From Hymenobacter sp. 15J16-1T3B (GTDB lineage: Bacteria > Bacteroidota > Bacteroidia > Cytophagales > Hymenobacteraceae): a DNA stretch of 64,000 bases. Numbering within the stretch: position 1 is the first letter of the stretch; each line of letters starts with the position of its first letter. Positions 1-64,000 of the stretch are shown here, piece by piece. A program made the position numbers and the translations under genes. The stretch spans positions 86,426 through 150,425 of the forward strand of contig NZ_JAJFAV010000015.1 of NCBI RefSeq assembly GCF_020711235.1. The letters run 5' to 3'. The notes under the pieces were generated by a model. It did no database searches and was not told the DNA's origin. It saw only the letters and a program-made list of their open reading frames with translations.

Positions 1-1
1 G

Positions 2-2371
<2,370 letters not shown>

Positions 2372-2430
2372 CGGGCCGTTGTTGCAGCACCGCTCCACCC
2401 TACCTTCCCCCAAACCCTTAGCTAGCAGTC

Positions 2431-2808
2431 ATGTCCGACTCCAAAACCATTCTGATTGCGGAGGACAGCTCCGTTATTCTGAACCTGACCAAGAAGATCC
2501 TGGAGCTGCAGAAGTACCGCATCGTGTCGGCCAAAAACGGCGGCGAAGTGATGAAACAGCTCGAAGCCCAGCCCATCGACTGCATTTTGCTGGATATAAA
2601 TATTCCGGTGAAAGACGGCATGACCGTGGCCCGCGAAATCCGCCAGAGCACGAACGACAAAATCCGGCAGGTGCCCATCATTGCCATCACCGGCAACGCC
2701 AACAATTATTCGATGGACGACTTCCGCGAAGCCGGCGTGACGGACTACCTGCCCAAGCCCCTGGACTTCGACGCGCTGGTGCGCACCGTGAAGCAACACA
2801 TCGGGTAA
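2431..2808 (+). CDS. Single-domain response regulator (CheY-like)
   Basis: A 125-residue stand-alone receiver domain. It has the acidic pocket (AEDSS), the phospho-accepting Asp in LLDINIP, the conserved Thr in ITGNA and the Lys in PKPLD. There is no output domain, so it should act through protein-protein contact or as a phosphate shuttle. It starts 59 bp after the hybrid kinase on the same strand, which suggests co-transcription with that kinase and its Hpt domain. The target is not visible in the sequence. Confidence 0.93.
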   Translation: MSDSKTILIAEDSSVILNLTKKILELQKYRIVSAKNGGEVMKQLEAQPIDCILLDINIPVKDGMTVAREIRQSTNDKIRQVPIIAITGNANNYSMDDFREAGVTDYLPKPLDFDALVRTVKQHIG

Positions 2809-2814
2809 GTATTC

Positions 2815-2904
2815 GGGTGATTAGGTGATTGGGTAATTGGGTAATGAAGTCCGTGGACGTTGCCTACTACCTAATCACCTAGTCCCATAATCACCTAATC
2901 ACCC
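2815..2904. repeat. Imperfect inverted repeat built from TGATTAGG/GGTAATT words
   Basis: Positions 2815-2830 (gggtgattaggtgatt) are the exact reverse complement of 2889-2904, and further partial copies of the same heptamer-like word lie between them. The element fills almost the whole gap between the response regulator and the MBL gene. It could fold into a long hairpin and may end the two-component transcript, but there is no clean U-tract. Confidence 0.7.
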
Positions 2905-2906
2905 AA

Positions 2907-3674
2907 ATGCAGGTCACTTTCCTCGGCACGGGTACGTCGCAGGGCGTGCCGGTTATCGGCTGCCACTGCGAGGTGTGCCGGTCGGTGGACTTTCGCGACA
3001 AGCGCCTGCGCGTGTCGGTGCACCTGCAGGTGCAGGGGCGCAGCATCATCATCGACTCGGGACCCGATTTTCGGCAGCAGGTGCTGCGCGAGCGAGTCGA
3101 CCGGCTCGACGCCTTGGTGTTTACGCACGAGCACAAGGACCACACAGCGGGCATGGACGACATTCGCGCTTACAACTTCAAGCAGCAGCAGGACATGCCC
3201 GTGTACGCCGAGCCGCGGGTGCTGGAGCAGCTCAAGCGCGAGTACGCCTACATCTTTGCCGAACACAAGTACCCCGGCGTGCCGCGGGTGCAGACGGTAC
3301 CCATCCTAAGCGACACCGCGGCCTTCGAAGTCGAGGGCATCGAGTTTCAGCCCGTCCGCGCACTGCACTACAAACTGCCGGTGCTCGGCTTCCGGGTAGG
3401 TCATTTCTCGTACGTCACCGACGCCAACCACCTTTCCCCGGAAGCCCGCGAGCAGCTGCGCGGCTCCGACGTGCTGGTGCTCAACGCCCTGCGCCACGAG
3501 CCGCACATTTCGCACTTCAGCCTTTCCGAGGCCTTGGAAGTCATCGAGGACGTGCAGCCCAAGCGCGCCTACCTCACCCACATCAGCCACCTGCTCGGCA
3601 AGCACCGCGAGGTGGAAGCCACCCTGCCCGCCCACGTGCGCCTGGCCTACGACGGGCTACGGCTGGAGGTCTGA
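2907..3674 (+). CDS. MBL-fold metallo-hydrolase, PhnP-like
   Basis: A 255-residue metallo-beta-lactamase-fold phosphodiesterase/hydrolase. The N-terminus has FLGTGTSQGVP followed by a Cys-rich GCHCEVC segment typical of the PhnP group. The metal motif is THEHKDH (about residue 73), with a further Asp in YVTDANH and His residues in HEPHISH and LTHISH. PhnP-like enzymes act on cyclic phosphodiesters or related small substrates; the actual substrate here cannot be read. The ATG at 2907 directly follows the inverted repeat. Confidence 0.88.
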   Translation: MQVTFLGTGTSQGVPVIGCHCEVCRSVDFRDKRLRVSVHLQVQGRSIIIDSGPDFRQQVLRERVDRLDALVFTHEHKDHTAGMDDIRAYNFKQQQDMPVYAEPRVLEQLKREYAYIFAEHKYPGVPRVQTVPILSDTAAFEVEGIEFQPVRALHYKLPVLGFRVGHFSYVTDANHLSPEAREQLRGSDVLVLNALRHEPHISHFSLSEALEVIEDVQPKRAYLTHISHLLGKHREVEATLPAHVRLAYDGLRLEV

Positions 3675-3722
3675 GCCTGCGGTTCAGGGCAAGTGCCGCA
3701 GCGGGCGCCCAGCTCCGTTGCC

Positions 3723-4199
3723 CTAGGGCCGTACTTCGGTCAGGCGCAGCCACAGCCCAAAATCCGCTTTGACCGGCATCTCCGAGCCGTTGAGGGCGCG
3801 CTCCAACTCCCAACGCGAATACACCACGGCGTACCGATGTCCCGCAGCCACCACGCTGGTGGTATCCAGCAAGTTCAGCCGCTGCGCGGCCTCGGCGTGT
3901 AGGGGCAGCCGGATGTCCTGCTCTTGCCCCCGGGCATCGGTAATGCGCAGCGTGGGCCACGCGAAGTTGGGCACAAAGCAATTGGCTCCTGCCGGACAAT
4001 ACGCGTAATCCAGCGCGGTCATGCGCACCGTCAGCAGCGGCTGCGCGGCCGAGGGCAGGCGCACCTGCTGCTCGTAGTGCAGCTTTACCTCCTGCCCAAA
4101 AGCGGCCTCCAGGTCGGCCGGGCGGGCGGGTTCCACGGTTTTTTTCTGACAGGCCACCAGGCCAAGGCTCGTCATTAGGGCTAGTACAAGTGGTTTCAT
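3723..4199 (-). CDS. Putative lipoprotein, unknown function
   Basis: A 158-residue protein with a lipoprotein signal peptide: a hydrophobic stretch, then lipobox LVAC with Cys at about residue 17, then a Lys-rich start of the mature part. The body contains Cys pairs in AYCPAGANCF and a predicted beta-rich remainder. I do not recognise a family. It converges on the MBL gene, and its start lies about 170 bp upstream of the divergent VOC gene. Confidence 0.7.
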   Translation of the reverse strand: MKPLVLALMTSLGLVACQKKTVEPARPADLEAAFGQEVKLHYEQQVRLPSAAQPLLTVRMTALDYAYCPAGANCFVPNFAWPTLRITDARGQEQDIRLPLHAEAAQRLNLLDTTSVVAAGHRYAVVYSRWELERALNGSEMPVKADFGLWLRLTEVRP

Positions 4200-4327
4200 T
4201 GGGCAACGCGCGATAGAGTAGCTTTAAGCAGTGCGAACAAACACTGCCGACCGGAAGAGCTCCGCCAGTGAACAACGGGTTGCATGGCCGAACAAGAATT
4301 AAGCCACGCACCAGCTGCCTTACCTAG

Positions 4328-4335
4328 TACCTTCG
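4328..4335 (+). promoter_or_regulatory. Candidate -7 box TACCTTCG
   Basis: It matches the Bacteroidota -7 consensus TAnnTTTG in six of eight positions and lies 33 nt before the ATG at 4368. It supports that start over the longer upstream reading frame. Confidence 0.5.
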
Positions 4336-4367
4336 CGGTAGCAGCCTTGCTGTTTTTCCCGGGTTTC

Positions 4368-4778
4368 ATGCTGAATCTACAAGGGCTGCACCATGTGGCC
4401 ATCATCTGCGCCGACTACATCCGCTCGAAGCGCTTCTACACCGAAGTGCTGGGCTTTGCGGTGCTCCAAGAAGTGTACCGCGCCGAGCGCGACTCTTGGA
4501 AGCTGGACTTGGCACTCAACGGGCAGTACCTCATCGAGCTGTTTTCCTTTCCTGGCCCGCCGGCCCGGCCCAGTCGCCCCGAAGCCGCCGGCCTGCGTCA
4601 CCTGGCCTTCGCCGTAGCCGACCTCGACGCGGCGGTGCAACACCTGGCCCGGCACGGCGTCGGCTGCGAGCCGGTGCGCACCGACGAGTACACCGGCCGC
4701 CGCTTCACGTTCTTCTTCGACCCCGACCAACTGCCGCTGGAACTCTACGAAGCCGGCCCGCTCACTGCCGTTAAGTAG
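4368..4778 (+). CDS. VOC family protein (glyoxalase I-like)
   Basis: A 136-residue vicinal-oxygen-chelate protein. It opens with LQGLHHVAIICADY, has the second half-motif LRHLAFAVADLDAAV, and ends with DPDQLPLELYE. The candidate metal ligands are His of the first strand, Glu in IELFSF, His of the second half and Glu near the end. It resembles the YaeR/GloA2-type subgroup. The frame is open upstream to 4284, but the ATG at 4368 gives the normal family N-terminus and sits behind a -7 box. The substrate is unknown. Confidence 0.85.
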   Translation: MLNLQGLHHVAIICADYIRSKRFYTEVLGFAVLQEVYRAERDSWKLDLALNGQYLIELFSFPGPPARPSRPEAAGLRHLAFAVADLDAAVQHLARHGVGCEPVRTDEYTGRRFTFFFDPDQLPLELYEAGPLTAVK

Positions 4779-4846
4779 CCCCTATGGGCCGCACAGGGCC
4801 GGTGGCAGCGGCAGAATCCGCAACTTGCGCCGCAAGCCCGCTTTCC

Positions 4847-6436
4847 ATGCACAACAACTATTACTTTCTGCGCCTGCTCGCCCCGGCGCTGTCGCGGCAG
4901 CTCGCCGGTTGCCGCGTCACGGCGTGCTTTTCGCAGGAAAAAGACGAGCTGGTGGTCGGCCTGCTCCGGCCCCACGCGGCCCCGGAAGCGGCCGAGTGGT
5001 GGCTGAAGGTGCGCCTAGCCGGGACTCAGCCCCTGCTCAGCCTGCCCGAGAGCTTCCACCGCGCCCGCCAGAACTCGGTGGATCTGCTGCCCGAATTGCT
5101 CGGCCAGGAAGTCGAACAAGTAAGCGTGCTGCCCAACGACCGGGTTCTGCAACTGCACTTTCGCAGCGGGGGCGCGCTGTGGCTGAAGCTGTTCGGGCCA
5201 CACGCCAACGCTGTGTTCTACCCCGCGCCGGCCGCGCCTGCGCAACTGTTTCAGCAACGCTTCACGGCCGATGCCGGCCTGCGCGAGGTGCCCATCCGAC
5301 CTGAGCCCAGCCCCGCCCACGTGGCCGCTCATCCCGACCCGGCCCGCCTCTACCCCACCCTGGGCGAGGTGCCGCGCTACTGGCTGCGGCAGCGCGGCTA
5401 CGACGCGGCCCCGCCCGCCGAGCGACTGGCCCTGCTGCAAGCGGTGCTGGCCCTGCTAGCGCAGCCGTCTCAGCTGTACATCGTCAATCTGGAGGGCCGC
5501 ACCCGCCTGAGCCTGCTGCCCGTGGGCGAAGTGGAGCAGATCTTGCCGCCCGACCCCGTGGCGGCCCTGCGTGCCTTCGTGCCCTTGTTGCTTGGGCGCG
5601 GCGCCTACGAAGGCGAGCTGCGCCAACTGCGGCAGAGCCTGGAAAAGCGCGCCGACGAAGCGGCCACCAGCGCCAGCATGGCCCGCCGCCGCCTGTACGC
5701 GCTGGAGCACGAGGCCAGCTACCGCCAAACGGCCGACCTGATTATGGCCAACCTGCACCAGATTCCGGCCGGCGCGGCGCAGGTGGAGGTGCTCGACTTT
5801 TACCAGAACGACCAGCCGCGGCTGATCAAGCTCAAGCCCAGCGAGACGCCCCAGCGCACCGCCCAAAACCTGTACCGCAAGGCCAAAAACCAGCAAATCG
5901 AACAGCAACAACTGCGGGAACGTGCCGACCGCCGCGAAACCGAGGCGCTCTGGTGCCTGGAGCGGCTGGAGGAACTGGCCGCCCTACCCGACCTGCGCCA
6001 GCTGCGGGCCTGGCGCAAGCAGCACGGTCTCGACCCGGCCGTGCAGGCCAAGGCTGCGGCCTCGGAGCTGCCGTTTAAGGTGTTCGAGGACAGTGGCTTC
6101 ACTATTCTGGTTGGGCGCAACGCCCAGAACAACGACTTGCTCACCCAACGCTACGCCCACAAGGACGACTTGTGGCTGCACGCCAAGGACGTGAGCGGCT
6201 CGCACGTGGTCATTCGGCAGCGGCCGGGCCACGCGGTGCCCACGCCGGTGGTGGAGCGGGCCGCCCAGCTGGCCGCATGGTACTCGCGCCGCCAGAACGA
6301 CTCGCTGTGCCCGGTCACCGTCACGCCCAAAAAATTCGTGCGCAAGCCCCGCGGCGCGGCCCCAGGGCAAGTGGTGGTGGAGCGCGAAAAGGTGATGCTG
6401 GTGGTGCCGGCCAACCCGTTCGAGCGCGCCGGTTGA
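4847..6436 (+). CDS. NFACT RNA-binding domain protein (RqcH/Tae2-like)
   Basis: A 529-residue NFACT protein. The N-terminal NFACT-N domain (about 1-200) is followed by an HhH-like region, a long coiled coil (about 270-400) and the C-terminal NFACT-R domain with HKDDLWLHAKDVSGSHVVIR (about 440-465) and TPKKFVRKP. In the characterised family, RqcH binds obstructed 50S subunits with peptidyl-tRNA and recruits tRNA-Ala to add C-terminal Ala tails. The DLWLHA-x5-SHV motif is intact, so the RNA-binding module should work. The ATG at 4847 is chosen because residues upstream in the same frame are not family-like. Confidence 0.9.
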   Translation: MHNNYYFLRLLAPALSRQLAGCRVTACFSQEKDELVVGLLRPHAAPEAAEWWLKVRLAGTQPLLSLPESFHRARQNSVDLLPELLGQEVEQVSVLPNDRVLQLHFRSGGALWLKLFGPHANAVFYPAPAAPAQLFQQRFTADAGLREVPIRPEPSPAHVAAHPDPARLYPTLGEVPRYWLRQRGYDAAPPAERLALLQAVLALLAQPSQLYIVNLEGRTRLSLLPVGEVEQILPPDPVAALRAFVPLLLGRGAYEGELRQLRQSLEKRADEAATSASMARRRLYALEHEASYRQTADLIMANLHQIPAGAAQVEVLDFYQNDQPRLIKLKPSETPQRTAQNLYRKAKNQQIEQQQLRERADRRETEALWCLERLEELAALPDLRQLRAWRKQHGLDPAVQAKAAASELPFKVFEDSGFTILVGRNAQNNDLLTQRYAHKDDLWLHAKDVSGSHVVIRQRPGHAVPTPVVERAAQLAAWYSRRQNDSLCPVTVTPKKFVRKPRGAAPGQVVVEREKVMLVVPANPFERAG

Positions 6437-6586
6437 GTGGGCGCCGCAGGGCCTGCCCGGGGCTAACTGGCGGGGCGCTGCCTCCGGACGTACCAGCGCC
6501 CTCCAATACCCACGCTAGGCGCGACGAGCAGGCGGGGAGTTCGTGGAAGCTGAATTTTGTGGCCCTGGCGCGGCCAGGGCCAGGTC

Positions 6587-6630
6587 TAAAAACAACAGCG
6601 GCCGGCTCCTGAGGTCAGGAACCGGCCGCT
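6587..6630 (-). terminator. Rho-independent terminator of tRNA-Leu
   Basis: Stem 6597-6607 pairs with 6620-6630 (agcggccggct region). On the minus strand it is followed by a T-rich run (6587-6596). It lies 10 nt after the tRNA 3' end. Confidence 0.8.
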
Positions 6631-6639
6631 GGGCTGGTG

Positions 6640-6721
6640 TGCGCACAGGGAGAGTCGAACTCCCACACCCGAAGGCACCACCCCCTCAAGATGGCGTGTC
6701 TACCAATTTCACCATGTGCGC
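6640..6721 (-). tRNA. tRNA-Leu(GAG)
   Basis: Read on the minus strand, the acceptor GCGCACA pairs with TGTGCGC. The D-arm is GTG...CAC, the anticodon stem CCATC/GGTGG with loop TTGAGGG gives anticodon GAG, there is a long class-II variable arm, and the T-arm is GGGAG-TTCGACT-CTCCC. The discriminator is A and no CCA is encoded, as usual in Bacteroidota. A terminator follows directly. Confidence 0.95.
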
Positions 6722-6956
6722 AGAACACGTAAACGACGCTGTGGAGGGCGCCCGCTCCGCCGTCGAGGGCGGCGAAGTGGGGGCAAAAGTAGTAGAAGCT
6801 TTTGGGCCATGCAAGCCGAAGAAGCGGTTTTACTGGCTAAATTACGTAGCAGCAAGGTTATCAGGCATAAAAATTGCCACCCGCGGCGCTTTCACGCGCC
6901 TTTCACTCTACTTGCCGAAGTTCGTGCCGCCTCTCACCGCCTCACCACACCCCCTC

Positions 6957-7439
6957 ATGACCAGTAAGGAATCCTTCCAGGAAATCGGCACCCAGCGCCA
7001 AGGCAGCTTTTTCCAGCGAATGGCCCAGCGCATCACGCAGTGGTCGGGCTCGACGGGTGCCTTCCTGCTCGCCCTGGGCACCATAGTGGTCTGGGCCATC
7101 AGCGGGCCCATCTTCAAATTCTCCGAGACGTGGCAGCTGGTCATCAACACCGGTACCACCATCGTCACGTTTTTGATGGTGTTTTTGATTCAGCGCGGGC
7201 AGAACAAGGATTCGCTGGTGCTGCACCTGAAGCTCAACGAGCTAATTGCCGCGACTAAAGGCGCCAGTAACCGCCTCATCAATGCCCAGGACTTCACGGA
7301 GGAAGAAATTGCCCTGCTCCACCAGTTTTACTGCCTGCTAGCCGAAAAAGCCCACCAGGACAACGACCTGGGCCGCACCCACACCGTGGAAGAAGCCGAG
7401 GAAAACCACGTTGAAAAGCTGGAGCACCAGCGCAACTAA
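6957..7439 (+). CDS. Low-affinity iron permease family membrane protein
   Basis: A 160-residue protein with two transmembrane helices (about 30-50 and 60-82, FLLALGTIVVWAISGP and INTGTTIVTFLMVFLIQ) and the family signature QNKDSLVLHLKLNELI. The acidic tail is rich in Glu. The frame is open upstream across the tRNA, but ATG 6957 gives the family N-terminus (TSKESFQEIG...). The Pfam family takes its name from fungal Fet4. Many bacterial members have no proven transport role. It starts a metal-handling run with Dps and VIT1/CCC1. Confidence 0.85.
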   Translation: MTSKESFQEIGTQRQGSFFQRMAQRITQWSGSTGAFLLALGTIVVWAISGPIFKFSETWQLVINTGTTIVTFLMVFLIQRGQNKDSLVLHLKLNELIAATKGASNRLINAQDFTEEEIALLHQFYCLLAEKAHQDNDLGRTHTVEEAEENHVEKLEHQRN

Positions 7440-7462
7440 GGCCGCGGCGCCCGCCCATCAGC

Positions 7463-7507
7463 AACGCGGCGGCCCCTCCACTCCGGAAGGGCCGCCGCGT
7501 TTGGGTT
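7463..7507. terminator. Bidirectional terminator hairpin
   Basis: Stem aacgcggcggcccct (7463-7477) pairs with agggccgccgcgttt (7488-7502), followed by tttgggttt on the plus strand. It separates the convergent iron-permease and Dps genes. Confidence 0.75.
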
Positions 7508-7530
7508 TGGAACAAGGATAAGCCGGGCGC

Positions 7531-8262
7531 TTAGTCGGCTTTGGCCAGCGGGGTGTCCACCACGTGCTCCGACACAAACCACACCTGCATTTCGTTGGTG
7601 CGCATCACGTCACTCACGATGAGGTCGTTGGTGCCGTCGTCGCCGGAATCGTCGGCGCGCTTGGCGAAGTCGTGGCAGTTTTTGAGCATGATCTGGTGGG
7701 CTTCCAGCAGGCGCGACACCTGCACCGGCGCTTCCTCGCGGTCCTTGGGCGGGCGCGGAATGCTGGTCAGCTCGGCCACGTCGGCGGCCATGGCCACGGC
7801 CACGCCGCCCAGGATCTGGATGCGCTCGGCAATGGTGTCGACCAGCTCGCTTTGCTCCTCGTAGTGCTTGTCGTAGAGCAGGTGCAGCTGGTAGAAGGTG
7901 GGGCCCACCACTTGCCAGTGGTGCTTTTTGTACATATCACGCAGGGTGATGGTGTCGGCCAGCATCTGGTTAAGCATGGTCACGCTTTCCTGGCGCACCT
8001 GCTCGCTCAGGCCGATGGGCAGGCGCTGGGCCACGGTGCCGTATTTCTGCAGGGGCGCGGGGGCATTGCGTTGCTGGTTTAGAATGGGCTGCACCTGCGG
8101 CTGGTTGCGGTCGACGGGGCGCACGGGCGCGTCGATGTCGGCGGCCTGCGGGGCTTTGGCCGTATCGGCTTTGCCGTTGGACGAAGCAGCTTTTTTGGCC
8201 GCGGCAACGCGCGGAGCGGGGGCGGCGGGGGCTTTTTTAGCGGGAGTGGCTTTGGTTGCCAT
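7531..8262 (-). CDS. dps: Dps-family ferritin-like protein with long basic N-terminal tail
   Basis: A 243-residue protein whose C-terminal 165 residues are a Dps/ferritin-like four-helix bundle. The ferroxidase-type residues are visible in KKHHWQVVGPTFYQLHLLYDKHYEEQSELVDTIAERI, split between helices A and B. The N-terminal 75 residues are a low-complexity Lys/Ala/Pro tail. Such tails in Dps-type proteins bind DNA. The known role is oxidation and storage of iron and protection of DNA in stress. Its position between an iron-permease protein and a VIT1/CCC1 transporter fits iron handling. Confidence 0.92.
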   Translation of the reverse strand: MATKATPAKKAPAAPAPRVAAAKKAASSNGKADTAKAPQAADIDAPVRPVDRNQPQVQPILNQQRNAPAPLQKYGTVAQRLPIGLSEQVRQESVTMLNQMLADTITLRDMYKKHHWQVVGPTFYQLHLLYDKHYEEQSELVDTIAERIQILGGVAVAMAADVAELTSIPRPPKDREEAPVQVSRLLEAHQIMLKNCHDFAKRADDSGDDGTNDLIVSDVMRTNEMQVWFVSEHVVDTPLAKAD

Positions 8263-8387
8263 GGGTTGGTAAGGAAGAGGTGCGGATGATGCGGGGAAAC
8301 CGGCCGGTGGCCGGGGCGGCGGGCTCGGCAGCGCGGGCCCACTGACGGCAGTACGCCAAGCAACCGGTCGGGGTTAGGGCCGGGCCG

Positions 8388-8395
8388 TATATTTA
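8388..8395 (+). promoter_or_regulatory. Candidate -7 box TATATTTA
   Basis: A TAnnTTTG-like box 38 nt upstream of the VIT1/CCC1 start at 8433. It is the only AT-rich stretch in a GC-rich gap. Confidence 0.45.
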
Positions 8396-8432
8396 GCGGC
8401 CTGCCGGCCCTTTGCCGGCGGGTTTGCACCCC

Positions 8433-9140
8433 ATGTCGGCTTTCCACCAGCACCCCCACCCCGAAGAACACCTAGCCAGCTCGGCCTTGCTGCAGGACAT
8501 CGTCATCGGCCTTTCCGACGGCCTGACGGTGCCGTTTGCGCTGGCGGCTGGCCTGAGCGGGGCCGTGCAGTCGTCGGGGCTGGTCATCACGGCGGGGCTG
8601 GCCGAAATCGTGGCCGGCTCCATTGCCATGGGCCTGGGCGGCTACCTCTCGGGACGCACCGAGCTGGACCACTACGCGGCCGAGCTGCAGCGCGAGTACC
8701 GGGAGGTGGACGAAGTGCCCGAAGTGGAGCGCGCCGAGGTGCAGGAGCTGCTGGCCGACATGGGCCTCTCGCCCGCCACCCAGGAGCTGGCCATGCGCGA
8801 GCTGACAGCCGACCGGGACCAGTGGGTGAAGTTCATGATGAAGTACGAATTGGGCCTGGAAGAGCCCGACCCGCGCCGCGCCCGCAACAGCGCTGCCACC
8901 ATCGGGCTGGCCTACGCCGTGGGCGGCCTCATTCCGCTCAGCGCGTATTTCGTCACGGCCACGCCCACCGACGGCCTGCTGTGGTCGGCCGTCATCACCC
9001 TGCTCTGCCTGCTGGTGTTCGGCTACTTCAAAAGCCGCATGACGGGCCAGCCGCCGGTGCTCGGGGCGCTGAAAATGGCCGCCATCGGGGCGCTGGCGGC
9101 GGCCGCCGCCTTTGGGGTAGCCCGCCTGGTGGAAGGCTGA
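8433..9140 (+). CDS. VIT1/CCC1 family iron/manganese transporter
   Basis: A 235-residue VIT1/CCC1 protein. Its motifs are LQDIVIGLSDGLTVPFALAAGL (first helix), EIVAGSIAMGLGGYLSGRTE (second helix), a cytosolic acidic helical segment rich in Glu (about 75-150) that in the plant and yeast relatives binds metal, then three C-terminal helices. The family moves Fe2+ or Mn2+ out of the cytosol. The ATG at 8433 begins MSAFHQ; seven more codons are open upstream, but the start given is closer to family length. It diverges from dps across a 170-bp gap. Confidence 0.9.
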   Translation: MSAFHQHPHPEEHLASSALLQDIVIGLSDGLTVPFALAAGLSGAVQSSGLVITAGLAEIVAGSIAMGLGGYLSGRTELDHYAAELQREYREVDEVPEVERAEVQELLADMGLSPATQELAMRELTADRDQWVKFMMKYELGLEEPDPRRARNSAATIGLAYAVGGLIPLSAYFVTATPTDGLLWSAVITLLCLLVFGYFKSRMTGQPPVLGALKMAAIGALAAAAAFGVARLVEG

Positions 9141-9288
9141 GGCGTTTGCCGGGGCTCGTGCCGGAGCGCATGAGCGCCACAATGCGGCGGCGGTTAATCC
9201 AGCCCGCACGCCGGGCGCGGCAGCCGCATTGGCACAACCAAACCGGCCCCCGCTCCGAACAACAACCCACAACCAACGACCCGCGACC

Positions 9289-9822
9289 ATGCCCTTTCCC
9301 AACTTCGGCGACGACAAATCGGTGGTGGCCCGCCTGCTGGCTACCCTGCCCCAAACCGGCCGCGTGGCGTGGATTGGGGTGCGCCCCAAGCGGCGCGAAC
9401 CGCTACTAGCCGTGCCCGAGGTGGAGGTGCTGACCGACGCCCACCTTGCCGGCGACCATGCGCGCATCAAGCCCGGCGGCAAACGGCAGGTCACCTTGAT
9501 TCAGCACGAGCACTTGGCGGCCATAGCGGGCTTTCTGGGATTGGCCGAACCGGTGGAGCCCGGGCGGCTGCGGCGCAACCTGGTCATCAGCGGCCTGAAC
9601 CTGCTGGCCCTGAAAAACCGCCGTATCCGCATCGGGGCCGACGTACTGCTCGACATTACCGGGGAATGCCACCCTTGCTCTCGCATGGAGGAAGAACTGG
9701 GCCCCGGCGGCTACAACGCCGTGCGCGGCCACGGTGGCCTGACGGCGCGTATTGTGCAGGGCGGGTACATCCGCCTGGGCGACGCGGTGCGGGTGGAGCC
9801 AGAGCCACCCGCCGGCAGCTAA
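9289..9822 (+). CDS. MOSC domain-containing protein
   Basis: A 177-residue single-domain MOSC protein. It has the GDHARIKPGGKRQVTLIQ strand region, LRRNLVISGLNL, and the conserved Cys segment GECHPCSRME. MOSC domains bind molybdenum cofactor through this Cys and act in sulfur transfer or reduction of N-hydroxylated compounds. Partner domains present in larger relatives are absent. The ATG at 9289 is used because the 20 residues upstream in frame are Pro/Thr-rich and not family-like. Confidence 0.88.
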   Translation: MPFPNFGDDKSVVARLLATLPQTGRVAWIGVRPKRREPLLAVPEVEVLTDAHLAGDHARIKPGGKRQVTLIQHEHLAAIAGFLGLAEPVEPGRLRRNLVISGLNLLALKNRRIRIGADVLLDITGECHPCSRMEEELGPGGYNAVRGHGGLTARIVQGGYIRLGDAVRVEPEPPAGS

Positions 9823-10236
9823 ATTCGAAAATGGGTCATCAGCACCTTCGCGGGAGCCTGAGGCGGCGCCGGCAGCCCAGGCCGCACCCAGGATACCTTG
9901 GAGACTTTCTCGCCAGGTGATTCGCCCGGTGGCCGCTTGGCAGGCGTGACGGGAGTGGCTTTTTGGGCCTACGCCTACTTCTGAGCCAAGCCCCAAGCCC
10001 GGAACCTATTGGCGTTCTATTTTTAGCCGGAATAGTTCAGTAAATAGATATTGTCGCCGGATTGCGCCTGTATTTTGGTATAGTCGGGCTTTTTAATACC
10101 TTTTTAATTAAATAATACAATCCACAAGCAGGCCTGTAGCCGTATGCATCTGCGGCTATGCCACGCCTTCGGGTGCTAGGCGGCTCGATTACCCTTTGAA
10201 AATCATTCTCTTCTCAACCCAACCCTATTACTGCGT
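9823..10236. other. Intergenic region, AT-rich leader of the large T9SS gene
   Basis: No gene is supported. The first half is ordinary GC-rich DNA. From about 10005 to 10125 it becomes strongly AT-rich (tattttggtatag, tttttaatacctttttaatt), which is the likely promoter region of the 1475-residue secreted protein. The leader also contains a small hairpin (gtagccg...cggctat, 10137-10161). Confidence 0.5.
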
Positions 10237-13200
10237 ATGCCCACACCCCTACTCCGCCCCGCCACTGCTCGTCCTGCCTTCCGCCGCTCCCTAGGGCTGC
10301 TGGGCGGCGCCGCGTTGCTGAGCCTGGCGGCCCACACTGCCGATGCGCAAGTCGTGTTCGGCCTTTCCGGCTCCGACCTGACTTCGGTAAACCTGGCCAG
10401 CCCTTTCACTTCGCAAACGCGCGTGGCCATTACCGGCGTGACGGTCGGGCAGACGCTCGTCGGGCTGGATTTCCGCCCGGCGACCGGCGAGCTGTACGCC
10501 CTGGGGTACAACGTCGCGCTGTCCACCGCCAACGCCCAGCTGTACGTCATCAACCAAACCACGGCCGCGGCCACGCCCGTGGGCGCCGTCATGTCGCTGG
10601 CCTTGGGCGGCAGCACCGAGCGCATTGCCTTCGACTTCAACCCGACGGTGGACCGCATCCGGGTGGCCAGCACCAACGACACCAACTACCGCCTCAACCC
10701 GACCACCGGGGCCGTCACCATCGACACCAACCTCGCCTTCGTGGCGGGCGACGCCAATGCCGGCCAAAACCCCTACGTGGGCGCGGCGGGCTACACCAAC
10801 TCGTTTATCGGGGCGGCCAGCACTACGCTCTATTACATCGACGAGCAACGCTCCCTGCTGCTGCGCTCCGACACTCCCAACGGGGGCACCCTGGCCACGG
10901 TGGCCACTCTCAACCCGCAGGCGGCCGGTAACCCCGCGCCCATCAACGCGCCCGGCGCCAGCACCGACCTGGACATCTACACCTTCGGGCCCAACGACCA
11001 GCAGGCTTATCTGAACGTCAACCAAGTGCAGGGCGGCTCTTTTGTTTCGCTGCTGTACCGCGTCAACCTGTCGTCGGGCGCCACCACGCTGTCCGGGGCC
11101 ATCAACGGCACGGGCGTGGGCATCACCGACATTGCCGTGCGCATCGACCGCACGGCCCCGGCGCCGAGCGGGCAGTTGCTGTACGCCGTCAACACCAACA
11201 ACACCCTGCTCTCCTTCTATTCGGGCACGCCGGCCTACATCAACTCGGCGGTGCCCCTCTCGGGCATCACCGCCGGGCAGACGCTGGTGGGCACCGACTT
11301 CCGGCCCAACACCGGCCAGTTGTTCGGTTTCGGCTACGACCCCGCCACGGCCGGGGCCAACTCGCAGCTGTACACCATCGACCCGGCCAGCGGCGTGACC
11401 ACGGCGGTGGGCCCGGCCATCCGGCTGGAGCTGGGCGACGCGACCAACAACATCGGCTTCGACTTCAACCCGACGGTGGACCGCATCCGGGTGGTCAGTA
11501 CCAACCGGGCCGATTACCGCCTCAACCCCAACAACGGGGCCCTGGCCGCCACCGACGGGCAGCTCACCTACGCCGCCGGCGACGTCAACGACGGCACCGC
11601 GCCGCGCGTCGGCTCGGTGGCCTACCTGAACTCCTACCCGGGCAGCACCGGCACGGTGCTCTACGACATCGACGAGGCGCTGAGCGTGGTGGCCAGCCAG
11701 AGCCCGCCCAACAACGGCACACTCAACACCCTAGGCACCACCGCCGGCGTGACGCTGGACCCCAGCAACGCCCTGGTGGACCTGGACATCTACTTCGACC
11801 GCAGCGCCCTGAGCAACCAAGCGTTTCTAACGGCCAACCCCGGCGGGCAGAACACCAGCAACCTCTACACGATGAGCCTGGGCACCAGCGGCGGAGCCTT
11901 TGGCACCACCACGCTGGTCGGGGCCATCGGCCTGGGCATTCCGGTGCGCGACATCTCGGCCCAGCTCGCCGGGGCCGACGCCTCGGCCGCGCTGACGGGG
12001 CGCCTGCTCTACGGCGTAGCCGGCGGCAACCTCGTTTCGTTTGATTCGGGCAACCCCACGGTAATTCGCACGGCGGTGAACATCACCGGCCTGCCGGCGG
12101 ATGGCTCGCAGGTGCTGGTGGGCACGGATTTCCGTCCGGCCACCGGCGTGCTGTACGCGCTCGGCTACAACGCCGCCACCCAGCAGGGCCAGCTGTACAC
12201 CCTCAACCTGACGTCCGGGGCCTTGACGGCCGTGGGAGGCCTGACGAGCATGGGCCTGGGCTCCAGCGCGGCGTCCATTGGCTTCGACTTCAACCCCGTG
12301 GCCGACCGCATCCGCATCACCGCGGGCACCACGCAGGCCAACCTGCGCATGAACCCGGCCGACGGCACCTTCGTGACGGATACGCCGCTGACGGGCGTGG
12401 GGGCGCTGACCGGCGTGGCCTACACCAACAACGACAACAACGCGGCCACCGGCACCATCATCTACGGCATCGACCAATCGGGCAGCCTGGTGACGTCGGC
12501 CGCGCCCAACGGCGGCTCGTACACCAGCGTGGGCAGCCTGGGCGTGTCGCTCAATCCCGCGCAGGGGGCCGATTTCGACATCTACTCCGATCTGCTGGCC
12601 AACTCGGCCAACCCGCCCAGCTCGGCGTTTTTGGCCACTTCGCCTACCGGCACCACCACCGACAACCTGTACGCGGTGAACCTGGGCACCGGGGCAGCTT
12701 CGTTGCTGGGCCGCGTCGGCTCGGGCACGAACCTGACGGGGCTGGCCGCCTTCCTCACGCCCGGCCCGGTGCTGCCCGCCGGCCTCACCTGGACCGGCGC
12801 CGTGAGCACCGACTGGGGCACGGCCGGCAACTGGAGCCCGGCGCAGGTGCCCAGCCTGACGGACGACGTGACCATTCCCAACGTGGCCAACGACCCGGTG
12901 GTGAGCGGCAACCAGGCGGCCAACAACCTCACGCTGGGCAGCGGCGCCACGCTCACGTTTAACAGCGGTGTGCTCGCGCTGAACGGTTCGCTTACCAACA
13001 ACGGCGGCACCACCCAGGGCCCGGGGGCCGTTAACTTCCAGGGCGCCGCCGGCCAGAGCGTGACCGGCACCACCACCACCCTCTACAACGTGGTGGTGGG
13101 CACCAACGGGCTGACGGCCGCCGGCCCGCTGCGGGTGCAGCGCGAGCTGTTTCTCAACGGCAACCTCGCCTCCAACGGCAACCTGACCCTGCTCTCCGAC

Positions 13201-14664
13201 GCGACGGGCACGGCCCAGGTGCTTTCCCTCGGCGGTTTCACGGTGACGGGTACGGCCACGGTGCAGCGCTACATCGACCCCAGCCTGAACCCGGGTCCGG
13301 GCTACCGGCACTTCTCCGCGCCTGTGCGCAATACCACGGTGGCCGATCTGGCCACGGGCGGCTTCACGCCGGTGGTCAATCCGGCTTACAACACGGCCCC
13401 GGTGCCCAACCAAGTCACACCCTTCCCGACGGTGTTCGGCTACGACCAAGCCCGCGTGACGACCAGCGGCAACCCCGCTCCCCAGGATTTTGACAAGGGC
13501 TTCTTCTCGCCCGCCTCGGTGGCCGACTCCATGACCGTGGGCCGGGGGTACACGGTGAACATCTCGGCCGGACTGACCCCGGACTTCGTGGGCCGGCTCA
13601 ACAACGGCAACATCGCCGTGGGCGGCCTGGCCCGCGGTACCCAGGCCGAATCGGGCTGGCAGCTGCTGGGCAACCCCTACCCCGGGGCCCTCAACTGGGA
13701 CCTGGTGAGCCGCAGCAACGTGGACGCAGCCGTGTACGTGTACCGGAGCACCGGTCCCTACGCCGGCACTTACTCCAGCTACGTAGCCAACGGCGTGGGC
13801 GCCAACGGCGGCAGCAACGTCATCGGTACCGGGCAGGGCTTCTTCGTGCGGGTGAGCACGCCGGGCACGGCCAACGGGCAGGTGGCGTTTGCCAACTCCA
13901 TGCGCTTCAACACCTACCAGAGCCCGGTGTTCCAGCGCGCCACGACCGTGACCGGCCCCTTGGTGCGCCTGGCCCTGCAAGCGGCTAGCGGCCCGGCCGA
14001 TGAAACCGTGGTGTACCTGGAGCCCGGCGCTACCGCCGGCTTCGACGCCGCCCTCGACGCCTACAAGCTACTGGCCGGCGGCGCCCCGCTGCTGGCCTCT
14101 CCGCTCGACGCCACCACGCGCCTCTCGGTGAATGCGCTGCCGCCGCTGACGGCTGCTGCGCCCGAGCGCGTGATTCCGCTGCACGTGCAAGGCCTGCAGG
14201 CCGGCGCGTACACGCTGCGCGCCGCCGAGCTGCTGAACCTGCCGGCCGGCACCTACGCCTACCTGCGCGACGCGGACACCGGCGCCGTGGTGGACCTGCA
14301 GGCCCAACCCAGCTACGCCTTCACCCTGGCCAACACAGCCCTGACCACGCGCTTCAGCCTGGTGCTGACGCAGAACCGCGTGCTGGCCACCGCCCCCGTG
14401 GCCCTCGACCAGCAAGTAGGCCTGTACCCCAACCCGGCCCGCACCCAGGTAACGCTGCAGCTGCCGGCCAGCCTGGCCCAGCAGCCGGTGGCCGTGTCGG
14501 TGCTGAACGCGCTGGGCCAGCAGGTGCTCACGCGCGTGCTCCCCGCCGGCCGCCCCGCCGAGGGCGCGCTGACCCTGCCTTTGACGGGCTTGGCCAAGGG
14601 CGTGTACTCCGTGCGCCTGACCACCCCGCAAGGGCTGGTCACCAAACGGTTGGTTGTTGAATAA
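10237..14664 (+). CDS. Secreted T9SS protein with three tandem DUF4394 domains
   Basis: A 1475-residue surface or secreted protein. A signal peptide ends near AHTADAQ (residue 37). Three repeats of about 275 residues follow (about 40-310, 313-580 and 585-845), each with the DUF4394 signature GQTLVG-x-DFRP-x-TG, L-x-GFDFNPT-VDRIR and a DLDIY strand. Then come a WTGAVSTDWGTAGNW segment and a beta-rich region with a YRHFSAPV segment. The last 75 residues (VGLYPNPARTQVTLQLP to TKRLVVE) are a Por-secretion-system sorting tail. The domains are probably beta-propeller-like; ligand and function are unknown. It is monocistronic, with a terminator at 14682. Confidence 0.92.
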   Translation: MPTPLLRPATARPAFRRSLGLLGGAALLSLAAHTADAQVVFGLSGSDLTSVNLASPFTSQTRVAITGVTVGQTLVGLDFRPATGELYALGYNVALSTANAQLYVINQTTAAATPVGAVMSLALGGSTERIAFDFNPTVDRIRVASTNDTNYRLNPTTGAVTIDTNLAFVAGDANAGQNPYVGAAGYTNSFIGAASTTLYYIDEQRSLLLRSDTPNGGTLATVATLNPQAAGNPAPINAPGASTDLDIYTFGPNDQQAYLNVNQVQGGSFVSLLYRVNLSSGATTLSGAINGTGVGITDIAVRIDRTAPAPSGQLLYAVNTNNTLLSFYSGTPAYINSAVPLSGITAGQTLVGTDFRPNTGQLFGFGYDPATAGANSQLYTIDPASGVTTAVGPAIRLELGDATNNIGFDFNPTVDRIRVVSTNRADYRLNPNNGALAATDGQLTYAAGDVNDGTAPRVGSVAYLNSYPGSTGTVLYDIDEALSVVASQSPPNNGTLNTLGTTAGVTLDPSNALVDLDIYFDRSALSNQAFLTANPGGQNTSNLYTMSLGTSGGAFGTTTLVGAIGLGIPVRDISAQLAGADASAALTGRLLYGVAGGNLVSFDSGNPTVIRTAVNITGLPADGSQVLVGTDFRPATGVLYALGYNAATQQGQLYTLNLTSGALTAVGGLTSMGLGSSAASIGFDFNPVADRIRITAGTTQANLRMNPADGTFVTDTPLTGVGALTGVAYTNNDNNAATGTIIYGIDQSGSLVTSAAPNGGSYTSVGSLGVSLNPAQGADFDIYSDLLANSANPPSSAFLATSPTGTTTDNLYAVNLGTGAASLLGRVGSGTNLTGLAAFLTPGPVLPAGLTWTGAVSTDWGTAGNWSPAQVPSLTDDVTIPNVANDPVVSGNQAANNLTLGSGATLTFNSGVLALNGSLTNNGGTTQGPGAVNFQGAAGQSVTGTTTTLYNVVVGTNGLTAAGPLRVQRELFLNGNLASNGNLTLLSDATGTAQVLSLGGFTVTGTATVQRYIDPSLNPGPGYRHFSAPVRNTTVADLATGGFTPVVNPAYNTAPVPNQVTPFPTVFGYDQARVTTSGNPAPQDFDKGFFSPASVADSMTVGRGYTVNISAGLTPDFVGRLNNGNIAVGGLARGTQAESGWQLLGNPYPGALNWDLVSRSNVDAAVYVYRSTGPYAGTYSSYVANGVGANGGSNVIGTGQGFFVRVSTPGTANGQVAFANSMRFNTYQSPVFQRATTVTGPLVRLALQAASGPADETVVYLEPGATAGFDAALDAYKLLAGGAPLLASPLDATTRLSVNALPPLTAAAPERVIPLHVQGLQAGAYTLRAAELLNLPAGTYAYLRDADTGAVVDLQAQPSYAFTLANTALTTRFSLVLTQNRVLATAPVALDQQVGLYPNPARTQVTLQLPASLAQQPVAVSVLNALGQQVLTRVLPAGRPAEGALTLPLTGLAKGVYSVRLTTPQGLVTKRLVVE

Positions 14665-14681
14665 GCCCGCGCATTCTGGTG

Positions 14682-14718
14682 CCCGGCGGCTTCCGCGGAA
14701 GCCGCCGGGTTTAGGTTT
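14682..14718 (+). terminator. Terminator of the DUF4394 gene
   Basis: Stem cccggcggcttcc (14682-14694) pairs with ggaagccgccggg (14697-14709), followed by tttaggttt. Confidence 0.75.
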
Positions 14719-14740
14719 CCACCGTTTCTCCCCCTACTGT

Positions 14741-14962
14741 ATGAAGCACTTCGCCCCTTCCATGCGCCGGCTGCTGCCCGGAGCCTGCTTGCTACTGCTC
14801 GCCTACGCCGCTCCGGCTCAAACGCCGGGCTCGGGCGGCCCCACGCCCGGCACGCCCGCCGCCGACCCCACCGCCGTGCCCCTCGACGGTGGCGCCTCCC
14901 TGCTGCTCGCTGGCGGCGCGGCTTACGCCCTCAACCGCCTGCGCAAGCGTCGCCCAGCTTAA
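14741..14962 (+). CDS. Small secreted protein with PID-CTERM-like sorting tail
   Basis: A 73-residue protein. It has a signal peptide (RRLLPGACLLLLAYAAPAQ, about 9-27), a short Gly/Pro/Thr linker, and a tripartite C-terminus: VPLDGG, a hydrophobic helix ASLLLAGGAAYAL, and a basic end NRLRKRRPA. This matches the layout of PID-CTERM (P-I-D-G-G) sorting signals of Bacteroidota small proteins, with L in place of I. The processing enzyme is not in the window. It has its own terminator at 14996. Confidence 0.7.
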   Translation: MKHFAPSMRRLLPGACLLLLAYAAPAQTPGSGGPTPGTPAADPTAVPLDGGASLLLAGGAAYALNRLRKRRPA

Positions 14963-14995
14963 CCCGCGGCTCTTAAGCGCGGCCGTTCTACCACG

Positions 14996-15028
14996 GCGCC
15001 GACCATTTGCTGGTCGGCGCTTTTTTTT
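14996..15028 (+). terminator. Strong rho-independent terminator
   Basis: gcgccgacca (14996-15005) pairs with tggtcggcgc (15011-15020), followed by eight Ts. Confidence 0.9.
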
Positions 15029-15427
15029 GCTCGCTCCTTGAGCAACAGCCTGTTGCCCCAGCGCCGGGGTGCCGGCGGCCGTAGTTCGCGAAGCCCGCAC
15101 TACCGACGGCCTGCTGGCTTCCCCAGCCCCCGGTTTTCTTCGTCCGGCCTTGGGCCTCAGCCTTCCCACCCGCACCGCAGGCAACAGGTGCTGCTGCCCT
15201 GCGGCGGACAACAGCTCGCCCCGATGACCGCGCCGCGCTTGGCTACGCAAGCACACGGCTCATCCGGCGGGTTTTCGCTGCGGAGCCATTGGTGATACGG
15301 CGGCCGCAAATGCCGATATTCTGCCGGCTGGCCTTCATTCCCAGGCCCAAATTTTCAGTGCTAGCACTGAAGCTGGGAAGTGGAGCATTGCCTTATTTCG
15401 AGCTTTGCTCCGTCCCCACCCGGCCCT
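15029..15427. other. Intergenic region before the CHAT gene
   Basis: No gene or RNA is supported. It contains some short palindromes (15041-15076). The stretch ttatttcgagctttgc (15390-15405), just before the CHAT start, could be a promoter. Confidence 0.4.
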
Positions 15428-17638
15428 ATGGAACACAATTTCAACCTCAAGGTCACGAAAGACCCACTGCGCAAGCCGCAGCTGATCCTGGACGCCACCG
15501 ACTGGCAACAGCCCGGCCCGGCGGTGGGCCACCCGGAAGCACCCATCTTTCTGGTTTCGACCGACGACCTGATTTCGCTGACTGTCAGGCAGGCCGGGCA
15601 GAGCCTGGAAGGGCTGCGGTTCACGACCTACACCAACCAGGAGCTTACCGAAGAAGAGGAAGTGGACTTCGACCGGCACGGCCTGCTGCGCTACACGCGC
15701 CGCCCCAACGCCCCGGGCCTGCTGATGATTACCACTGCCTCCCCTCCCTCGAAGCGCCCCCGCCCTTTGGGCGCCGTTCTCTTCGACCCGGAGCTGCCCG
15801 CTGCGAGCCGCGAGCCGTCCACTCCCACCCTGCCCGACCTGGCCGCGCGCGTGCTGCGAGCCACCGCCAACCCTTACCTGCACCAGTGGTTTGCCCAGAA
15901 CCTGCACCCCCACGAGTTGCCGCTGAAGGGGTTGGAGCGAAACGACAGCCTGCACTTTCGGAACATATTATTCAGTCTGCCCCGCGCCGCTGGCGCCAAT
16001 TTTGGGGATACTGCCGCGGCCGGTTCTCCCCCTCTTCCCAACTCATTTCCACGTAGTCCCTTCCCACCCGATTCGTTCGACCACATCTGGACGCCGGAGC
16101 CCAGCCCGGTGCGCGGCGACGCGGCTCCGCCCAAGGCCCCTGCGGCCGCGGAACAGCGCCAGTTGCTGGTTCAAACCCAGGAGCAGGTCCGGGTCGCCGA
16201 GGACTTTGCCCTCACGGTAGAAATAGCCGTGGACGCCGCCGCGGCCGGGGAGCACGAAGGCACTGCGCCCCTGCCCGAAGGCTTTGCGGGGCAGCTGCAA
16301 ATCGACGTGCGCGCCCCGGGCCTGCGGTTGACCACCGCCAGCAGTCTGCCGCTAGTTGTACCACCCGCCGGCGGCTCCGCTCCCATCCGGTTTGGGTTTC
16401 AGGCGCCGCAGCCCGGCCGCTACTCCATCACCGTCAATGCCTGGAACGGCGCGGCCCACATTGCCAGCGTAACGGTGGCGGTGCGGGTGGTGCTAGCCGC
16501 GGCCGAACCCGCCCCGGCCGCCGGCCCGGCCCTGGGCAGCGCCACCGACCGCGGCCCGGACGAACCCGGCGGCGACGGGCAGGCCACGGTCGCCCTGCGC
16601 AACCCCGAGGCCGGAGAGTATACCCTGGAAGTCGAATACGACGCAGCCGAAGGCCAATACAGCTTCCGGTTGCGCTCGGAGTGGGAAGTGCACCCGCCCC
16701 TGCACAGCCCGGAGCTAGTCGCCAACCGAAGCGACATTCTGGGTGGCTTGGCGCGCATGATGAACGATCTGGCCCGTAACACCCAGCGCTACACCGACGA
16801 GCAAGCCCTGAACTGGCTGCAGGGCATGGGTACGCTGATGTTTGAGCAGCTGCTGCCCCCGGAGCTGCAACGCCTGCTGTGGCGCGAACGAAACCGCATG
16901 CAGCGGCTCAACCTCATTTCCACCGCCGACCAGATGCCGTGGGAAATCCTGTTTCTGTCGGACCCGGATGCGGGACCGGACGACGCGGCTGGAATATTCC
17001 TGACCGACGCCACCCTGGTGGTGCGCTGGGTATACGGCCCCGGCGCGCCGAGCCAGTTGCGCCCCGCGCCGGCCTACGTGGTGATTCCGCCCGATGCCCC
17101 GGCTGAGGCTCAGCAGGAACTGGCCTCGGTTGCCAGCGTCTGCGGCCAGCCCAAGCTGGTTTCGGACCTCGACGCGCTGCGGCAGCTGACCAGCAACGGC
17201 GCGTTTCGCTGGCTGCATTTCGCGGCCCACAACATCAGCCTGCCCGACCAGGTTGGCACGGCATACATTCCCTTCGGCAAATCGGCCTACAGCCTGCCGC
17301 TGCTGGCCGCCGCACCGCGCCGCCGCTACGCCGCCGATCAGCCGCTGGTCTTTATGAACGCCTGTACCACGGCCGGCGCGCAGCCCCTGTTTACTGAAAT
17401 GGGCGGCTGGGCCGACAACTTCCTGCGCCGGGGGGCCGCGGCCTTTATCGGCTCCCTCTGGGAAATCCGCGACCAGCCCGCCGCAGAGTTTGCCGCCGCC
17501 TTCTACCAGGCCTTGGCCGAAAACAACAACCTGGGCGAGGCCGTGCGCCGCGCCCGCAAGTCGCTGAAACCCGGCGACCCTACTTACCTGGCTTACACCC
17601 TCTACGGCAACCCGAGCGCCGTGCTCGTTAAACAGTAG
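15428..17638 (+). CDS. CHAT-domain caspase-like protease
   Basis: A 736-residue protein with a C-terminal CHAT peptidase (about 480-736). The catalytic dyad is visible: His601 in FRWLHFAAHNIS and Cys646 in VFMNACTTAG. The family strand motif FIGSLWEIRD and an ending of LYGNPSAVL are also present. The first 400 residues hold beta-rich segments with Pro/Ala linkers and no TPRs. CHAT proteases are separase/caspase-like and are often triggered parts of bacterial conflict systems. The ATG at 15428 begins EHNFNLKV. The alpha/beta hydrolase gene follows after 9 bp, so the two are surely co-transcribed. Confidence 0.88.
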   Translation: MEHNFNLKVTKDPLRKPQLILDATDWQQPGPAVGHPEAPIFLVSTDDLISLTVRQAGQSLEGLRFTTYTNQELTEEEEVDFDRHGLLRYTRRPNAPGLLMITTASPPSKRPRPLGAVLFDPELPAASREPSTPTLPDLAARVLRATANPYLHQWFAQNLHPHELPLKGLERNDSLHFRNILFSLPRAAGANFGDTAAAGSPPLPNSFPRSPFPPDSFDHIWTPEPSPVRGDAAPPKAPAAAEQRQLLVQTQEQVRVAEDFALTVEIAVDAAAAGEHEGTAPLPEGFAGQLQIDVRAPGLRLTTASSLPLVVPPAGGSAPIRFGFQAPQPGRYSITVNAWNGAAHIASVTVAVRVVLAAAEPAPAAGPALGSATDRGPDEPGGDGQATVALRNPEAGEYTLEVEYDAAEGQYSFRLRSEWEVHPPLHSPELVANRSDILGGLARMMNDLARNTQRYTDEQALNWLQGMGTLMFEQLLPPELQRLLWRERNRMQRLNLISTADQMPWEILFLSDPDAGPDDAAGIFLTDATLVVRWVYGPGAPSQLRPAPAYVVIPPDAPAEAQQELASVASVCGQPKLVSDLDALRQLTSNGAFRWLHFAAHNISLPDQVGTAYIPFGKSAYSLPLLAAAPRRRYAADQPLVFMNACTTAGAQPLFTEMGGWADNFLRRGAAAFIGSLWEIRDQPAAEFAAAFYQALAENNNLGEAVRRARKSLKPGDPTYLAYTLYGNPSAVLVKQ

Positions 17639-17647
17639 CTTTTCCCC

Positions 17648-18805
17648 ATGGCCGAACCCATCGTTATCATCCACGGCGTTGCCAACCGCATCGAAGAAGA
17701 CTTTCTAGAGTCCGTCGCGCAGCTGCAGCATCAGCTTGGCGGCGAGTGGGAGCTGCTGCCCGTGTTCTGGGGCGACCTAGGCGGGGTGGGCACCGACATT
17801 ACCGACTGCCTGCCCGTGCTGCACAACGGGCAGTGGGGAGTGCGCGGCCAAGCAGAGCAGCCGCTGCCGCTGCCGCGCGGCTTGGTGGACACCGGCACCC
17901 TGCCCAACCCCGCGCGGGCCGAGCTCATTGCCGCGGCGGCCGCGCCCGCCGGGCAGCTGGTGCGCAGCGCGGCCACCGATGCCACGGTGCAGCAAGTGGC
18001 GGAACAGGAGCTGCCGGCTACGCAAATCCTGCAGCACCTCGACGACGAAGCCGTGTTCCGCGCTTTGGGCGAGGCCATCGGTGCGGCCGTTGAGGAGCTC
18101 GACGGCCGCGCTACCGACCCGGCGGAGTCGCTGGTGCGCGGCGCCGGCGGCCACGGGGTCCGCGGCCTGCTCGACCCCGTGGGCAAGGTCACCAAGCGCC
18201 TCATCCACGCGGTGGACGACATCCTCGGGCGCACGCTCAGCAACCGCCTGGGGCAGTTCAACCAGAACCTGCGCGCTGCCGTGCTTCCGCCGCTGGCCCT
18301 GTTCTTCGGCGACATCATCGTGTACCAGCGCGACCAAGCCCGGATCCAAGCCCGCATCTGGGAGGCCCTGGCCCGGCACGGGGGCGGCTACGGCACGGCG
18401 GCGCAGCCGGTGCACGTGGTGGCGCACAGCCTCGGCGGCGTCATCACCTTCGATGCCGCCGTGCAAAAGGATAACCCGCTGCACCTGAAATCCTTTACCA
18501 CCTTCGGCAGCCAGGCCGCGTTTTTTCACATCGTGGATCAGCGCCGGACTCTGGACGTCTACCGCCAGGGCCAACCGGTGACGCTGCCTGCCACCATCCG
18601 GCGCTGGACCAACCTCTGGGACACGGCCGATCTGCTGGCCTTTACCGCCAGCACCGTGTTTCGCCTAGCCGACGGCAGCCGGCCGCAGGATGTGCCGGTG
18701 CTCGATCCGTTGAGCCGCATCGTCGACGAAAAAGCGTGGATGCACTCCGTTTACTGGGGCACCCAGGAGTTGCTGCAGGCCATCCGCGAAACCGTAGCCT
18801 CCTAG
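17648..18805 (+). CDS. Alpha/beta hydrolase (lipase-like), CHAT partner
   Basis: A 385-residue lipase-like hydrolase. It opens with IVIIHGVANR (oxyanion HG motif), carries the nucleophile elbow VVAHSLGGVI with Ser261, and has TFGSQAAFFHIV after it. Likely acid and base residues are in NLWDTADLLAF and the late His of MHSVYWG. An insertion of about 150 residues (Ala/Glu-rich, about 90-230) separates the first strand from the nucleophile. There is no signal peptide, so it should act in the cytosol, on lipids or esters. It ends at a terminator. A role as effector of the CHAT protease is inference from gene order. Confidence 0.85.
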   Translation: MAEPIVIIHGVANRIEEDFLESVAQLQHQLGGEWELLPVFWGDLGGVGTDITDCLPVLHNGQWGVRGQAEQPLPLPRGLVDTGTLPNPARAELIAAAAAPAGQLVRSAATDATVQQVAEQELPATQILQHLDDEAVFRALGEAIGAAVEELDGRATDPAESLVRGAGGHGVRGLLDPVGKVTKRLIHAVDDILGRTLSNRLGQFNQNLRAAVLPPLALFFGDIIVYQRDQARIQARIWEALARHGGGYGTAAQPVHVVAHSLGGVITFDAAVQKDNPLHLKSFTTFGSQAAFFHIVDQRRTLDVYRQGQPVTLPATIRRWTNLWDTADLLAFTASTVFRLADGSRPQDVPVLDPLSRIVDEKAWMHSVYWGTQELLQAIRETVAS

Positions 18806-18815
18806 TGCCCGCAAC

Positions 18816-18863
18816 CCGCGCCCCGGTGCTGCCGAAACTGGCAGCACCGGGGCGCGGGGCTTT
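18816..18863. terminator. Bidirectional terminator
   Basis: ccgcgccccggtgctgcc (18816-18833) pairs with 18840-18857. It lies between the convergent hydrolase genes and is followed by ggcttta on the plus strand. Confidence 0.75.
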
Positions 18864-20775
18864 ACTGCGGTAGCACGGGCAGCCACACGCCCGAGGCATG
18901 CTCGGCGTCGTGGTACAGGCGGATGGTGGCCTTCTGAAAGTCCGCCGCGCCGGCCGTGGGAATGGGCACGAAGGTCTGCGGGTTGCGGTCGACCAGCGGA
19001 AACCAGCTGCTCTGCACCTGCACCATCAGCCGGTGGCCCTTCTTGAAGGTGTGCAACACGTCGGGCAGCTGGTAGCGGACCTCGGCCACCTGCCCGGGCT
19101 GGAAGGCTTCGGGCTTCTCAAATGAGTTGCGGAAGCGCCCGCGAAATACTTCGGCGCGCACCAGCTGCTGGTAGCCCGCCCGCGGAGCGGGCGTAACCCC
19201 GGGCGCCACGCCGCGGGCCGAATCGGGTAGCACGTCGATAATCTTGACGACAAAATCGGCGTCGGTGCCGCTGGTCGACACAAAGAGCTTGACCGGGATG
19301 GGCCCGGCCACGGTCACGTCCGCGGGCAGGGGCTCGGTTTGGTACACCAGCACGTCGGGGCGCTGGGCGGCGAAGCGCTGGTCTTCCACCATGTACTCGT
19401 TGTTGCGCTCGGCACGGACGCCGTTGGTATAGGGCACTGGGCGCTGCGGGTCGCTAACGTACTCGTCGAAGCCGCCGCTGGCGCCGGGTTTATCGGGGCG
19501 TAGGGCGCCGCCGGCCTGCAGCATGCAGGGCGTGGCGCTGGTGTTGGGCGGCCAGGCCGCATGCTGCTCCCACTGCGCGGTGCCGGTATTGAACACGGTG
19601 GCTTCGCTGGCGTTGAAGCTGCCTTTGCCCTTGAGGTAATAGTTGAAAAACGGCAGCTCCAGGTTCTGGCGGTACCACTGGGCGGTGTTTTGCCCAAAGC
19701 CCAGCGGCCCGAAACGGCTCCATTCGGGCCGGGCCCAGGCGCCGTGGGTCCAGGGCCCCATCACCAGCCGGTTTTGGGCGCCCGGGCTCTGCTGCTCGAT
19801 GGCGCGGTAGGTGTTCAAGGCCCCGAACAAATCCTCCGCGTCGTACCAACCGCCCACGACCAGGGTGGCCGGCTTCACGTGTTTGAGGTGCGGCCGGATG
19901 TTGCGGGCCTGCCAGTAGGCGTCGTAGGTGGGGTGCGCGAGGTACTCGTTCCAGGTTTTGGCGCGGCCGTTGTAGTAGGTCGGGCCGTTGGCGTTGTTGA
20001 TGGGCCCGAGGTCGAGGAAAAAGCGGTAAGCATCGGCAAATTCGGCGCTGAACAACGGGGTGTATTTCGCCTGCGGCCCGGGGTGCGGCGCGTCGAAGCT
20101 CTGCATGAAGTCGAAGTTGTCGAGCAGGAAGAAGGCGCCTTGGTGGTTGGCGTCGTCGCCCATGAACTCGTCCGTCACCGGCGCCTGCGGCGACACGGCC
20201 TTGAGGGCCGGGTGCGCGTCGGGCAGGGCGGCGGAGGCGTAAAAGCCGGGATAGCTGATGCCCATCAGCCCCACGCGGCCGTTGTGGTGGGGCACATTTT
20301 TCAGCAGCCACTCGATGGTGTCGTAGGTGTCGGTGCTCTCGTCGTGCGGGGCGGTTTTGCCTTTTTTGGCCTTGCCGTGGGCGGCGGGTACGGTGGGCGT
20401 CATTTCCTCGAACTGCCCCTCGCTCATGTAGCGCCCGCGCACGTCCTGGCTTACGAAGATGTAGCCTTCTTGGGTCAGTTCGCGGCTCTGACCAGGGCCC
20501 GCTTGGGGGTAGTTGCCCTCGCCGTAGGGCCCGGCCGAATAGGGCGTACGCCGCATCAGAATGGGGTACTCGCGGCCCTTGGCGGCGTCCTTGGGCACGT
20601 AGATGACGGTATAGAGCTGCACGCCGTCGCGCATGGGGATGCGGCGGTCGAGCTTCAGGTAATGGTCGCGCACGTAGGCCGAGTCGGCGGCGCGGGTGGC
20701 CGCCGGCACCTGGGCGTGGGCTGCGGTGGCAGTGAGGAGCAGCAGCGGCAGGGCCGCAGCAGAAAGTCGGGGCAT
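18862..20775 (-). CDS. Secreted CocE/NonD family hydrolase (peptidase S15-like)
   Basis: A 637-residue protein. A signal peptide ends near AHAQ (residue 22). The N-terminal alpha/beta hydrolase domain has MRDGVQLYTVIYVP, RTPYSAGPYG, DVRGRYMSEG and the nucleophile elbow GISYPGF. The C-terminal half is the beta jelly-roll of the X-Pro dipeptidyl-peptidase C domain (TSGTDADFVVKIIDV, PGQVAEVRYQLPDV). Family members are cocaine-esterase, glutaryl-acylase or X-Pro dipeptidyl-peptidase types; substrate is unknown. The ATG at 20775 is preferred over a TTG two codons upstream. Confidence 0.9.
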   Translation of the reverse strand: MPRLSAAALPLLLLTATAAHAQVPAATRAADSAYVRDHYLKLDRRIPMRDGVQLYTVIYVPKDAAKGREYPILMRRTPYSAGPYGEGNYPQAGPGQSRELTQEGYIFVSQDVRGRYMSEGQFEEMTPTVPAAHGKAKKGKTAPHDESTDTYDTIEWLLKNVPHHNGRVGLMGISYPGFYASAALPDAHPALKAVSPQAPVTDEFMGDDANHQGAFFLLDNFDFMQSFDAPHPGPQAKYTPLFSAEFADAYRFFLDLGPINNANGPTYYNGRAKTWNEYLAHPTYDAYWQARNIRPHLKHVKPATLVVGGWYDAEDLFGALNTYRAIEQQSPGAQNRLVMGPWTHGAWARPEWSRFGPLGFGQNTAQWYRQNLELPFFNYYLKGKGSFNASEATVFNTGTAQWEQHAAWPPNTSATPCMLQAGGALRPDKPGASGGFDEYVSDPQRPVPYTNGVRAERNNEYMVEDQRFAAQRPDVLVYQTEPLPADVTVAGPIPVKLFVSTSGTDADFVVKIIDVLPDSARGVAPGVTPAPRAGYQQLVRAEVFRGRFRNSFEKPEAFQPGQVAEVRYQLPDVLHTFKKGHRLMVQVQSSWFPLVDRNPQTFVPIPTAGAADFQKATIRLYHDAEHASGVWLPVLPQ

Positions 20776-20868
20776 AAGCAACTAATAGGGCGGCGAAGGT
20801 ATGGCCGGAGCGGGCCGCGGCCCAAATACACGGTTTGGGCCGCGGCCGTTGCGCGCTGCACCGCTCGT

Positions 20869-21426
20869 TTACGGCGCCAGGTGCGCCAGGCCCCGGATGC
20901 GAATCTGCCCGGGCGGCACCGGCGGCGGGGGCAGGCGCACGAGGCGGATGTTGACGATGGTTTCGTCGGCCGCCGTAGCCCCGCGCCGGATTTCCAGGGT
21001 GGCAATGGCCGCGGTGGCAACCCGCAGCGAGTCATCCTCCAACAACTGGCCGTCGACCTGAAACCGCACCGGCCCGCTCAGCTTCAGCCAGCGCCTAAGC
21101 TGCGCCTGGCTTTTCGAGTCGGGCCGCACCTTGGTTGTCAGGGTGATACTCAGGATGCCATAGTAGGCCAGGCTGCGCCACTTGGCCGGGGCGCTGCCGT
21201 TTTTGTACACGACCACGCGGCGGATACTCTGCGGGCTGATGGCGCGCAGGCCGTTGTCGCCGACAACGTACCGCTCGTTGATGATGTACACCGGTCCGGG
21301 CAGTGGCACCGGCTCCAGCAGGGCCGGGAGGGGCTGGGCAGCACTGGTGGGCTGCTGCGCCAGGGCCGCCGGGGCCGGCCCGCAACGCAGAGCCAGCAGT
21401 AGTGCGAGGGAGGAGAAGAAACGCAT
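20869..21426 (-). CDS. Small secreted protein resembling a TonB-receptor plug
   Basis: A 185-residue protein with a signal peptide (to about residue 24). Residues about 45-100 (PVYIINERYVVGD...ISPQSIRRVVVYKNGSA, then YYGILSITLTTK) follow the pattern of a TonB-dependent receptor plug: short strand, I-x-x-V-x-V-x-K, then YG-x-x-x-I-T. There is no barrel, TonB box or carboxypeptidase-like domain. The remainder is a beta-rich segment with a Pro run. Function is unknown; the plug similarity is my inference from pattern. Confidence 0.65.
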   Translation of the reverse strand: MRFFSSLALLLALRCGPAPAALAQQPTSAAQPLPALLEPVPLPGPVYIINERYVVGDNGLRAISPQSIRRVVVYKNGSAPAKWRSLAYYGILSITLTTKVRPDSKSQAQLRRWLKLSGPVRFQVDGQLLEDDSLRVATAAIATLEIRRGATAADETIVNIRLVRLPPPPVPPGQIRIRGLAHLAP

Positions 21427-21522
21427 GTGGTCAGGAAATGTGGTCGGATGAATACAGTATCGGATGGATGCGCTTGGCCCGGCATTTCCACAGTATGCAC
21501 GCTAGCTCAGCGGCTACCTCAG

Positions 21523-21722
21523 CCGTCATTGCGGGAAAGCCGCAACGGTGGCACTACGGGCGGCCGCCCGAAACAGCACTGCCCGAAACCAGAGTTACCA
21601 GTTTCGGGCGGTGCCGGTTTCGGTTGGGAAGTATTGCGTCGTCGGTGCCATTAGAGGAAGGAGTGCCGTGCTTTGCTCGCAATGACGGCTAGTTGGGCCG
21701 CCGGGCCTGCTCGCAATGACGG
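21523..21722. repeat. Dispersed palindromic repeat, family A (copy 1)
   Basis: It opens with ccgtcattgcg (21523) and closes with cgcaatgacgg (21678-21688). A second right end, ctcgcaatgacggct, sits at 21710-21724. The inside shares the block gcccgaa...tttcgggcgg with copy 2 at 35492-35681. It is non-coding. Confidence 0.8.
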
Positions 21723-21752
21723 CTGGAGTAGCCGGAAGGTATTGCTTGCCGC

Positions 21753-23189
21753 CTATTCCCCGCCGTACTTGCTCTTGCCCACGCCGCCGGCGTCCATGCG
21801 CACGATTTTGGGCTGAAACGAGCCGAGCACGTCGACCAAGTCGCGTTGGTGGTCCATCACCTGGTGAATGTCCTTGTAGGCCATCGGGGCCTCGTCGAGG
21901 CCGCCGCCGATGAGCTCCACGCCTTGGTCGCGCAGCAGGCGGCGCAGCTCCCCTTCCGACACCTGCTGCTTGGCCTGGGTGCGCGAGAGGCGCCGCCCGG
22001 CCCCGTGCGCGGCGGATTGGATGGAGTCCCGCTCGCCCCGCCCGCGCACGATGAAGCCGGGCGCGGTCATCGAGCCGGGAATAACGCCGAGTACGCCCTG
22101 GCCGGCCGGGGTGGCGCCCTTGCGGTGCACGATGGCCGTGCGGCCGTCGGCCAGCTCTTCCTTCCAGGCAAAGTTGTGGTGGTTTTCCACCTTGGCCAGC
22201 ACCTCCTGGCCCAGCGCCTTGCTGAGGCGGCGGTGAATGTCGCGGTGGCAGGCGGAGGCGTAGTCGCCGGCCAGGTTCATGGCCGCCCAGTACTCCTGGC
22301 CTTCCTGGGTGTGCAGGTCGAGCCAGGCGAGGTAGCGGGCTTCGGGCGGCAAGGGGCAGCGGTTCATGGCCACCTTGGTGTAGTGCTGGGCAATGGCGGC
22401 GCCCAGCCCGCGCGAGCCGCTGTGCGAGAGCAGCCCCAAGTATTGGCCGATGGGCAGGTTCAGGTCGTTGTCTTCGGCGGTGATGTCGACCATGCCCCAC
22501 TCCACGAAGTGGTTGCCGGAGCCGGAGGAACCGAGCTGGTTGATGGCCGCTTCGCGCTTGCCGCGCACCACCGGTATTTCCTTGAACTCGGGCCGGTCGA
22601 GAATGGGGTCGTCGGCGGGCGTCTTGAACACTTCCTTGCCCCCGAAGCGGGTGTGGTTGTGCAGCAGCTTTTTCAGCTCGTCGCGGCGTTGCTCCAGGTA
22701 GCGCGGCGGCACGTCGAACACCGACAGGGCCATGCGGCAGCCGATGTCCATGCCCACGCCGTAGGGGATGACGGCGTTGTCGACGGCCAGCACCCCGCCG
22801 ATGGGCAGGCCGTAGCCCTGGTGGGCATCGGGCATGAGCGCCCCGTCGATAGTGACGGGCAGCTGCATGGCCGTGTCCATCTGCCGGCGGGCGCCGTCCT
22901 CGATAAACGAGTCGCCGTAGCGGCGGTAGTCTTTCACGTCGGGGCTCAGGCGCACCTCGCGGCTGGGCTGGGGCACTAGCTCCTGGGCCAGGGGGCGCCA
23001 GGTTTCGTCGCGCACGTACTTGTAGGGGTCTTGCTTGATGTCGCGCAGCAGGGCCAGGGCGCTGCCTTTGTCGAGGCGGCGCAGCTCGCGCTGGTCGAGG
23101 ATATCGAGGGCGAGGCTGATGTGCTTGTCGTCGGTGAAGCCGAGCTGGCGCAGGTCCTTGCCGTGGAGTTTCTGGGTGTTTTTGGCCAT
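21753..23189 (-). CDS. rtcB: RtcB RNA ligase, copy 1
   Basis: A 478-residue RtcB. RtcB joins RNA 3'-phosphate or 2',3'-cyclic phosphate ends to 5'-OH ends through a GTP-dependent His-GMP intermediate with Mn2+. All key motifs are present: PDAHQGYGLPIGGVLA, GMDIGCRMALS (metal Cys), GSSGSGNHFVEW, LLSHSGSRGLG, ENHHNFAW, VHRKGATPAG, the guanylylated His395 in SAAHGAGR, and IGGGLDEAPMAYKDI. The N-terminal 75 residues form an extra helical region shared with copy 2. It is separated from the rest of the island by the 2OG oxygenase gene and one plus-strand gene, so it may have its own promoter. Confidence 0.95.
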   Translation of the reverse strand: MAKNTQKLHGKDLRQLGFTDDKHISLALDILDQRELRRLDKGSALALLRDIKQDPYKYVRDETWRPLAQELVPQPSREVRLSPDVKDYRRYGDSFIEDGARRQMDTAMQLPVTIDGALMPDAHQGYGLPIGGVLAVDNAVIPYGVGMDIGCRMALSVFDVPPRYLEQRRDELKKLLHNHTRFGGKEVFKTPADDPILDRPEFKEIPVVRGKREAAINQLGSSGSGNHFVEWGMVDITAEDNDLNLPIGQYLGLLSHSGSRGLGAAIAQHYTKVAMNRCPLPPEARYLAWLDLHTQEGQEYWAAMNLAGDYASACHRDIHRRLSKALGQEVLAKVENHHNFAWKEELADGRTAIVHRKGATPAGQGVLGVIPGSMTAPGFIVRGRGERDSIQSAAHGAGRRLSRTQAKQQVSEGELRRLLRDQGVELIGGGLDEAPMAYKDIHQVMDHQRDLVDVLGSFQPKIVRMDAGGVGKSKYGGE

Positions 23190-23298
23190 GACGGGGCGGG
23201 GAAGGGTGGTACCCGGTGTAGCGCAGGGGCCGCGCGGCGGGTTACGGCGGAGCTTGGCGGGCCACTGGCTCTGGGTCGCTCGGCTCAGCCCGGGCCAG

Positions 23299-23306
23299 TA
23301 CCTTGC
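23299..23306 (+). promoter_or_regulatory. Candidate -7 box TACCTTGC
   Basis: TAnnTTTG-like box 18 nt before the ATG at 23325. Confidence 0.5.
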
Positions 23307-23324
23307 GGCCTTGGTGAAGTATCC

Positions 23325-23870
23325 ATGGACCTACTTTTTTTGCTGCTGTTCTGCGCATTGCTGGTGCTGAGCGTACCGGTGGGCATCTGCTGGCTGCTTT
23401 ACCACTGGCTACGGCATCACGGCCACCGGCGCAGCGCCGTAGCAGTGCCCGCCCTGATTGCCCTGGCGCTGGTCTACTTCGTCTACTCGGCCCTTTACCC
23501 CGGCGACGACTTTTATGAGCAGCAATACGCGCAGATAACCGGCCGGTCCTTGCCTGCCTCTGCCGTCATTCAGCGCAACGACGCCAGCTACCCCGACCAG
23601 CACGGCGACTATGCCGCCTGCGCCCGCATCGAACTATCGGCGGCTGATTATCAGCAGCTGCTCCGGCAACTCAACCGCGACACCGCCTTCCACGCCCAAG
23701 GCAGCCCGCGCTACGCCTTTATCGGCAGCCAGACCTTCGACAACGTCAACCCGGATCTGAAAGCCGAAAGGCGCTGCCGCCACGCCTTTTCGCGTAACGG
23801 CAGCGCCTTTCGGTTCATCGGTTTTCTGCACGATGGGCGCACCATCATTGCCTACCGCAGCAGCAGCTAG
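23325..23870 (+). CDS. Membrane-anchored hypothetical protein
   Basis: A 181-residue protein with two N-terminal transmembrane helices (about 2-25 and 37-58), then a soluble domain of about 120 residues with a single Cys in YAACARI and a second in RRCRHAF. I recognise no family. It is the only plus-strand gene inside the RNA-repair island and has its own -7 box, so it is probably not part of that system. Confidence 0.6.
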   Translation: MDLLFLLLFCALLVLSVPVGICWLLYHWLRHHGHRRSAVAVPALIALALVYFVYSALYPGDDFYEQQYAQITGRSLPASAVIQRNDASYPDQHGDYAACARIELSAADYQQLLRQLNRDTAFHAQGSPRYAFIGSQTFDNVNPDLKAERRCRHAFSRNGSAFRFIGFLHDGRTIIAYRSSS

Positions 23871-23897
23871 GGTTGAGCGGCGGGTTACACCTCTGCC

Positions 23898-24449
23898 CTA
23901 CTCCACCGGCAGGCGGAACATCACGTCGGTGCGCAGCACGTACTTCACGCCTTCGGTCACGCTGCGGCCCAGGTGGTAGAGGCCGTGCTCGAACACGAGC
24001 AGGCGGCCTTGCTTGGGCCACACGCGCAGGTCGCGGAAGGCCGTGTCGCCGCCCTGGAAGTTGTCGTTCAGGTACACCATGAAAGTCAGCAGGCTGGCTT
24101 CGCTGGGGCTGCGCACGAAGCTTTGGTCGTAGTGGCCGCGAAACTGCTGCTCCCGCTCGTAGCGGTAGAAGCGGAACAGCTCGTTCAGGCCCAGCGCCCG
24201 GCTGCGCCCAAATTCGGCCGGGATGAAGGGCCGGGCCCGCTCCCACAGCTGGTGGGCCAGCTCTTCGCTGCGGTGAAAGGCGCGGCTGTTGTTGCGCACG
24301 GCGGGCATCAGCCGGGCGCCCTTGGTGGTGTTGATTTTGGCGGCCTCGTAGCCCAGTTGCTCACTAAGCACCAAATATTCCAGGCATTCCTGGCGGGTCA
24401 GAAAATCGTCGACGGTAAAGATTGATTCGGCTAGCTGAGTTCGGGTCAT
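23898..24449 (-). CDS. 2OG-Fe(II) oxygenase
   Basis: A 183-residue prolyl-hydroxylase-like dioxygenase. The iron ligands fit HYDQSF (H-x-D, about residue 112) and the distal His in FEHGLYHLG, followed by Arg in YVLRTDV as 2-oxoglutarate contact. Sequences such as SRAFHRSEELAHQLWERARPFIP and LNDNFQGGDTAF are typical of the group. It sits between the two rtcB genes on the same strand. A role in modifying RNA or a repair protein is only an inference from position. Confidence 0.85.
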   Translation of the reverse strand: MTRTQLAESIFTVDDFLTRQECLEYLVLSEQLGYEAAKINTTKGARLMPAVRNNSRAFHRSEELAHQLWERARPFIPAEFGRSRALGLNELFRFYRYEREQQFRGHYDQSFVRSPSEASLLTFMVYLNDNFQGGDTAFRDLRVWPKQGRLLVFEHGLYHLGRSVTEGVKYVLRTDVMFRLPVE

Positions 24450-24509
24450 GAGTAGTAGAAGCGTGGATGAGTGAATAGGTGGATGGATGACGAGTAGATA
24501 AAAAAGCCC

Positions 24510-24536
24510 GTCATCCTGCGCAGAGCGAAGGATGAC
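24510..24536. repeat. Dispersed palindrome, family C (gtcatcct...aggatgac)
   Basis: gtcatcct (24510-24517) pairs with aggatgac (24529-24536) around cgcagagcga. It lies just after the RtcB copy 2 stop and may act as a terminator or REP-like element; a run of six As precedes it. Confidence 0.65.
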
Positions 24537-24559
24537 AGCTCCGAAACAGACTCTCTGCT

Positions 24560-25963
24560 TTAGGCGCCGCCGTCCATGCGCACGATTTTGGGCGTGAAGG
24601 TGCCGAGCACGTCTACCAGCTCCTGTTGGCTTTGCATCACCTGGTGAATGTCCTTGTAGGCCATCGGCGCTTCGTCGAGGCCGCCGCCGATGAGCTCCAC
24701 GCCGTGCTGCTGCAGGTGACGGCGCACCTCGGCTTCGCCCAGTTCGGCCTTGGCCCGGGTGCGCGACATCAGCCGGCCCGCCCCGTGCGAGGCCGAGGCC
24801 AAGGAATCGGCCACCCCGCGGCCCCGCACGATAAAGCCGGGGGCGGTCATCGAGCCGGGAATGACGCCGAGCACGCCCCGGCCGGCCGGCGTGGCGCCCT
24901 TGCGGTGCACCACCACCTCGCGGCCGTCGGCGAGGCGCTCCTTCCAAGCGAAGTTGTGGTGGTTTTCCACCTTGGCCAGGGGCCGCTCGCCCAGGGCCCG
25001 GGCCACGCGCTGGTGAATCTGGTGGTGGCAGGCCGAAGCGTAGTCACCGGCCAGGTTCATGGCGGCCCAGTACTCCTGTCCCCCTTCCGAGTCGAGCGTG
25101 AGCCAAGCCAGGTGCTGGGCTTCGGCGGGTAGCTGGCAGGTGTCCTTGGCCAGCTTGGTGTAGTGGTTGGCAATGCTGGCGCCCAGGCCGCGGGAGCCGG
25201 AGTGCGAGAGCAGCCCCAGGTACTGGCCCACCGGCACGCCCATGTCATTGGTCGGGTCGGTAATTTCCACGATGCCAAACTCGACGAAGTGGTTGCCGGA
25301 ACCGGAGGTACCGATTTGCGCCGCCGCCGTTTCTTGCTTGTTGCGCAAGAAGGGTATCGAGGCAAATTCGTCGCGCTCCAGCACTTCGTGGCCCAGCTTC
25401 TGGCCGTGGCGAAACACGTCGCGGTTGCCGAATTTGGTGGTCGTGAGCAGCACGTTGCGCAGCTCCTGCACCCGCTGGGTGAGATAGTGCGGGGGCAGGG
25501 CGAAGATGGACAAGGCCATGCGGCAGCCGATGTCGACGCCCACCGCGTACGGGATGACGGCGTTGTCCGTCGCCAGCACCCCGCCGATGGGCAGGCCGTA
25601 GCCGTGGTGGGCGTCGGGCATGAGGGCCCCGGCCACCGTGACGGGCAGCTTCATGGCCGTTTCCATCTGGTGAATGGCGCCCGGCTCGATGTGCTCGGCG
25701 CCGTAGAGCACGTAGTCCTTGCGGGCCGCCAGGGCAATGTGGCGGCTGGGCGGGGGCAGCAGGGCCGCCGCGGTGTGTCTCCAGTCGAGGTCGGTGAGGA
25801 AGTTGGTAGGGGTTTGCAGCAGGAGTTTGAGCAGCGCCAATTGCTCGGTGTGCGAGAGGCGCTTGAGGTGCTTGCGCTGCAGTTGAGCCAGCGCCAGCCC
25901 GATGGCCCGACCTTCCGGGAAACCCAGTTGGCGAAGGTCGTTGCCGCGTAATTGATTGGCCAT
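24560..25963 (-). CDS. rtcB: RtcB RNA ligase, copy 2
   Basis: A 467-residue RtcB paralogue of copy 1, with all active-site motifs: PDAHHGYGLPIGGVLA, GVDIGCRMALS, GTSGSGNHFVEF, LLSHSGSRGLG, ENHHNFAW, VHRKGATPAG, His393 in SASHGAGR, and IGGGLDEAPMAYKDI. It is the first protein gene downstream of the nine-RNA array, 190 nt after the last RNA, so it is probably on the same transcript. The open frame continues 141 codons upstream through RNA 9 and part of RNA 8, but family start and motif position favour ATG 25963. Confidence 0.95.
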   Translation of the reverse strand: MANQLRGNDLRQLGFPEGRAIGLALAQLQRKHLKRLSHTEQLALLKLLLQTPTNFLTDLDWRHTAAALLPPPSRHIALAARKDYVLYGAEHIEPGAIHQMETAMKLPVTVAGALMPDAHHGYGLPIGGVLATDNAVIPYAVGVDIGCRMALSIFALPPHYLTQRVQELRNVLLTTTKFGNRDVFRHGQKLGHEVLERDEFASIPFLRNKQETAAAQIGTSGSGNHFVEFGIVEITDPTNDMGVPVGQYLGLLSHSGSRGLGASIANHYTKLAKDTCQLPAEAQHLAWLTLDSEGGQEYWAAMNLAGDYASACHHQIHQRVARALGERPLAKVENHHNFAWKERLADGREVVVHRKGATPAGRGVLGVIPGSMTAPGFIVRGRGVADSLASASHGAGRLMSRTRAKAELGEAEVRRHLQQHGVELIGGGLDEAPMAYKDIHQVMQSQQELVDVLGTFTPKIVRMDGGA

Positions 25964-26012
25964 AATGGTCAGTGCGCCGCTTGGGACGCGGTGAGGTGAA
26001 GAAAAAACGTTG

Positions 26013-26049
26013 GCGCGCCAGTAATGCCGGCCGAAGCCGGACGGCGCGC
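26013..26049 (-). promoter_or_regulatory. Stem-loop in the rtcB leader
   Basis: The outer stem is 26013-26019 with 26043-26049, and the inner stem is ccggc/gccgg (26027-26031 with 26036-26040). On the minus strand the inner stem closes a TTCG tetraloop. It lies 50 nt upstream of the rtcB copy 2 ATG and could be a processing or translational control element. Confidence 0.5.
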
Positions 26050-26152
26050 AACGCGACAGGAGGTGGTGCTGCGCAAACCCATTCGGGTTCTGCTTCGGCG
26101 GCCCTAGGCCGCCGCGCCGAGCACCATTCAGCGCCAACCATTCGCCCACCAA

Positions 26153-26254
26153 CAGCCGGAGCAACAGGGCGGCCCGCGTACAAATGGGGTACACCTCGCG
26201 GCGTACTACCCGACGTGACAGGTCGAAGTAACGCGGGCCTACGGCATCCGGCCG
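26153..26254 (-). ncRNA. Array RNA 9 (Y RNA-like, short body)
   Basis: The end stem P1 is 26247-26254 with 26153-26160. P2 is a perfect 9-bp helix, 26231-26239 with 26171-26179. The conserved left loop TGCCGTA (26240-26246) and TACTTCG (26224-26230) are present, and the right loop holds TGTTGC (26161-26166). The body between the P2 strands has a GGGTA/TACCC hairpin but no T-loop or D-arm, so it is a minimal or degraded form. Confidence 0.7.
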
Positions 26255-26271
26255 ATTGGGCGGGTAGAGTT

Positions 26272-26362
26272 GGGCCGGGGTAATCAATCGGTGGCCTGCT
26301 ATGCCTAGAAGGGGGTAGCCCTCCAAGGCCCGAAGTATGGCCAGCCTACGCCACCCGGCCCG
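26272..26362 (-). ncRNA. Array RNA 8 (Y RNA-like, short body)
   Basis: P1 is a perfect 8-bp helix, 26355-26362 with 26272-26279. P2 is weaker (26340-26347 region with 26292-26296). The left loop is the variant TGGCGTA, and TACTTCG (26331-26337) is conserved. At 91 nt it is the shortest unit and has no recognisable T-arm or D-arm. Confidence 0.6.
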
Positions 26363-26371
26363 CTCCCCCCC

Positions 26372-26512
26372 TGCCTGGGCAACCAAGCGCGCCGCCTCTT
26401 TCTCTTCCTGCTTTTACCCATCAGCCACGGGTGGTTTACAACACACCCGGCGGGACTCGAACCCACATCTTGAAGTGTACACGAAGTATGGCGGCGCTAC
26501 GGCACCAGGCAG
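26372..26512 (-). ncRNA. Array RNA 7 (permuted tRNA-like Y RNA, Tyr-like loop)
   Basis: P1 is a perfect 8-bp helix, 26505-26512 with 26372-26379. P2 has 8 bp, 26490-26497 with 26390-26397. The left loop TGCCGTA and TACTTCG are intact. The body, in permuted order, is a T-arm with loop TTCGAGT (26455-26461), 3' acceptor strand 26443-26449, an 8-nt loop, 5' acceptor strand 26428-26434 (6 of 7 pairs), then a D-arm GCT...AGC (26410-26425). The segment after TACTTC reads GTGTACA, which could be a GUA anticodon loop. Confidence 0.8.
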
Positions 26513-26520
26513 AAACAAAA

Positions 26521-26677
26521 GCTGCTTACCAGGGCTACCAACGGCGGGCGTTCCAGGTGCCGCCCCTGGCGGAGCGGGCACCTACCGGCCACCGAAGCGG
26601 CCGGGTGAAGGAGTTGAACCTACTAAACGAAAACGTCTTACCGAAGTAACACCCGCCTACGACACCCGGTAGGCAGC
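26521..26677 (-). ncRNA. Array RNA 6 (permuted tRNA-like Y RNA, expanded D-arm)
   Basis: P1 is about 12 bp with mismatches (26665-26677 with 26521-26534). P2 is 9 bp with one G-U pair (26649-26657 with 26543-26551). The left loop is the variant TGTCGTA. The T-arm has loop TTCAACT (26612-26618). The acceptor is about 6 bp, 26599-26604 with 26585-26590. In place of a normal D-arm there is a long hairpin (26556-26582). Confidence 0.75.
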
Positions 26678-26688
26678 CATGCAAATAA

Positions 26689-26825
26689 CCGTTGGGGCAA
26701 CTGGGCGCCCGGCCCGATCCTGCTCTACCAAACTGAGCTACCGCTGCCAGAGCAGCGGGGAGGATTCGAACCTCCGACCCGGGCATTAAAAGTGCGAAGT
26801 AGGGCCGAGCTACGGCACCCAACGG
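26689..26825 (-). ncRNA. Array RNA 5 (permuted tRNA-Lys-like Y RNA)
   Basis: The clearest unit. P1 26818-26825 with 26689-26696 is perfect and extends to 12 bp (26829/26685). P2 is 9 bp, 26802-26810 with 26707-26715. The body is a hairpin GCA-CTTTTAA-TGC (26783-26795, UUU anticodon loop), a T-arm GGAGG-TTCGAAT-CCTCC (26759-26775), 3' acceptor CCGCTGC (26752-26758), a 4-nt loop, 5' acceptor GCAGCGG (26741-26747, perfect 7 bp), then D-arm GCTC...GAGC (26722-26738) and GG (26719-26720), which pairs with CC beside the anticodon hairpin. Joined at that point it would be a complete tRNA-Lys(UUU). Confidence 0.88.
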
Positions 26826-26834
26826 TCATACTAT

Positions 26835-26971
26835 CCGAGGCAACAACGCGCCCAGCCTACGAACCTGCTCTAACCCCTGAGCTACCGCCGGCTCTGGCGA
26901 GCCAACGGGCGGGAATCGAACCCGCGACCCGGCGAATCACAATCGAAGTACGGCTGAGCTACGGCACTCGG
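26835..26971 (-). ncRNA. Array RNA 4 (permuted tRNA-His-like Y RNA)
   Basis: P1 is ctcgg/ccgag (26967-26971 with 26835-26839). P2 is 8 bp (26952-26959 with 26850-26857). The anticodon loop is TTGTGAT (26936-26942, GUG) and the T-arm is GCGGG-TTCGATT-CCCGC (26909-26925). The 3' acceptor 26902-26908 pairs with 5' acceptor 26885-26891 (7 bp, two G-U) across a 10-nt loop. The D-arm is GCTC...GAGC (26867-26882), followed by GG. P1 bases differ from unit 5 on both strands, so the helix is conserved by covariation. Confidence 0.87.
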
Positions 26972-26987
26972 TGTACAGTAGCATTTC

Positions 26988-27146
26988 GGGCAAAGGCGGG
27001 ACAACAGGGCGGCGCGCCCCTTGCATTAGCGTGTCTACCCGTTTCACCACGGGCCGCCTCGCGGCAACCCGGCAGGACTCGAACCCGCACGCCTGACGGC
27101 ACTAATTCCCACGAAGTACGGCGCGCTTACGGCACCCGCTTCGCCC
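26988..27146 (-). ncRNA. Array RNA 3 (permuted class-II tRNA-like Y RNA)
   Basis: P1 is about 12 bp with one bulge (27135-27146 with 26988-27000). P2 is 7 bp (27119-27125 with 27012-27018). The body has a long variable arm (27089-27101), T-arm GCGGG-TTCGAGT-CCTGC (27072-27088), and an acceptor 27065-27071 with 27050-27056 (7 bp with two G-U) across an 8-nt loop. A Leu-like D-arm GTG...CAC (27031-27049) follows. CTAAT (27025-27029) can pair with ATTAG (27102-27106) as an anticodon stem. Confidence 0.82.
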
Positions 27147-27159
27147 GATAAAAACAAAT

Positions 27160-27289
27160 CCGCCGGGGTAAAATGAGCCTCACTTCTGCTCTACCATTGA
27201 GCTACGGGCCCAGAATTGGCATTCTTGGGTGGGCCCGATAAGAGTCGAACTTATAACCCGAAGTAGGTGAAGGCAACGACACCCGGCGG
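27160..27289 (-). ncRNA. Array RNA 2 (permuted tRNA-like Y RNA)
   Basis: P1 is a perfect 8-bp helix (27282-27289 with 27160-27167). P2 is about 7 bp with a bulge (27266-27273 with 27177-27183). The left loop is the variant TGTCGTT, and the right loop also differs (TCATTTTA). The T-arm is ATAAG-TTCGACT-CTTAT (27238-27254). The acceptor is a perfect 7 bp, 27231-27237 with 27205-27211, closed by a 19-nt loop that itself forms AGAAT-GCCA-ATTCT. The D-arm is GCTC...GAGC (27188-27202). GAAGT (27182-27186) could instead pair with ACTTC (27260-27264). Confidence 0.83.
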
Positions 27290-27311
27290 GGTATCGGCGG
27301 GGCTTCGGCAA

Positions 27312-27446
27312 CGGCCGGGGCAACAGGCGCAGCGCGTGTATTTTCCTACTGCCGCCAAAGCAGCAGCGCGGGATTCGAACCCGAAGCCACCCCGTGAGGC
27401 AACCCGAAACAGCCACGAAGTAACGCCCCGCTACGGCACCCGGCCG
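27312..27446 (-). ncRNA. Array RNA 1 (permuted tRNA-like Y RNA, reduced D-arm)
   Basis: P1 is a perfect 8-bp helix (27439-27446 with 27312-27319). P2 pairs 8 of 9 bases (27423-27431 with 27329-27337). The left loop TGCCGTA, TACTTCG and the right loop TGTTGC are all consensus. The T-arm has loop TTCGAAT (27373-27379). The acceptor has 7 bp with two G-U pairs, 27361-27367 with 27348-27354, and a 6-nt loop. The D-arm is very short. It is the first RNA of the array, 75 nt after the macrodomain gene stop. Confidence 0.8.
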
Positions 27447-27520
27447 CTGGCAGAAGATCCGCAGCAGCTTACGCCGCTAGCGCTGATTGATTTTTCATTG
27501 GAGTACGCTGGTTGAAATGT

Positions 27521-28354
27521 CTATTGAAAGGCCTCCTCGAATGCCCACAGCGTGTCGTGCGGCGGCTTGGGGTCGAAGACGGCAAAGTCGATGCGCTTGA
27601 AGTGGCTGCTGACGTTCAGCTCGCGCAGAGCTTCTGCGAACAGCTGCGCTACCTGCGCCGGCTCGTTGCCAAATACCCCGCAGCCCCAGGCCCCGAGCAC
27701 CAGGACCTCGCAGCCGTGGCGGGCCGCCGCGCCCAGCACCAGCCGGATGCGCCGCTGCATGGTGGGCACTAGCGCCGGCAGCAATTCAGGGTTGTTGCGG
27801 CGCAGCGCCCCGGCATTTACTGCCGGCGCCGTTAGCACGTCGATGCAGTAGGGCTGCTCCAGCCAGCGCCCGGCGTCGTCGCGGACGACGGGCACCGCGG
27901 GGGAGTAGATCAGGTAGTCGCTGTAGAGGCCGTTGAGGTGGGCATTGTGCTGATACATCTCGCTGAACTGCGCAATGCACGGATACAAGCCCGAGGAGCG
28001 GGCCAGGCTTTCTTCCTGGGCCTGACTGCCGCCCAGAAAGCCGCCCCCAGGGTTGCGGGCCGAAGCAAAGTTCAGTACGCCCACACGACCAAACTCCCGG
28101 CAAAGCGCCTCGGCGGCCTGCAGGGTGGTGGCCTGGTACACGCGCACCTCGGCGGGTTGAGCGTCCGGCAGGGCCGCGCCGAGTTCCTGCCCCAGCGCGT
28201 CGGCGTCCGCCGGCCGGTAGAGCAGGCTGCCGTGATGGGCAGCGTGTTGCCAGGCCTCGATAGTCACTTCCCGGCCGGTGGCGGTCCGGTAGCGGCCCGT
28301 TTCCAGGGCATCGAGGGTGAGGCGGGCCAGTTGTTGACGTTGTTCGCGGTTCAT
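27521..28354 (-). CDS. Macrodomain poly(ADP-ribose) glycohydrolase, TIGR02452 type
   Basis: A 277-residue bacterial-type PARG. The signature is intact: NPGGG at 101-105 and catalytic QEE at 113-115 (GGSQAQEESLARSS), plus LGAWGCGVFGN for ligand binding. Family enzymes remove ADP-ribose chains from proteins; ADP-ribose linked to nucleic acid ends is another known macrodomain substrate. The gene lies between the TROVE gene and the RNA array on the same strand. Macrodomains recur in RNA-repair gene sets, where removal of RNA-end ADP-ribose or cyclic phosphate is proposed. The ATG at 28354 is used rather than one 8 codons upstream. Confidence 0.88.
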   Translation of the reverse strand: MNREQRQQLARLTLDALETGRYRTATGREVTIEAWQHAAHHGSLLYRPADADALGQELGAALPDAQPAEVRVYQATTLQAAEALCREFGRVGVLNFASARNPGGGFLGGSQAQEESLARSSGLYPCIAQFSEMYQHNAHLNGLYSDYLIYSPAVPVVRDDAGRWLEQPYCIDVLTAPAVNAGALRRNNPELLPALVPTMQRRIRLVLGAAARHGCEVLVLGAWGCGVFGNEPAQVAQLFAEALRELNVSSHFKRIDFAVFDPKPPHDTLWAFEEAFQ

Positions 28355-28461
28355 TGGGGCAGGTGGTGTCGGCAGCATCCGGACGCGGGGCGCGGCGGCC
28401 CAGTTGCCGCCGCGCCATGCCGCTTGAGGGTTGCGGTCTGGTTTAGAATCAGGAGTAAAGT

Positions 28462-28555
28462 CAGGCGGTAAAGCAGCGCACGGGCATCAGCGGTAAGAAT
28501 CTTCGGGTAAGGAGTCGGTAAGAATGGGCACGTAAGCAGGCCGCTTTACCGCCTG
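28462..28555. repeat. 94-bp inverted-repeat element with 13-bp perfect ends
   Basis: caggcggtaaagc (28462-28474) is the exact reverse complement of 28543-28555. Inside, cggtaagaat occurs twice. It may fold as a long hairpin on the TROVE-macrodomain transcript. Confidence 0.7.
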
Positions 28556-28628
28556 GATTAATGGAATTATCAGGTAGGCTGCCGAGGGCAGTCGAAGCAA
28601 CGTTACCGCCTCGTGGCCTCCTCCAGAC

Positions 28629-28790
28629 CGTCCTGTCGAGCTTGTCGAGACATCTCGCGGGCTGATGCTGGCTAGTAATTTTACTATCCAGCGAAGCGGT
28701 AGAGATGCTTCGCTCTGGCTCAGCATGACGTTCTAGATTTATCAGTTCAACGACGCACGCGAGATGTCTCGACTGCGCTCGACAGGACGG
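28629..28790. repeat. Dispersed palindromic repeat, family B (copy 1)
   Basis: The left end cctgtcgagcttgtcgagac (28632-28651) and right end gtctcgactgcgctcgacag (28766-28785) are near-complementary. Copies lie at 32749-32859 and 39943-40056, with a half copy at 57975-58012. Confidence 0.8.
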
Positions 28791-28811
28791 GCTACTATCA
28801 GCGGAGCGACA

Positions 28812-30341
28812 TTACAGCTCGATTCGCTCAATTTCCGTCAGGGCCGAGCCGCCGTTTTCCAGCGCCTGCAGCACGTCGAAAACTTTGTCGGACCAGCCGG
28901 CGATGAGCGCCACTCCCTCCTGCTCGTGCACTTGCACCGGGGTGGTGCCGTGCCCGGCCAGGTCGAAGAGGTAGAGGCGGGCCTGCGGGGCCACGGCGCG
29001 GCGGTAGGCAGCCCATTCCTGGGCCAGCGTGCCGCCGTCGCCGGTGCTGTTCCACAGCTGGCCGTCGGTGAAGATCATGACCTTGTCGACGGCTTCGGCC
29101 CGCAGGCGCAGGTCGCGCACCACCAAGTAGCCGTTGGTGCTGTAGCCCACCTCGCCTTCGCGGCGGTAGAGCTCCTGCACGTTGCTCAGCACTTGGTTTT
29201 GCGGCAGCTGCACGCGCTTCCAGATGTTGCCGAACATGCCGGTCACCACGTGGGCGCAGCGCGCCTGCAGCAACATGCCCAGCACCAGCCCGATGTCGTA
29301 GTACTGCACCTTGCTGCGGGCCGAAACCGGCTGCTGCATGGAGCCCGACACGTCGCAGGCCACCACCACGCGGGTGTCGGCGCCGAAACCGCGCAGGTTG
29401 GCGGTGGAGTGGCCAATGGCCGTTTCCAGCGCCGTGAGCACCCGGGCCAGGTGCCCGGAACGCACCTGCAACAGCTCCCGGTAGGCGGCTAGGAAGCGGA
29501 AGGGCAGCTGCTTGCTGCGCTGCACCGCCCGCTCGTCCGTCAGCGTAGCCACCACGCGCTCCATCGCTGCAGCCGATACCTCGGCTTCGAGGATGTTGCG
29601 CAGGTTGCGCAGCAGGGCCATGTAGCCCAGCTTGCCGCTGCTAATCAGCTCCTCCCACTTCTGGCGGAAGGCCGTCTGCCGTTCCGTTGCATCCGCAAAC
29701 GTCTGCTGGCCCAGGGCCGACAGCTCCGTTTCCCAGGTGTAGGGCGTGGGCAGCTCGCCGCGCACCAGCTGGTCGAACAGCACTTGCTGCTCGGGGCTGT
29801 TGGCCTGCGGGTGCACCAAGAATAAGGCGTCGCGCAGGCGCACCTGCCCGGCGCGGTCGTACTTGGCCAGCTGGTAGCCGTCGAAGCGGTTGAAAGCCAG
29901 GGCCAGGCCCTTCTGCAGCTGCTTGGAGAGACGGTTCAGGGTTTTGGGGCCCTGGCGCTGGTTGGCCACGGCGTAGAAGGCCAGCAGCTCGGTAATCTCG
30001 TCGGCGCGCTGCACCACGCGGGCCACTAAGCGGCTCACCAGGTTGTCGCCGCGGTGCACCTGAGCCAGCTCCACGGCCAGCACCAGCGGCACGGTGCGCA
30101 GGTAGAGCTGCTCGCGGGCGTACACGGCCAGCTGGGCCACGAAGCGCGGCTCGTTCTGGCGGATCAGCTGGCGCAGGCGCTGCAAGCGGGTGTCGGCGGT
30201 TTCGTAAAACTGGTCGCTGAGCCCGGCCGTAGCCACGGCGGCGTACAGCTCCAGCTGCGGAGTCAGAGTGAAAGCCGCCGCGCCCTCGTGGTTCACCACG
30301 GCCGTCGGCTTGTTTTTGCGGAAGCTAAAGTTGAAGCGCAT
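28812..30341 (-). CDS. Ro60 homologue: TROVE domain plus vWA
   Basis: A 509-residue TROVE protein (Ro60/Rsr family). The HEAT-repeat ring of the TROVE domain spans about 20-320 and includes VAQLAVYARE, RTVPLVLAVELAQ and GYMALLRNLRNILE. The vWA domain follows, with MIDAS motif D330-x-S-x-S in VACDVSGSM and TDGQLW near the end. In other bacteria this ring protein binds Y RNAs on its outside and misfolded RNA ends in its hole, and aids RNA decay and repair. The ATG at 30341 is the family start; upstream frame is non-coding. It leads the macrodomain, RNA array and rtcB genes. Confidence 0.94.
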   Translation of the reverse strand: MRFNFSFRKNKPTAVVNHEGAAAFTLTPQLELYAAVATAGLSDQFYETADTRLQRLRQLIRQNEPRFVAQLAVYAREQLYLRTVPLVLAVELAQVHRGDNLVSRLVARVVQRADEITELLAFYAVANQRQGPKTLNRLSKQLQKGLALAFNRFDGYQLAKYDRAGQVRLRDALFLVHPQANSPEQQVLFDQLVRGELPTPYTWETELSALGQQTFADATERQTAFRQKWEELISSGKLGYMALLRNLRNILEAEVSAAAMERVVATLTDERAVQRSKQLPFRFLAAYRELLQVRSGHLARVLTALETAIGHSTANLRGFGADTRVVVACDVSGSMQQPVSARSKVQYYDIGLVLGMLLQARCAHVVTGMFGNIWKRVQLPQNQVLSNVQELYRREGEVGYSTNGYLVVRDLRLRAEAVDKVMIFTDGQLWNSTGDGGTLAQEWAAYRRAVAPQARLYLFDLAGHGTTPVQVHEQEGVALIAGWSDKVFDVLQALENGGSALTEIERIEL

Positions 30342-30436
30342 AAGTAGTGGTGAAATAGCGTGGTGGAAAACGAATGAGTTGGCAGCCTGCCGGCTGCTGG
30401 AGCGTCGTTTAGGTCGTCCGAACGGGCGCGGCCGAA

Positions 30437-30495
30437 GCATTCCGCTGGATCGGTAGTCTTCCCTTACTACCATCCGGCACCATTGCACGGAATGC
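30437..30495 (-). promoter_or_regulatory. Structured leader of the TROVE gene
   Basis: Three nested helices: gcattccg (30437-30444) with cggaatgc (30488-30495), ggat (30447-30450) with atcc (30472-30475), and ggtagt (30452-30457) with actacc (30466-30471). It lies 96 nt before the TROVE start. It could be a tenth small RNA or an autoregulatory Ro60 site, but the array consensus loops are not clearly present. Confidence 0.5.
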
Positions 30496-30532
30496 CCCCG
30501 CCACGCCCGGCGGATCAGGGTTGTTCGGCCGC

Positions 30533-31837
30533 TTACCCAAACAGGTGCTTGGGAATCAGCAGGCGGTTGTCGGTGGCCCAGCGCTGCACCCAAAACAGCT
30601 CTTCCTCGTTGAGGCGGCGGTTGAGCAGGCCCCGGGCTTGCACCACGGTGCGGTTGGCCTGCACTTCCAGGGTCAGGGCCCGGGTGCCGTCGAGGGTGAG
30701 CGAGAAAATGCCGCTGCGCCCGCGCTGGCAGGCGCCGAGGTAGGAGGCCACGCAGTGCCGCAGCGCCCGGCCCTCGTCGATGAGGTCCCAGTAGCTCAGC
30801 AGCTGGGTAATGCGCACCTTGCACTTGTGGCCGCCGGCAAAATCCTGCACCGCCAGCGGCTCCCAGGTAGTCGTGTAAGCCGGTTCGGCCGCGGGCTGGC
30901 GCTGGGCGTGTTGAGCCAGTTGGCGGTGCCACTTGGCCGTCTGCGCCAGCACGCTCTGCATCGAGCGGCCTTTCAAGGAGAAGCCCGGCTGGGCCGGCTC
31001 GTCGCCTATACCCTCGCTGCGCTTCTGGTGAATCCAGTCGCACACCGGCCCGAGTTGGTAGGGGTCGACCAGGGGCGCGGCGGCGAAGAACTCCACCACC
31101 CGCAGCCAGAACTCGTCGTCGCGCTCCAGGCGGCGGCCCAGGCGGGAGTCGAGCACCGGCCCGAGCCACTCCGGCAGCTCGCGGGCGGCGAGCTGGGCGT
31201 AGCGCAGGGCCTGCAGGAAGGTGTAGCCCGCCGGCGCCTGCCGCAGGTGGTGCTCCACCTTGCGGGTGAGCTTCACCGGCAGCCGGTGGAAGGTGCGCAA
31301 GGCCCCGCCCCGGCCCAGGTGCACCGTGAGGTCGGCGATGTTGACGCCGCCGTCGTGGAGGCGGCCGGTAGTCCAGGAGCTGAGTATCCAGGCCGGCACG
31401 TCGCCGTAGCGGTCGAAGAGGTGGCGCACCAGGCTTTCCAGCTGCCGAAACGGGTTGCGGCTGCGGGGCTGCCAGTCGGCCAGCTCGCGGCAGCGGTGAC
31501 GCTGAAAGTCGGCCACGGCCGCCAGGGCCGGGGCCAGTTCGGGGCGCCAGAGCAGGCTGCTGCGCTTGGCGGCTAGGCTGCGCAGCAAGGCGGCGCACCG
31601 GTCGCGCTGCTCCCAGGTTTTTTCGTGGGCGCAGTGGCGGTAAAACAGCGCCAGGGGTGAATCTTCCCCGAAATGAGCGTCGATTACGGGCAGCGGGCCC
31701 TGCACGCTGAACAGGTACGCAACCTGCTCCTTGGGGGCCATGCGGCGCCAGTCGACGCGCCGGGCCGCCGCCAAAACTATGCGGGCTTGCTCGGCTTGCC
31801 AGACGGCGTGCGGGAGGGGTTTGAGGCGGTTTGCCAT
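30533..31837 (-). CDS. PcfJ-like protein
   Basis: A 434-residue protein whose C-terminal half carries the PcfJ signature (about 300-425): a KVRITQLLSYWDLIDEG strand-helix, then LRHCVASYLGACQRGRSGIFSL, and LTLEVQANRTVVQARGLLNR. The N-terminal half is helical with many Arg, His and Trp. PcfJ proteins are known from conjugative elements and from gene sets linked to RtcB and TROVE; their biochemical role is unclear. It is the first gene of the minus-strand island, 190 bp before TROVE. Confidence 0.78.
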   Translation of the reverse strand: MANRLKPLPHAVWQAEQARIVLAAARRVDWRRMAPKEQVAYLFSVQGPLPVIDAHFGEDSPLALFYRHCAHEKTWEQRDRCAALLRSLAAKRSSLLWRPELAPALAAVADFQRHRCRELADWQPRSRNPFRQLESLVRHLFDRYGDVPAWILSSWTTGRLHDGGVNIADLTVHLGRGGALRTFHRLPVKLTRKVEHHLRQAPAGYTFLQALRYAQLAARELPEWLGPVLDSRLGRRLERDDEFWLRVVEFFAAAPLVDPYQLGPVCDWIHQKRSEGIGDEPAQPGFSLKGRSMQSVLAQTAKWHRQLAQHAQRQPAAEPAYTTTWEPLAVQDFAGGHKCKVRITQLLSYWDLIDEGRALRHCVASYLGACQRGRSGIFSLTLDGTRALTLEVQANRTVVQARGLLNRRLNEEELFWVQRWATDNRLLIPKHLFG

Positions 31838-32292
31838 CGGTCGGGGTGCCCCGCGCGGGGGCGGTTACCGATTGAATAATCAGACATAGTCGGGGCCGCG
31901 GGGGCGGCTGGATGAAGCAGGAGCCGGAATGATTCGTACATGGTAGGTGCTTGGAAAGAGGGTGCAAGATGCCGCCCGGCAATTCCCGTGGAATTAATTA
32001 CCGGTGCGTGATTATTTAGAACAAGAATAATTCGGGCAATATTTTCCTAGGCGACAATAATTGCGTCGCAATTCCGAAATTAATTACCCTGAATCAAACC
32101 CGAGAAAAAGCCATCGGGCGGTGGCCGTAAGCCGTTACCGGCCGCGTTTTCGGGCGGGGCAACTAGCTTGAGCGGCCGGCCGGATGTCGCCGCGCCAGCG
32201 GCGCGCGGGCACCGATACGCGGGCAACGAGGCGGGGCTGGGAGTGGCGGTTCGACATCAGGTAAACGAGTTAGAAAAGCTATGAGTAAAAAC
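31838..32292. other. Promoter-side region of the RNA-repair island
   Basis: No gene is supported. 31985-32110 is AT-rich (attaattaccggtgcgtgattattt, aattccgaaattaattacc) compared with its surroundings and lies upstream of the PcfJ-like gene, so it is the likely promoter region for the island. It contains the repeated word aattaattac (31991-32000 and 32078-32087). Confidence 0.5.
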
Positions 32293-32326
32293 AAAACGCC
32301 CGAATCTGGTGGGATTCGGGCGTTTT
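32293..32326. terminator. Strong bidirectional terminator
   Basis: aaaacgcccgaatc (32293-32306) pairs perfectly with gattcgggcgtttt (32313-32326). It lies 28 nt after the stop codon of the small minus-strand gene. Confidence 0.9.
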
Positions 32327-32353
32327 GCAAGTTGAGCTTCTATCGAAAGAGCT

Positions 32354-32515
32354 TCACTCCGTTGCGTGCGCGCCGAACCCCGGCTGGACCTTATCCTCCG
32401 AGCTGGTTGGCATACCTAGGTATTGATTAAAGTGGCGGCGCATGACGAGTGAAGTCGTTTGTTCGTTTAGGTTTGGGGCTTTGAACGGGTCAAAGGTAGA
32501 AAGGTTATTTTTCAT
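32354..32515 (-). CDS. Small protein of 53 residues, unknown
   Basis: ATG 32515 to TGA 32354 encodes 53 residues: MKNNLSTFDPFKAPNLN, then a middle part with LVMRRHFNQYLGM, ending PGFGAHATE. It is polar with no signal peptide or membrane helix, and no Cys. Support comes from context: a long AT-rich promoter-like region before it, a strong terminator 28 nt after it, and a gene-like codon pattern. It could be a peptide precursor or a small regulator. It resembles nothing I can name. Confidence 0.6.
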   Translation of the reverse strand: MKNNLSTFDPFKAPNLNEQTTSLVMRRHFNQYLGMPTSSEDKVQPGFGAHATE

Positions 32516-32748
32516 AAGTCAATAGTTTGCAAAAGTTTTTTCGAAATATTTTTTCGAATTCTATTCCACACGCATTTCCAGCTTATCAATCCATCGTTTA
32601 GAAATCTATTTATAATTAATCAATGCATAAACTGCCGCTTTTTTTACTGCGAATTTGCTCACAAAAGCGGTATTGAGCGGATTGAGAATTCCAAGTGTTG
32701 GACCTGCTCAGCTCACACCCCTCGCTTCGCATGAACAGGTCCCCCGCC
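32516..32748. other. AT-rich regulatory region upstream of the small gene
   Basis: 32520-32690 is the most AT-rich stretch of the window (tataattaatcaatgcat, gttttttcgaaatattttttcg). It includes the palindrome-like pair ttcgaaata/attttttcgaa. It probably holds the promoter of the 53-codon gene. Confidence 0.5.
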
Positions 32749-32859
32749 CGTCATGTCGAGCGAAGTCGAGACATCTCGCGTGCTGATGTTAGGGAGTAAT
32801 CAACCTGAGAAAGAGAAATTACTATCCGGCGAGATGTCTCGACTTCGCTCGACATGACG
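32749..32859. repeat. Dispersed palindromic repeat, family B (copy 2)
   Basis: cgtcatgtcgagcgaagtcg (32749-32768) is mirrored by cgacttcgctcgacatgacg (32840-32859), a perfect 20-bp inverted repeat. Confidence 0.9.
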
Positions 32860-33019
32860 TTCTGGTAGGCTGTTCAACGACACAAGTACTCAACCGCGGC
32901 CTGCTGCGGCTAGTATCCGGCCGCATTAGCAGGCCGCCCGACAGTCGCGCATTGCAGCCCGCGCTGCTTACCGGGCACCGCGCACCCCGAGTTTCCCGCG
33001 CCCGGTGAATCTTTGCCGC

Positions 33020-33415
33020 ATGATCGACAAAGTAGCCTGGCTCTGCTGGCAAGACGGCCGCATCCTGAGCACCCGCAGCCGCGGCAAAGACCGGTTTTAC
33101 TTTCCCGGCGGCAAGCGCGAAGCCGGCGAAACCGACGCGCAAACCCTACGACGCGAAATCGAAGAGGAGCTGACCGTGCACCTGCGGCCCGACAGCCTGC
33201 GCTACCTCGGCACCTTCGAGGCGCAGGCCCACGGCCACCCGGCCGGCGTGCTGGTGCGCATGATCTGCTACGCGGCCGAGTACGAGGGCACGCTGCAGCC
33301 CGCCCACGAAATCGAGGAAGTAACGTGGCTCACGTACCAGGACCGCCCGCGCGTGTCGGCGGTGGACCAGCTCATCTTCGACTGGCTGCGCGAGCAGGGT
33401 GTGCTGGCGGACTAA
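33020..33415 (+). CDS. NUDIX hydrolase
   Basis: A 131-residue NUDIX protein. The Nudix box runs from about residue 30 to 51 (GGKREAGETDAQTLRREIEE plus L), matching G-x5-E-x7-REUxEE. It hydrolyses nucleoside diphosphates linked to another group; the N-terminus with LSTRSRGKDRFYFPGG and EGTLQPAHEIEEVTWL resembles the MutT-like group. A TTTG box ends only 4 nt before the ATG (33020), so the message may be nearly leaderless. An NTP or NDP-sugar substrate cannot be told apart. Confidence 0.9.
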   Translation: MIDKVAWLCWQDGRILSTRSRGKDRFYFPGGKREAGETDAQTLRREIEEELTVHLRPDSLRYLGTFEAQAHGHPAGVLVRMICYAAEYEGTLQPAHEIEEVTWLTYQDRPRVSAVDQLIFDWLREQGVLAD

Positions 33416-33453
33416 CCGCGGCACCGGGCCCTACCCATTCGCGGCCCGGCCCG

Positions 33454-33461
33454 TAGACTTG
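33454..33461 (+). promoter_or_regulatory. Candidate -7 box TAGACTTG
   Basis: TAnnTTTG-like box 16 nt before the ATG of the deacetylase gene at 33478. Confidence 0.5.
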
Positions 33462-33477
33462 CAGCGTATTCCGCGCC

Positions 33478-34437
33478 ATGCCCTGCCTCGCCTCCTCCGA
33501 CCGCTACTCCATCTCGCTGCCCGACGGCCACCGCTTCCCCATTGCCAAGTACGAGCTCATCCGCGAGCAGCTCCTCTGGCAGGGCATTGCCCAGCCCGCC
33601 GACATCTACGACCCGGGCTTTTGCGCCGAGGAAGACATTTTGCGGGTGCACACGGCCGAGTACTGGGGCAAGGTGAAAGAGCTGCGCCTCTCCCCCGCCG
33701 AGGTGCGCCGCCTGGGCCTGCCCCAGAGCCCGGAGCTGGTGCGCCGCAGCCTTTCGTCGGCCGCGGGCACGGTGCAATCGGCCTTGCGGGCCCTGCGCGA
33801 CGGCATCGGACTGAGCTTGGCCGGGGGCACCCACCACGCCTTTGCCGACCGCGGCGAGGGCTTTTGCGTGCTCAACGACCTGGCCATCAGCGCCGCCCGC
33901 TTGCTGAACCACGGCCAGGCCCGGCAGGTGCTCATCGTCGACCTCGACGTGCACCAGGGCGACGGCACGGCCAGCATTTTCCGGGACGAGCCGCGGGTGT
34001 TCACCTTCAGCATGCACGCCGGCGCGAATTACCCGCTGCGCAAGGAGCAGTCGGATCTGGACATCGAGTTGCCCCTGGGCATGGACGACGAGGCTTACCT
34101 GGCCACCCTGCGGGATACGCTGCCGGGCCTCGTCGACCGCGTGCGGCCCGATTTCGTCTTTTTCCAGGCCGGCGTCGACGTGCTGGCCACCGACAAGCTG
34201 GGCAAGCTGGCCCTGACGCCCGCCGGCTGCCGGCAGCGCGACGAGTTCGTGCTCGGCCTCTGCCAGCAACGCCAGCTGCCGGTGGCCGTGAGCATGGGCG
34301 GAGGCTACTCCGAGCGCCTGCGCGACATCGTCGACGCGCACTGCCAGACCTTTGCCGTGGCCTACGCCTTGTGGGGCCACGCGCCCTGCCGACCTTTGCC
34401 CCCTTCTACCGACGTTTCTGCGCATGCCTTTACCTAA
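33478..34437 (+). CDS. Histone deacetylase family protein
   Basis: A 319-residue arginase/deacetylase-fold enzyme. Key motifs are LAGGTHHAFADRGEGFCVLND (catalytic His pair), VDLDVHQGDGTA (zinc Asp and His), QAGVDVLATDKLG (zinc Asp) and SMGGGYS. It belongs to the small HDAC11-like or acetoin-utilisation-like bacterial group that removes acetyl or acyl groups from Lys or polyamines. Its stop overlaps the start of the J-domain gene by 14 nt, so the two are translationally coupled. Confidence 0.92.
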   Translation: MPCLASSDRYSISLPDGHRFPIAKYELIREQLLWQGIAQPADIYDPGFCAEEDILRVHTAEYWGKVKELRLSPAEVRRLGLPQSPELVRRSLSSAAGTVQSALRALRDGIGLSLAGGTHHAFADRGEGFCVLNDLAISAARLLNHGQARQVLIVDLDVHQGDGTASIFRDEPRVFTFSMHAGANYPLRKEQSDLDIELPLGMDDEAYLATLRDTLPGLVDRVRPDFVFFQAGVDVLATDKLGKLALTPAGCRQRDEFVLGLCQQRQLPVAVSMGGGYSERLRDIVDAHCQTFAVAYALWGHAPCRPLPPSTDVSAHAFT

Positions 34438-35464
34438 GTTCGAAGACTTCGATTCCAGCCGCACCCCGATGCCGCAGCGGGGCGTGCAGCCCCACGGCCA
34501 GCCCGAGGCAGCGCCCGGCACGCCCGCGCAGCAAGCCTTCCGCGAGGCCATCGAGAAAGTGGAAAGCCTGCGCCTGCAGGTACAGGAGCTGGAACGCGAG
34601 CAGCGCGAAGCCAAAAACAAGTACTGGCGCCAGGTCGGGCCGCTGGCCGATGCGGTGGTGGCCACGCGCCGCGCCCTCTTCGAGCCGCTGGAACACGCCC
34701 TGACGACGGGGTATTTCAGCCGGCTGGAGGAGCAACGCATCGAGGAGTTGCTGTGGCGCAACGCCAAGGCCCTGCAGTACCGCTTCGGCGAGGACGTGGA
34801 CGACCTGCTGCTGCGCTACGCGCCGAAGCGCCCGGTGCCCGCATTCGACGACGAGGACGACGCGGGTTCCGGGGCCCGCCGCCCCGAACCGGGCCCCGCT
34901 GAGCCTCTTCACCACGAACACCACGCCCACCAGCGCGGCAAGCGCAAAAGCAAGGAGGAGCGGGCGCAGGAAGCGGCGGCCCGGGCCCTGCAGGCCGATC
35001 AGCAGCGCCTGCAGGCCGGCACCAAAGCGGTGTACCGGCAGTTGGCCCGCGCCAATCACCCCGACCTGGAGCGCGACCCGGCGGTGGCCCGCCAAAAGAC
35101 GGAGCGCATGCAGCGCATCACCCGCGCCTACGAGGCCGACGACCTGTACGCCCTGCTGCAGCTGCTGGCCGAGCACACCGCCGTCGATGCCGACCAGGAA
35201 TCGGACGAGTTGCTACTGCGCTACGTGCGCGCCCTGCAGCAGCAGCAAACCGAGCTCAAGCTGCGCCTGCAGCAGCTCAAGTACGGCGACCAAAACGCCT
35301 TTTCGGGCACCGGCAAAAAGCAAGAAGCGGAGTTGCGCCAGATCAAGCGCGAGCTGCGCGCCGAAGCCGAGTACCTGGACCTGGTGCAGAAGGCCATCCG
35401 GGAGCCCGAAGACCTCCGCCAGTTGCTGCGCGAGCTGGATGCCGCTGGCCAGGAGGAAATCTAA
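34424..35464 (+). CDS. J-domain-like coiled-coil protein
   Basis: A 346-residue soluble protein. A long coiled coil (about 35-75) is followed by a helical region, a His/Glu-rich linker with HHEHHAH, a DnaJ-like segment with AVYRQLARANHPDLERDP (HPD motif, about residue 207), and a second coiled coil (about 270-335). The HPD suggests it stimulates an Hsp70. The ATG at 34424 overlaps the deacetylase stop, which supports this start over the longer frame. No zinc-finger or CTD of classical DnaJ is present. Confidence 0.8.
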   Translation: MPLPKFEDFDSSRTPMPQRGVQPHGQPEAAPGTPAQQAFREAIEKVESLRLQVQELEREQREAKNKYWRQVGPLADAVVATRRALFEPLEHALTTGYFSRLEEQRIEELLWRNAKALQYRFGEDVDDLLLRYAPKRPVPAFDDEDDAGSGARRPEPGPAEPLHHEHHAHQRGKRKSKEERAQEAAARALQADQQRLQAGTKAVYRQLARANHPDLERDPAVARQKTERMQRITRAYEADDLYALLQLLAEHTAVDADQESDELLLRYVRALQQQQTELKLRLQQLKYGDQNAFSGTGKKQEAELRQIKRELRAEAEYLDLVQKAIREPEDLRQLLRELDAAGQEEI

Positions 35465-35491
35465 GAGGGCCCAGGAGCACGGTTCACCCCG

Positions 35492-35681
35492 CCGTCATTG
35501 CGAGAAAGCACGACGAAGCACTCCTTCCCCTAGCAGCACCGCCGACCCAATTCCTGCTACCCGAAAACACGACTGCCCGAAGCCGGTAGCTCCAGTTCCG
35601 GGCGGAGCCATTATCAGGTCGTGCTTCTCGTACCGTCGTGCCGCGAGGGGAAGGATTGCCGCGCTTTGCTCGCAATGACGG
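35492..35681. repeat. Dispersed palindromic repeat, family A (copy 2)
   Basis: It begins ccgtcattgcgagaaagc and ends gctttgctcgcaatgacgg, a near-perfect terminal inverted repeat. The inside has aaggattgccgcg-type ends and the same gcccgaa/ttccgggcgg block as copy 1. Confidence 0.85.
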
Positions 35682-35716
35682 CTGGTGCCACCGCATGTGG
35701 GGCTCCATGTCCTCCG

Positions 35717-36646
35717 CTACTGGAGAAACCCGGCAATCTGGCGGATTACGCCTTGGTCGCGCATGATTTTGTTGTGTCCGAGCCCGGTAGTGGGATGAAA
35801 CACCAACCCCGGCCAGTTGCGGGCTATGGCCTGCGCCTCGGCGAAGGGCACGGATTCGTCCTGGCAGTCGTGCAGGAGCAGCACGCGCGCGGCGCGGGCC
35901 TTGCCGGCGGCTTGGGTCAGGTTGAAGCTTTCGGCGTCGCGGCCGGTTTGCTCGCGGATGTGCCGGGCCATGCGCCGCACCACGGCCTCGGACAGACCCA
36001 GCAAGTCGGCGAAGCGCTGGGCCACGGCGGGCGTGTCGCCGGGCGCGCTCATCAGCACCAAGCGCGGCAACGTGCCGGTGCCGGCGCGGTTGAAATGCAC
36101 CGGCAGGCCCGCGGTGGTGGCCGCCCCGAAGGAATGCCCCACCACGCCCCACACCTCGCCCAGCCAATCGGCCACGGCCTGGGTGGCGCGGGCGTATTCC
36201 GGCAGCGTGGTCAGGCGCCCGGGCGAGTCGCCGTGGGCGGGCCCGTCGAAGGCCACGACGCGGTAGCCGGCGCGCACCAGGCCATCGGCCAGGATGCCCC
36301 AAAAGGCCGCGCGATGCTCCCAGCCGTGCACCAGCAGCACCGTGCGCTGGCCCTGCGGGTTCCACTCGTAGGCAGCCAGTGCCCCGTGTTCGAAGGGCAC
36401 CCGAAAGGCCCGGGCGGTGGCCAAGGCGGCGTCCTCCCACTTTTTGCGCGGCAGCCGCCGCGGCGTGCAAAACTGGCGCCAGGCCTCGCGGAACGCCCAC
36501 TCCGTCGACACTGCCGCCAGCAGCCGGAACTTCAGCCGCACCCAGCCAATGCCGGGCGGAGCCGCGTAGCGAAACGGCGTGGGGGCGGCGGGCAAGGGTT
36601 CGTGCCGGGCCGGAAACTGGTAAGCGGGCGAAAAGGTGTTCACCAT
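35717..36646 (-). CDS. Alpha/beta hydrolase
   Basis: A 309-residue hydrolase. It has LLVHGWEHRAAFWG (oxyanion), FDGPAHGDSPG, nucleophile elbow VVGHSFGAAT, acid in LLHDCQDESVP and base His in GLGHNKIM. The N-terminal 85 residues are an extra helical region with FREAWRQFCTP. No signal peptide. It sits next to a TetR gene 52 bp upstream on the same strand and may be co-regulated with it. The substrate is unknown. Confidence 0.85.
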   Translation of the reverse strand: MVNTFSPAYQFPARHEPLPAAPTPFRYAAPPGIGWVRLKFRLLAAVSTEWAFREAWRQFCTPRRLPRKKWEDAALATARAFRVPFEHGALAAYEWNPQGQRTVLLVHGWEHRAAFWGILADGLVRAGYRVVAFDGPAHGDSPGRLTTLPEYARATQAVADWLGEVWGVVGHSFGAATTAGLPVHFNRAGTGTLPRLVLMSAPGDTPAVAQRFADLLGLSEAVVRRMARHIREQTGRDAESFNLTQAAGKARAARVLLLHDCQDESVPFAEAQAIARNWPGLVFHPTTGLGHNKIMRDQGVIRQIAGFLQ

Positions 36647-36698
36647 AGCAGTGGCGGTGAAGGTGAGAGGTCGGCGAAGAGAGGACAGTCGGGGCGCG

Positions 36699-37298
36699 TC
36701 AGGCGGCGGGCAGCAGCTCGGTGCGCAACTGCTTGAGGATGTACTGAAACTGCCCTTCGCCGTGCACGCGCGCCACTTGCAGGGCGCCGGCGAGGGTGGT
36801 CAGTACCTGGGCCGCTTTGCTGAAGGGGTGGCCGCTGAACTGCAGCGTGCCATCGGCGCGGCCGGCGGCCAGCACCCCGGCCAGCCACTGCGTCAGCTCC
36901 TCGCTGAAGGTTCGTAGCTCCTGCTGCATGGCGGCGGGCAGGGTCAGAAAATCGGCCGCCAGCGCCCCGAAAAAACACACCTGCGGGCCGTGGGCGGCGC
37001 AGGCGCGCTGGCGGTACACATCCAGCAGCGCCTCCAGCTGCTGGGCGGGCGTCAGCTCGGTCACGCGGGGCAAGCCGCGCCACTTGCGCAGGCGCCCGAG
37101 CTGCCGCCGGATGACGGCCGTGCCCAGGTCTTCCTTGCTGGGGTAGTGGTAATGGATGGCGGCGGGCTTTACCTGCAACTCCTTGGCAATGTGCTGGTAG
37201 CTAAAGGCATTGAAGCCCCGGGCCAGCAGCAGTTCCTCGGCCAGGTTGAGGATGCGCGTGCGGGTATCGAAAGTAGATGCGGGAGCGGCGGTAGACAT
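36699..37298 (-). CDS. TetR/AcrR family regulator
   Basis: A 199-residue TetR. The N-terminal HTH is clear: RILNLAEELLLARGFNAFSYQHIAKEL, then KPAAIHYHYPSKEDL (shown in two pieces). The C-terminal ligand domain resembles the TetR_C_11-like group (VCFFGALAADFLTLP). The ATG at 37298 is chosen over a start 18 codons upstream because that one would overlap the operator palindrome at 37314-37333. Autoregulation and control of the divergent DUF3592 gene are likely. Confidence 0.9.
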   Translation of the reverse strand: MSTAAPASTFDTRTRILNLAEELLLARGFNAFSYQHIAKELQVKPAAIHYHYPSKEDLGTAVIRRQLGRLRKWRGLPRVTELTPAQQLEALLDVYRQRACAAHGPQVCFFGALAADFLTLPAAMQQELRTFSEELTQWLAGVLAAGRADGTLQFSGHPFSKAAQVLTTLAGALQVARVHGEGQFQYILKQLRTELLPAA

Positions 37299-37313
37299 GA
37301 CGGGCCAAACATA

Positions 37314-37333
37314 CTTACTTACTAGTAAGTAAG
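37314..37333. promoter_or_regulatory. Perfect 20-bp palindrome, probable TetR operator
   Basis: cttacttactagtaagtaag reads the same on both strands. It lies 15 bp upstream of the TetR start and 62 bp upstream of the divergent gene. Confidence 0.85.
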
Positions 37334-37395
37334 CAAACTTTTTGTTTGCCACCGCCCCGCGCTTGTGGCTAGATTACCGGTCTATTTTCCCCGGT

Positions 37396-37815
37396 ATGCA
37401 CATTTCCTTTCCTGCCGAGGCCGTCATCTTTCTGCTCATGGGCCTGTTTTTCGCCGGCGCTTCCCTGTACGGCCGGCGGCTGCAGCGGGCCCGGCAGCAG
37501 CGCGGGCAGCTGGCCGAGGCCACCATCGTGGCCCTGACGCCCACGCGCCAGCTTTTCACCCCCAAAGTCCGCTTTATGACTGCCGCCGGGCACGCGGTGG
37601 AAATCGACACGGAAACCGCCGCCGACGCAGACCAGTACCACGTTGGCCAACAGGTGCAGGTGATTTACGACCCCGCCAACCCGGAAAACGCCGACCTGGC
37701 CGCGGCTACCGGCGGGGGCTATGGATACGGGCTGCTCGTCGGGCTGCTGTTTGCGGGCGTCGGGGTGCTGCAGATGCTCGGGGTGCTGCCGGTATTTGAG
37801 CAATACGCGCACTGA
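37396..37815 (+). CDS. DUF3592 family membrane protein
   Basis: A 139-residue protein. It has an N-terminal membrane helix (about 8-24), a small beta domain (ATIVALTPTRQ to VQVIYDPANPENADLA) and a second membrane helix at the C-terminus (about 110-130). V-x-V-x-YDP-x-NP is the DUF3592 signature. The ATG at 37396 follows the AT-rich stretch gtctattttcc. It is divergent from TetR and so probably under its control. Confidence 0.75.
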   Translation: MHISFPAEAVIFLLMGLFFAGASLYGRRLQRARQQRGQLAEATIVALTPTRQLFTPKVRFMTAAGHAVEIDTETAADADQYHVGQQVQVIYDPANPENADLAAATGGGYGYGLLVGLLFAGVGVLQMLGVLPVFEQYAH

Positions 37816-37897
37816 CGGCCGCCCCGCGCACGCGTCTCCCGCAACGCACGTTTCGCGCACCCGCTCCCCGCGCTCTGCCCCGCCGCGGCCGCAAACA

Positions 37898-37940
37898 CGA
37901 AAAGGGTGCGGCTGAGCAACGCTCAACCTCGCCCTTTCGA
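37898..37940. terminator. Weak bidirectional hairpin
   Basis: cgaaaaggg...ggctgagc pairs imperfectly with gctcaacc...ccctttcg. It lies between the convergent DUF3592 and MaoC genes. Confidence 0.45.
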
Positions 37941-38018
37941 ATAGCCCGCGTGCTTTCCCACGCGGCGTCATACGGTAGCTAGTTGCGCACCAGGCCTTGG
38001 TGCTGGCCCGTGCGGCCT

Positions 38019-38486
38019 TTACTCGGCGAAGTGGTACAAAAACGTCACTACGCCGTTGTAGGCCGGCTTTTTCTGGTCTTTGATTTCCAGCGTTACTTCA
38101 ATCTGGGCCTTGGCAATGCCGCGCAGGTTTTTCACCGACACGAGCTTGGTGCGCAGTCGCACTTCGCTATCCACCGTCACGGCCTGGTTGAAGCGCAGGT
38201 GCTCGATTTCGTAGTTCACCTGCATTTTCAGGTTCTCGATGCGCACAATCTGGTTCCAGAGATAGGGCAGCAACGAGAGCGTGAGGTAGCCGTGGGCAAT
38301 GGTACCACCGAAGGGCGACTCCGTGCGCGCCCGCTCCGCGTCGACGTGAATCCACTGGTGGTCGAGCGTGGCCTCGGCGAAGCGGTTTATTTGCTGCTGG
38401 GTGATGGGAAAATACTCCGAAACGCCGAGTTCCTGGCCCTGGTGTTGTTCGAGGTCGGCTAGGCTGCGGATGGTGAGAAGGCTCAT
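38019..38486 (-). CDS. MaoC-like (R)-specific enoyl-CoA hydratase
   Basis: A 155-residue hot-dog-fold protein. The hydratase 2 motif is present: ATLDHQWIHVDAERA (catalytic Asp and His) and FGGTIAHGYLTLSLLP. It has the usual single-domain length. It probably hydrates short trans-2-enoyl-CoA. It is on the same strand as the XRE gene 66 bp upstream. Confidence 0.9.
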   Translation of the reverse strand: MSLLTIRSLADLEQHQGQELGVSEYFPITQQQINRFAEATLDHQWIHVDAERARTESPFGGTIAHGYLTLSLLPYLWNQIVRIENLKMQVNYEIEHLRFNQAVTVDSEVRLRTKLVSVKNLRGIAKAQIEVTLEIKDQKKPAYNGVVTFLYHFAE

Positions 38487-38552
38487 GGGGAAGCTGAGGA
38501 AGCGGCGGGCCGGAGCGGCCGCCGAAAGGGAAAAGAACGAGACGCCAAGATA

Positions 38553-39350
38553 TCAGTCTTGCTCCTTATCGAGCCGGCTGAGCAGTTCCTCCACCTGCCG
38601 CTCCAAGCGGCTCACCCGCTCCTCCAGGGCCGAGGGCGGCCGCAGGTGCGTGGTAAACACCGCCTTGACTTCCCAGATTTCCAGGGCCTGCCCGAGGTCA
38701 AATTCCTGGGCCCCGTAGTCGGGGTTGTCGGCGCGCAGCTTGAGCTGCCCGTCGGGCAGGCGCTCCACGAGGCGGCGCACGAGCAAGCGGTTCGGCGTCA
38801 CGAAGGCGTAAATGCGGCCCGAACGCAGGGCGGGCGCGGCCCGGTCGATGCGGCGGCAGAGCACTACGTCCTGGTGACGCAGGCCTTGCTGCTGGTGCTG
38901 CATTTCGGCTCCTTGGATTTCAAATGCGCGCGTGGCGGGTCCGAGCATGTGCGGAAACGTCAGCGCCGGCAGCGCGTCCACGAAGGCCTTGTCGTGGTAG
39001 TGCACGATGTATTCGAGCAGGCGGTCGGCGCGCACGTAGGGCGTTAGCGCGGCCAGTTGGTCGGCTACGGCCACGGGGCTGGCTTCGGCAGGCGCTGCGG
39101 CTTGCAGATCCTGCTGAAAGATATCGAAGCCGTAAAGGTCGTTTACCGTTAGCTCTTTCGTAAGTAGCAAGTCAACGGACAGGCCAAAATGATGAGCAAT
39201 CTGAATTAGCGTCTCCATTTTGGGCTCGGAGCGGCCTTCTTCGTATGCCCCCACGCTGGGACGGGCCAAACCAAACAATTCCGCAAAAGCCGCTTGGCTC
39301 AGCTTTTTAACTGCGCGGATCTTGCGGATGTTGTTGCCAATGTAGGACAT
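38553..39350 (-). CDS. XRE-family regulator with S24-like C-terminal domain
   Basis: A 265-residue protein. The N-terminal HTH_3 (about 5-60) has IRKIRAVKKLSQAAFAELFGL and SVGAYEEGRSEPKMETL. The C-terminal part (about 130-230) follows the LexA/CI peptidase layout, but the usual GDSM Ser motif reads QGAEM, so autocleavage is unlikely. A short coiled coil ends the protein (VSRLERQVEELLSRL). It is divergent from the YbjN-PspA cluster, with operator-like repeats between them. Confidence 0.85.
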   Translation of the reverse strand: MSYIGNNIRKIRAVKKLSQAAFAELFGLARPSVGAYEEGRSEPKMETLIQIAHHFGLSVDLLLTKELTVNDLYGFDIFQQDLQAAAPAEASPVAVADQLAALTPYVRADRLLEYIVHYHDKAFVDALPALTFPHMLGPATRAFEIQGAEMQHQQQGLRHQDVVLCRRIDRAAPALRSGRIYAFVTPNRLLVRRLVERLPDGQLKLRADNPDYGAQEFDLGQALEIWEVKAVFTTHLRPPSALEERVSRLERQVEELLSRLDKEQD

Positions 39351-39370
39351 TCTGCTGAAAAAATTTTACG

Positions 39371-39391
39371 CTCAAAGTTTGAGCCATGCTA
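39371..39391. promoter_or_regulatory. Candidate operator: CTCAAA-g-TTTGAG palindrome plus direct repeat
   Basis: A 13-bp palindrome (39371-39383) continues into agtttgagccatgcta (39376-39391). That 16-mer recurs with one change at 39460-39475. The two sites flank the -7 box at 39402. They are likely sites for the XRE protein. Confidence 0.6.
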
Positions 39392-39401
39392 GAACTTTCA
39401 G

Positions 39402-39409
39402 TATTCTTG
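39402..39409 (+). promoter_or_regulatory. Candidate -7 box TATTCTTG
   Basis: TAnnTTTG-like box between the two operator-like repeats, directed to the YbjN-PspA cluster. Confidence 0.45.
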
Positions 39410-39505
39410 CACCGTAAAGCTACCACAAATCCGCTGATGGCTTAGCTGGAAACGCCAGCAGTTTGAGCCGTGCTAACGAATCTTTCCATTGCCCGCCCGT
39501 TGCCT

Positions 39506-39904
39506 ATGGCTCACTCCTACTTTGCCACCATTCGCCAGCACCTGCTTACGCTCGGCTTCGACATCCGCCACGCCGACGAAGCGGACGGCATTCTGGTTGT
39601 CGACCACCCCGAGCAGGGCATCCGCAACCTGGTGCTGGGTTGCGGCGAGCCGCTCCTGATTCTGGAGCAGTACCTCCTGGAGCTGCCGGCTCCCTCGTGC
39701 GAGGTGTACCAGCGCCTGCTGACCAAAAACCGCGACATCATCCACGGCGCTTTCGCCCTCGACGAGTCGGGCCGCAAAGTCATCTTCCGCGACACGCTGC
39801 AGCTCGACACCCTGCAGCTCTCGGAGTTGGAGGCGGTGCTGAATTCGCTAAGCCTGCTGCTTACCGAGTTTTCCGACGAACTGATCGGCTTCAGCCGGCG
39901 GTAG
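39506..39904 (+). CDS. YbjN-like/chaperone-fold protein
   Basis: A 132-residue soluble protein of mixed alpha/beta type. It reads FATIRQHLLTLGFDIRHAD, then ILVVDHPEQGIRNLVLGCGEPLLILEQYL in two strands, then a C-terminal helix pair. It resembles YbjN or type III chaperone-like folds that go with PspA genes. The ATG at 39506 gives the natural start; GTG 39470 is possible. It leads the PspA-flotillin-ATPase cluster. Confidence 0.65.
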   Translation: MAHSYFATIRQHLLTLGFDIRHADEADGILVVDHPEQGIRNLVLGCGEPLLILEQYLLELPAPSCEVYQRLLTKNRDIIHGAFALDESGRKVIFRDTLQLDTLQLSELEAVLNSLSLLLTEFSDELIGFSRR

Positions 39905-39942
39905 AACGGCGTCAACCAGCAGTTGCACGACCTGAAAAAGGC

Positions 39943-40056
39943 TGTCATGTCGAGCTTGTCGAGACATCTCGCGTGCTGACTTTCGAGCGTAACCACACGA
40001 AAAAGAAGACCACCTAACGTCAGCACGCGAGATGTCTCGACCAGCTCGACCTGACG
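39943..40056. repeat. Dispersed palindromic repeat, family B (copy 3)
   Basis: tgtcatgtcgagcttgtcga (39943-39962) is mirrored by tcgaccagctcgacctgacg (40037-40056). The inner ends catctcgcgtgctga and tcagcacgcgagatg are perfect complements. It sits 33 bp before pspA. Confidence 0.88.
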
Positions 40057-40088
40057 TTCTGGTAACCTCACGAAGCCTCAACCCTGTC

Positions 40089-40814
40089 ATGAACATCTTC
40101 GCCCGCCTTTTCAAAATCGGCCAGGCCGAAACGCACTCGGCCATCGACCAGCTCGAAGACCCCATCAAAATGACCGAGCAGGCCCTGCGCGACCTGCGCC
40201 AGGACCTCGACAAAAGCCTGCACGCGCTGGCCGAAGTCAAGGCCATGGCCATCCGCAGCCGCAACGAAGCCGAGGGCTTCCGCTCCAAAGCCCTGGACTA
40301 CGAAAACAAGGCGGTGCTGCTGTTGCAGCGCGCCCACCGCGGCGACTTGGCCCCGGCCGAGGCCGACCGCCTGGCCAGCGAAGCCCTCACCAAGAAAACC
40401 GAGCACGAAGCCCAGGCTACCCGCGCCGGCGAGGACCAGCAGAAGTTTGAGCAGTCGGCCCAGCAGCTGGACCAGAACGTGCAGCAGCTCAAGCAGACCA
40501 TCAGCCAGTGGGAAAACGAGCTGAAGACGCTCAAGGCCCGCGCCGCCGTCAGCGCGGCCACCCAGACCATCAACAAGCAGCTGGCCCAGCTCGACTCCTC
40601 GGGCACGGTGGCCCTGCTGGAGCGCATGAAGGAAAAGGTGGCGGTGGAAGAAGCCCTGGCCGAGTCGTACGGGCAGATTGCGCAGGAAAGCAAGACCGTC
40701 GACCAGGAAATCGACAAGGCCCTGCAGGGCAGCGCCGGCGGGCAGGCCGCGGCCGACTTGCAAGCGCTGAAGCAGAAGCTGGGGCTGAGCACGCCGGAGC
40801 AGCCGCAGCAGTAG
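40089..40814 (+). CDS. PspA/IM30 family protein
   Basis: A 241-residue, almost fully helical ESCRT-III-like protein. It starts MNIFARLFKIGQAETHSAID, then EDPIKMTEQALRDLRQDLDK, and stays as a long coiled coil with conserved SAATQTINKQL. PspA polymers bind and repair stressed inner membranes. It is followed at once by small membrane proteins and flotillin, a known PspA-associated neighbourhood. The ATG at 40089 gives the family N-terminus. Confidence 0.9.
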   Translation: MNIFARLFKIGQAETHSAIDQLEDPIKMTEQALRDLRQDLDKSLHALAEVKAMAIRSRNEAEGFRSKALDYENKAVLLLQRAHRGDLAPAEADRLASEALTKKTEHEAQATRAGEDQQKFEQSAQQLDQNVQQLKQTISQWENELKTLKARAAVSAATQTINKQLAQLDSSGTVALLERMKEKVAVEEALAESYGQIAQESKTVDQEIDKALQGSAGGQAAADLQALKQKLGLSTPEQPQQ

Positions 40815-40838
40815 CCTACGAATCGTTATTGCTACGCT

Positions 40839-41063
40839 ATGAACCGCCACGAACGAACCTTACTCCGCATCGGCACGGTGCTGCTGGTAAGCATGGCCGT
40901 GCTGCGCATCAGTCACTGCATCGACGGCGGCGCGGCCCTGGCCCTGCTGGCCTTCGGCGGCCTGTTTGTGGGCGCGGCCCTGAGCGGGCACAACAAACGC
41001 CTGAAAGCCGAAAACCAGGCGCTGCGGCCGCGCCCACTGCAAGACCGCCAGGCCCGCTCCTGA
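40839..41063 (+). CDS. Small membrane protein
   Basis: A 74-residue protein with two hydrophobic helices (about 8-24 and 29-48) and a basic, polar tail (HNKRLKAENQALRPRP). No family is recognised. It is 24 bp after pspA on the same strand, so it probably belongs to the membrane-stress unit. Confidence 0.65.
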   Translation: MNRHERTLLRIGTVLLVSMAVLRISHCIDGGAALALLAFGGLFVGAALSGHNKRLKAENQALRPRPLQDRQARS

Positions 41064-41127
41064 CCCTGGGCTGCCGGCTTAGCGGTGTGGCCCGGGGCCG
41101 TTTGCTTACCTTTAAGCTGCCCTCCTC

Positions 41128-41763
41128 ATGCCTATGACAGAATTGCTACAAGCCGCGCTTTCGCGCCCCAATCTGCCGGCCACCGGGCTGCTCATTTTTG
41201 TGCTGCTGTACTGGCTCACGGTTATCGTCGGCCTGCTCGATTTTAAAACCCTGGACCTCGACGTCAGCCACGATCTGAACACCGAGGCCCACCTGGGCGT
41301 GGCGTGGCTCAACCACGCGCTGGCTTTTTTCAACCTGGGTCGGGTGCCGCTGATGGTGTTCCTGAGCTTCGTGGCTCTGCCTTTGTGGGTCGGCAGCATC
41401 CTGACGAATTATTACACCGGCAACCAATCAGGCCTCTTGGGGCTGGCCTTCACGGTGCCGCTGTTTATCGGCAGCCTGCTCATTGCCAAGGTGCTGACCA
41501 TGCCCTTTGTGCGGCTGTTTGCTACCTTGGAGCGCGACCACGCCGACCACACCTCGCCCGTGGGCAAAATCTGCACGGTGCTGCTGCCCACCACACGGGA
41601 GCGGCTGGGCCAAGCCGCGGTGCGCACCGGCGAAGTAGCCCTGACTTTGAACGTACGCGCCGCCTCCGCCGCCACCGAGCTGCGCAAGGGCGACACCGCC
41701 CTGGTCATCGACTACGACGCGCAGGGCCGCTGCTACCTCATCGAACCCTACGAGGTGGCCTGA
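41128..41763 (+). CDS. OB-fold membrane protein, YqiJ-like (DUF1449)
   Basis: A 211-residue protein with an N-terminal membrane region of three to four helices (about 20-130) and a C-terminal OB-like domain (about 145-211, VGKICTVLLPTT to ALVIDYDAQGRCYLIEPYE). This is the layout of YqiJ, which pairs with the flotillin YqiK and resembles NfeD partners of other flotillins. TACCTTTA lies 14 nt before the ATG. It is two genes before flotillin. Confidence 0.8.
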   Translation: MPMTELLQAALSRPNLPATGLLIFVLLYWLTVIVGLLDFKTLDLDVSHDLNTEAHLGVAWLNHALAFFNLGRVPLMVFLSFVALPLWVGSILTNYYTGNQSGLLGLAFTVPLFIGSLLIAKVLTMPFVRLFATLERDHADHTSPVGKICTVLLPTTRERLGQAAVRTGEVALTLNVRAASAATELRKGDTALVIDYDAQGRCYLIEPYEVA

Positions 41764-41804
41764 CGCTGACTGCCTTTCGTCCTACCTCCCAACACCCGCT
41801 TGCT

Positions 41805-41951
41805 ATGATTACGCCGCTGCAACTTTTCATTTACTGGGCCGCCACCACGGGTGTCGCCGGCTCTATTCTTTCGTGGACCAACTCCGTAGCGGCCGGGCTC
41901 GAAGCCTGCGGCCGCCTGCTCGGCGCATTGCTTGACCTGATCCTGGCTTAA
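41805..41951 (+). CDS. Small membrane protein, 48 residues
   Basis: ATG 41805 to TAA 41951 encodes 48 residues, mostly hydrophobic: MITPLQLFIYWAATTGVAG and a second helix LEACGRLLGALLDLIL. It lies between yqiJ-like and flotillin genes on the same strand. No family is recognised; support is position and membrane character only. Confidence 0.45.
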   Translation: MITPLQLFIYWAATTGVAGSILSWTNSVAAGLEACGRLLGALLDLILA

Positions 41952-42015
41952 GCGGCCGGGCTATTTTCCGCTCCCTTTCCCTCTCCTACTGCATTAACTT
42001 TTACTGCCTCCTGTT

Positions 42016-44178
42016 ATGGTTGGTCAACTTTCCCTGGCTGTGCTCGTCGTGCTCGGCCTTTTCTTACTGGGCATCATTGCCATCATTGCGCGCATGTACC
42101 ACAAGGCCGCCCAGGGCGAGGCCTTGCTGCGCACGGGCATGGGCGACACCAAAGTGTCCTTCTCCGGCATCTTCGTGGTGCCCATCCTGCACCGCTTGGA
42201 AACGATGGACATCAAGCTGAAAACCATCGTCATTGCCCGCGCCGGCAAGGAAGGGCTGGTGTGCAAGGACAACCTGCGGGCCGACGTGAAGGTGAATTTC
42301 TTCGTGCGCGTCAACAAGACGCACGAGGACGTGATGAACGTGGCCCAGAGCATCGGCGCGCACCGCGCTTCGGACCCGGCGGCGCTGGAAAACCTGTTCG
42401 ACGCCAAGTTCTCGGAAGCGCTGAAGACCGTTGGCAAGCACTTCGACTTCATCGAGCTCTACAACTCCCGCGAGCAGTTCAAGCAGGAAATCGTGCGCAT
42501 CATCGGCACCGACCTGAACGGCTACGTGCTCGACGACTGCGCCATCGACTACCTGGAACAGACCCCGCTCAGTTCGCTCAACCACGACAACATTCTGGAC
42601 GCGGAGGGCATCAAGAAGATTATTGCCCTGACCTCGGAGCAGAAGATTCAGGCCAACAACATCGAGCGGGAAACCCAGAAGACCATCAAGAAGCAGGACG
42701 TGGAGGCCCAGGAAACCATCCTGCAGCTGGAAAAGCAGCTGATGGAAAACCAGGAAAAGCAGAAGCGCGAAATAGCCAGCATCCGGGCCCGCGAGTCGGC
42801 CGAAATAGCCAAGGTGCAGCAGGAAGAGCTGCTCAAATCGGAGCGCGCCCGCCTCGCCACCGAGGAAGAAGTGAAGGTGGCCGAGCAAAACCGCGACCGG
42901 CAGATCCTGGTAGCCGAGCGCAACAAGCAGCGCACCGACGCGGTGGAAACCGAGCGCGTAAGCCAGGCCAAGGCCCTCGAAATCAATGAGCGGGAGCGGA
43001 TTGTGGCCCTGGCGCAGATCGAGAAGGACAAGGCCGTGGAAGAGGAGCGCAAGAACATCCAGGCCATCATCCGGGAGCGGATTGCGGTGGAAAAGGCCAC
43101 CGTGCAGGAGGAGGAGAAAATCAAGGACACCCGCGCCCAGGCCCAGGCCGAACGCGAAAAGCTGGTGGCCCTGACCGCCGCCAAGCAAGCCGCCGAAGCC
43201 GCTACCGTCAACACCGTGGGCGAGGCCGACATGGCCCGGCAGGCCGCCGAGCTGCGCGCCAAGCAGGCCCTCATCGACGCCGAAGCCGAGAAGGCCACCG
43301 CGGAGTTTAAGGCCCAGGCCATCCGCACCCTGGCCGAAGCCGAAGCCTCGAAAGCTACGGCCGTAGGCCTGGCCGAAGCCCAGGTGATGCAGGCCAAAGC
43401 CACCGCCCGCCAGAAGGAAGGCGAAACCCAGGCCACCGTGCTGCAGCTCACCGCCACGGCCGAAGCCCAGGCCATTCAGGCCAAAGCCGCCGCCCAGGCC
43501 GACGCCGACGAGAAGCTGGGCGTGGTGGCCGCCAAGGTGAACCGCGAGAAGGCCATGGTGGAAGTGGAAGTCATCGACGCCATGGCCGACGCCCAGCAGA
43601 AGAAAGGCCTGGCCGAGGTGCGCGTGAACGAGGAGAAGTTCGCGGTGGAAGCCAAGGGCATCGAGGCCAAGGCCGACGCCATGAAAAAGCTCGACGGCGT
43701 GGGCAAGGAGCACGAGGAATTCAAGCTGCGCCTGGCGAAAGACCAAGCCGTGGAGCTGGCCGAAATTAACATCCAGAAGGACATTGCGGCCGCGCAGTCG
43801 GGCGTCATTGCCGAGGCCCTGAAAGCCGCCAAAATCGACATCGTGGGCGGCGAAACCATGTTCTTCGACCAGATTATCGGCTCGATTACCAAGGGCAAGA
43901 GCATCGACCGGGCCGTGGGCAACTCCCAGGTGCTCACGACGGTGAAGGACACCTTCTTCTCGGCCGACGGCGGCGGAGACTTCAAGCACAACATCACCCG
44001 CTTCGTGAACCAGTTCGGCCTCAAGTCGGAGGACGTGCGCAACCTCACCATTTCGGCCCTGCTGCTGCAGATGATGAACAAAGCCGGCGACGACGCCACG
44101 CGCAACACCATCACCCAGCTGACGAGCACGGCCAAGCTGCTGGGCCTGTCGGACAAGAAAGTGAGTGCGCTGAACTAA
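42016..44178 (+). CDS. Flotillin/YqiK-like SPFH protein
   Basis: A 720-residue band-7/flotillin protein. It has an N-terminal membrane helix (about 5-26), the SPFH domain (about 40-215, with VVPILHRLETMDIKLKTI), and a very long Ala/Glu/Lys coiled coil with EA repeats (about 215-600), then a globular C-terminus (FFDQIIGSITKGKSI). Flotillins organise membrane microdomains. In known operons YqiJ and YqiK go together, as here. A strong terminator follows at 44192. Confidence 0.92.
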   Translation: MVGQLSLAVLVVLGLFLLGIIAIIARMYHKAAQGEALLRTGMGDTKVSFSGIFVVPILHRLETMDIKLKTIVIARAGKEGLVCKDNLRADVKVNFFVRVNKTHEDVMNVAQSIGAHRASDPAALENLFDAKFSEALKTVGKHFDFIELYNSREQFKQEIVRIIGTDLNGYVLDDCAIDYLEQTPLSSLNHDNILDAEGIKKIIALTSEQKIQANNIERETQKTIKKQDVEAQETILQLEKQLMENQEKQKREIASIRARESAEIAKVQQEELLKSERARLATEEEVKVAEQNRDRQILVAERNKQRTDAVETERVSQAKALEINERERIVALAQIEKDKAVEEERKNIQAIIRERIAVEKATVQEEEKIKDTRAQAQAEREKLVALTAAKQAAEAATVNTVGEADMARQAAELRAKQALIDAEAEKATAEFKAQAIRTLAEAEASKATAVGLAEAQVMQAKATARQKEGETQATVLQLTATAEAQAIQAKAAAQADADEKLGVVAAKVNREKAMVEVEVIDAMADAQQKKGLAEVRVNEEKFAVEAKGIEAKADAMKKLDGVGKEHEEFKLRLAKDQAVELAEINIQKDIAAAQSGVIAEALKAAKIDIVGGETMFFDQIIGSITKGKSIDRAVGNSQVLTTVKDTFFSADGGGDFKHNITRFVNQFGLKSEDVRNLTISALLLQMMNKAGDDATRNTITQLTSTAKLLGLSDKKVSALN

Positions 44179-44191
44179 GACGTGTCACCTG

Positions 44192-44230
44192 CTGGCCCCC
44201 TCCCCTGCAAGGCGAGGGGGCCAGTTTTTT
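44192..44230 (+). terminator. Rho-independent terminator after flotillin
   Basis: ctggccccctc (44192-44202) pairs with gagggggccag (44214-44224), followed by six Ts. Confidence 0.92.
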
Positions 44231-44283
44231 AGACCAAGCCAGCTTCGGAAGCCATCAGCGCTTCCGAGACGAACCTAGCACCA

Positions 44284-44658
44284 ATGCAAACACCGCCTTC
44301 GTCCGCCGCTTCTACCGGCAAGAAACAGCTACTGGTCGGGCTGTTCGTTCTGGCCCTGGGCATTGCCGCTTTAGCGGGCGTCATTACCTGGGCCCGGCGG
44401 GAAAACCAGCAAAAGCGGGCGTTGATTTTAAAGAACCCTGGCGTTACCACGGGCATCATCACCCGACGCCGGACCCACAAGAACAGAGGCGTTAACGTCA
44501 CTTACCGAGTCGGCGGGCGGGAATACCGGCTGAGCGCCCGTACCAGCCGCGCCTTCCTGCGCAGCCACCAGCAGGGCGACACCACGGCCGTGGTGTACGC
44601 CAAAGCGGACCCGTCCGAGGCCTTGCTGAAAGCCACACTGCTGCGCGAGAAAAACTAA
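44284..44658 (+). CDS. DUF3592-like membrane protein
   Basis: A 124-residue protein with one membrane helix (about 15-37), then a basic beta domain (TTGIITRRRTHKNRGVNVTYRV) and VVYAKADPSEALL in place of the usual YDP-x-NP. It lies between flotillin and the DUF3686 ATPase, and may share a promoter with the ATPase 39 bp downstream. Confidence 0.65.
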   Translation: MQTPPSSAASTGKKQLLVGLFVLALGIAALAGVITWARRENQQKRALILKNPGVTTGIITRRRTHKNRGVNVTYRVGGREYRLSARTSRAFLRSHQQGDTTAVVYAKADPSEALLKATLLREKN

Positions 44659-44697
44659 TTACCCCTTACGTTCGCACGTTAGGTTCTTACCCGCTTT

Positions 44698-47600
44698 ATG
44701 GAACAAACCGCCGTGCCCCAACTCGAAACCGGCACCTACGAAATCCTGCGCAACCGCCTCTCGAAGGGTGGCTCTGAGCTGCGCCTACGGCTAGACAAGC
44801 TTAATACCGAGCGCAAAAAGGTCTTCGGCGCGCTGGACTGGCAGCTGCTGGGCACCGGGCGCATCACCACCGACCACAACTGCGTGCCCATGGACATGGT
44901 GGCGCTGGGCGACAAATTCCTGTTCGGCTACAACGTGCTGCTGGGCCTTAAGACGGAGGTGGAGCTGAGCGACATTTTCGGGGTGTACCAGTACCAGCGG
45001 CCCGAGTTTCACCAGGTGGGCCTGGAGCTGCTGCAGGACAAAACCTTCCTGGAGGAGCTGCGCAACCTCTACAAGTACTACAAGAAGACGCGCTTCGTGA
45101 AGTTTGCCCAGCGCGGGGAGCACCTGTTCATGGTGTTCCGGGTGGGCAAGACGCCCAACGACATCAAGACCTTCAAGTGGCTGGTGCAGGGCCAGACGCT
45201 GACCTACCTCGACAACCGCTCCGACCACGAGTACACCTTCCCGCCCCAGCACGAGTTCCAGTGGAAGCGCGCCACCCGCGACATGCACCGGGCCGGCAAG
45301 CACCCGCACATCAGCATCGAGGACAAGGTGTTCGTGGAAACGGTGGGCGGGGATTTGACCATCAAAGTCGAGGACAACACCAAGACCGGGCAGGGCATTT
45401 ACGCCGAGCCCGTCGACAACAAGGACCAGACCCTGGACGACGCCGAAATTCATTACGCGGTGGTCGGCCAGCTGGTGCTGCTCAAGATTCGGCCCTACCA
45501 GGAGCAGCAGTTTCGCTACTTCCTCTACAACACCAAGCTGCGCCAGGCCCAGCGCCTCGACGCGCTGGCCGACGCCTGCGTGCTGCTGCCCGACGGCCAC
45601 GGCCTGATTTTCCCGCACGGCTACTACCTGCAAACCGGCGACGGAAAGCAGTTCGAGCAGGTGCCGCCGGAGCTGGTGTTCGAGCGGCGCGTAGCGGCGC
45701 CCAACGGTGAGGATTTTCTGTACGTGTTCTTTCAGAAGGACAACGGCCTGTACCTGCTGCTGAGCTACAACCTGATTAGCCAAAAGGTAGCCGCGCCCAT
45801 CGTCTGCCACGGCTACGCGCTGTTTGAGAACGGGGAGCTGTGCTACTTCCGCGCCGACGAGGAGCCCAAAAAGCACCACACGGTGCAGATATGGCAGACG
45901 CCCTACACCGCGCCCGATTTCCAGCTGCCCGCCGCCCAGGACGGCTACCTGGGCAAGCTCGGCAACAAGGAAATTGTGCGCGCCATGGCCGAGGCGCAAG
46001 AGGTGCTGACGCTCATCGGCAAGGACGACTCCTACACCGGCCTTTACCTCGACCTGATTCGGCGCACCACCTCCCTCACCGACTCCTACCACTGGCTAAC
46101 CGAGCCCGGCGCCGAAAAGCTGGCCGAGCCCCTGCAGGACATCCGCCAGGCCGCCACCGCCGCCGTGGAAGAGTTCGACAAGGTGCAGCGCATCCGCCGC
46201 AGCACCCAAGAGCAAACCCAGCAGGTGCTCGGCCGCGCCCAGGAGCTGCGCGAACAAATCAAACGCTCGGCCGATGCCACCGAAGTGCAGGCCTACGTGC
46301 AGCAGCTGGCCGATTTGCGCCAGGTGCGCGGGCAGGTCATTTCGCTGAAAGAGCTGCGCTACGTGGACGCAGCCGCCGTCGATAAGGCCGCCGAGGAGCT
46401 GCAGGGCCTCTCGCAGGAAGTGGCCCAGCGCACGGTGGATTTCCTCTTGCGCGACGACGCCCTGACGCCCTACGCCGACCGCGTGCAAGCCCTGGGTGCC
46501 GGCATCGACCAGTTGCCGACGGTGACCGAGGCCAACAAGCTCGAGCAGGAGCTGAACGGCGTGGCCACCGAGTTGGAACTGCTCATTGACGTGGTGGGCA
46601 ACCTGCCCATTGCCGACCCGACGCAGACCACCCGCATCATCGACAACATTTCGGGTATTTACGCGGGCTTCAACCAGCTGCGGGCCGCTCTCAAGCGCCG
46701 CCGCCAGACCTTGGCCGGCTCGGAGGCCCAGGCTGAATTTGCGGCCCAGCTCAAGCTGCTCGAACAGGCCTTGGTAAACTACCTCGATCTGTCGGACACG
46801 CCCGCCAAGTGCGACGAGTACCTCTCGCGCCTGATGGTGCAACTAGAGGAGCTGGAGGGCAAGTTTCCGGAGTTCGACCAGTTTCTGAGCCAGCTGGCCG
46901 CCCGCCGCGAGGAAGCCTATGAAGCCTTCGAAGCCCGCAAGCAAAGCCTGGTGGCCGCCCGTAACCAGCGCGCCTCCGCCCTGCTGCAATCGGCCGAACG
47001 GATGCTAAAAGCGGTGCAGAACCGCGTCACGAAGCTCAGCAGCATTGCCGACATCAACGGCTACTTCGCTTCCGACCTGATGGTGGAGAAAGTGCGCCGC
47101 ACGGTGGACGAGCTGCTCGGCCTGGGCGACGCGGTGAAAGCCGACGACCTCCAATCCCGCCTGAAGACCGTGCGCGAGGACGCCGTGCGCCAGCTCAAGG
47201 ACCGCGCCGACCTCTTTACCGACGGCGGCCAAGCCGTGCGCTTCGGCCCGCACACGTTCACCGTCAACACCCAGCCGCTGGAGCTGACGCTGGTGCTGCG
47301 CGACGGGGTGCTGCACTACCACCTGACCGGTACCAACTTCTTCCGCCCCGTCGAGAGCGAAGCCGTGCAGCAGGCCCGCCCGGTGTGGGAGCAGACCTTG
47401 CCCTCGGAAAACCAGGACGTGTACCGCGCCGAGTTTCTGGCCGACTACCTGCTGCGCGCCGCTCAGCACCCGCGCCCCGCCGCCGACGGCGCTCCGGCGG
47501 TGCTATCGGTGCCCGAGCTGGAACGGCTGAGCCCGGCCGAGCTACTTGGCTACGTGCAGCAGCACATGGCCCCGCGCTACGCCGAGGGCTACCTCAAGGG

Positions 47601-49728
47601 CGTGCACGACCACGACGCGGCCCTGCTCCTGGCGGCGCTGGTACGCCTGACGCGCACCGCCGGCCTGCTGCGCTACCCCGCCGATACCCGCGCCGCGGCC
47701 GCGCTCTACTGGCACCGCTTTGCTCCGACCGAGCCGAAAACTCACTGGCAGCGCCAGATTCAAGGTTTGGCGCTGCTGCTGCAGGTTTTCCCCGACGCCC
47801 AGGAAACCGGCCAGCTCACCGCCGAGTTGCAAGCGGCCATCGACGCCTTTGCCGCTAAAACCGGCTTATTCACCCCGTCGGAAGTGACCGAGGCCGGCGA
47901 ATACCTGCTGCACGAGCTGATTCAGCAGAGCAGCGCGTCTTCGCTGGCCGGGCCGGTGCCAGGAGCCGGTGCCGGCCCGGGCGGCTTGGTGGAAGGTCGG
48001 GGCAGCCTCCCCGCGGAGCCGGCCCCGGTTCCCCGAACGCCCTTTACCACCTCCGCCGAAGCCGCCGACCTGTACGACGCCTTCCAGAAGCAGCTCAAGG
48101 AGCGCCGCGCCACTGAAACCTTCGAGGCGTCGGTTGCGGCCCTGGGCAGGCAGCCCACCGCCCAATTTCAGCTGATCCGCCAGTGGCTGCAGGCTTTCCG
48201 CCAGCAAACCGCCAGCGCCGCCGCTGACGCGTACCGCGACGAAGCAGCCGTGCTGCTGTCTACCGGCGGCTACGCGCCGGAGAAAGTGGTACGTACGCCC
48301 CTGACCGAAGTGCTGCCCGACATGCGCGGCAACCATGCGCGCGTTGTCGCCAGCAACGAGCAGCAAACCACGAAAAACGAATACCAGCTCGATTTTCCCG
48401 CCTTCCGCCGCCGGCTGCACCACTACCGCGCGCGCACACTGCCGCAGTTTGAGGCCTATCAGGCGCTGAAAAAGGAGCTGCTGGCCCAGGCCGCCGAGGA
48501 CCTGCGCCTAGAAGACTTCCGCCCCCGCGTGCTGACTTCCTTCGTGCGCAACCAGCTCATCGACCAGGTGTATTTGCCGCTCATCGGCGCGAACCTGGCC
48601 AAGCAGATCGGCACTGCGGGCGAGGGCAAGCGCACCGACCTGATGGGTCTGCTGCTGCTGATTTCGCCGCCGGGCTACGGCAAAACGACGCTGCTGGAGT
48701 ACGTAGCCAACCGCCTGGGGCTGATTTTCATGAAAATCAACGGCCCGGCCATCGGGCACGCGGTGACCAGCGTGGACCCCGCGCAGGCGCCGAATGCCGG
48801 GGCGCGGCAGGAGCTGGAGAAGCTGAACCTGGCCTTCGAGATGGGCGACAACGTGATGATTTACGTCGACGACATCCAGCACTGCCACCCGGAGTTCCTG
48901 CAGAAGTTCATCTCGCTCTGCGACGCCCAGCGCAAAATCGAGGGCGTGTACCAGGGCCGGGCCCGCACCTACGACTTCCGCGGCCGCAAGGTGTGCGTGG
49001 TGATGGCCGGCAACCCCTACACCGAAACCGGGGACGTGTTCAAGCTGCCCGACATGCTGGCCAACCGCGCCGACATCTACAACCTGGGCGACATCCTGAC
49101 GGCCGGCTCCGAGCAGGCGTTCCGCCTTTCTTACCTCGAAAACGCCCTTACCAGCCACCCCACCCTGGCCCGCCTCGCCGCCCAGGCCCCCCAAGACGTG
49201 CCCACTTTGCTGCGCCTGGCCGAAACCAACTCGGCCGACGGCCTCACGTTCGAAGGCAACCACTCGCCGGAGGAACTCAGCGAGTACGTGGCCGTGCTGC
49301 GGCAGTTGCTGCGCCTGCGCGACGTGGTGGCCCGCGTCAACGCCGCTTATATCAGCTCGGCCGCCCAGGCCGACGCCTACCGCACCGAGCCGCCGTTTAA
49401 GCTCCAGGGCTCCTACCGCAACATGAACAAGCTGGCCGAGAAAGTGCGCCCGGTGATGAACGACGCCGAAATCGAGCAGCTGCTGGCTGCCCACTACGAA
49501 AGCGAAGCCCAGACCCTGACCAGCGCCACCGAAGCCAACCTGCTCAAGCTGCGCGAGCTGCTGGGCTGGCTCACGCCCGAGCAGGAGCAGCGCTGGCAAC
49601 AGATCAAGCAGACCTACCAGGAAAACCTGCGCAACTCTGGCGCCGGGCAGCTGCTGCAGATGCTCGATAAGCTGGAAAGTATTGCCGGGGGCTTGAGCGG
49701 CATTCGGGAGGCACTCAACAACAATTAA
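44698..49728 (+). CDS. DUF3686-type AAA+ ATPase (annotated as DNA repair ATPase)
   Basis: A 1676-residue protein. The N-terminal DUF3686 region (about 1-450) has GALDWQLLGTGRITTDHNCVP. A coiled-coil middle (about 470-860) follows, then a low-complexity linker near 1090-1120. The C-terminal AAA+ domain has Walker A PPGYGKTT (about 1324-1331) and Walker B MIYVDDIQ (about 1387-1394). DUF3686 ATPases are known neighbours of PspA and flotillin, and may remodel membrane or stress complexes. The name DNA repair ATPase comes from databases and has little support here. Confidence 0.88.
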   Translation: MEQTAVPQLETGTYEILRNRLSKGGSELRLRLDKLNTERKKVFGALDWQLLGTGRITTDHNCVPMDMVALGDKFLFGYNVLLGLKTEVELSDIFGVYQYQRPEFHQVGLELLQDKTFLEELRNLYKYYKKTRFVKFAQRGEHLFMVFRVGKTPNDIKTFKWLVQGQTLTYLDNRSDHEYTFPPQHEFQWKRATRDMHRAGKHPHISIEDKVFVETVGGDLTIKVEDNTKTGQGIYAEPVDNKDQTLDDAEIHYAVVGQLVLLKIRPYQEQQFRYFLYNTKLRQAQRLDALADACVLLPDGHGLIFPHGYYLQTGDGKQFEQVPPELVFERRVAAPNGEDFLYVFFQKDNGLYLLLSYNLISQKVAAPIVCHGYALFENGELCYFRADEEPKKHHTVQIWQTPYTAPDFQLPAAQDGYLGKLGNKEIVRAMAEAQEVLTLIGKDDSYTGLYLDLIRRTTSLTDSYHWLTEPGAEKLAEPLQDIRQAATAAVEEFDKVQRIRRSTQEQTQQVLGRAQELREQIKRSADATEVQAYVQQLADLRQVRGQVISLKELRYVDAAAVDKAAEELQGLSQEVAQRTVDFLLRDDALTPYADRVQALGAGIDQLPTVTEANKLEQELNGVATELELLIDVVGNLPIADPTQTTRIIDNISGIYAGFNQLRAALKRRRQTLAGSEAQAEFAAQLKLLEQALVNYLDLSDTPAKCDEYLSRLMVQLEELEGKFPEFDQFLSQLAARREEAYEAFEARKQSLVAARNQRASALLQSAERMLKAVQNRVTKLSSIADINGYFASDLMVEKVRRTVDELLGLGDAVKADDLQSRLKTVREDAVRQLKDRADLFTDGGQAVRFGPHTFTVNTQPLELTLVLRDGVLHYHLTGTNFFRPVESEAVQQARPVWEQTLPSENQDVYRAEFLADYLLRAAQHPRPAADGAPAVLSVPELERLSPAELLGYVQQHMAPRYAEGYLKGVHDHDAALLLAALVRLTRTAGLLRYPADTRAAAALYWHRFAPTEPKTHWQRQIQGLALLLQVFPDAQETGQLTAELQAAIDAFAAKTGLFTPSEVTEAGEYLLHELIQQSSASSLAGPVPGAGAGPGGLVEGRGSLPAEPAPVPRTPFTTSAEAADLYDAFQKQLKERRATETFEASVAALGRQPTAQFQLIRQWLQAFRQQTASAAADAYRDEAAVLLSTGGYAPEKVVRTPLTEVLPDMRGNHARVVASNEQQTTKNEYQLDFPAFRRRLHHYRARTLPQFEAYQALKKELLAQAAEDLRLEDFRPRVLTSFVRNQLIDQVYLPLIGANLAKQIGTAGEGKRTDLMGLLLLISPPGYGKTTLLEYVANRLGLIFMKINGPAIGHAVTSVDPAQAPNAGARQELEKLNLAFEMGDNVMIYVDDIQHCHPEFLQKFISLCDAQRKIEGVYQGRARTYDFRGRKVCVVMAGNPYTETGDVFKLPDMLANRADIYNLGDILTAGSEQAFRLSYLENALTSHPTLARLAAQAPQDVPTLLRLAETNSADGLTFEGNHSPEELSEYVAVLRQLLRLRDVVARVNAAYISSAAQADAYRTEPPFKLQGSYRNMNKLAEKVRPVMNDAEIEQLLAAHYESEAQTLTSATEANLLKLRELLGWLTPEQEQRWQQIKQTYQENLRNSGAGQLLQMLDKLESIAGGLSGIREALNNN

Positions 49729-49734
49729 CGGCCC

Positions 49735-50100
49735 ATGACCCTGCACCCGCTCACGGGCACCCACGCCCTGCTTTTTGCCCTCGGCCTGGGCCTGGTGCTG
49801 GCCGGGGCGCACCTGCTGCTGCACAGCAGCCAGCTCCGCCGCCGGGGCCGCCGCACCTGGGGCTCGGTCAGCGGGACCGATACCAATCCGGCCCGCACCC
49901 ACGTCACCTTTCGCACCACCGATGGCGAGTTGGTAACGGTGTAGTCGCGCTACCGGCTGGCCGCGGGCGCAGCCGTGCCGCTGTACTACGACCCCGAGCA
50001 GCCCGCGCAGTTTGCCATCGACAGCGCGCTGTACCGGTGGGGACCATACGCGCTGATTGGGCTTGGCCTGGGCCTTATCCCACTGGCGTGGCTGCACTGA
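49735..50100 (+). pseudogene. DUF3592 gene interrupted by an in-frame TAG
   Basis: The frame encodes MTLHPLTGTHALLFALGLGL plus a second part to ELVTV, then TAG (49942-49944). Without any frameshift the same frame goes on: SRYRLAAGAAVPLYYDPEQP, then a C-terminal membrane helix (YALIGLGLGLIPLAW) and TGA at 50098. The post-stop part has the YDP-x-QP signature, so this is one 121-codon gene with a single nonsense codon. It starts 6 bp after the ATPase stop. It may be a fresh pseudogene, readthrough, or a sequencing error. Confidence 0.75.
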
Positions 50101-50289
50101 GCGCGGCCAGCCTACCCCGTCCGAAGCCGGACGGGACGCCTTTCCGTCTTGATTCAGCCGACTTCCGCCTGGGGCAGCTGCTGCGCCGGATTGATCTAGC
50201 GGCTTGGTTATGGATTTGGCGGCTGGCAGCGCCCGGCCCGCCAGCCATTGCCCACCCCGCAGTCCATGTTTTAGGTATTCGCGCAGTAT

Positions 50290-50835
50290 TTGCAGAGCAA
50301 AGCCGATTTCACCGCCGAAGAAATTCAGCGTATCCAGGCCGTTACGGTGCTCAAAAACGTGCGCAAGCGGCAATTTCTGCTGCGGGTCGGCGAGGTGTGG
50401 TCCTTCAACGCCTTCGTCACTAGCGGCTGCCTGCGCACCTACGCCGTGGATGCGAGGGGCGCCGAACACATCATCACCTTTGGGATAGAAAATTGGTGGG
50501 TGGGCGACCAGGAAAGCTTGGTTCCCGGCCAGCCTGCGCGCTACAACATCGATGCGGTGGAGGACTCGACGGTGGCCCTGATCAAGAAAGAAGAGTTTGA
50601 GCGGCTGCGGCGCGAGCTGCCCCAGTTCCACGAGGTCATCAACACCATTCTATACCGCAGCTTTATGGCGGCGCAAAACCGCATCCATGCGGCCATCAGC
50701 TACTCGGCCGAGGAAAAATACCGCGACTTTCTGCAGAAGTACCCCGGCTTTGCCCTGCGCATTCCGCAGCACATGGTGGCCTCTTACCTGGGCATGACCA
50801 CCGAAACGCTCAGCCGCATCCGCCGCTGCTCGTAG
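50290..50835 (+). CDS. Crp/Fnr family transcription regulator
   Basis: A 181-residue regulator. The cyclic-nucleotide-binding-like domain (about 10-120) has LRVGEVWSFNAFVTSGCLRTY. The C-terminal HTH is PGFALRIPQHMVASYLGM then TTETLSRIRR, ending short at RRCS. The start is unclear: TTG 50290 is the first start codon after TAG 50272. An ATG at 50266 would give the more natural reading M-F-(stop)-V-F-A-Q-Y-L-Q-S-K, so an amber codon may interrupt the true start. It carries no Fe-S cysteines of FNR. Confidence 0.85.
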   Translation: MQSKADFTAEEIQRIQAVTVLKNVRKRQFLLRVGEVWSFNAFVTSGCLRTYAVDARGAEHIITFGIENWWVGDQESLVPGQPARYNIDAVEDSTVALIKKEEFERLRRELPQFHEVINTILYRSFMAAQNRIHAAISYSAEEKYRDFLQKYPGFALRIPQHMVASYLGMTTETLSRIRRCS

Positions 50836-50936
50836 CCGGCCGCGGGCGGCTACGAGCGGGCGCAGCTACGCCCGAAAAACCAGCCTCGTTCGGCGGCGCT
50901 CGAGCATTCCTGCCATGTCACCCGACAGGGCTTTTT

Positions 50937-50950
50937 TTGACAAATGTCAA
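50937..50950. promoter_or_regulatory. Crp/Fnr-type box TTGAC-AAAT-GTCAA
   Basis: A perfect palindrome with the half-site TTGAC seen in DNR/NNR/FixK-type operators. It is 100 bp after the Crp/Fnr gene and 294 bp before the SDR gene. Confidence 0.65.
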
Positions 50951-51243
50951 AGGAATAGGGGGGCGGTTCGACGGACCTTTGTTCTGTTAGCCGGCCGCTC
51001 GTAGCCCGCTTCGTCCGCCACCTCGGACCGCAACGCATAAGGTCCCGGCGTCCGCCCGGTGCCATTCGCCCATCCTTTTTCGCCATGAAAAACAGCGTTT
51101 TTCAGCTTGCCCCGATGCGCCCTTACCCCGGCACGGGCTAGACGGGCCCGCTCAGGCTCAACCCCATCATAATCAACTCAAAGTCTTCACGGCGTGCCTA
51201 ACCCTTCGCCGCCTCTCTTTCTACCGTTTTTTCAACCTTTCTC

Positions 51244-52002
51244 ATGCATACCTCGCAAAAACTCGCCGGCAAAGTAGCCCTCATTACGGGCGGTACCAGC
51301 GGCATTGGCCTCGGCGCGGCCAAGGCTTTCGTCGCCGAAGGCGCCTACGTATTCATCACCGGGCGCCGGCAGGCCGAGCTTGACGCGGCCGTGGAGCAGC
51401 TCGGCACCTCGGCCGCCGGCATCCGCAGCGACGTCACCAATCCGGCCGACCTCGACCGGCTGTTTGCCACCATCCAGGCGCAGAAAGGCCAGCTCGACGT
51501 GCTCTTCACCAACGCCGGCGGCGGCGAGTTTGCCCCGCTGGGCAGCATCACCGAGGCGCATTTCGACAGCACCTTCGACCTGAACGTGAAGGCCACGCTG
51601 TTTACGGTGCAGAAAGCCCTGCCCGTGCTGCGCGACGGAGCTTCGGTTATCCTGATGGCTTCTACGGCCGGCTCCACGGGCAGCCCCAACTTCAGCGTGT
51701 ACAGCGCCTCCAAGGCCGCCGTGCGCTCCTTTGCCCGCACCTGGACGCTCGACCTGCAGGCGCGCCGCATCCGCGTTAATGCCATCAGCCCTGGCCCCAT
51801 CGACACCCCCGGCCTGAGCGGCTTGGGCACCGACGAAGCCCAGGCGCAGCAGATTAAGAGCTACCTGGCCAGCACCGTGCCGCTGGGCCGCCTGGGTCAG
51901 CCCGAAGAAGTGGGCAAAGCCCTCGTATTCCTCGCCTCCGACGATAGCAGCTTCGTAGCCGGCACCGAGCTGTTCGTGGACGGCGGCATGGCGCAGGTGT
52001 AG
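51244..52002 (+). CDS. SDR family oxidoreductase
   Basis: A 252-residue classical short-chain dehydrogenase. It has the [12 protein letters not shown] cofactor motif (about 15), NAGGGEF, catalytic Ser in [14 protein letters not shown] (Tyr-x-x-x-Lys), and [11 protein letters not shown] in TGRRQAE after strand 2 suggests NADP(H). The gene lies behind a 400-bp region with a Crp/Fnr-type box, so the neighbouring regulator may control it. The substrate is unknown. Confidence 0.93.
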
Positions 52003-52029
52003 CCGCCCGCCGAAGTAGCTACTCATGGC

Positions 52030-52070
52030 AACGCCGCAGCCGGGCCCTTCCCGGCTGCGGCGTTGGTGTT
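52030..52070. terminator. Terminator after SDR
   Basis: aacgccgcagccggg (52030-52044) pairs with cccggctgcggcgtt (52050-52064), then a T/G-rich run. Confidence 0.8.
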
Positions 52071-52089
52071 TGCAGGCTGCAGCCTAAAG

Positions 52090-52401
52090 CTAAAACTCAA
52101 AGGTCTCGCAGTGCAGCACCGTGGGCTCACACGCGAGGAGGTAGCGCGCATCCTCCGGGTAATACCGCGCCTGCTCGTACTCTTCCCCGGCAAACCGCTT
52201 TATGCTGGCGTAGTCGTTCCAGCGCGTGACCGTCCAGAAGTGGCACACCTCCCCCTCCAGCCGCCGCAGCACCTGCACGCTCAGGTTGCCCGGCGTATTT
52301 TTATAGTCGGCAATGCCGGACCGCTGCAGGTATTCCAAGTAAGCGTCGGCGTGATGGGCGGCCGTGGTGCCGTGCCAGATGCGGGTGATGATGGTGGGCA
52401 T
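52090..52401 (-). CDS. Antibiotic biosynthesis monooxygenase-like (ABM) protein
   Basis: A 103-residue dimeric alpha/beta-barrel-like protein. It begins MPTIITRIWHGTTAAHHADAY (shown in part), with HFWTVTRWNDYASIKRFAG and YYPEDARYLLACEP. Such proteins are small oxygenases or detoxifying enzymes. The partner substrate is unknown. Confidence 0.8.
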   Translation of the reverse strand: MPTIITRIWHGTTAAHHADAYLEYLQRSGIADYKNTPGNLSVQVLRRLEGEVCHFWTVTRWNDYASIKRFAGEEYEQARYYPEDARYLLACEPTVLHCETFEF

Positions 52402-52585
52402 AACGGGCAGTATTGAATGGTCTGGTATTACGCGCAATGGGGCCGGTAAGTCGGCTAACGACTCCCCCGATTGGCCGGTTTTTCCACGTGCCTGCTGCGT
52501 ATTTCCTTTTTCGGCCCGGTGGGCCTGCGTCCTGAGCCGGCCGCACCGAAACGCCCGCCCGCTCCCGCCCGTTAGCCGGCAGACT

Positions 52586-53989
52586 ATGCCTGCTCCCGCC
52601 GTCCGCCTCACCGAAGGCCCCATTCTCCGCACCCTGCTCCGCTTGGCCGTACCCATCGTGCTGGCCAACCTGCTGCAGACCGGCTACCAGCTCGTCGATG
52701 CCTACTGGGTGGGCCGCTTGGGCGCCGCCGCGGTGGCCGCCGTGGCCGTCAGCTTCCCCGTCAACTTCCTGCTTGTGGCCCTGGGCTCGGGCTTTTCGGT
52801 GGCCGGCTCGGTGCTGGTGGCCCGCAACTTCGGTGCCCGCAACCTGCCCATGGTCAACCACGTGGCCGCCCAGTCCTTGGTGCTCACCCTGTCCCTGTCG
52901 CTGCTGCTGGCCGTGGGAGCTTATTTCGCCTCGCCCTTGCTGCTGCGCCTCATCGGCGTCGGGCCCGACATTTTTCCGCTGGCCAACCGCTTTCAGCAGG
53001 TACTTTTCCTCGGCCTGCCCCTGAACTTCGGGTTTCTCATGTTTCAGGCCCTGATGCGCGGCGTGGGCCAGGTGCGCCTGCCGCTCTACATCAACCTGCT
53101 GGCCCTGGCCCTTAATTTCCTGCTCGACCCGCTCTTCATCTACGGCTACGGCCCGGTGCCCGGCCTCGGCGTGGCCGGCGCGGCCTTGGCCACCGTCAGC
53201 ACCCAGGCCCTGTCGGTGGTGCTGGGCTTCGTCGTCATGCTGCGCGGCACCGCCGGGCTGAAGCTCAGCTTCCGCGGCTTCCGCCCCGATACGGAGCTGA
53301 TGCTGCGCGCCTTCCGCCTCGGCGCCCCCTCCTCCATCGATTTATCGGCCCGCGCTCTGGGCTTTTCCATGATGACCATCCTGGCCACTGGCTTTGGCAC
53401 CACCGTGCTGGCCGCCTACGGCATCGGCTCGCGCCTGCTGGCCCTGGGCATCCTCCCGGCCCTGGGCATCTCACTGGCCTGCTCCACGTTGGTGGCCCAG
53501 AACCTCGGTGCCCAGCGCCCCGACCGCGCCCGCCAAACTGCCCGCTACGCCATTGGCACCAGCTTCCTGGGCCTGCTGCTGGTGGGCGGGGCCATATACG
53601 CGGCCGCCCAGCCGCTGGTGCGCTTCTTCCTCGCCGGCGACGAAGCCGTGGCCGCCGAAGCGGTGCAGTTTGTGCGCATCGCCGCCGCCAGCCTCTGCTT
53701 TACCGGCGTGCAACAGTCGGTTTCCGGCTCCCTGCGCGGGGCCGGCAACACCCTGGGTGCCATGCTCCTCACCCTCATCAGCACCTGGGTGCTGCAGTTT
53801 CCCATTGCCTGGTACCTCAGCAGCCACACCGCCCTGGGCTTCCGCGGCCTCTGGTGGAGCTTCGTGGCCAGCAACGTGCTGGCCGCTACGCTGGCCCTGC
53901 TCTGGTTTCTGCGAGGCAGCTTGCAGCAAGCCGACGTGCTCCAGCCGCAAGTGGACGTGGAGGCGGGAGTGGCGGAGGAAGCGGGGTGA
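52586..53989 (+). CDS. MATE family efflux transporter
   Basis: A 467-residue protein with about 12 transmembrane helices in two similar halves. Motifs include GPILRTLLRLAVPIVLANLL, QLVDAYWVGRLGAAAVAAVA and the second-half CSTLVAQNLGAQRPDRA. MATE proteins export cationic drugs or metabolites with Na+ or H+. The ATG at 52586 gives a normal N-terminus. Confidence 0.93.
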   Translation: MPAPAVRLTEGPILRTLLRLAVPIVLANLLQTGYQLVDAYWVGRLGAAAVAAVAVSFPVNFLLVALGSGFSVAGSVLVARNFGARNLPMVNHVAAQSLVLTLSLSLLLAVGAYFASPLLLRLIGVGPDIFPLANRFQQVLFLGLPLNFGFLMFQALMRGVGQVRLPLYINLLALALNFLLDPLFIYGYGPVPGLGVAGAALATVSTQALSVVLGFVVMLRGTAGLKLSFRGFRPDTELMLRAFRLGAPSSIDLSARALGFSMMTILATGFGTTVLAAYGIGSRLLALGILPALGISLACSTLVAQNLGAQRPDRARQTARYAIGTSFLGLLLVGGAIYAAAQPLVRFFLAGDEAVAAEAVQFVRIAAASLCFTGVQQSVSGSLRGAGNTLGAMLLTLISTWVLQFPIAWYLSSHTALGFRGLWWSFVASNVLAATLALLWFLRGSLQQADVLQPQVDVEAGVAEEAG

Positions 53990-54282
53990 GGCGGCGGCCC
54001 AGTTCGGCTGGTTTATGGGCCCCAACGCTACGGTAGTGCTCCGCTCATCAGTGCGCAAGTTTTTTTTTGAACAGGAAGCCGGGGTGAGGCGCACATGAGG
54101 CCTACTATTCGCAGAAGAAACCGCGGTGATGGGCGATAATCCGAGCCGCTTGGACGGCAGTTTCGGCCCGCTACCGCTCCGGCCGCCGGCCCTGGCACCT
54201 GGCTTGCAATTACCCTGGCAAGCGGTTGAATCCTTCGCCGCCTCCACTTCTTCTCCTCCTCTCACCCCAACCTCCACTTGCC

Positions 54283-54621
54283 ATGAAAGCCTCCCTGTTT
54301 TCCTTCGTTGCCGCCCTGGGCCTGTTCGCTGCTTCTGCCTCGGCCTTCGCCGCCCCGAGCGCCGCTCCCTTCAACAACCGCCGCGAAATGAGCCGCTACG
54401 AGCGGGAGCGGGCCGAACGCCTGGAGCGCGAACGGGCCGAACGCGCCCGCCGCGAAGCCGCGGAGCGGCAGCGCCGGTTTGAGCTCGAACGCCAGCGCCA
54501 GCTCGAAGCCCAGCGCCGCCTCGACGCCCAACGTGCCGCCGAACGTGCCCGCTACGAAGCCCAGCACCGCAACGACCGGCACGACGACCACGGCCGCTAC
54601 GACCGCGACTACCGCCGCTAG
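54283..54621 (+). CDS. Small secreted Arg/Glu-rich protein
   Basis: A 112-residue protein with a signal peptide (FSFVAALGLFAASASAFA, cleavage near AFA-APS) followed by a charged single helix with RERAERLERERAERARR-type repeats and a His/Asp-rich end (HRNDRHDDHGRYDRDYRR). The His/Asp tail could bind metal. No family is recognised. A good terminator follows. Confidence 0.65.
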   Translation: MKASLFSFVAALGLFAASASAFAAPSAAPFNNRREMSRYERERAERLERERAERARREAAERQRRFELERQRQLEAQRRLDAQRAAERARYEAQHRNDRHDDHGRYDRDYRR

Positions 54622-54644
54622 GTCGCTTCACGCCTGATTGCCCC

Positions 54645-54676
54645 AAAAAGCCCCGGCCCACCAGCCGGGGCTTTTT
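54645..54676. terminator. Bidirectional terminator
   Basis: aaaaagccccggc (54645-54657) pairs with gccggggcttttt (54664-54676). Confidence 0.9.
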
Positions 54677-54757
54677 GCGCCCTCCCCGGAGTGCCGCACG
54701 CAAGGCAAGGCCGGTATACAGCTCTTAAGCGCATTGTCGAAAGCATAGGGCGTCGCC

Positions 54758-56041
54758 CTACCGCGTCAGCTGGCTTCCCCTCCCCTTTTCGGAGAGGGAG
54801 CTGGGGGGTGAGGCGAACGTGAGGCCGGCCGGCGGCTGCGAGGCTTCGTCTTCCCGCGGTAAAAAGATGCGAAACGTGGTGCCCGCGTCCACGGTGCTGT
54901 CCACCTCCACGCGCCCACCCGCCTGCCGGGCCAGCCGGTTGACCAGGTACAGCCCCATGCCCGTGCCGGCCACTTCCGGGTGAAAGCGGCGAAACAGCTG
55001 AAACAGCTCCCGGCTGTGTCGCTGCAGGTCGATGCCGCGGCCGTTGTCCTGCACCTCCAGCACGGTGGCGTGGGGGGCCCGGGTCGTGCGCACCCGCACC
55101 CGCGGCGGCCGGCCCGGCACGGCGTACTTCAGCGCGTTTGAGAGCAGGTTGTAGAGCAGGCTGTGCAGCCCCGGCCGGGCCATGCGCAGCACCGGCGCGG
55201 CGGCGAAGTCCAGCTCGAAGGTGGCCCCGGCCGGCAGCGGCTGCAAGCTGCGGATGATTTCCTCGGTGAAGGGCTGCAGCGCCACGGGCTCGGCGGGCAT
55301 CTGCTCCAGGGCCCGCTGCAGCTGCACCACCTGCGTCAGCCCGTCGATGGTAGCCAGGATCTGCCCCAGCGCGTCCTCAAACATGCACATCATCTGGGTC
55401 GCCTCCGCGTCGTGGAAGGTGACGGAGCGGCGCAGCTCCTCGAACAGCCCCACCATGTTGTTGATGGGCTGCTTCAAATCGTGCGAGGCCGTGTAGACGA
55501 AGGAATCCAGGTCGGCATTGATGCGGGTGAGCTGCTCGTTTTTGGCCCGCAACTGTTCATTGGCCCGGGCCAGTTGCTCGCGTTGCTCCTCGGCCTGCAC
55601 TTTGGCGCGCAGCAGTTCCTGCTCGTACTTGCGCCGCTCGGTGATGTCGAACAGGCTCACGCGCACGGCCAGCGGCGTGCCGTCGGGCTCGCGCAGCAGC
55701 ACCGCGCTCAGCAGCACCGGCAGGGTGCTGCCGTCGCGGCGGCGCAGCAGGTAGCTCATTTCGCGCACCTGCCCCTGCAGCAGCAGCAGCGGGGCGCAGT
55801 GCGTTTCGTAGTGCACGCGCCCGCCCACCGTCAGCAGCTGCTGCAGGCAGCGGCGGGCCACCAGCTCCTCGCGCCGGTAGCCCAGCCAGCCGAGCAAGGT
55901 TTGGTTCAGCTTTACCAGGGTGCCGTCGGGCAGGCAGGTGCAGTAGCCGCAGGGCGCGTGCTCGTAGAGGTCTTCGAGGTTTTCCTGGGTCAGGCGCAGG
56001 TCCAGAGCGGGCAGCGGCTCCTCGTCTTCGGGCAAATTCAT
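54758..56041 (-). CDS. PAS-domain sensor histidine kinase
   Basis: A 427-residue soluble kinase. The PAS domain (about 20-140) has YEHAPCGYCTCLPDGTLVKLN and FDITERRKYEQEL. A coiled coil follows, then HisKA with His in YTASHDLKQPINNM (about 200), and HATPase with LLSNALKYA, VQDNGRGIDL and GTGMGLYLVNRL. There is no transmembrane segment. The start is 2 bp after the stop of the RsbQ-like gene, so they are translationally linked. In Bacillus, RsbQ works with the PAS phosphatase RsbP; here a PAS kinase takes that place. Confidence 0.92.
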   Translation of the reverse strand: MNLPEDEEPLPALDLRLTQENLEDLYEHAPCGYCTCLPDGTLVKLNQTLLGWLGYRREELVARRCLQQLLTVGGRVHYETHCAPLLLLQGQVREMSYLLRRRDGSTLPVLLSAVLLREPDGTPLAVRVSLFDITERRKYEQELLRAKVQAEEQREQLARANEQLRAKNEQLTRINADLDSFVYTASHDLKQPINNMVGLFEELRRSVTFHDAEATQMMCMFEDALGQILATIDGLTQVVQLQRALEQMPAEPVALQPFTEEIIRSLQPLPAGATFELDFAAAPVLRMARPGLHSLLYNLLSNALKYAVPGRPPRVRVRTTRAPHATVLEVQDNGRGIDLQRHSRELFQLFRRFHPEVAGTGMGLYLVNRLARQAGGRVEVDSTVDAGTTFRIFLPREDEASQPPAGLTFASPPSSLSEKGRGSQLTR

Positions 56042-56043
56042 GG

Positions 56044-56856
56044 CTACGGGCGGGGCGCAGCGCCCAGAAAGTGGTCGATGGCGGCAATGGTGGGCGCGGG
56101 CGCGCTCAGGTGCGGACAGTGGCCGGAGGTGTCGAGCACTACCAGCTCGCTGCCGGGCAGCTGCCGGTGCAGGTATTGACCCACCTGCACCGGGGCAATA
56201 ACGTCGTGGGCGCACTGCAGGATGAGGGCGGGCGTGCGCAGCCGCGGCAGGTCGGCGCGGTTGTCGCCTAGGAAGGTCACGCGGGCGAAGTGCCGGGCAA
56301 TGGCCGGATCGGTGCGGCAGAAGCTGTCGGTCAGCTCCCCGGCCAGCTCGGGCCGCTCCGGGTGGCCCATGATGACCGGCGCCATGGCCCCCGACCAGCC
56401 CAGGTAGTTGGCGTCCATCGCGTCGAGCAGCTCCTCGATGTCGGCCCGCTCGAAGCCGCCCACGTAGCCCGCGTCGTTGAGGTAGCGCGGCGAGGGCGCC
56501 ACCAGCACCAGCCGCTCCACCAGGGCGGGCGCGGCAATGGCCGCCAGCACCGCAATCATGGCGCTGACGGAGTGGCCTACCAGCACCACCCGCGGCAAGG
56601 CCAGCGCCTGCAGCACTTCCAGCACGTCGTCGGCGTGGGCCTGCAGCGAGGCGTAGCGGGCGGGGTCGTAGGCCGCCAGCTCGGAGCCGCCCGCGCCCAC
56701 CAAATCGAGCAATACCACGCGGTAGCGGTCCTCGAAAGCCGGTGCCACCAAGCGCCACATGCGCTGGTCGCAGCCGAAGCCGTGGATGAACACCAGGGCC
56801 ACGGTCCCGGTCCCGCTTACCGAGACGTTGTTGCGCGTGAGGGCACTCGTTGCCAT
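56044..56856 (-). CDS. RsbQ-like alpha/beta hydrolase
   Basis: A 270-residue hydrolase of RsbQ/KAI2/D14 type. It starts RNNVSVSGTGTVALVFIHGFG, then CDQRMWRLVAPAF, DLVGAGGSELAAYDP, nucleophile VGHSVSAM (Ser about 96), YVGGFERADIEELLDAM and base His in DTSGHCPHLSAP. These hydrolases bind small hydrophobic ligands and signal through a partner. The partner is the PAS kinase that starts 2 bp downstream. Confidence 0.92.
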   Translation of the reverse strand: MATSALTRNNVSVSGTGTVALVFIHGFGCDQRMWRLVAPAFEDRYRVVLLDLVGAGGSELAAYDPARYASLQAHADDVLEVLQALALPRVVLVGHSVSAMIAVLAAIAAPALVERLVLVAPSPRYLNDAGYVGGFERADIEELLDAMDANYLGWSGAMAPVIMGHPERPELAGELTDSFCRTDPAIARHFARVTFLGDNRADLPRLRTPALILQCAHDVIAPVQVGQYLHRQLPGSELVVLDTSGHCPHLSAPAPTIAAIDHFLGAAPRP

Positions 56857-57026
56857 TTCTACTGCTCCCGGCTCGTGGTGATGTTAGCGGCCTGGCTGAC
56901 CCAAGATAGGGGTTATCCGCCGCACGTTCTGCGGGTAGTTGGGCCGTGGCCGGGCATCCCGGCCACGGCCCAGCCGTAAGACCGACGAAGCGCCCGCACC
57001 TTTCCCGGCACCAACGCTCCGCCCGT

Positions 57027-57782
57027 ATGAACGCTAAGCTGCTCGCGGCCACCGCCCTTGGCCTGCTCCTGCTCCTTCGCCCCGCCGCCCAGGCCCAGGA
57101 CCTCGGCGGCGCCCTCGACCTGGGCCAGCTCGGCCAAAGCCTGGCCCTGAGCGCAGCCATCAACGCCGACGCCGAGCGGCGGGCCAAGGAAATGGGCATC
57201 CGCCTCGACCACTCGAAAGCCGGCAGCCAAACGGCGACTACCGGCGCCGGTGCCGCCCGCCTGCGCTACACCGCCACGCCCGCCCTGCGCCGCCAGACCG
57301 TCGACAACCTGGCCCGGCGCTTGCAGGCCCGCAGCCCGGCCCAGGCGCAGGCCCTGCGCACCAGCTTCGGCCCCGGCGGCCCGGCCGATTACGCCCGGCT
57401 CTACACCGCCGGCCTGCCGGGCTCGGGCTTTCAGGACAACGACGCGGCCTCATCCCTGGCCTCGTTTCTGGAAGTGGCCTACGTAGTCGTCAACGACCTG
57501 CGCGACACCAAGGCCCTTACCCCGGCCGTCGACCAGGGCTTGCGCCAGCAAGTGGCGGGCCTGCTCAGCCAAAACGCCGCCGCCAAGAGCCCGGCCCAAC
57601 TGGCCCAGCTCGGGGAGGAAATGAAGCTGCAAACCGTGGTGCTGATGGCTGGCTGGCAGGAAAGCCTCAAATCCGGCCAGGCGGCAGCCTTCCGCGGCAA
57701 CATCGCCCAAAGCTTCCGCTCCCAGTTTGGCCTCGACCTCACCCAGGTCCGTCTCACCGAAAACGGCTTCGTGCCCAAATAG
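57027..57782 (+). CDS. Secreted hypothetical protein
   Basis: A 251-residue protein with a signal peptide (LLAATALGLLLLLRPAAQAQ, cleaved near residue 23). The mature part is helical, with ASSLASFLEVAYVVVNDLRD then GLRQQVAGLLSQN, and SQFGLDLTQVRLTENGFVPK-like end. I cannot assign a family with confidence. It is monocistronic and divergent from the RsbQ-like gene. Confidence 0.65.
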   Translation: MNAKLLAATALGLLLLLRPAAQAQDLGGALDLGQLGQSLALSAAINADAERRAKEMGIRLDHSKAGSQTATTGAGAARLRYTATPALRRQTVDNLARRLQARSPAQAQALRTSFGPGGPADYARLYTAGLPGSGFQDNDAASSLASFLEVAYVVVNDLRDTKALTPAVDQGLRQQVAGLLSQNAAAKSPAQLAQLGEEMKLQTVVLMAGWQESLKSGQAAAFRGNIAQSFRSQFGLDLTQVRLTENGFVPK

Positions 57783-57974
57783 CGCCGGCTCCTTTTGGCG
57801 CGACGCCGGCTGCCCGGGTAGCTTAGTCCTGTCTCTTTGCCGAGGTGGGTTGTGTAGGCTTGTGAAGCCTTCGGCCGAGTGCTAGTGGCAGGTATTTGTT
57901 CGTTCGGAGGCAGACGAGCGGACCCTGCGCGAAGCATCTGGGGCGCTTCCCAACTCGTGTAATCCTCACCATCC

Positions 57975-58012
57975 ACACGCGGGATGTCTCGACTGCCCCC
58001 CCCGGCAGGACG
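57975..58012. repeat. Degenerate half copy of repeat family B in a 460-bp gap
   Basis: acacgcgggatgtctcgact (57975-57994) then ggcaggacgg matches the right end of the family B repeats. The rest of the gap 57783-58242 holds no gene that I can support. Confidence 0.6.
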
Positions 58013-58121
58013 GCTTGGTTAGCCTGTTCGACCACGCCCGGGAGGTGCTACGCGTAGCGGCGGCCTGATTGAGCGCCCCGGATGGCGGCGGTATTTTTTT
58101 GCTGGACTACTTACGCAACCC

Positions 58122-58150
58122 GGGCGGCCCGACGCACTGTCGGGCCGCCC
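58122..58150. terminator. GC-rich hairpin, probable terminator of the SDR gene
   Basis: gggcggcccga (58122-58132) pairs with tcgggccgccc (58140-58150). No U-tract is present. Confidence 0.5.
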
Positions 58151-58242
58151 AGGTTATCAGCGGTGCTCAACGGCAAGAGCTGCGACCAGTCCGTCCGGCT
58201 TTCCCGCTTGGGTTGATCGGCGGAGCGGCCGTGCGTGGTGCG

Positions 58243-59244
58243 CTAGGGCATGCCTTTGCCGCCGGCCGCGCCGTAGACTTGCCCGGTAGAGTAGCTGGCC
58301 TGCGGGTCGGCCAGCTGCACGTAGATGGAGGCCAACTCCACTGGCTGCCCCGGCCGGCCCATGGGCGTGTCGCCGCCGAACTTCACCAGCTTTTCCTGGG
58401 TGGCGCCGCCGCTCACCTGCAGGGGCGTCCAGATGGGCCCGGGGGCCACGCCGTTGACGCGGATGCCCTTGGGGGCGAGCTGCTTGGCCAGGGAGCGAAC
58501 GTAGTTAGTGGTAGCGGCCTTGGTCTGGGCGTAGTCGTAGAGGTCGGGCGAGGGGTCGGTAGCCTGCTCGGAGGTGGTGCCGATGATGCAGGAGCCCGGC
58601 TTGAGGTGGGGCAGCGCGGCCTTGATAATCCAGAACGGGGCGTAGATGTTGGTTTTCATCGTCGCGTCGAAGTCCTCGGTGCTCAGGTCCAAAATGGACT
58701 GGCGCTGCTGCTGCCGCCCGGCGTTGCTGACCACGATGTCGAGTCCGCCGAGCTGGCGCACGGTTTCGTCGACCAGCCGCTTGCAAAACGCCTCGTCGCG
58801 TAGGTCGCCGGGAATGGCCACGCCCTTCTGCCCGGCGGCTTTGATGAGGGCAATAACTTCCTTGGCGTCGGCTTCTTCGGCCGGCAGGTAGTTGATGGCC
58901 ACATCGGCGCCCTCGCGGGCGTAGGCAATGGCGGCGGCGCGGCCCATGCCCGAGTCGCCGCCCGTAATCAGGGCCTTGCGCCCCTTGAGGCGGCCCGAGC
59001 CCTTGTAACTTTTCTCGCCGTGGTCGGGTTTGGGCTCCATTTGGCCGGCCAGCCCGGGCCAGGGCTGCTGCTGGCTCTTAAACGGCGGCTTGGGGTATTT
59101 TTTGGTGGGGTCTTCCAACGGATCGGCGGCGGCGCTGCCGGTTTCGGGGGCCCCGAATACCGGGCCGACGGCCGCCACGGCCAAGCTGGCGCTCAGCCCG
59201 CTGATAACCTGGCGGCGGCTGAGCTTGTGTTCTTCGTTCATCAT
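58243..59244 (-). CDS. SDR family oxidoreductase with Tat-like signal
   Basis: A 333-residue SDR of the YghA-like group. The N-terminus has a twin-arginine motif SRRQVISGLSASLAVAAVG (about 9-27), then a linker with QQPWPGLAGQMEPKPDHGE. The core has ALITGGDSGMGRAAAIAYAREGA, NAGRQQQ, IIGTTSE, YAQTKAA and GVAPGPIWTPLQ. In place of the usual active-site SS the sequence has TTSE. Start is ATG 59244 or the next codon. Confidence 0.9.
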   Translation of the reverse strand: MMNEEHKLSRRQVISGLSASLAVAAVGPVFGAPETGSAAADPLEDPTKKYPKPPFKSQQQPWPGLAGQMEPKPDHGEKSYKGSGRLKGRKALITGGDSGMGRAAAIAYAREGADVAINYLPAEEADAKEVIALIKAAGQKGVAIPGDLRDEAFCKRLVDETVRQLGGLDIVVSNAGRQQQRQSILDLSTEDFDATMKTNIYAPFWIIKAALPHLKPGSCIIGTTSEQATDPSPDLYDYAQTKAATTNYVRSLAKQLAPKGIRVNGVAPGPIWTPLQVSGGATQEKLVKFGGDTPMGRPGQPVELASIYVQLADPQASYSTGQVYGAAGGKGMP

Positions 59245-59439
59245 GGGTTAGATGCGGTTGTGGTGTTGATGCAATGCCTAGCAGCTACGCGGGGCGCCGG
59301 CGTACCGTTGCCCGGGTCCGGCTCCGTGCCACCCGACGTGCCCCGGCCGCGCGCCCGGAGTGGCCCCGGTTGGCCAGCCCTGCCGCCGCTTTCCGGCCGC
59401 GTCCGCGGCGGGGCCGTATCCGCCCGGCCCCTGCCCCCG

Positions 59440-59447
59440 TACCTTGC
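59440..59447 (+). promoter_or_regulatory. Candidate -7 box TACCTTGC
   Basis: TAnnTTTG-like box 24 nt before the GTG start of purU at 59472; it supports that start. Confidence 0.55.
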
Positions 59448-59471
59448 AGCTCACCTCTTGCTTTCTTCGCC

Positions 59472-60326
59472 GTGCCCCCAGCTGCCCCCGCGCCCGCGCC
59501 CTACCTGCTCATCCGCTGCCCCGACGAGCCGGGGCTGATTTACCGCATCACCGGCGTGCTCTTCCGCCACGGCCTGAACATCGTGCGCAACGACGAGTTC
59601 GTGGAGCAGTCCGGGCCCACGTTTTTCATGCGCACCGAGCTGACGGGCACCATCGAGGCCGAACCGCTGCTGCGGGAGCTGCGCGCGGCCCTGCCCGCGG
59701 CCGCCGACGTGCATCTCGGCGACCCGCGCCCCAAGGACATCGTGGTGCTGGCCACCAAGGAGCACCACTGCCTGAGCGAGTTGTTGGTGCGCCACGCCTT
59801 CGGGGAGCTGGGCGCCCGCATCCGGGCCGTCATCAGCAACCACGCCGTGCTCGGGCCCCTCACCGAGCAGTTTGGCGTGCCCTACCACTACGTGAGCCAC
59901 GAGGGCCTGAGCCGCCCGGCCCACGAGGCCGCCATCCGCGCCGTGCTCGACTCCTACCAGCCCGAGTACGTGGTGCTGGCCAAGTACATGCGTATTCTCT
60001 CGCCCGAGTTCGTCGCCCCCTACGCCGACCGGCTTATCAACATCCACCACTCTTTTCTGCCGGCCTTCGTGGGGGCCAGCCCCTACGCCCAGGCCTACGA
60101 GCGGGGCGTGAAAATCATCGGCGCCACGGCCCACTTCGTCAACGACGACCTGGACCAGGGGCCCATCATCACCCAGGGCGTGATGCCCATCGACCACAGC
60201 CAGAGCGCGGCCGATATGGCCCAAGCCGGCCGCGACGTGGAAAAAATTGTGCTGGCCCGGGCCCTGCGGCTGGTGTTTACGGAGCGCGTGTTCGTGCACC
60301 GCAACAAGACCATCATTTTCGAATAA
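59472..60326 (+). CDS. purU: Formyltetrahydrofolate deformylase
   Basis: A 284-residue PurU. The N-terminal ACT domain (about 8-85) has YLLIRCPDEPGLIYRITGVLF. The C-terminal formyltransferase-like domain has IRAVISNHAVLGPLTEQFGVPYHY (in part), VLAKYMRILSPEFV, INIHHSFLPAFVGASPYAQAY and IGATAHFVNDDLDQGPII, with catalytic Asn, His and Asp. It makes formate for purine synthesis and one-carbon balance. The frame is open further upstream, but GTG 59472 fits both family length and promoter. Confidence 0.94.
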   Translation: MPPAAPAPAPYLLIRCPDEPGLIYRITGVLFRHGLNIVRNDEFVEQSGPTFFMRTELTGTIEAEPLLRELRAALPAAADVHLGDPRPKDIVVLATKEHHCLSELLVRHAFGELGARIRAVISNHAVLGPLTEQFGVPYHYVSHEGLSRPAHEAAIRAVLDSYQPEYVVLAKYMRILSPEFVAPYADRLINIHHSFLPAFVGASPYAQAYERGVKIIGATAHFVNDDLDQGPIITQGVMPIDHSQSAADMAQAGRDVEKIVLARALRLVFTERVFVHRNKTIIFE

Positions 60327-60351
60327 CCCACTGACAATCTGCCCCTGCGCC

Positions 60352-60386
60352 CCGAAAAGCCCCGGCCGCAGGTCGGGGCTTTTCGG
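60352..60386. terminator. Rho-independent terminator after purU
   Basis: ccgaaaagccccg pairs with cggggcttttcgg around gccgcaggt. Confidence 0.85.
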
Positions 60387-60759
60387 TTAGTGGCCCGCCC
60401 GGCTGCAAGGGTAGCGGGGCTTTGCCTCCCGGCGGCCGGCTTGTTTTTTGCGGGCTGGCACACCAGGGGCTGCCCCGGAGCGTTGTGCTTCCTGGCTTGG
60501 CCGCGGGCCGTGCGTTGCTACCTATCCACGTTACGTTTCACTGCTTGTCGACATTCTTACCTGCCGAATCCCGTCCGGTTGCGTGCTGCGGGCCCCACCG
60601 GCACCGAACCGGGGCGCCGACGCTGCGCCCGGCGCTTGCTGCTACCGCCTCCGCCAAAACTGCACCGGCTATAAGGGCCGGCTCTACGTGATGCGCGGGC
60701 ATTAAACCTGCGCGCCGCATTGGCATCTACCCCACTACATCTTTCTCGCCCTACCCGCT
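60387..60759. other. Intergenic region without supported genes
   Basis: Short open frames are present on both strands, but none has a recognisable start context or protein-like composition. A -7-like TACATCTT lies at 60736-60743, in front of the tiny frame at 60760. Confidence 0.4.
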
Positions 60760-60837
60760 ATGAACACGTTACGCATCTTTCTGCTAATTCTGCTTACCGC
60801 CGCCTGGGCCCTGGCCCGCACCGTATTCGGGCGCTAA
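60760..60837 (+). CDS. Possible 25-residue membrane peptide
   Basis: ATG 60760 to TAA 60837 encodes MNTLRIFLLILLTAAWALAR plus five residues. It is a single hydrophobic helix with basic ends. A -7-like box lies upstream. Only position and composition support it. Confidence 0.3.
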   Translation: MNTLRIFLLILLTAAWALARTVFGR

Positions 60838-60961
60838 AGCGGCCGGCGCCTCCGAGAAGTGCCGGGCAGCACCGAGCGCCCTAAGCAACCTTTGCCGCCG
60901 CCGCGCAGTAGCCCGATGCAAGGCCGGCGGCCACTTGCCGGCCCTCATCAGCTTTTTTGGC

Positions 60962-61228
60962 ATGACTCACCGGCCCGATTCTTCCCTCGGCCTTAGCGAC
61001 CGGCTGGCGCTGGAACGCACGCGCCTGGCCAACGAGCGTACCGTGCTGGCGTACCTGCGCACCGGCATGGCGCTGGTGGTGGCCGGCTTCTCGCTGGTCA
61101 ACTTCTTTCGCGCCCACCTCTACGTGTGGGTGGGGGTGCTGTTCGTGCCCCTGGGCCTGGGCATCGTGGCGCTGGGCTGGGTGCGCTTTCTGGCCAAGCG
61201 CCGCCACATCCGGCAGGCCATGCAGTGA
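60962..61228 (+). CDS. DUF202 (YidH-like) membrane protein
   Basis: An 88-residue protein. It has the DUF202 signature LALERTRLANERTVLAYLRT, then two membrane helices (about 34-51 and 56-74). The family role is unknown, but it is common in stress and metal-related settings. The ATG at 60962 gives the family start. Confidence 0.88.
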   Translation: MTHRPDSSLGLSDRLALERTRLANERTVLAYLRTGMALVVAGFSLVNFFRAHLYVWVGVLFVPLGLGIVALGWVRFLAKRRHIRQAMQ

Positions 61229-61289
61229 AGCCAGCCGCTGGCCGACGCAGGAGGGGCCCGGGCGGGCCTCGCGGGTGATAGTTGCGTTG

Positions 61290-61297
61290 TATCTTTA
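61290..61297 (+). promoter_or_regulatory. Candidate -7 box TATCTTTA
   Basis: TAnnTTTG-like box 24 nt before the amylase start at 61322. Confidence 0.55.
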
Positions 61298-61321
61298 TGC
61301 TTCCTTCGCAAGCACCCACCC

Positions 61322-63880
61322 ATGAAACACCTGTACTCAGCGGCGTTGCTGCTGCTCGTCAGCTTGGCGGCCCACGCCGTGCCCCTCACCTTCCGTGTGG
61401 ACATGAGCCAGCAGACGGTAGCCGCCGCGGGCGTGCACGTGGCCGGCAACTTCCAGGCCGCCGCCGGCTTCGGCACCGACTGGAACCCGGCCACCACCCT
61501 GCTCACCGACCCGGATAATGACCGCATCTACGAGGTGACCGTGGACGTGCCGGCGGGAACTTACCTCTACAAGTTCGTGAACGGCAACGGCTGGAGCGGT
61601 GCCGAACTGCCCTCCGCCTCCTGCGGCGTGGACGACGGCGGCGGCAACGTGAACCGGCAAGTGGCCCTGCCTACCTCGGCCCTGCGCCTGCCGGCCGTGC
61701 CCTTCGGCGGCTGCCCCACGCTGGTCACGTTTCGGGTGAACATGCGCGGGCAGACGGTGGCCCCGGGTGGCGTGCACGTGATGGGCAACTTCCAGACCCT
61801 GGCCGGCTACGCCAGCAACTGGAACCCCGCGGCCATTGCCCTCACCGATTACAACAACGACGACATCTACGAGGCGCAGGTGGCGCTGCCGGCTCCGGGC
61901 CGCTTCCTCTACCGCTTCGTGAACGGCAGCGCCGCCGCGGCCGCCGAAACCGTGCCCGCCACCTGCGGCCTCGACGATGGCACCGGCGCGGGCACCCTGG
62001 CCCGGGTGTACAACGCCACGGCCGCCACCAACACCGCGCCGGCCGTGTGCTTCGGCTCCTGCCAAACCTGCGGCCCCACCCTCGACGCCTTCGCCACGCA
62101 CTGGTGGAACGACGCGGTTTTCTACGAGGTGTTCGTGCGCAGCTTCTACGACTCGAACGGGGACGGCAAGGGCGACTTCGCCGGCCTGACCCAGAAGCTC
62201 GACTACCTCAACGACGGCAACCCGGCCACCACCACCGACCTGGGCGTGACCGGGCTGTGGCTGATGCCCATGATGGAGTCGCCGAGCTACCACGGCTACG
62301 ACATCACCGACTACAAAGCCACCGAGGCGGACTACGGCACGATGGCCGAGTTCGAAACCTTCCTGGCCGCCGCCCACCAGCGCGGCATCAAGGTCATTCT
62401 GGATCTGGTGTTCAACCACACCTCCGACCAGCACCCGTGGTTTACGCAATCGGCCAGCGCGGCCAGCAGCCCCTACCGCGACTGGTACCGCTGGTCGAGC
62501 ACCAACCCCGGCGGCCTGGGCTGGTACCCGCGCAACGGCAGCTACTACTACGGCTACTTCTGGAGCGGCATGCCCGACCTGGACTGGCGCAACCCGCAGA
62601 TGAAGGCCGCCATGTGGGACGCCACCCGGTTCTGGCTGCGCAAGGGCGTGGACGGCTACCGCCTCGACGCGGTGAAGTACCTGGTCGAAACCGGCACCAC
62701 CGTCGAAAACGCGCCCGAAACCCTCGACGTGCTCCGGGAATTCCGCGACTCGGTGCGGGTGGTCAGCCCGAACGCCTTCACCATTGGGGAGGTGTGGACC
62801 AGCACCGCGCAGGCCGTGCCCTACGTGGTTGATCAGCGCCTCGACGCCTGCTTTGAGTTTGACCTGGCCGCGGCCCTGGTGAGCAGCCTGAACGCGGGCA
62901 GCCCCGCCACCGTGCGCGCGCAGCTGGCCGCCACCGACGCCAGCTACCCGCGCCTGCAGTACGGCACCTTCCTGAGCAACCACGACCAGAACCGCGTCCT
63001 GGGCTTGCTGGGCGGCGACATGGCCCGCATGAAGCAGGCCGCGGCGCTGTACCTGACCATGCCCGGCGTGCCCTTCGTGTATTACGGCGAGGAAGTCGGC
63101 CTGCTCGGTACGGGTGCCGACGAGGACAAGCGCAAGCCCATGCAGTGGACCGCCGGGACCAACGCGGGCTTCAGCACCGGCACGCCCTGGCGGGCTCTGA
63201 ACGCGAACTACGCCCAGTACAACGTGGCCACCGAGCAGGCCGACCCCAGCTCCCTGCTCAACCACTACAAGAAGCTGATCGGCCTGCGCAACGCCCAGCC
63301 GGCCCTGCGCCGCGGCTACTACCTGCCGCTGACGTCTTCGGCCGCCGGCTCCCTGCTCAGCTACGCCCGCGTGTACAACCAGGAAGCAGTGGTGGTGGTG
63401 AGCAACCTGAGCAGCGCCGCCGTCACGGGCGCCACCCTCGCCTTGCCGCTTTCCACCCTGAGCGCCGGCACGTACCAGGTGACGGAGCTCTACTCGGGCC
63501 AATCCGCCGGCTCGGTGACGCTGGACGCGCAAGGCGGCTTCGGCAGCTGGGCCGTAAGCCTGCCCGCACTGAGCGCCAACCAAACCTGGGTGCTGCGCCT
63601 GACTTCGCCGGCCACCGCCGCCCGCGCGGCCCAGGCCGGTCTGGGCGTGCAGCTCTACCCCAACCCCGCCGCCCACGCGGTGCGCCTGGCCCTGAGTGGC
63701 GCCCCCGCCGGCGCGGCGCAGGTGCAGGTGTACGACGGGCAGGGCCGCCGCCTGCGCACGGTTGATTTCCAGGGCCCGCAGCACACGTTCGACACCAGCA
63801 CCTGGGCCGACGGCGTGTACTTCCTGCGCGTGCAGGCGGGCCGGGCCGTGGGCGTGCAGCGCCTCGTAGTGACGCACTAA
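61322..63880 (+). CDS. Secreted GH13 alpha-amylase with two N-terminal starch-binding-like domains and T9SS tail
   Basis: An 852-residue protein. A signal peptide ends near AAHA (residue 19). Two similar beta domains follow (about 22-120 and 135-240), each with TFRV-x-M-x-x-QTVA, HV-x-GNFQ and LY-x-FVNG. The GH13 catalytic barrel (about 260-690) has DLVFNHTSDQHPWF, nucleophile Asp in GYRLDAVKYL, acid Glu in TIGEVW and LSNHDQNR. The last 77 residues (VQLYPNPAAHAVRLAL to QRLVVTH) are a T9SS sorting tail. It should break down starch or related alpha-glucans outside the cell. Confidence 0.94.
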   Translation: MKHLYSAALLLLVSLAAHAVPLTFRVDMSQQTVAAAGVHVAGNFQAAAGFGTDWNPATTLLTDPDNDRIYEVTVDVPAGTYLYKFVNGNGWSGAELPSASCGVDDGGGNVNRQVALPTSALRLPAVPFGGCPTLVTFRVNMRGQTVAPGGVHVMGNFQTLAGYASNWNPAAIALTDYNNDDIYEAQVALPAPGRFLYRFVNGSAAAAAETVPATCGLDDGTGAGTLARVYNATAATNTAPAVCFGSCQTCGPTLDAFATHWWNDAVFYEVFVRSFYDSNGDGKGDFAGLTQKLDYLNDGNPATTTDLGVTGLWLMPMMESPSYHGYDITDYKATEADYGTMAEFETFLAAAHQRGIKVILDLVFNHTSDQHPWFTQSASAASSPYRDWYRWSSTNPGGLGWYPRNGSYYYGYFWSGMPDLDWRNPQMKAAMWDATRFWLRKGVDGYRLDAVKYLVETGTTVENAPETLDVLREFRDSVRVVSPNAFTIGEVWTSTAQAVPYVVDQRLDACFEFDLAAALVSSLNAGSPATVRAQLAATDASYPRLQYGTFLSNHDQNRVLGLLGGDMARMKQAAALYLTMPGVPFVYYGEEVGLLGTGADEDKRKPMQWTAGTNAGFSTGTPWRALNANYAQYNVATEQADPSSLLNHYKKLIGLRNAQPALRRGYYLPLTSSAAGSLLSYARVYNQEAVVVVSNLSSAAVTGATLALPLSTLSAGTYQVTELYSGQSAGSVTLDAQGGFGSWAVSLPALSANQTWVLRLTSPATAARAAQAGLGVQLYPNPAAHAVRLALSGAPAGAAQVQVYDGQGRRLRTVDFQGPQHTFDTSTWADGVYFLRVQAGRAVGVQRLVVTH

Positions 63881-63907
63881 CGCGGACGCTACCCAAGCCA
63901 ATGCAAC

Positions 63908-63952
63908 GACGCCGGCCCCACGCACAGGCGTGCTCTGGTCGGGGCCGGCGTC
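63908..63952. terminator. Hairpin after the amylase gene
   Basis: gacgccggcccc pairs with ggggccggcgtc. The loop region is partly self-complementary. There is no clear U-tract in the window. Confidence 0.6.
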
Positions 63953-64000
63953 GGTGGCGGGATGCGCCGGGCTGCTGATGACACGCACCGCGCCTGGGGT

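Follow-up and report, generated by a model that had tools for sequence, protein, structure and literature searches.

A tandem array of nine RNA units is a genuine feature of the minus strand at 26153-27449 of the window, that is, of the whole 64-kb stretch of DNA that was analysed. It lies among genes of the same strand. A Ro60/TROVE protein with a vWA domain, the presumed binder of the RNA scaffold described below, is encoded at 28812..30353 (TROVE, 1.5e-30; vWA_Ro60, 2.4e-07), and its residues D334, S336 and S338 are invariant across 18 aligned sequences, the window Ro60 among them. A PARG-type macrodomain protein is encoded at 27521..28378 (PF10021, 4.5e-43), an RtcB RNA ligase downstream of the array at 24560..25963 (PF01139, 2.7e-82) and a second RtcB at 21753..23189 (PF01139, 1.9e-79); the two RtcB genes flank one for a 2OG-Fe(II) oxygenase (23898..24425; PF13640, 2.9e-10). 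These domain matches confirm the Ro60, macrodomain and RtcB neighbours named in an earlier, sequence-only reading of this DNA.

The nine units share a scaffold consisting of a helix P1, a left loop TGCCGTA, a second helix P2 and the motif TACTTCG; in P1 the 5' and 3' ends pair, which is the end stem typical of a bacterial Y RNA. A scaffold caller (TGYCGTA, 5-14 nt, then TACTTCG with at most two changes, plus a closing P1) returned nine calls in the array region against seven in total across 200 dinucleotide shuffles of that region, and a chance origin of the array is therefore rejected. The rest of the 64 kb gave one call on the minus strand and two on the plus strand. The strict motif has seven matches in the 6.3-Mb genome, every one inside the array, and a reversed-pattern control has two. 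The nine calls bear out the nine minus-strand units described before; with the boundaries of the present analysis they measure 90-159 nt (nearly the 91-159 nt first given) and their spacers 5-19 nt, a slight shift from 8-22 nt.

The bodies carried by this scaffold, all on the minus strand, vary from unit to unit. Unit 4 (26835..26971) and unit 5 (26685..26829) are each a complete permuted tRNA, with the scaffold inserted between positions 28 and 29. After in-silico excision of the scaffold, ARAGORN reads unit 4 as tRNA-His(GTG) and unit 5 as tRNA-Lys(TTT). Their anticodon hairpins (CGA-TTGTGAT-TCG at 26933..26945, anticodon GTG, and GCA-CTTTTAA-TGC at 26783..26795, anticodon TTT) have the loops of the host tRNA-His and tRNA-Lys, respectively; in minimum-energy folds the hairpin of unit 5 is formed and the 3-bp hairpin of unit 4 is not. 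Unit 3 (26988..27146), whose opening point is in the anticodon loop, has a Leu-like body with a long variable arm and a GTAGACAC-type D-arm, and unit 2 (27160..27289) combines the scaffold with T-arm, acceptor and D-arm, its T-arm nearly abutting TACTTCG, as in a tRNA opened near the variable loop. Unit 1 (27309..27449) has a T-arm, an acceptor-like helix and a reduced D-arm, and unit 7 (26368..26515) a T-arm, an acceptor and a GTGGCTGATGGGTAAAAGC-type D-arm; an anticodon hairpin was found in neither. Unit 6 (26522..26676) joins a T-arm (TTCAACT loop) to long hairpins, with no D-arm found. The short unit 8 (26272..26361) yielded neither a T-arm nor an anticodon-like hairpin. In unit 9 (26153..26254), also short, no T-arm was found, and the scaffold carries an Asp-type anticodon hairpin (TCGAC-CTGTCAC-GTCGG at 26210..26226, anticodon GTC) with the loop of the host tRNA-Asp. 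The anticodon hairpins of units 4, 5 and 9 do not appear in the sequence-only reading, and unit 9 was not among its seven tRNA-bodied units.

The T-arm claimed for seven units was found in seven of nine. The order T-arm, acceptor, loop and D-arm inside the closing stem is complete by our parser in five of nine, so that the seven permuted bodies proposed before hold for the T-arm, and five for the full set of T-arm, acceptor and D-arm. That the tRNA is simply opened in the anticodon arm did not hold, as units 4 and 5 keep the anticodon loop; opening points vary among the classes in the array, being 28|29, the anticodon loop (unit 3) or near the variable loop (unit 2). Nor is the permuted order itself new, as the Rfam YrlA model also runs T-arm, acceptor, loop, D-arm. 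Altogether, the earlier picture of Y RNA-like, permuted and multiplied units stands, and its opening site does not.

We then considered Ro60 loci of relatives, namely the best 80 of 564 confirmed loci, picked by Ro60 similarity to Cytophagales and labelled mostly as Bacteroidota, with some MAG labels and one Williamsia. Unit counts cover loci L122-L201 and the window; the L061-L077 and L122-L201 sets have several genomes in common. Two or more units were called at 79 of these 80 loci, in arrays of 2-11, and a single unit at the remaining locus (L163). Exclusion of isolated calls, this locus included, left 463 of 484 forward calls, from 80 sources (79 relative loci and the window); 11 of the units kept are at least 220 nt long, their ends perhaps miscalled. 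RtcB is encoded at 59 of the 79 relative loci. A strain-specific oddity is rejected, given arrays at 79 of 80 loci and similar arrays in phages. Judged by eye, each of the 18 TROVE-bearing genomes has the strict motif at its Ro60 locus, and no same-strand cluster of it was seen in 40 genomes without TROVE. A phylum-wide pattern survey gave matches in 105 of 395 genomes, which are mostly single and by eye chance-like beside the reversed-pattern columns, so that only clusters are meaningful there.

Of the 463 units, 58 keep the anticodon, with the scaffold interrupting the anticodon stem at 28|29. ARAGORN calls a tRNA in 57 of these 58 once the scaffold is excised in silico; as they stand, 18 of the 463 linear units are called, and on the intact window the tRNA finder called an ordinary tRNA-Leu and no array unit. 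Bases of the tertiary contacts are well kept among the 58 (T8 in 58, A14 in 57, GG in 56, TTC in 55, A58 in 58 and G53-C61 in 58), counts that are only partly independent because the parser required T8 and a T-loop within one change and favoured GG and A14. A 3-20 nt loop connects the two ends of the body, and an N-CCA acceptor end is found in two of the 58.

The scaffold and body helices covary. In an alignment of 34 of the 58 anticodon-keeping units, chosen for likeness, 94.8% of cells are paired, against at most 46.1% in slid controls; rows with a CGA/TCG hairpin are off by one column in this alignment, and 11 rows are unpaired at columns 35 and 47. Two-sided compensatory changes occur in 32 of 42 pairs, and compensatory cells number 279, where shuffles gave 78.5 and slid controls no more than 85. 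P1 is paired in 96.4% of cells with both sides changed in 11 of 12 pairs, and P2 in 87.9% with both sides changed in nine of nine, in agreement with the earlier remark that the strands of each helix change together; the covariation in homologous loci, whose lack had been named as a reason to give up that reading, is strong. Across the 463 units, P2, which played no part in unit calling, pairs at seven or more of eight positions in 395, against 144 with partners exchanged (maximum 161); the corresponding P1 figure is biased because P1 pairing entered the calling. Together with the Ro60/RtcB context, the YrlA body order and the arrays at relatives, these comparisons support the view, put forward before, that the units probably represent a Y RNA-like family beside Ro60, with a permuted tRNA body, that has multiplied into an array.

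An anticodon-like hairpin was found in 108 of the 463 units (null mean 7.2, maximum 15 of 200) and in 64 of the 80 sources, and the loop is identical to some tRNA loop of the window genome in 59 units (null 0.21, maximum 2). The loop rule found none in the other 355 units. Because this rule demands Y32, T33 and R37, conservation under it is partly by construction, and we therefore used a selection by geometry only as an unbiased test: its 67 units have T33 in 64, a pyrimidine at 32 in 66 and a purine at 37 in 62, with positions 34-36 mixed. In short units (66-73 nt in the examples listed) the anticodon hairpin is the sole tRNA-like part found, as in a Tyr-type CTGTAAA (L189), Lys (L177, L197) and Asp (L176, L178). 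The anticodons span many isotypes, some without a matching tRNA of their own, and differ between close relatives; Asp, Asn, His and Tyr type loops have UGU at 33-35, and Lys and Gln types U34. An ochre (TTA) anticodon is also present. A34 anticodons are rare in bacteria (ARAGORN reads one in 1 of 41 host tRNAs), and about 10 of the 108 loops have one.

The anticodon arm also diverges faster than the body. Among 23 nearest-neighbour pairs, which are not independent, the triplet is changed in 18, and divergence is 0.435 at positions 34-36, the two halves of the body showing 0.061 and 0.091; in one pair a body identical at 60 of 60 positions carries a Gln arm in one unit and a Lys arm in the other. 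Divergence is 0.246 in the anticodon stem and 0.137 in the acceptor strand, and since positions 32 and 38 (0.435 each) have diverged as much as the triplet, it is the whole arm that is fast, not the triplet alone.

Similar arrays are present in Ro60-bearing phages. Among the best 80 of 243 viral Ro60 loci, 50 carry the scaffold motif in a more broadly defined version, and 17 anticodon-like hairpins were found (null 1.6, maximum 7 of 500); a pattern scan of viral sequences gave few real clusters among the matches listed. The crAss phages have an unpermuted form whose acceptor ends are left free. Bacteria and crAss phages would encode a single RNA fold, a tRNA whose anticodon stem takes up a further stem, in two circularly permuted versions, with ends at the inserted stem in the bacterial units and at the acceptor in those of crAss phages. 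In the available text of PMC10136315, the TROVE gene of crAss001 is listed among the early-transcribed genes.

Cleavage in the anticodon loop is described as an anti-phage tactic in the parts of the sources available (PMC7824862, PMC10264068). We consider it an evenly balanced proposition that the predicted Ro60-scaffold RNAs, mostly permuted tRNA-like and some with a swappable anticodon arm, are decoys for anticodon nucleases. The units would be transcribed and then cut apart, Ro60 would grip them through P1 together with the left and the right loop, anticodon-loop nucleases would bind or cut them in place of host tRNAs, and RtcB, encoded next to the array, would reseal cut decoys and tRNAs. 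The diversity of anticodons would track the range of nucleases encountered, and Ro60-bearing phages would turn the same decoys against host nucleases. Since a short loop joins the acceptor ends and CCA is mostly missing, such decoys would be neither charged nor used in translation. More tentatively, bacteria and Ro60-bearing phages may maintain a repertoire, placing either whole tRNA mimics or anticodon arms alone on the Ro60 scaffold and swapping the arm as a cassette to follow an arms race of tRNA cutting, with RtcB resealing spent baits.

However, the loops with A34 count against decoys, as a mimic of the target would need none. In the available text of PMC7790460, Hughes et al. raise competitive inhibition of the nuclease by the tRNA-like domain of YrlA as a possibility, which favours decoys, and Salmonella YrlA is described as uncut by the RecA-dependent nuclease, which speaks against them; a decoy might bind a nuclease and still escape cleavage. 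The 355 units without an anticodon-like hairpin, and the Leu-like and other classes that lost the loop, indicate that the anticodon is not the sole purpose. Those units fit an unlikely, though serious, alternative, in which these are ordinary bacterial Y RNAs as understood for RYPER: the body would bring PNPase, or some other protein that binds tRNA, to Ro60, each unit making a degradation machine of somewhat different specificity, and the anticodon arm would be a leftover. The YrlA-like body order favours this, as does the tethering of PNPase to Rsr by a Y RNA, given as established for Deinococcus in the source text available (PMC8394870, PMC7790460). A leftover loop should decay, yet T33 (64 of 67) and R37 (62 of 67) stay while the loop otherwise outpaces the body, and short units retain the hairpin without other tRNA parts.

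The target of Tgt is U33-G34-U35, and the wobble-uridine enzymes are a further example of enzymes that read or modify the anticodon loop. The UGU and U34 of the respective loops would suit platforms for such enzymes, stored or regulated through Ro60, and TruB and DusA both have YrlA as a substrate according to the available text of PMC8394870. We regard this as improbable, given the many isotypes, some without an own tRNA, and the anticodons that differ between close relatives. Still less probable are permuted tRNA genes, in which the scaffold would be excised, RtcB would join 28 to 29 and the acceptor loop would be trimmed to give working tRNAs. The ARAGORN calls after excision, RtcB at most of the relative loci and the free acceptor ends in crAss phages are in its favour; against it, N-CCA is present in two of 58 units (later addition of CCA would first require a cut), ochre and A34 anticodons occur, and other classes are opened elsewhere or have the anticodon hairpin only. 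Given this CCA count and a host genome that already encodes tRNAs for all 20 amino acids elsewhere, working permuted tRNAs were rejected as the main reading. That tRNA gene fragments were captured at a Y RNA locus with no selected role, as the greatly varying bodies and missing parts might suggest, is barely credible and already contradicted by the two-sided compensation described above and the arrays at 79 of 80 loci.

Decoys for anticodon nucleases would be a directly testable answer to what bacterial Ro60 and Y RNAs do beside RtcB. If true, Ro60 gains a part in the arms race over tRNA cleavage, and its adjacency to an RNA repair ligase is explained.

Among known systems, archaeal and algal permuted and intron-bearing tRNA genes place the 3' half ahead of the 5' half and carry a base-paired insert on the side of the anticodon. 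The array units share this order and this insert; unlike those genes, Bacteroidota units mostly have no CCA, the acceptor is closed by a loop, and the insert is a predicted Ro60-binding stem. We know of no array or anticodon arm in the Deinococcus RYPER Y RNA, which is set apart from the units by description, not by sequence. According to the accessible part of PMC8394870 it is tethered to a Ro60 protein, as the array units are predicted to be.

At the gathering threshold, Rfam gave no match in the window, and YrlA none in seven related loci (where Rfam gave ordinary tRNAs only, all in L181 and outside the array) or in six phage loci. The comparison with YrlA (RF02553) proposed earlier thus succeeded for the order of elements and not for the score, the best being 44.3 bits in the window (unit 2) against a cut-off of 69, and 32.3 at a relaxed threshold in one Flavobacterium array. 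YrlA of the Salmonella rsr-yrlBA-rtcBA operon resembles the array units in its end-paired stem, permuted order and Ro60/Rsr and RtcB neighbours. Its model has no anticodon hairpin, whereas some units have one, and the units differ further in the TGCCGTA/TACTTCG scaffold, in their 2-11 tandem copies and in their mixed tRNA types and opening points. A set of two Y RNA genes (yrlB, yrlA) is already known from the available text of PMC7790460, and no earlier report of Y RNA arrays or anticodon-bearing Y RNAs was found in literature covered incompletely and through partial texts. Finally, phage tRNAs with altered anticodon loops have been proposed to act against VapC, PrrC and colicins D and E5, and shown to act against PARIS, in the portions available of PMC10264068 and PMC11455837. 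The array units would likewise be countermeasures that derive from tRNA and have altered anticodon loops; phage tRNAs work in translation, whereas the units look uncharged and would be held by Ro60, as decoys rather than replacements.

The nine tandem minus-strand units described by the sequence-only reading were borne out: they lie at 26153-27449 of the window, are numbered from 27449 downward, and measure 90-159 nt each with spacers of 5-19 nt. The scaffold caller made 9 calls in the array region compared with 7 across 200 dinucleotide shuffles, and the strict scaffold motif has seven matches in the 6.3 Mb genome, every one inside the array. Every unit is closed by a stem, P1, and has a left loop, P2, the sequence TACTTCG and a right loop. 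By Pfam, the gene order is PcfJ-like, Ro60 (TROVE + vWA), PARG-type macrodomain, array, RtcB, 2OG-Fe(II) oxygenase and a second RtcB. The PcfJ-like gene (30533-31837), which adjoins Ro60, has a homologue in 23 of 79 related loci.

The scaffold accompanies Ro60 in related genomes. Ro60 is present in 18 of 58 genomes, our own counted, and the strict motif, read by eye, occurs at the Ro60 locus in all 18, with at least two matches in 16; none of the 40 genomes without Ro60 has two same-strand strict-motif matches within 2 kb, again by eye. Scanning with the 18 aligned Ro60 sequences yielded 564 confirmed loci, and the best 80, most of which bear Bacteroidota labels, were taken as related loci. 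Applied to these loci and to the window, the scaffold caller placed 484 calls on the same strand as Ro60 and 16 on the opposite one. The resulting set comprises 463 clustered units from 79 loci plus the window, 80 sources in all. The left loop is TGCCGTA in 271 of the 463 and TGTCGTA in 104, and the right loop ends most frequently in GTTGC (191 units). RtcB is found in 59 of the 79 loci, and in 48 the array lies directly between the Ro60 or macrodomain gene and RtcB. Two loci (L187:7281-8657 and L195:5514-6078) carry the array upstream rather than downstream of Ro60. In L135:10823-12039 and L138:10760-11850, the first two units stand apart from the remainder of the array by about 1.1-1.2 kb, an interval that may be the macrodomain gene inside the array. 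The Chryseobacterium defluvii locus has a tRNA island near its array: fourteen ordinary tRNA genes in 2 kb (L181:4296-6292), the last of them some 2.7 kb upstream of Ro60, with another at 1005.

Units 4, 5 and 9 contain a feature overlooked in the sequence-only reading, a hairpin immediately 3' of TACTT whose 7-nt loop equals the anticodon loop of the host tRNA-His, tRNA-Lys and tRNA-Asp, respectively. In units 4 and 5 the hairpin is followed, as in tRNA, by CC (42-43), the variable loop GGGTC, the T-arm, the acceptor 3' strand and a short loop, and then by the acceptor 5' strand, TA, the D-arm, A26 and GG (27-28). GG (27-28) pairs with CC (42-43), and the scaffold is therefore inserted between anticodon-stem positions 28 and 29. 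Folded by itself, unit 5 takes up the permuted-tRNA structure except for the 27-28 pairs (z -3.0); the fold of unit 4 is not so clear (z -2.1), and its minimum-energy structure lacks the anticodon hairpin.

Across the unit set, 7-nt loops are three times as frequent as in shuffles (102 versus 32.4). The anticodon rule (Y32, T33 and R37) holds in 108 of 463 units from 64 of 80 sources (null mean 7.2, maximum 15 of 200), and 59 units from 37 sources have a loop identical to one of the 41 own tRNA loops (null 0.21, maximum 2). The loops seen include Lys CTTTTAA (17 sources), Asp CTGTCAC (16), Asn CTGTTAA (8), Phe CTGAAAA (5) and Lys CTCTTAA (5); many further loops were seen, including triplets for which there is no own tRNA. 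Selection by geometry alone gave 67 units from 52 sources, with T33 in 64, Y32 in 66, R37 in 62 and 27-28 paired with 42-43 in 65. Among the stem-3 cases this pairing holds in 47 of 48 (exchanged partners: mean 24.5, maximum 35), as GG/CC (30), CA/TG (12) or CG/CG (5).

Of the 463 units, 312 have a T-arm (ten shuffles: 2-12), and 149 have a T-arm together with an acceptor and a D-arm (shuffles: 0-4). When the scaffold was excised in silico and the halves joined, ARAGORN called a tRNA in 57 of 58 units (48 sources), compared with 11 of 58 on rotation without excision and 18 of 463 linear units. Hallmark tRNA bases are retained in 55-58 of the 58, partly because the parser demands some of them. 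Covariation in homologous loci, proposed earlier as a check, was found: in a 34-unit alignment 94.8% of cells are paired, and 32 of 42 pairs show two-sided changes, in 279 cells compared with 78.5 in shuffles and no more than 85 in slid controls. In helix 27-28/42-43 pairing is complete (100%), and both pairs have two-sided changes; the D-arm never varies there and is hence uninformative on covariation. Several permutations coexist in a single array: apart from the units that keep the anticodon, other classes were assigned by eye. In 24 units the T-arm begins almost straight after TACTTCG, some with a hairpin of 3-5 nt loop 3' of the D-arm, at the anticodon-arm place; Leu- and Ser-like units retain a long variable arm and open in the anticodon loop. 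Separately, in other short units the anticodon hairpin is the sole tRNA-like part seen.

Turnover was assessed in 23 nearest-neighbour pairs of presumed orthologues whose bodies differ by no more than 15%, some sequences entering more than one pair. Divergence is 0.435 at positions 34-36, and the same at 32 and 38; the anticodon stem stands at 0.246 and the acceptor strand at 0.137, and the body at 0.061 in its 5' half and 0.091 in its 3' half. The selection rule partly accounts for the values at 33 (0.000) and 37 (0.043). In 18 of the 23 pairs the two triplets are not the same. In the clearest swap, H. jeollabukensis has CGA-TTTTGAT-TCG (Gln type) and H. edaphi GCA-CTTTTAA-TGC (Lys type), with 60 of 60 body positions identical.

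Similar units accompany Ro60 in phages. Among the best 80 of 243 viral-contig loci with a Ro60 relative, some of them near duplicates, 50 have the broader scaffold motif (101 matches on the same strand as Ro60 and 5 on the opposite one); 17 matches have an anticodon-like hairpin (null 1.6, maximum 7 of 500), five with an exact loop (null 0.08, maximum 1). Seven of ten proteins from viral Ro60 loci match PHROGs, including a tail protein, head maturation protease, DnaB and RecT. A Ro60 relative occurs in 86 of 50,697 phage records, and all eight inspected, without shuffle control, have motif matches adjoining Ro60, the best in L406 and L408 with three mismatches. Units of Asn type, CGA-CTGTTAA-TCG, occur in CcrColossus and in Xanthomonas phage Olaya. 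In Brevundimonas phage Gurke, a Ser-type unit beside Ro60 overlaps a depositor-annotated tRNA-Ser (L402:2293-2367). A depositor-annotated tRNA-Gln of CcrColossus (L405:1631-1698) likewise overlaps a Y RNA-like unit beside Ro60, and Gurke has a permuted tmRNA (RF04321, 57.7 bits) downstream of Ro60 (L402:5869-6214). Two crAss phages, cr106_1 and PhiCrAssBcn1, have the same parts unpermuted: between the acceptor strands GGAGGGA and TCCCTCC lie the D-arm, P2, the scaffold hairpin, P2, TACTTC, a stem-loop in the place of the anticodon arm and the T-arm. The loop is Thr-type CTTGTAA in cr106_1 and non-canonical in PhiCrAssBcn1; the Rfam tRNA model matches the latter form over 144 nt (46.6 bits) and stays under its cut-off in the former.

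For the observed structure, distribution and turnover of the units, the best explanation we can offer, with confidence evenly balanced, is that the array RNAs, held by Ro60, serve as decoys for anticodon nucleases. The units would be expressed as RNAs and bound by Ro60, anticodon nucleases would bind them, and RtcB would reseal the RNAs. For YrlA, Hughes et al. (PMC7790460) proposed competitive inhibition of a nuclease by the tRNA-like domain as a possibility.

At Rfam cut-offs, no Rfam model matched the array units in the window. With a relaxed threshold, the YrlA model scores units 2, 5, 4 and 7 at 44.3, 43.1, 32.8 and 23.8 bits, under its cut-off of 69, and the units are therefore not filed as YrlA members. 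The permuted tRNA body claimed for them is present; its order is a known feature of the YrlA family, since the YrlA model likewise places the T-arm first, then acceptor, loop and D-arm. The array units presumably work like Y RNAs, and a new bacterial Y RNA variant is the most fitting label for them.
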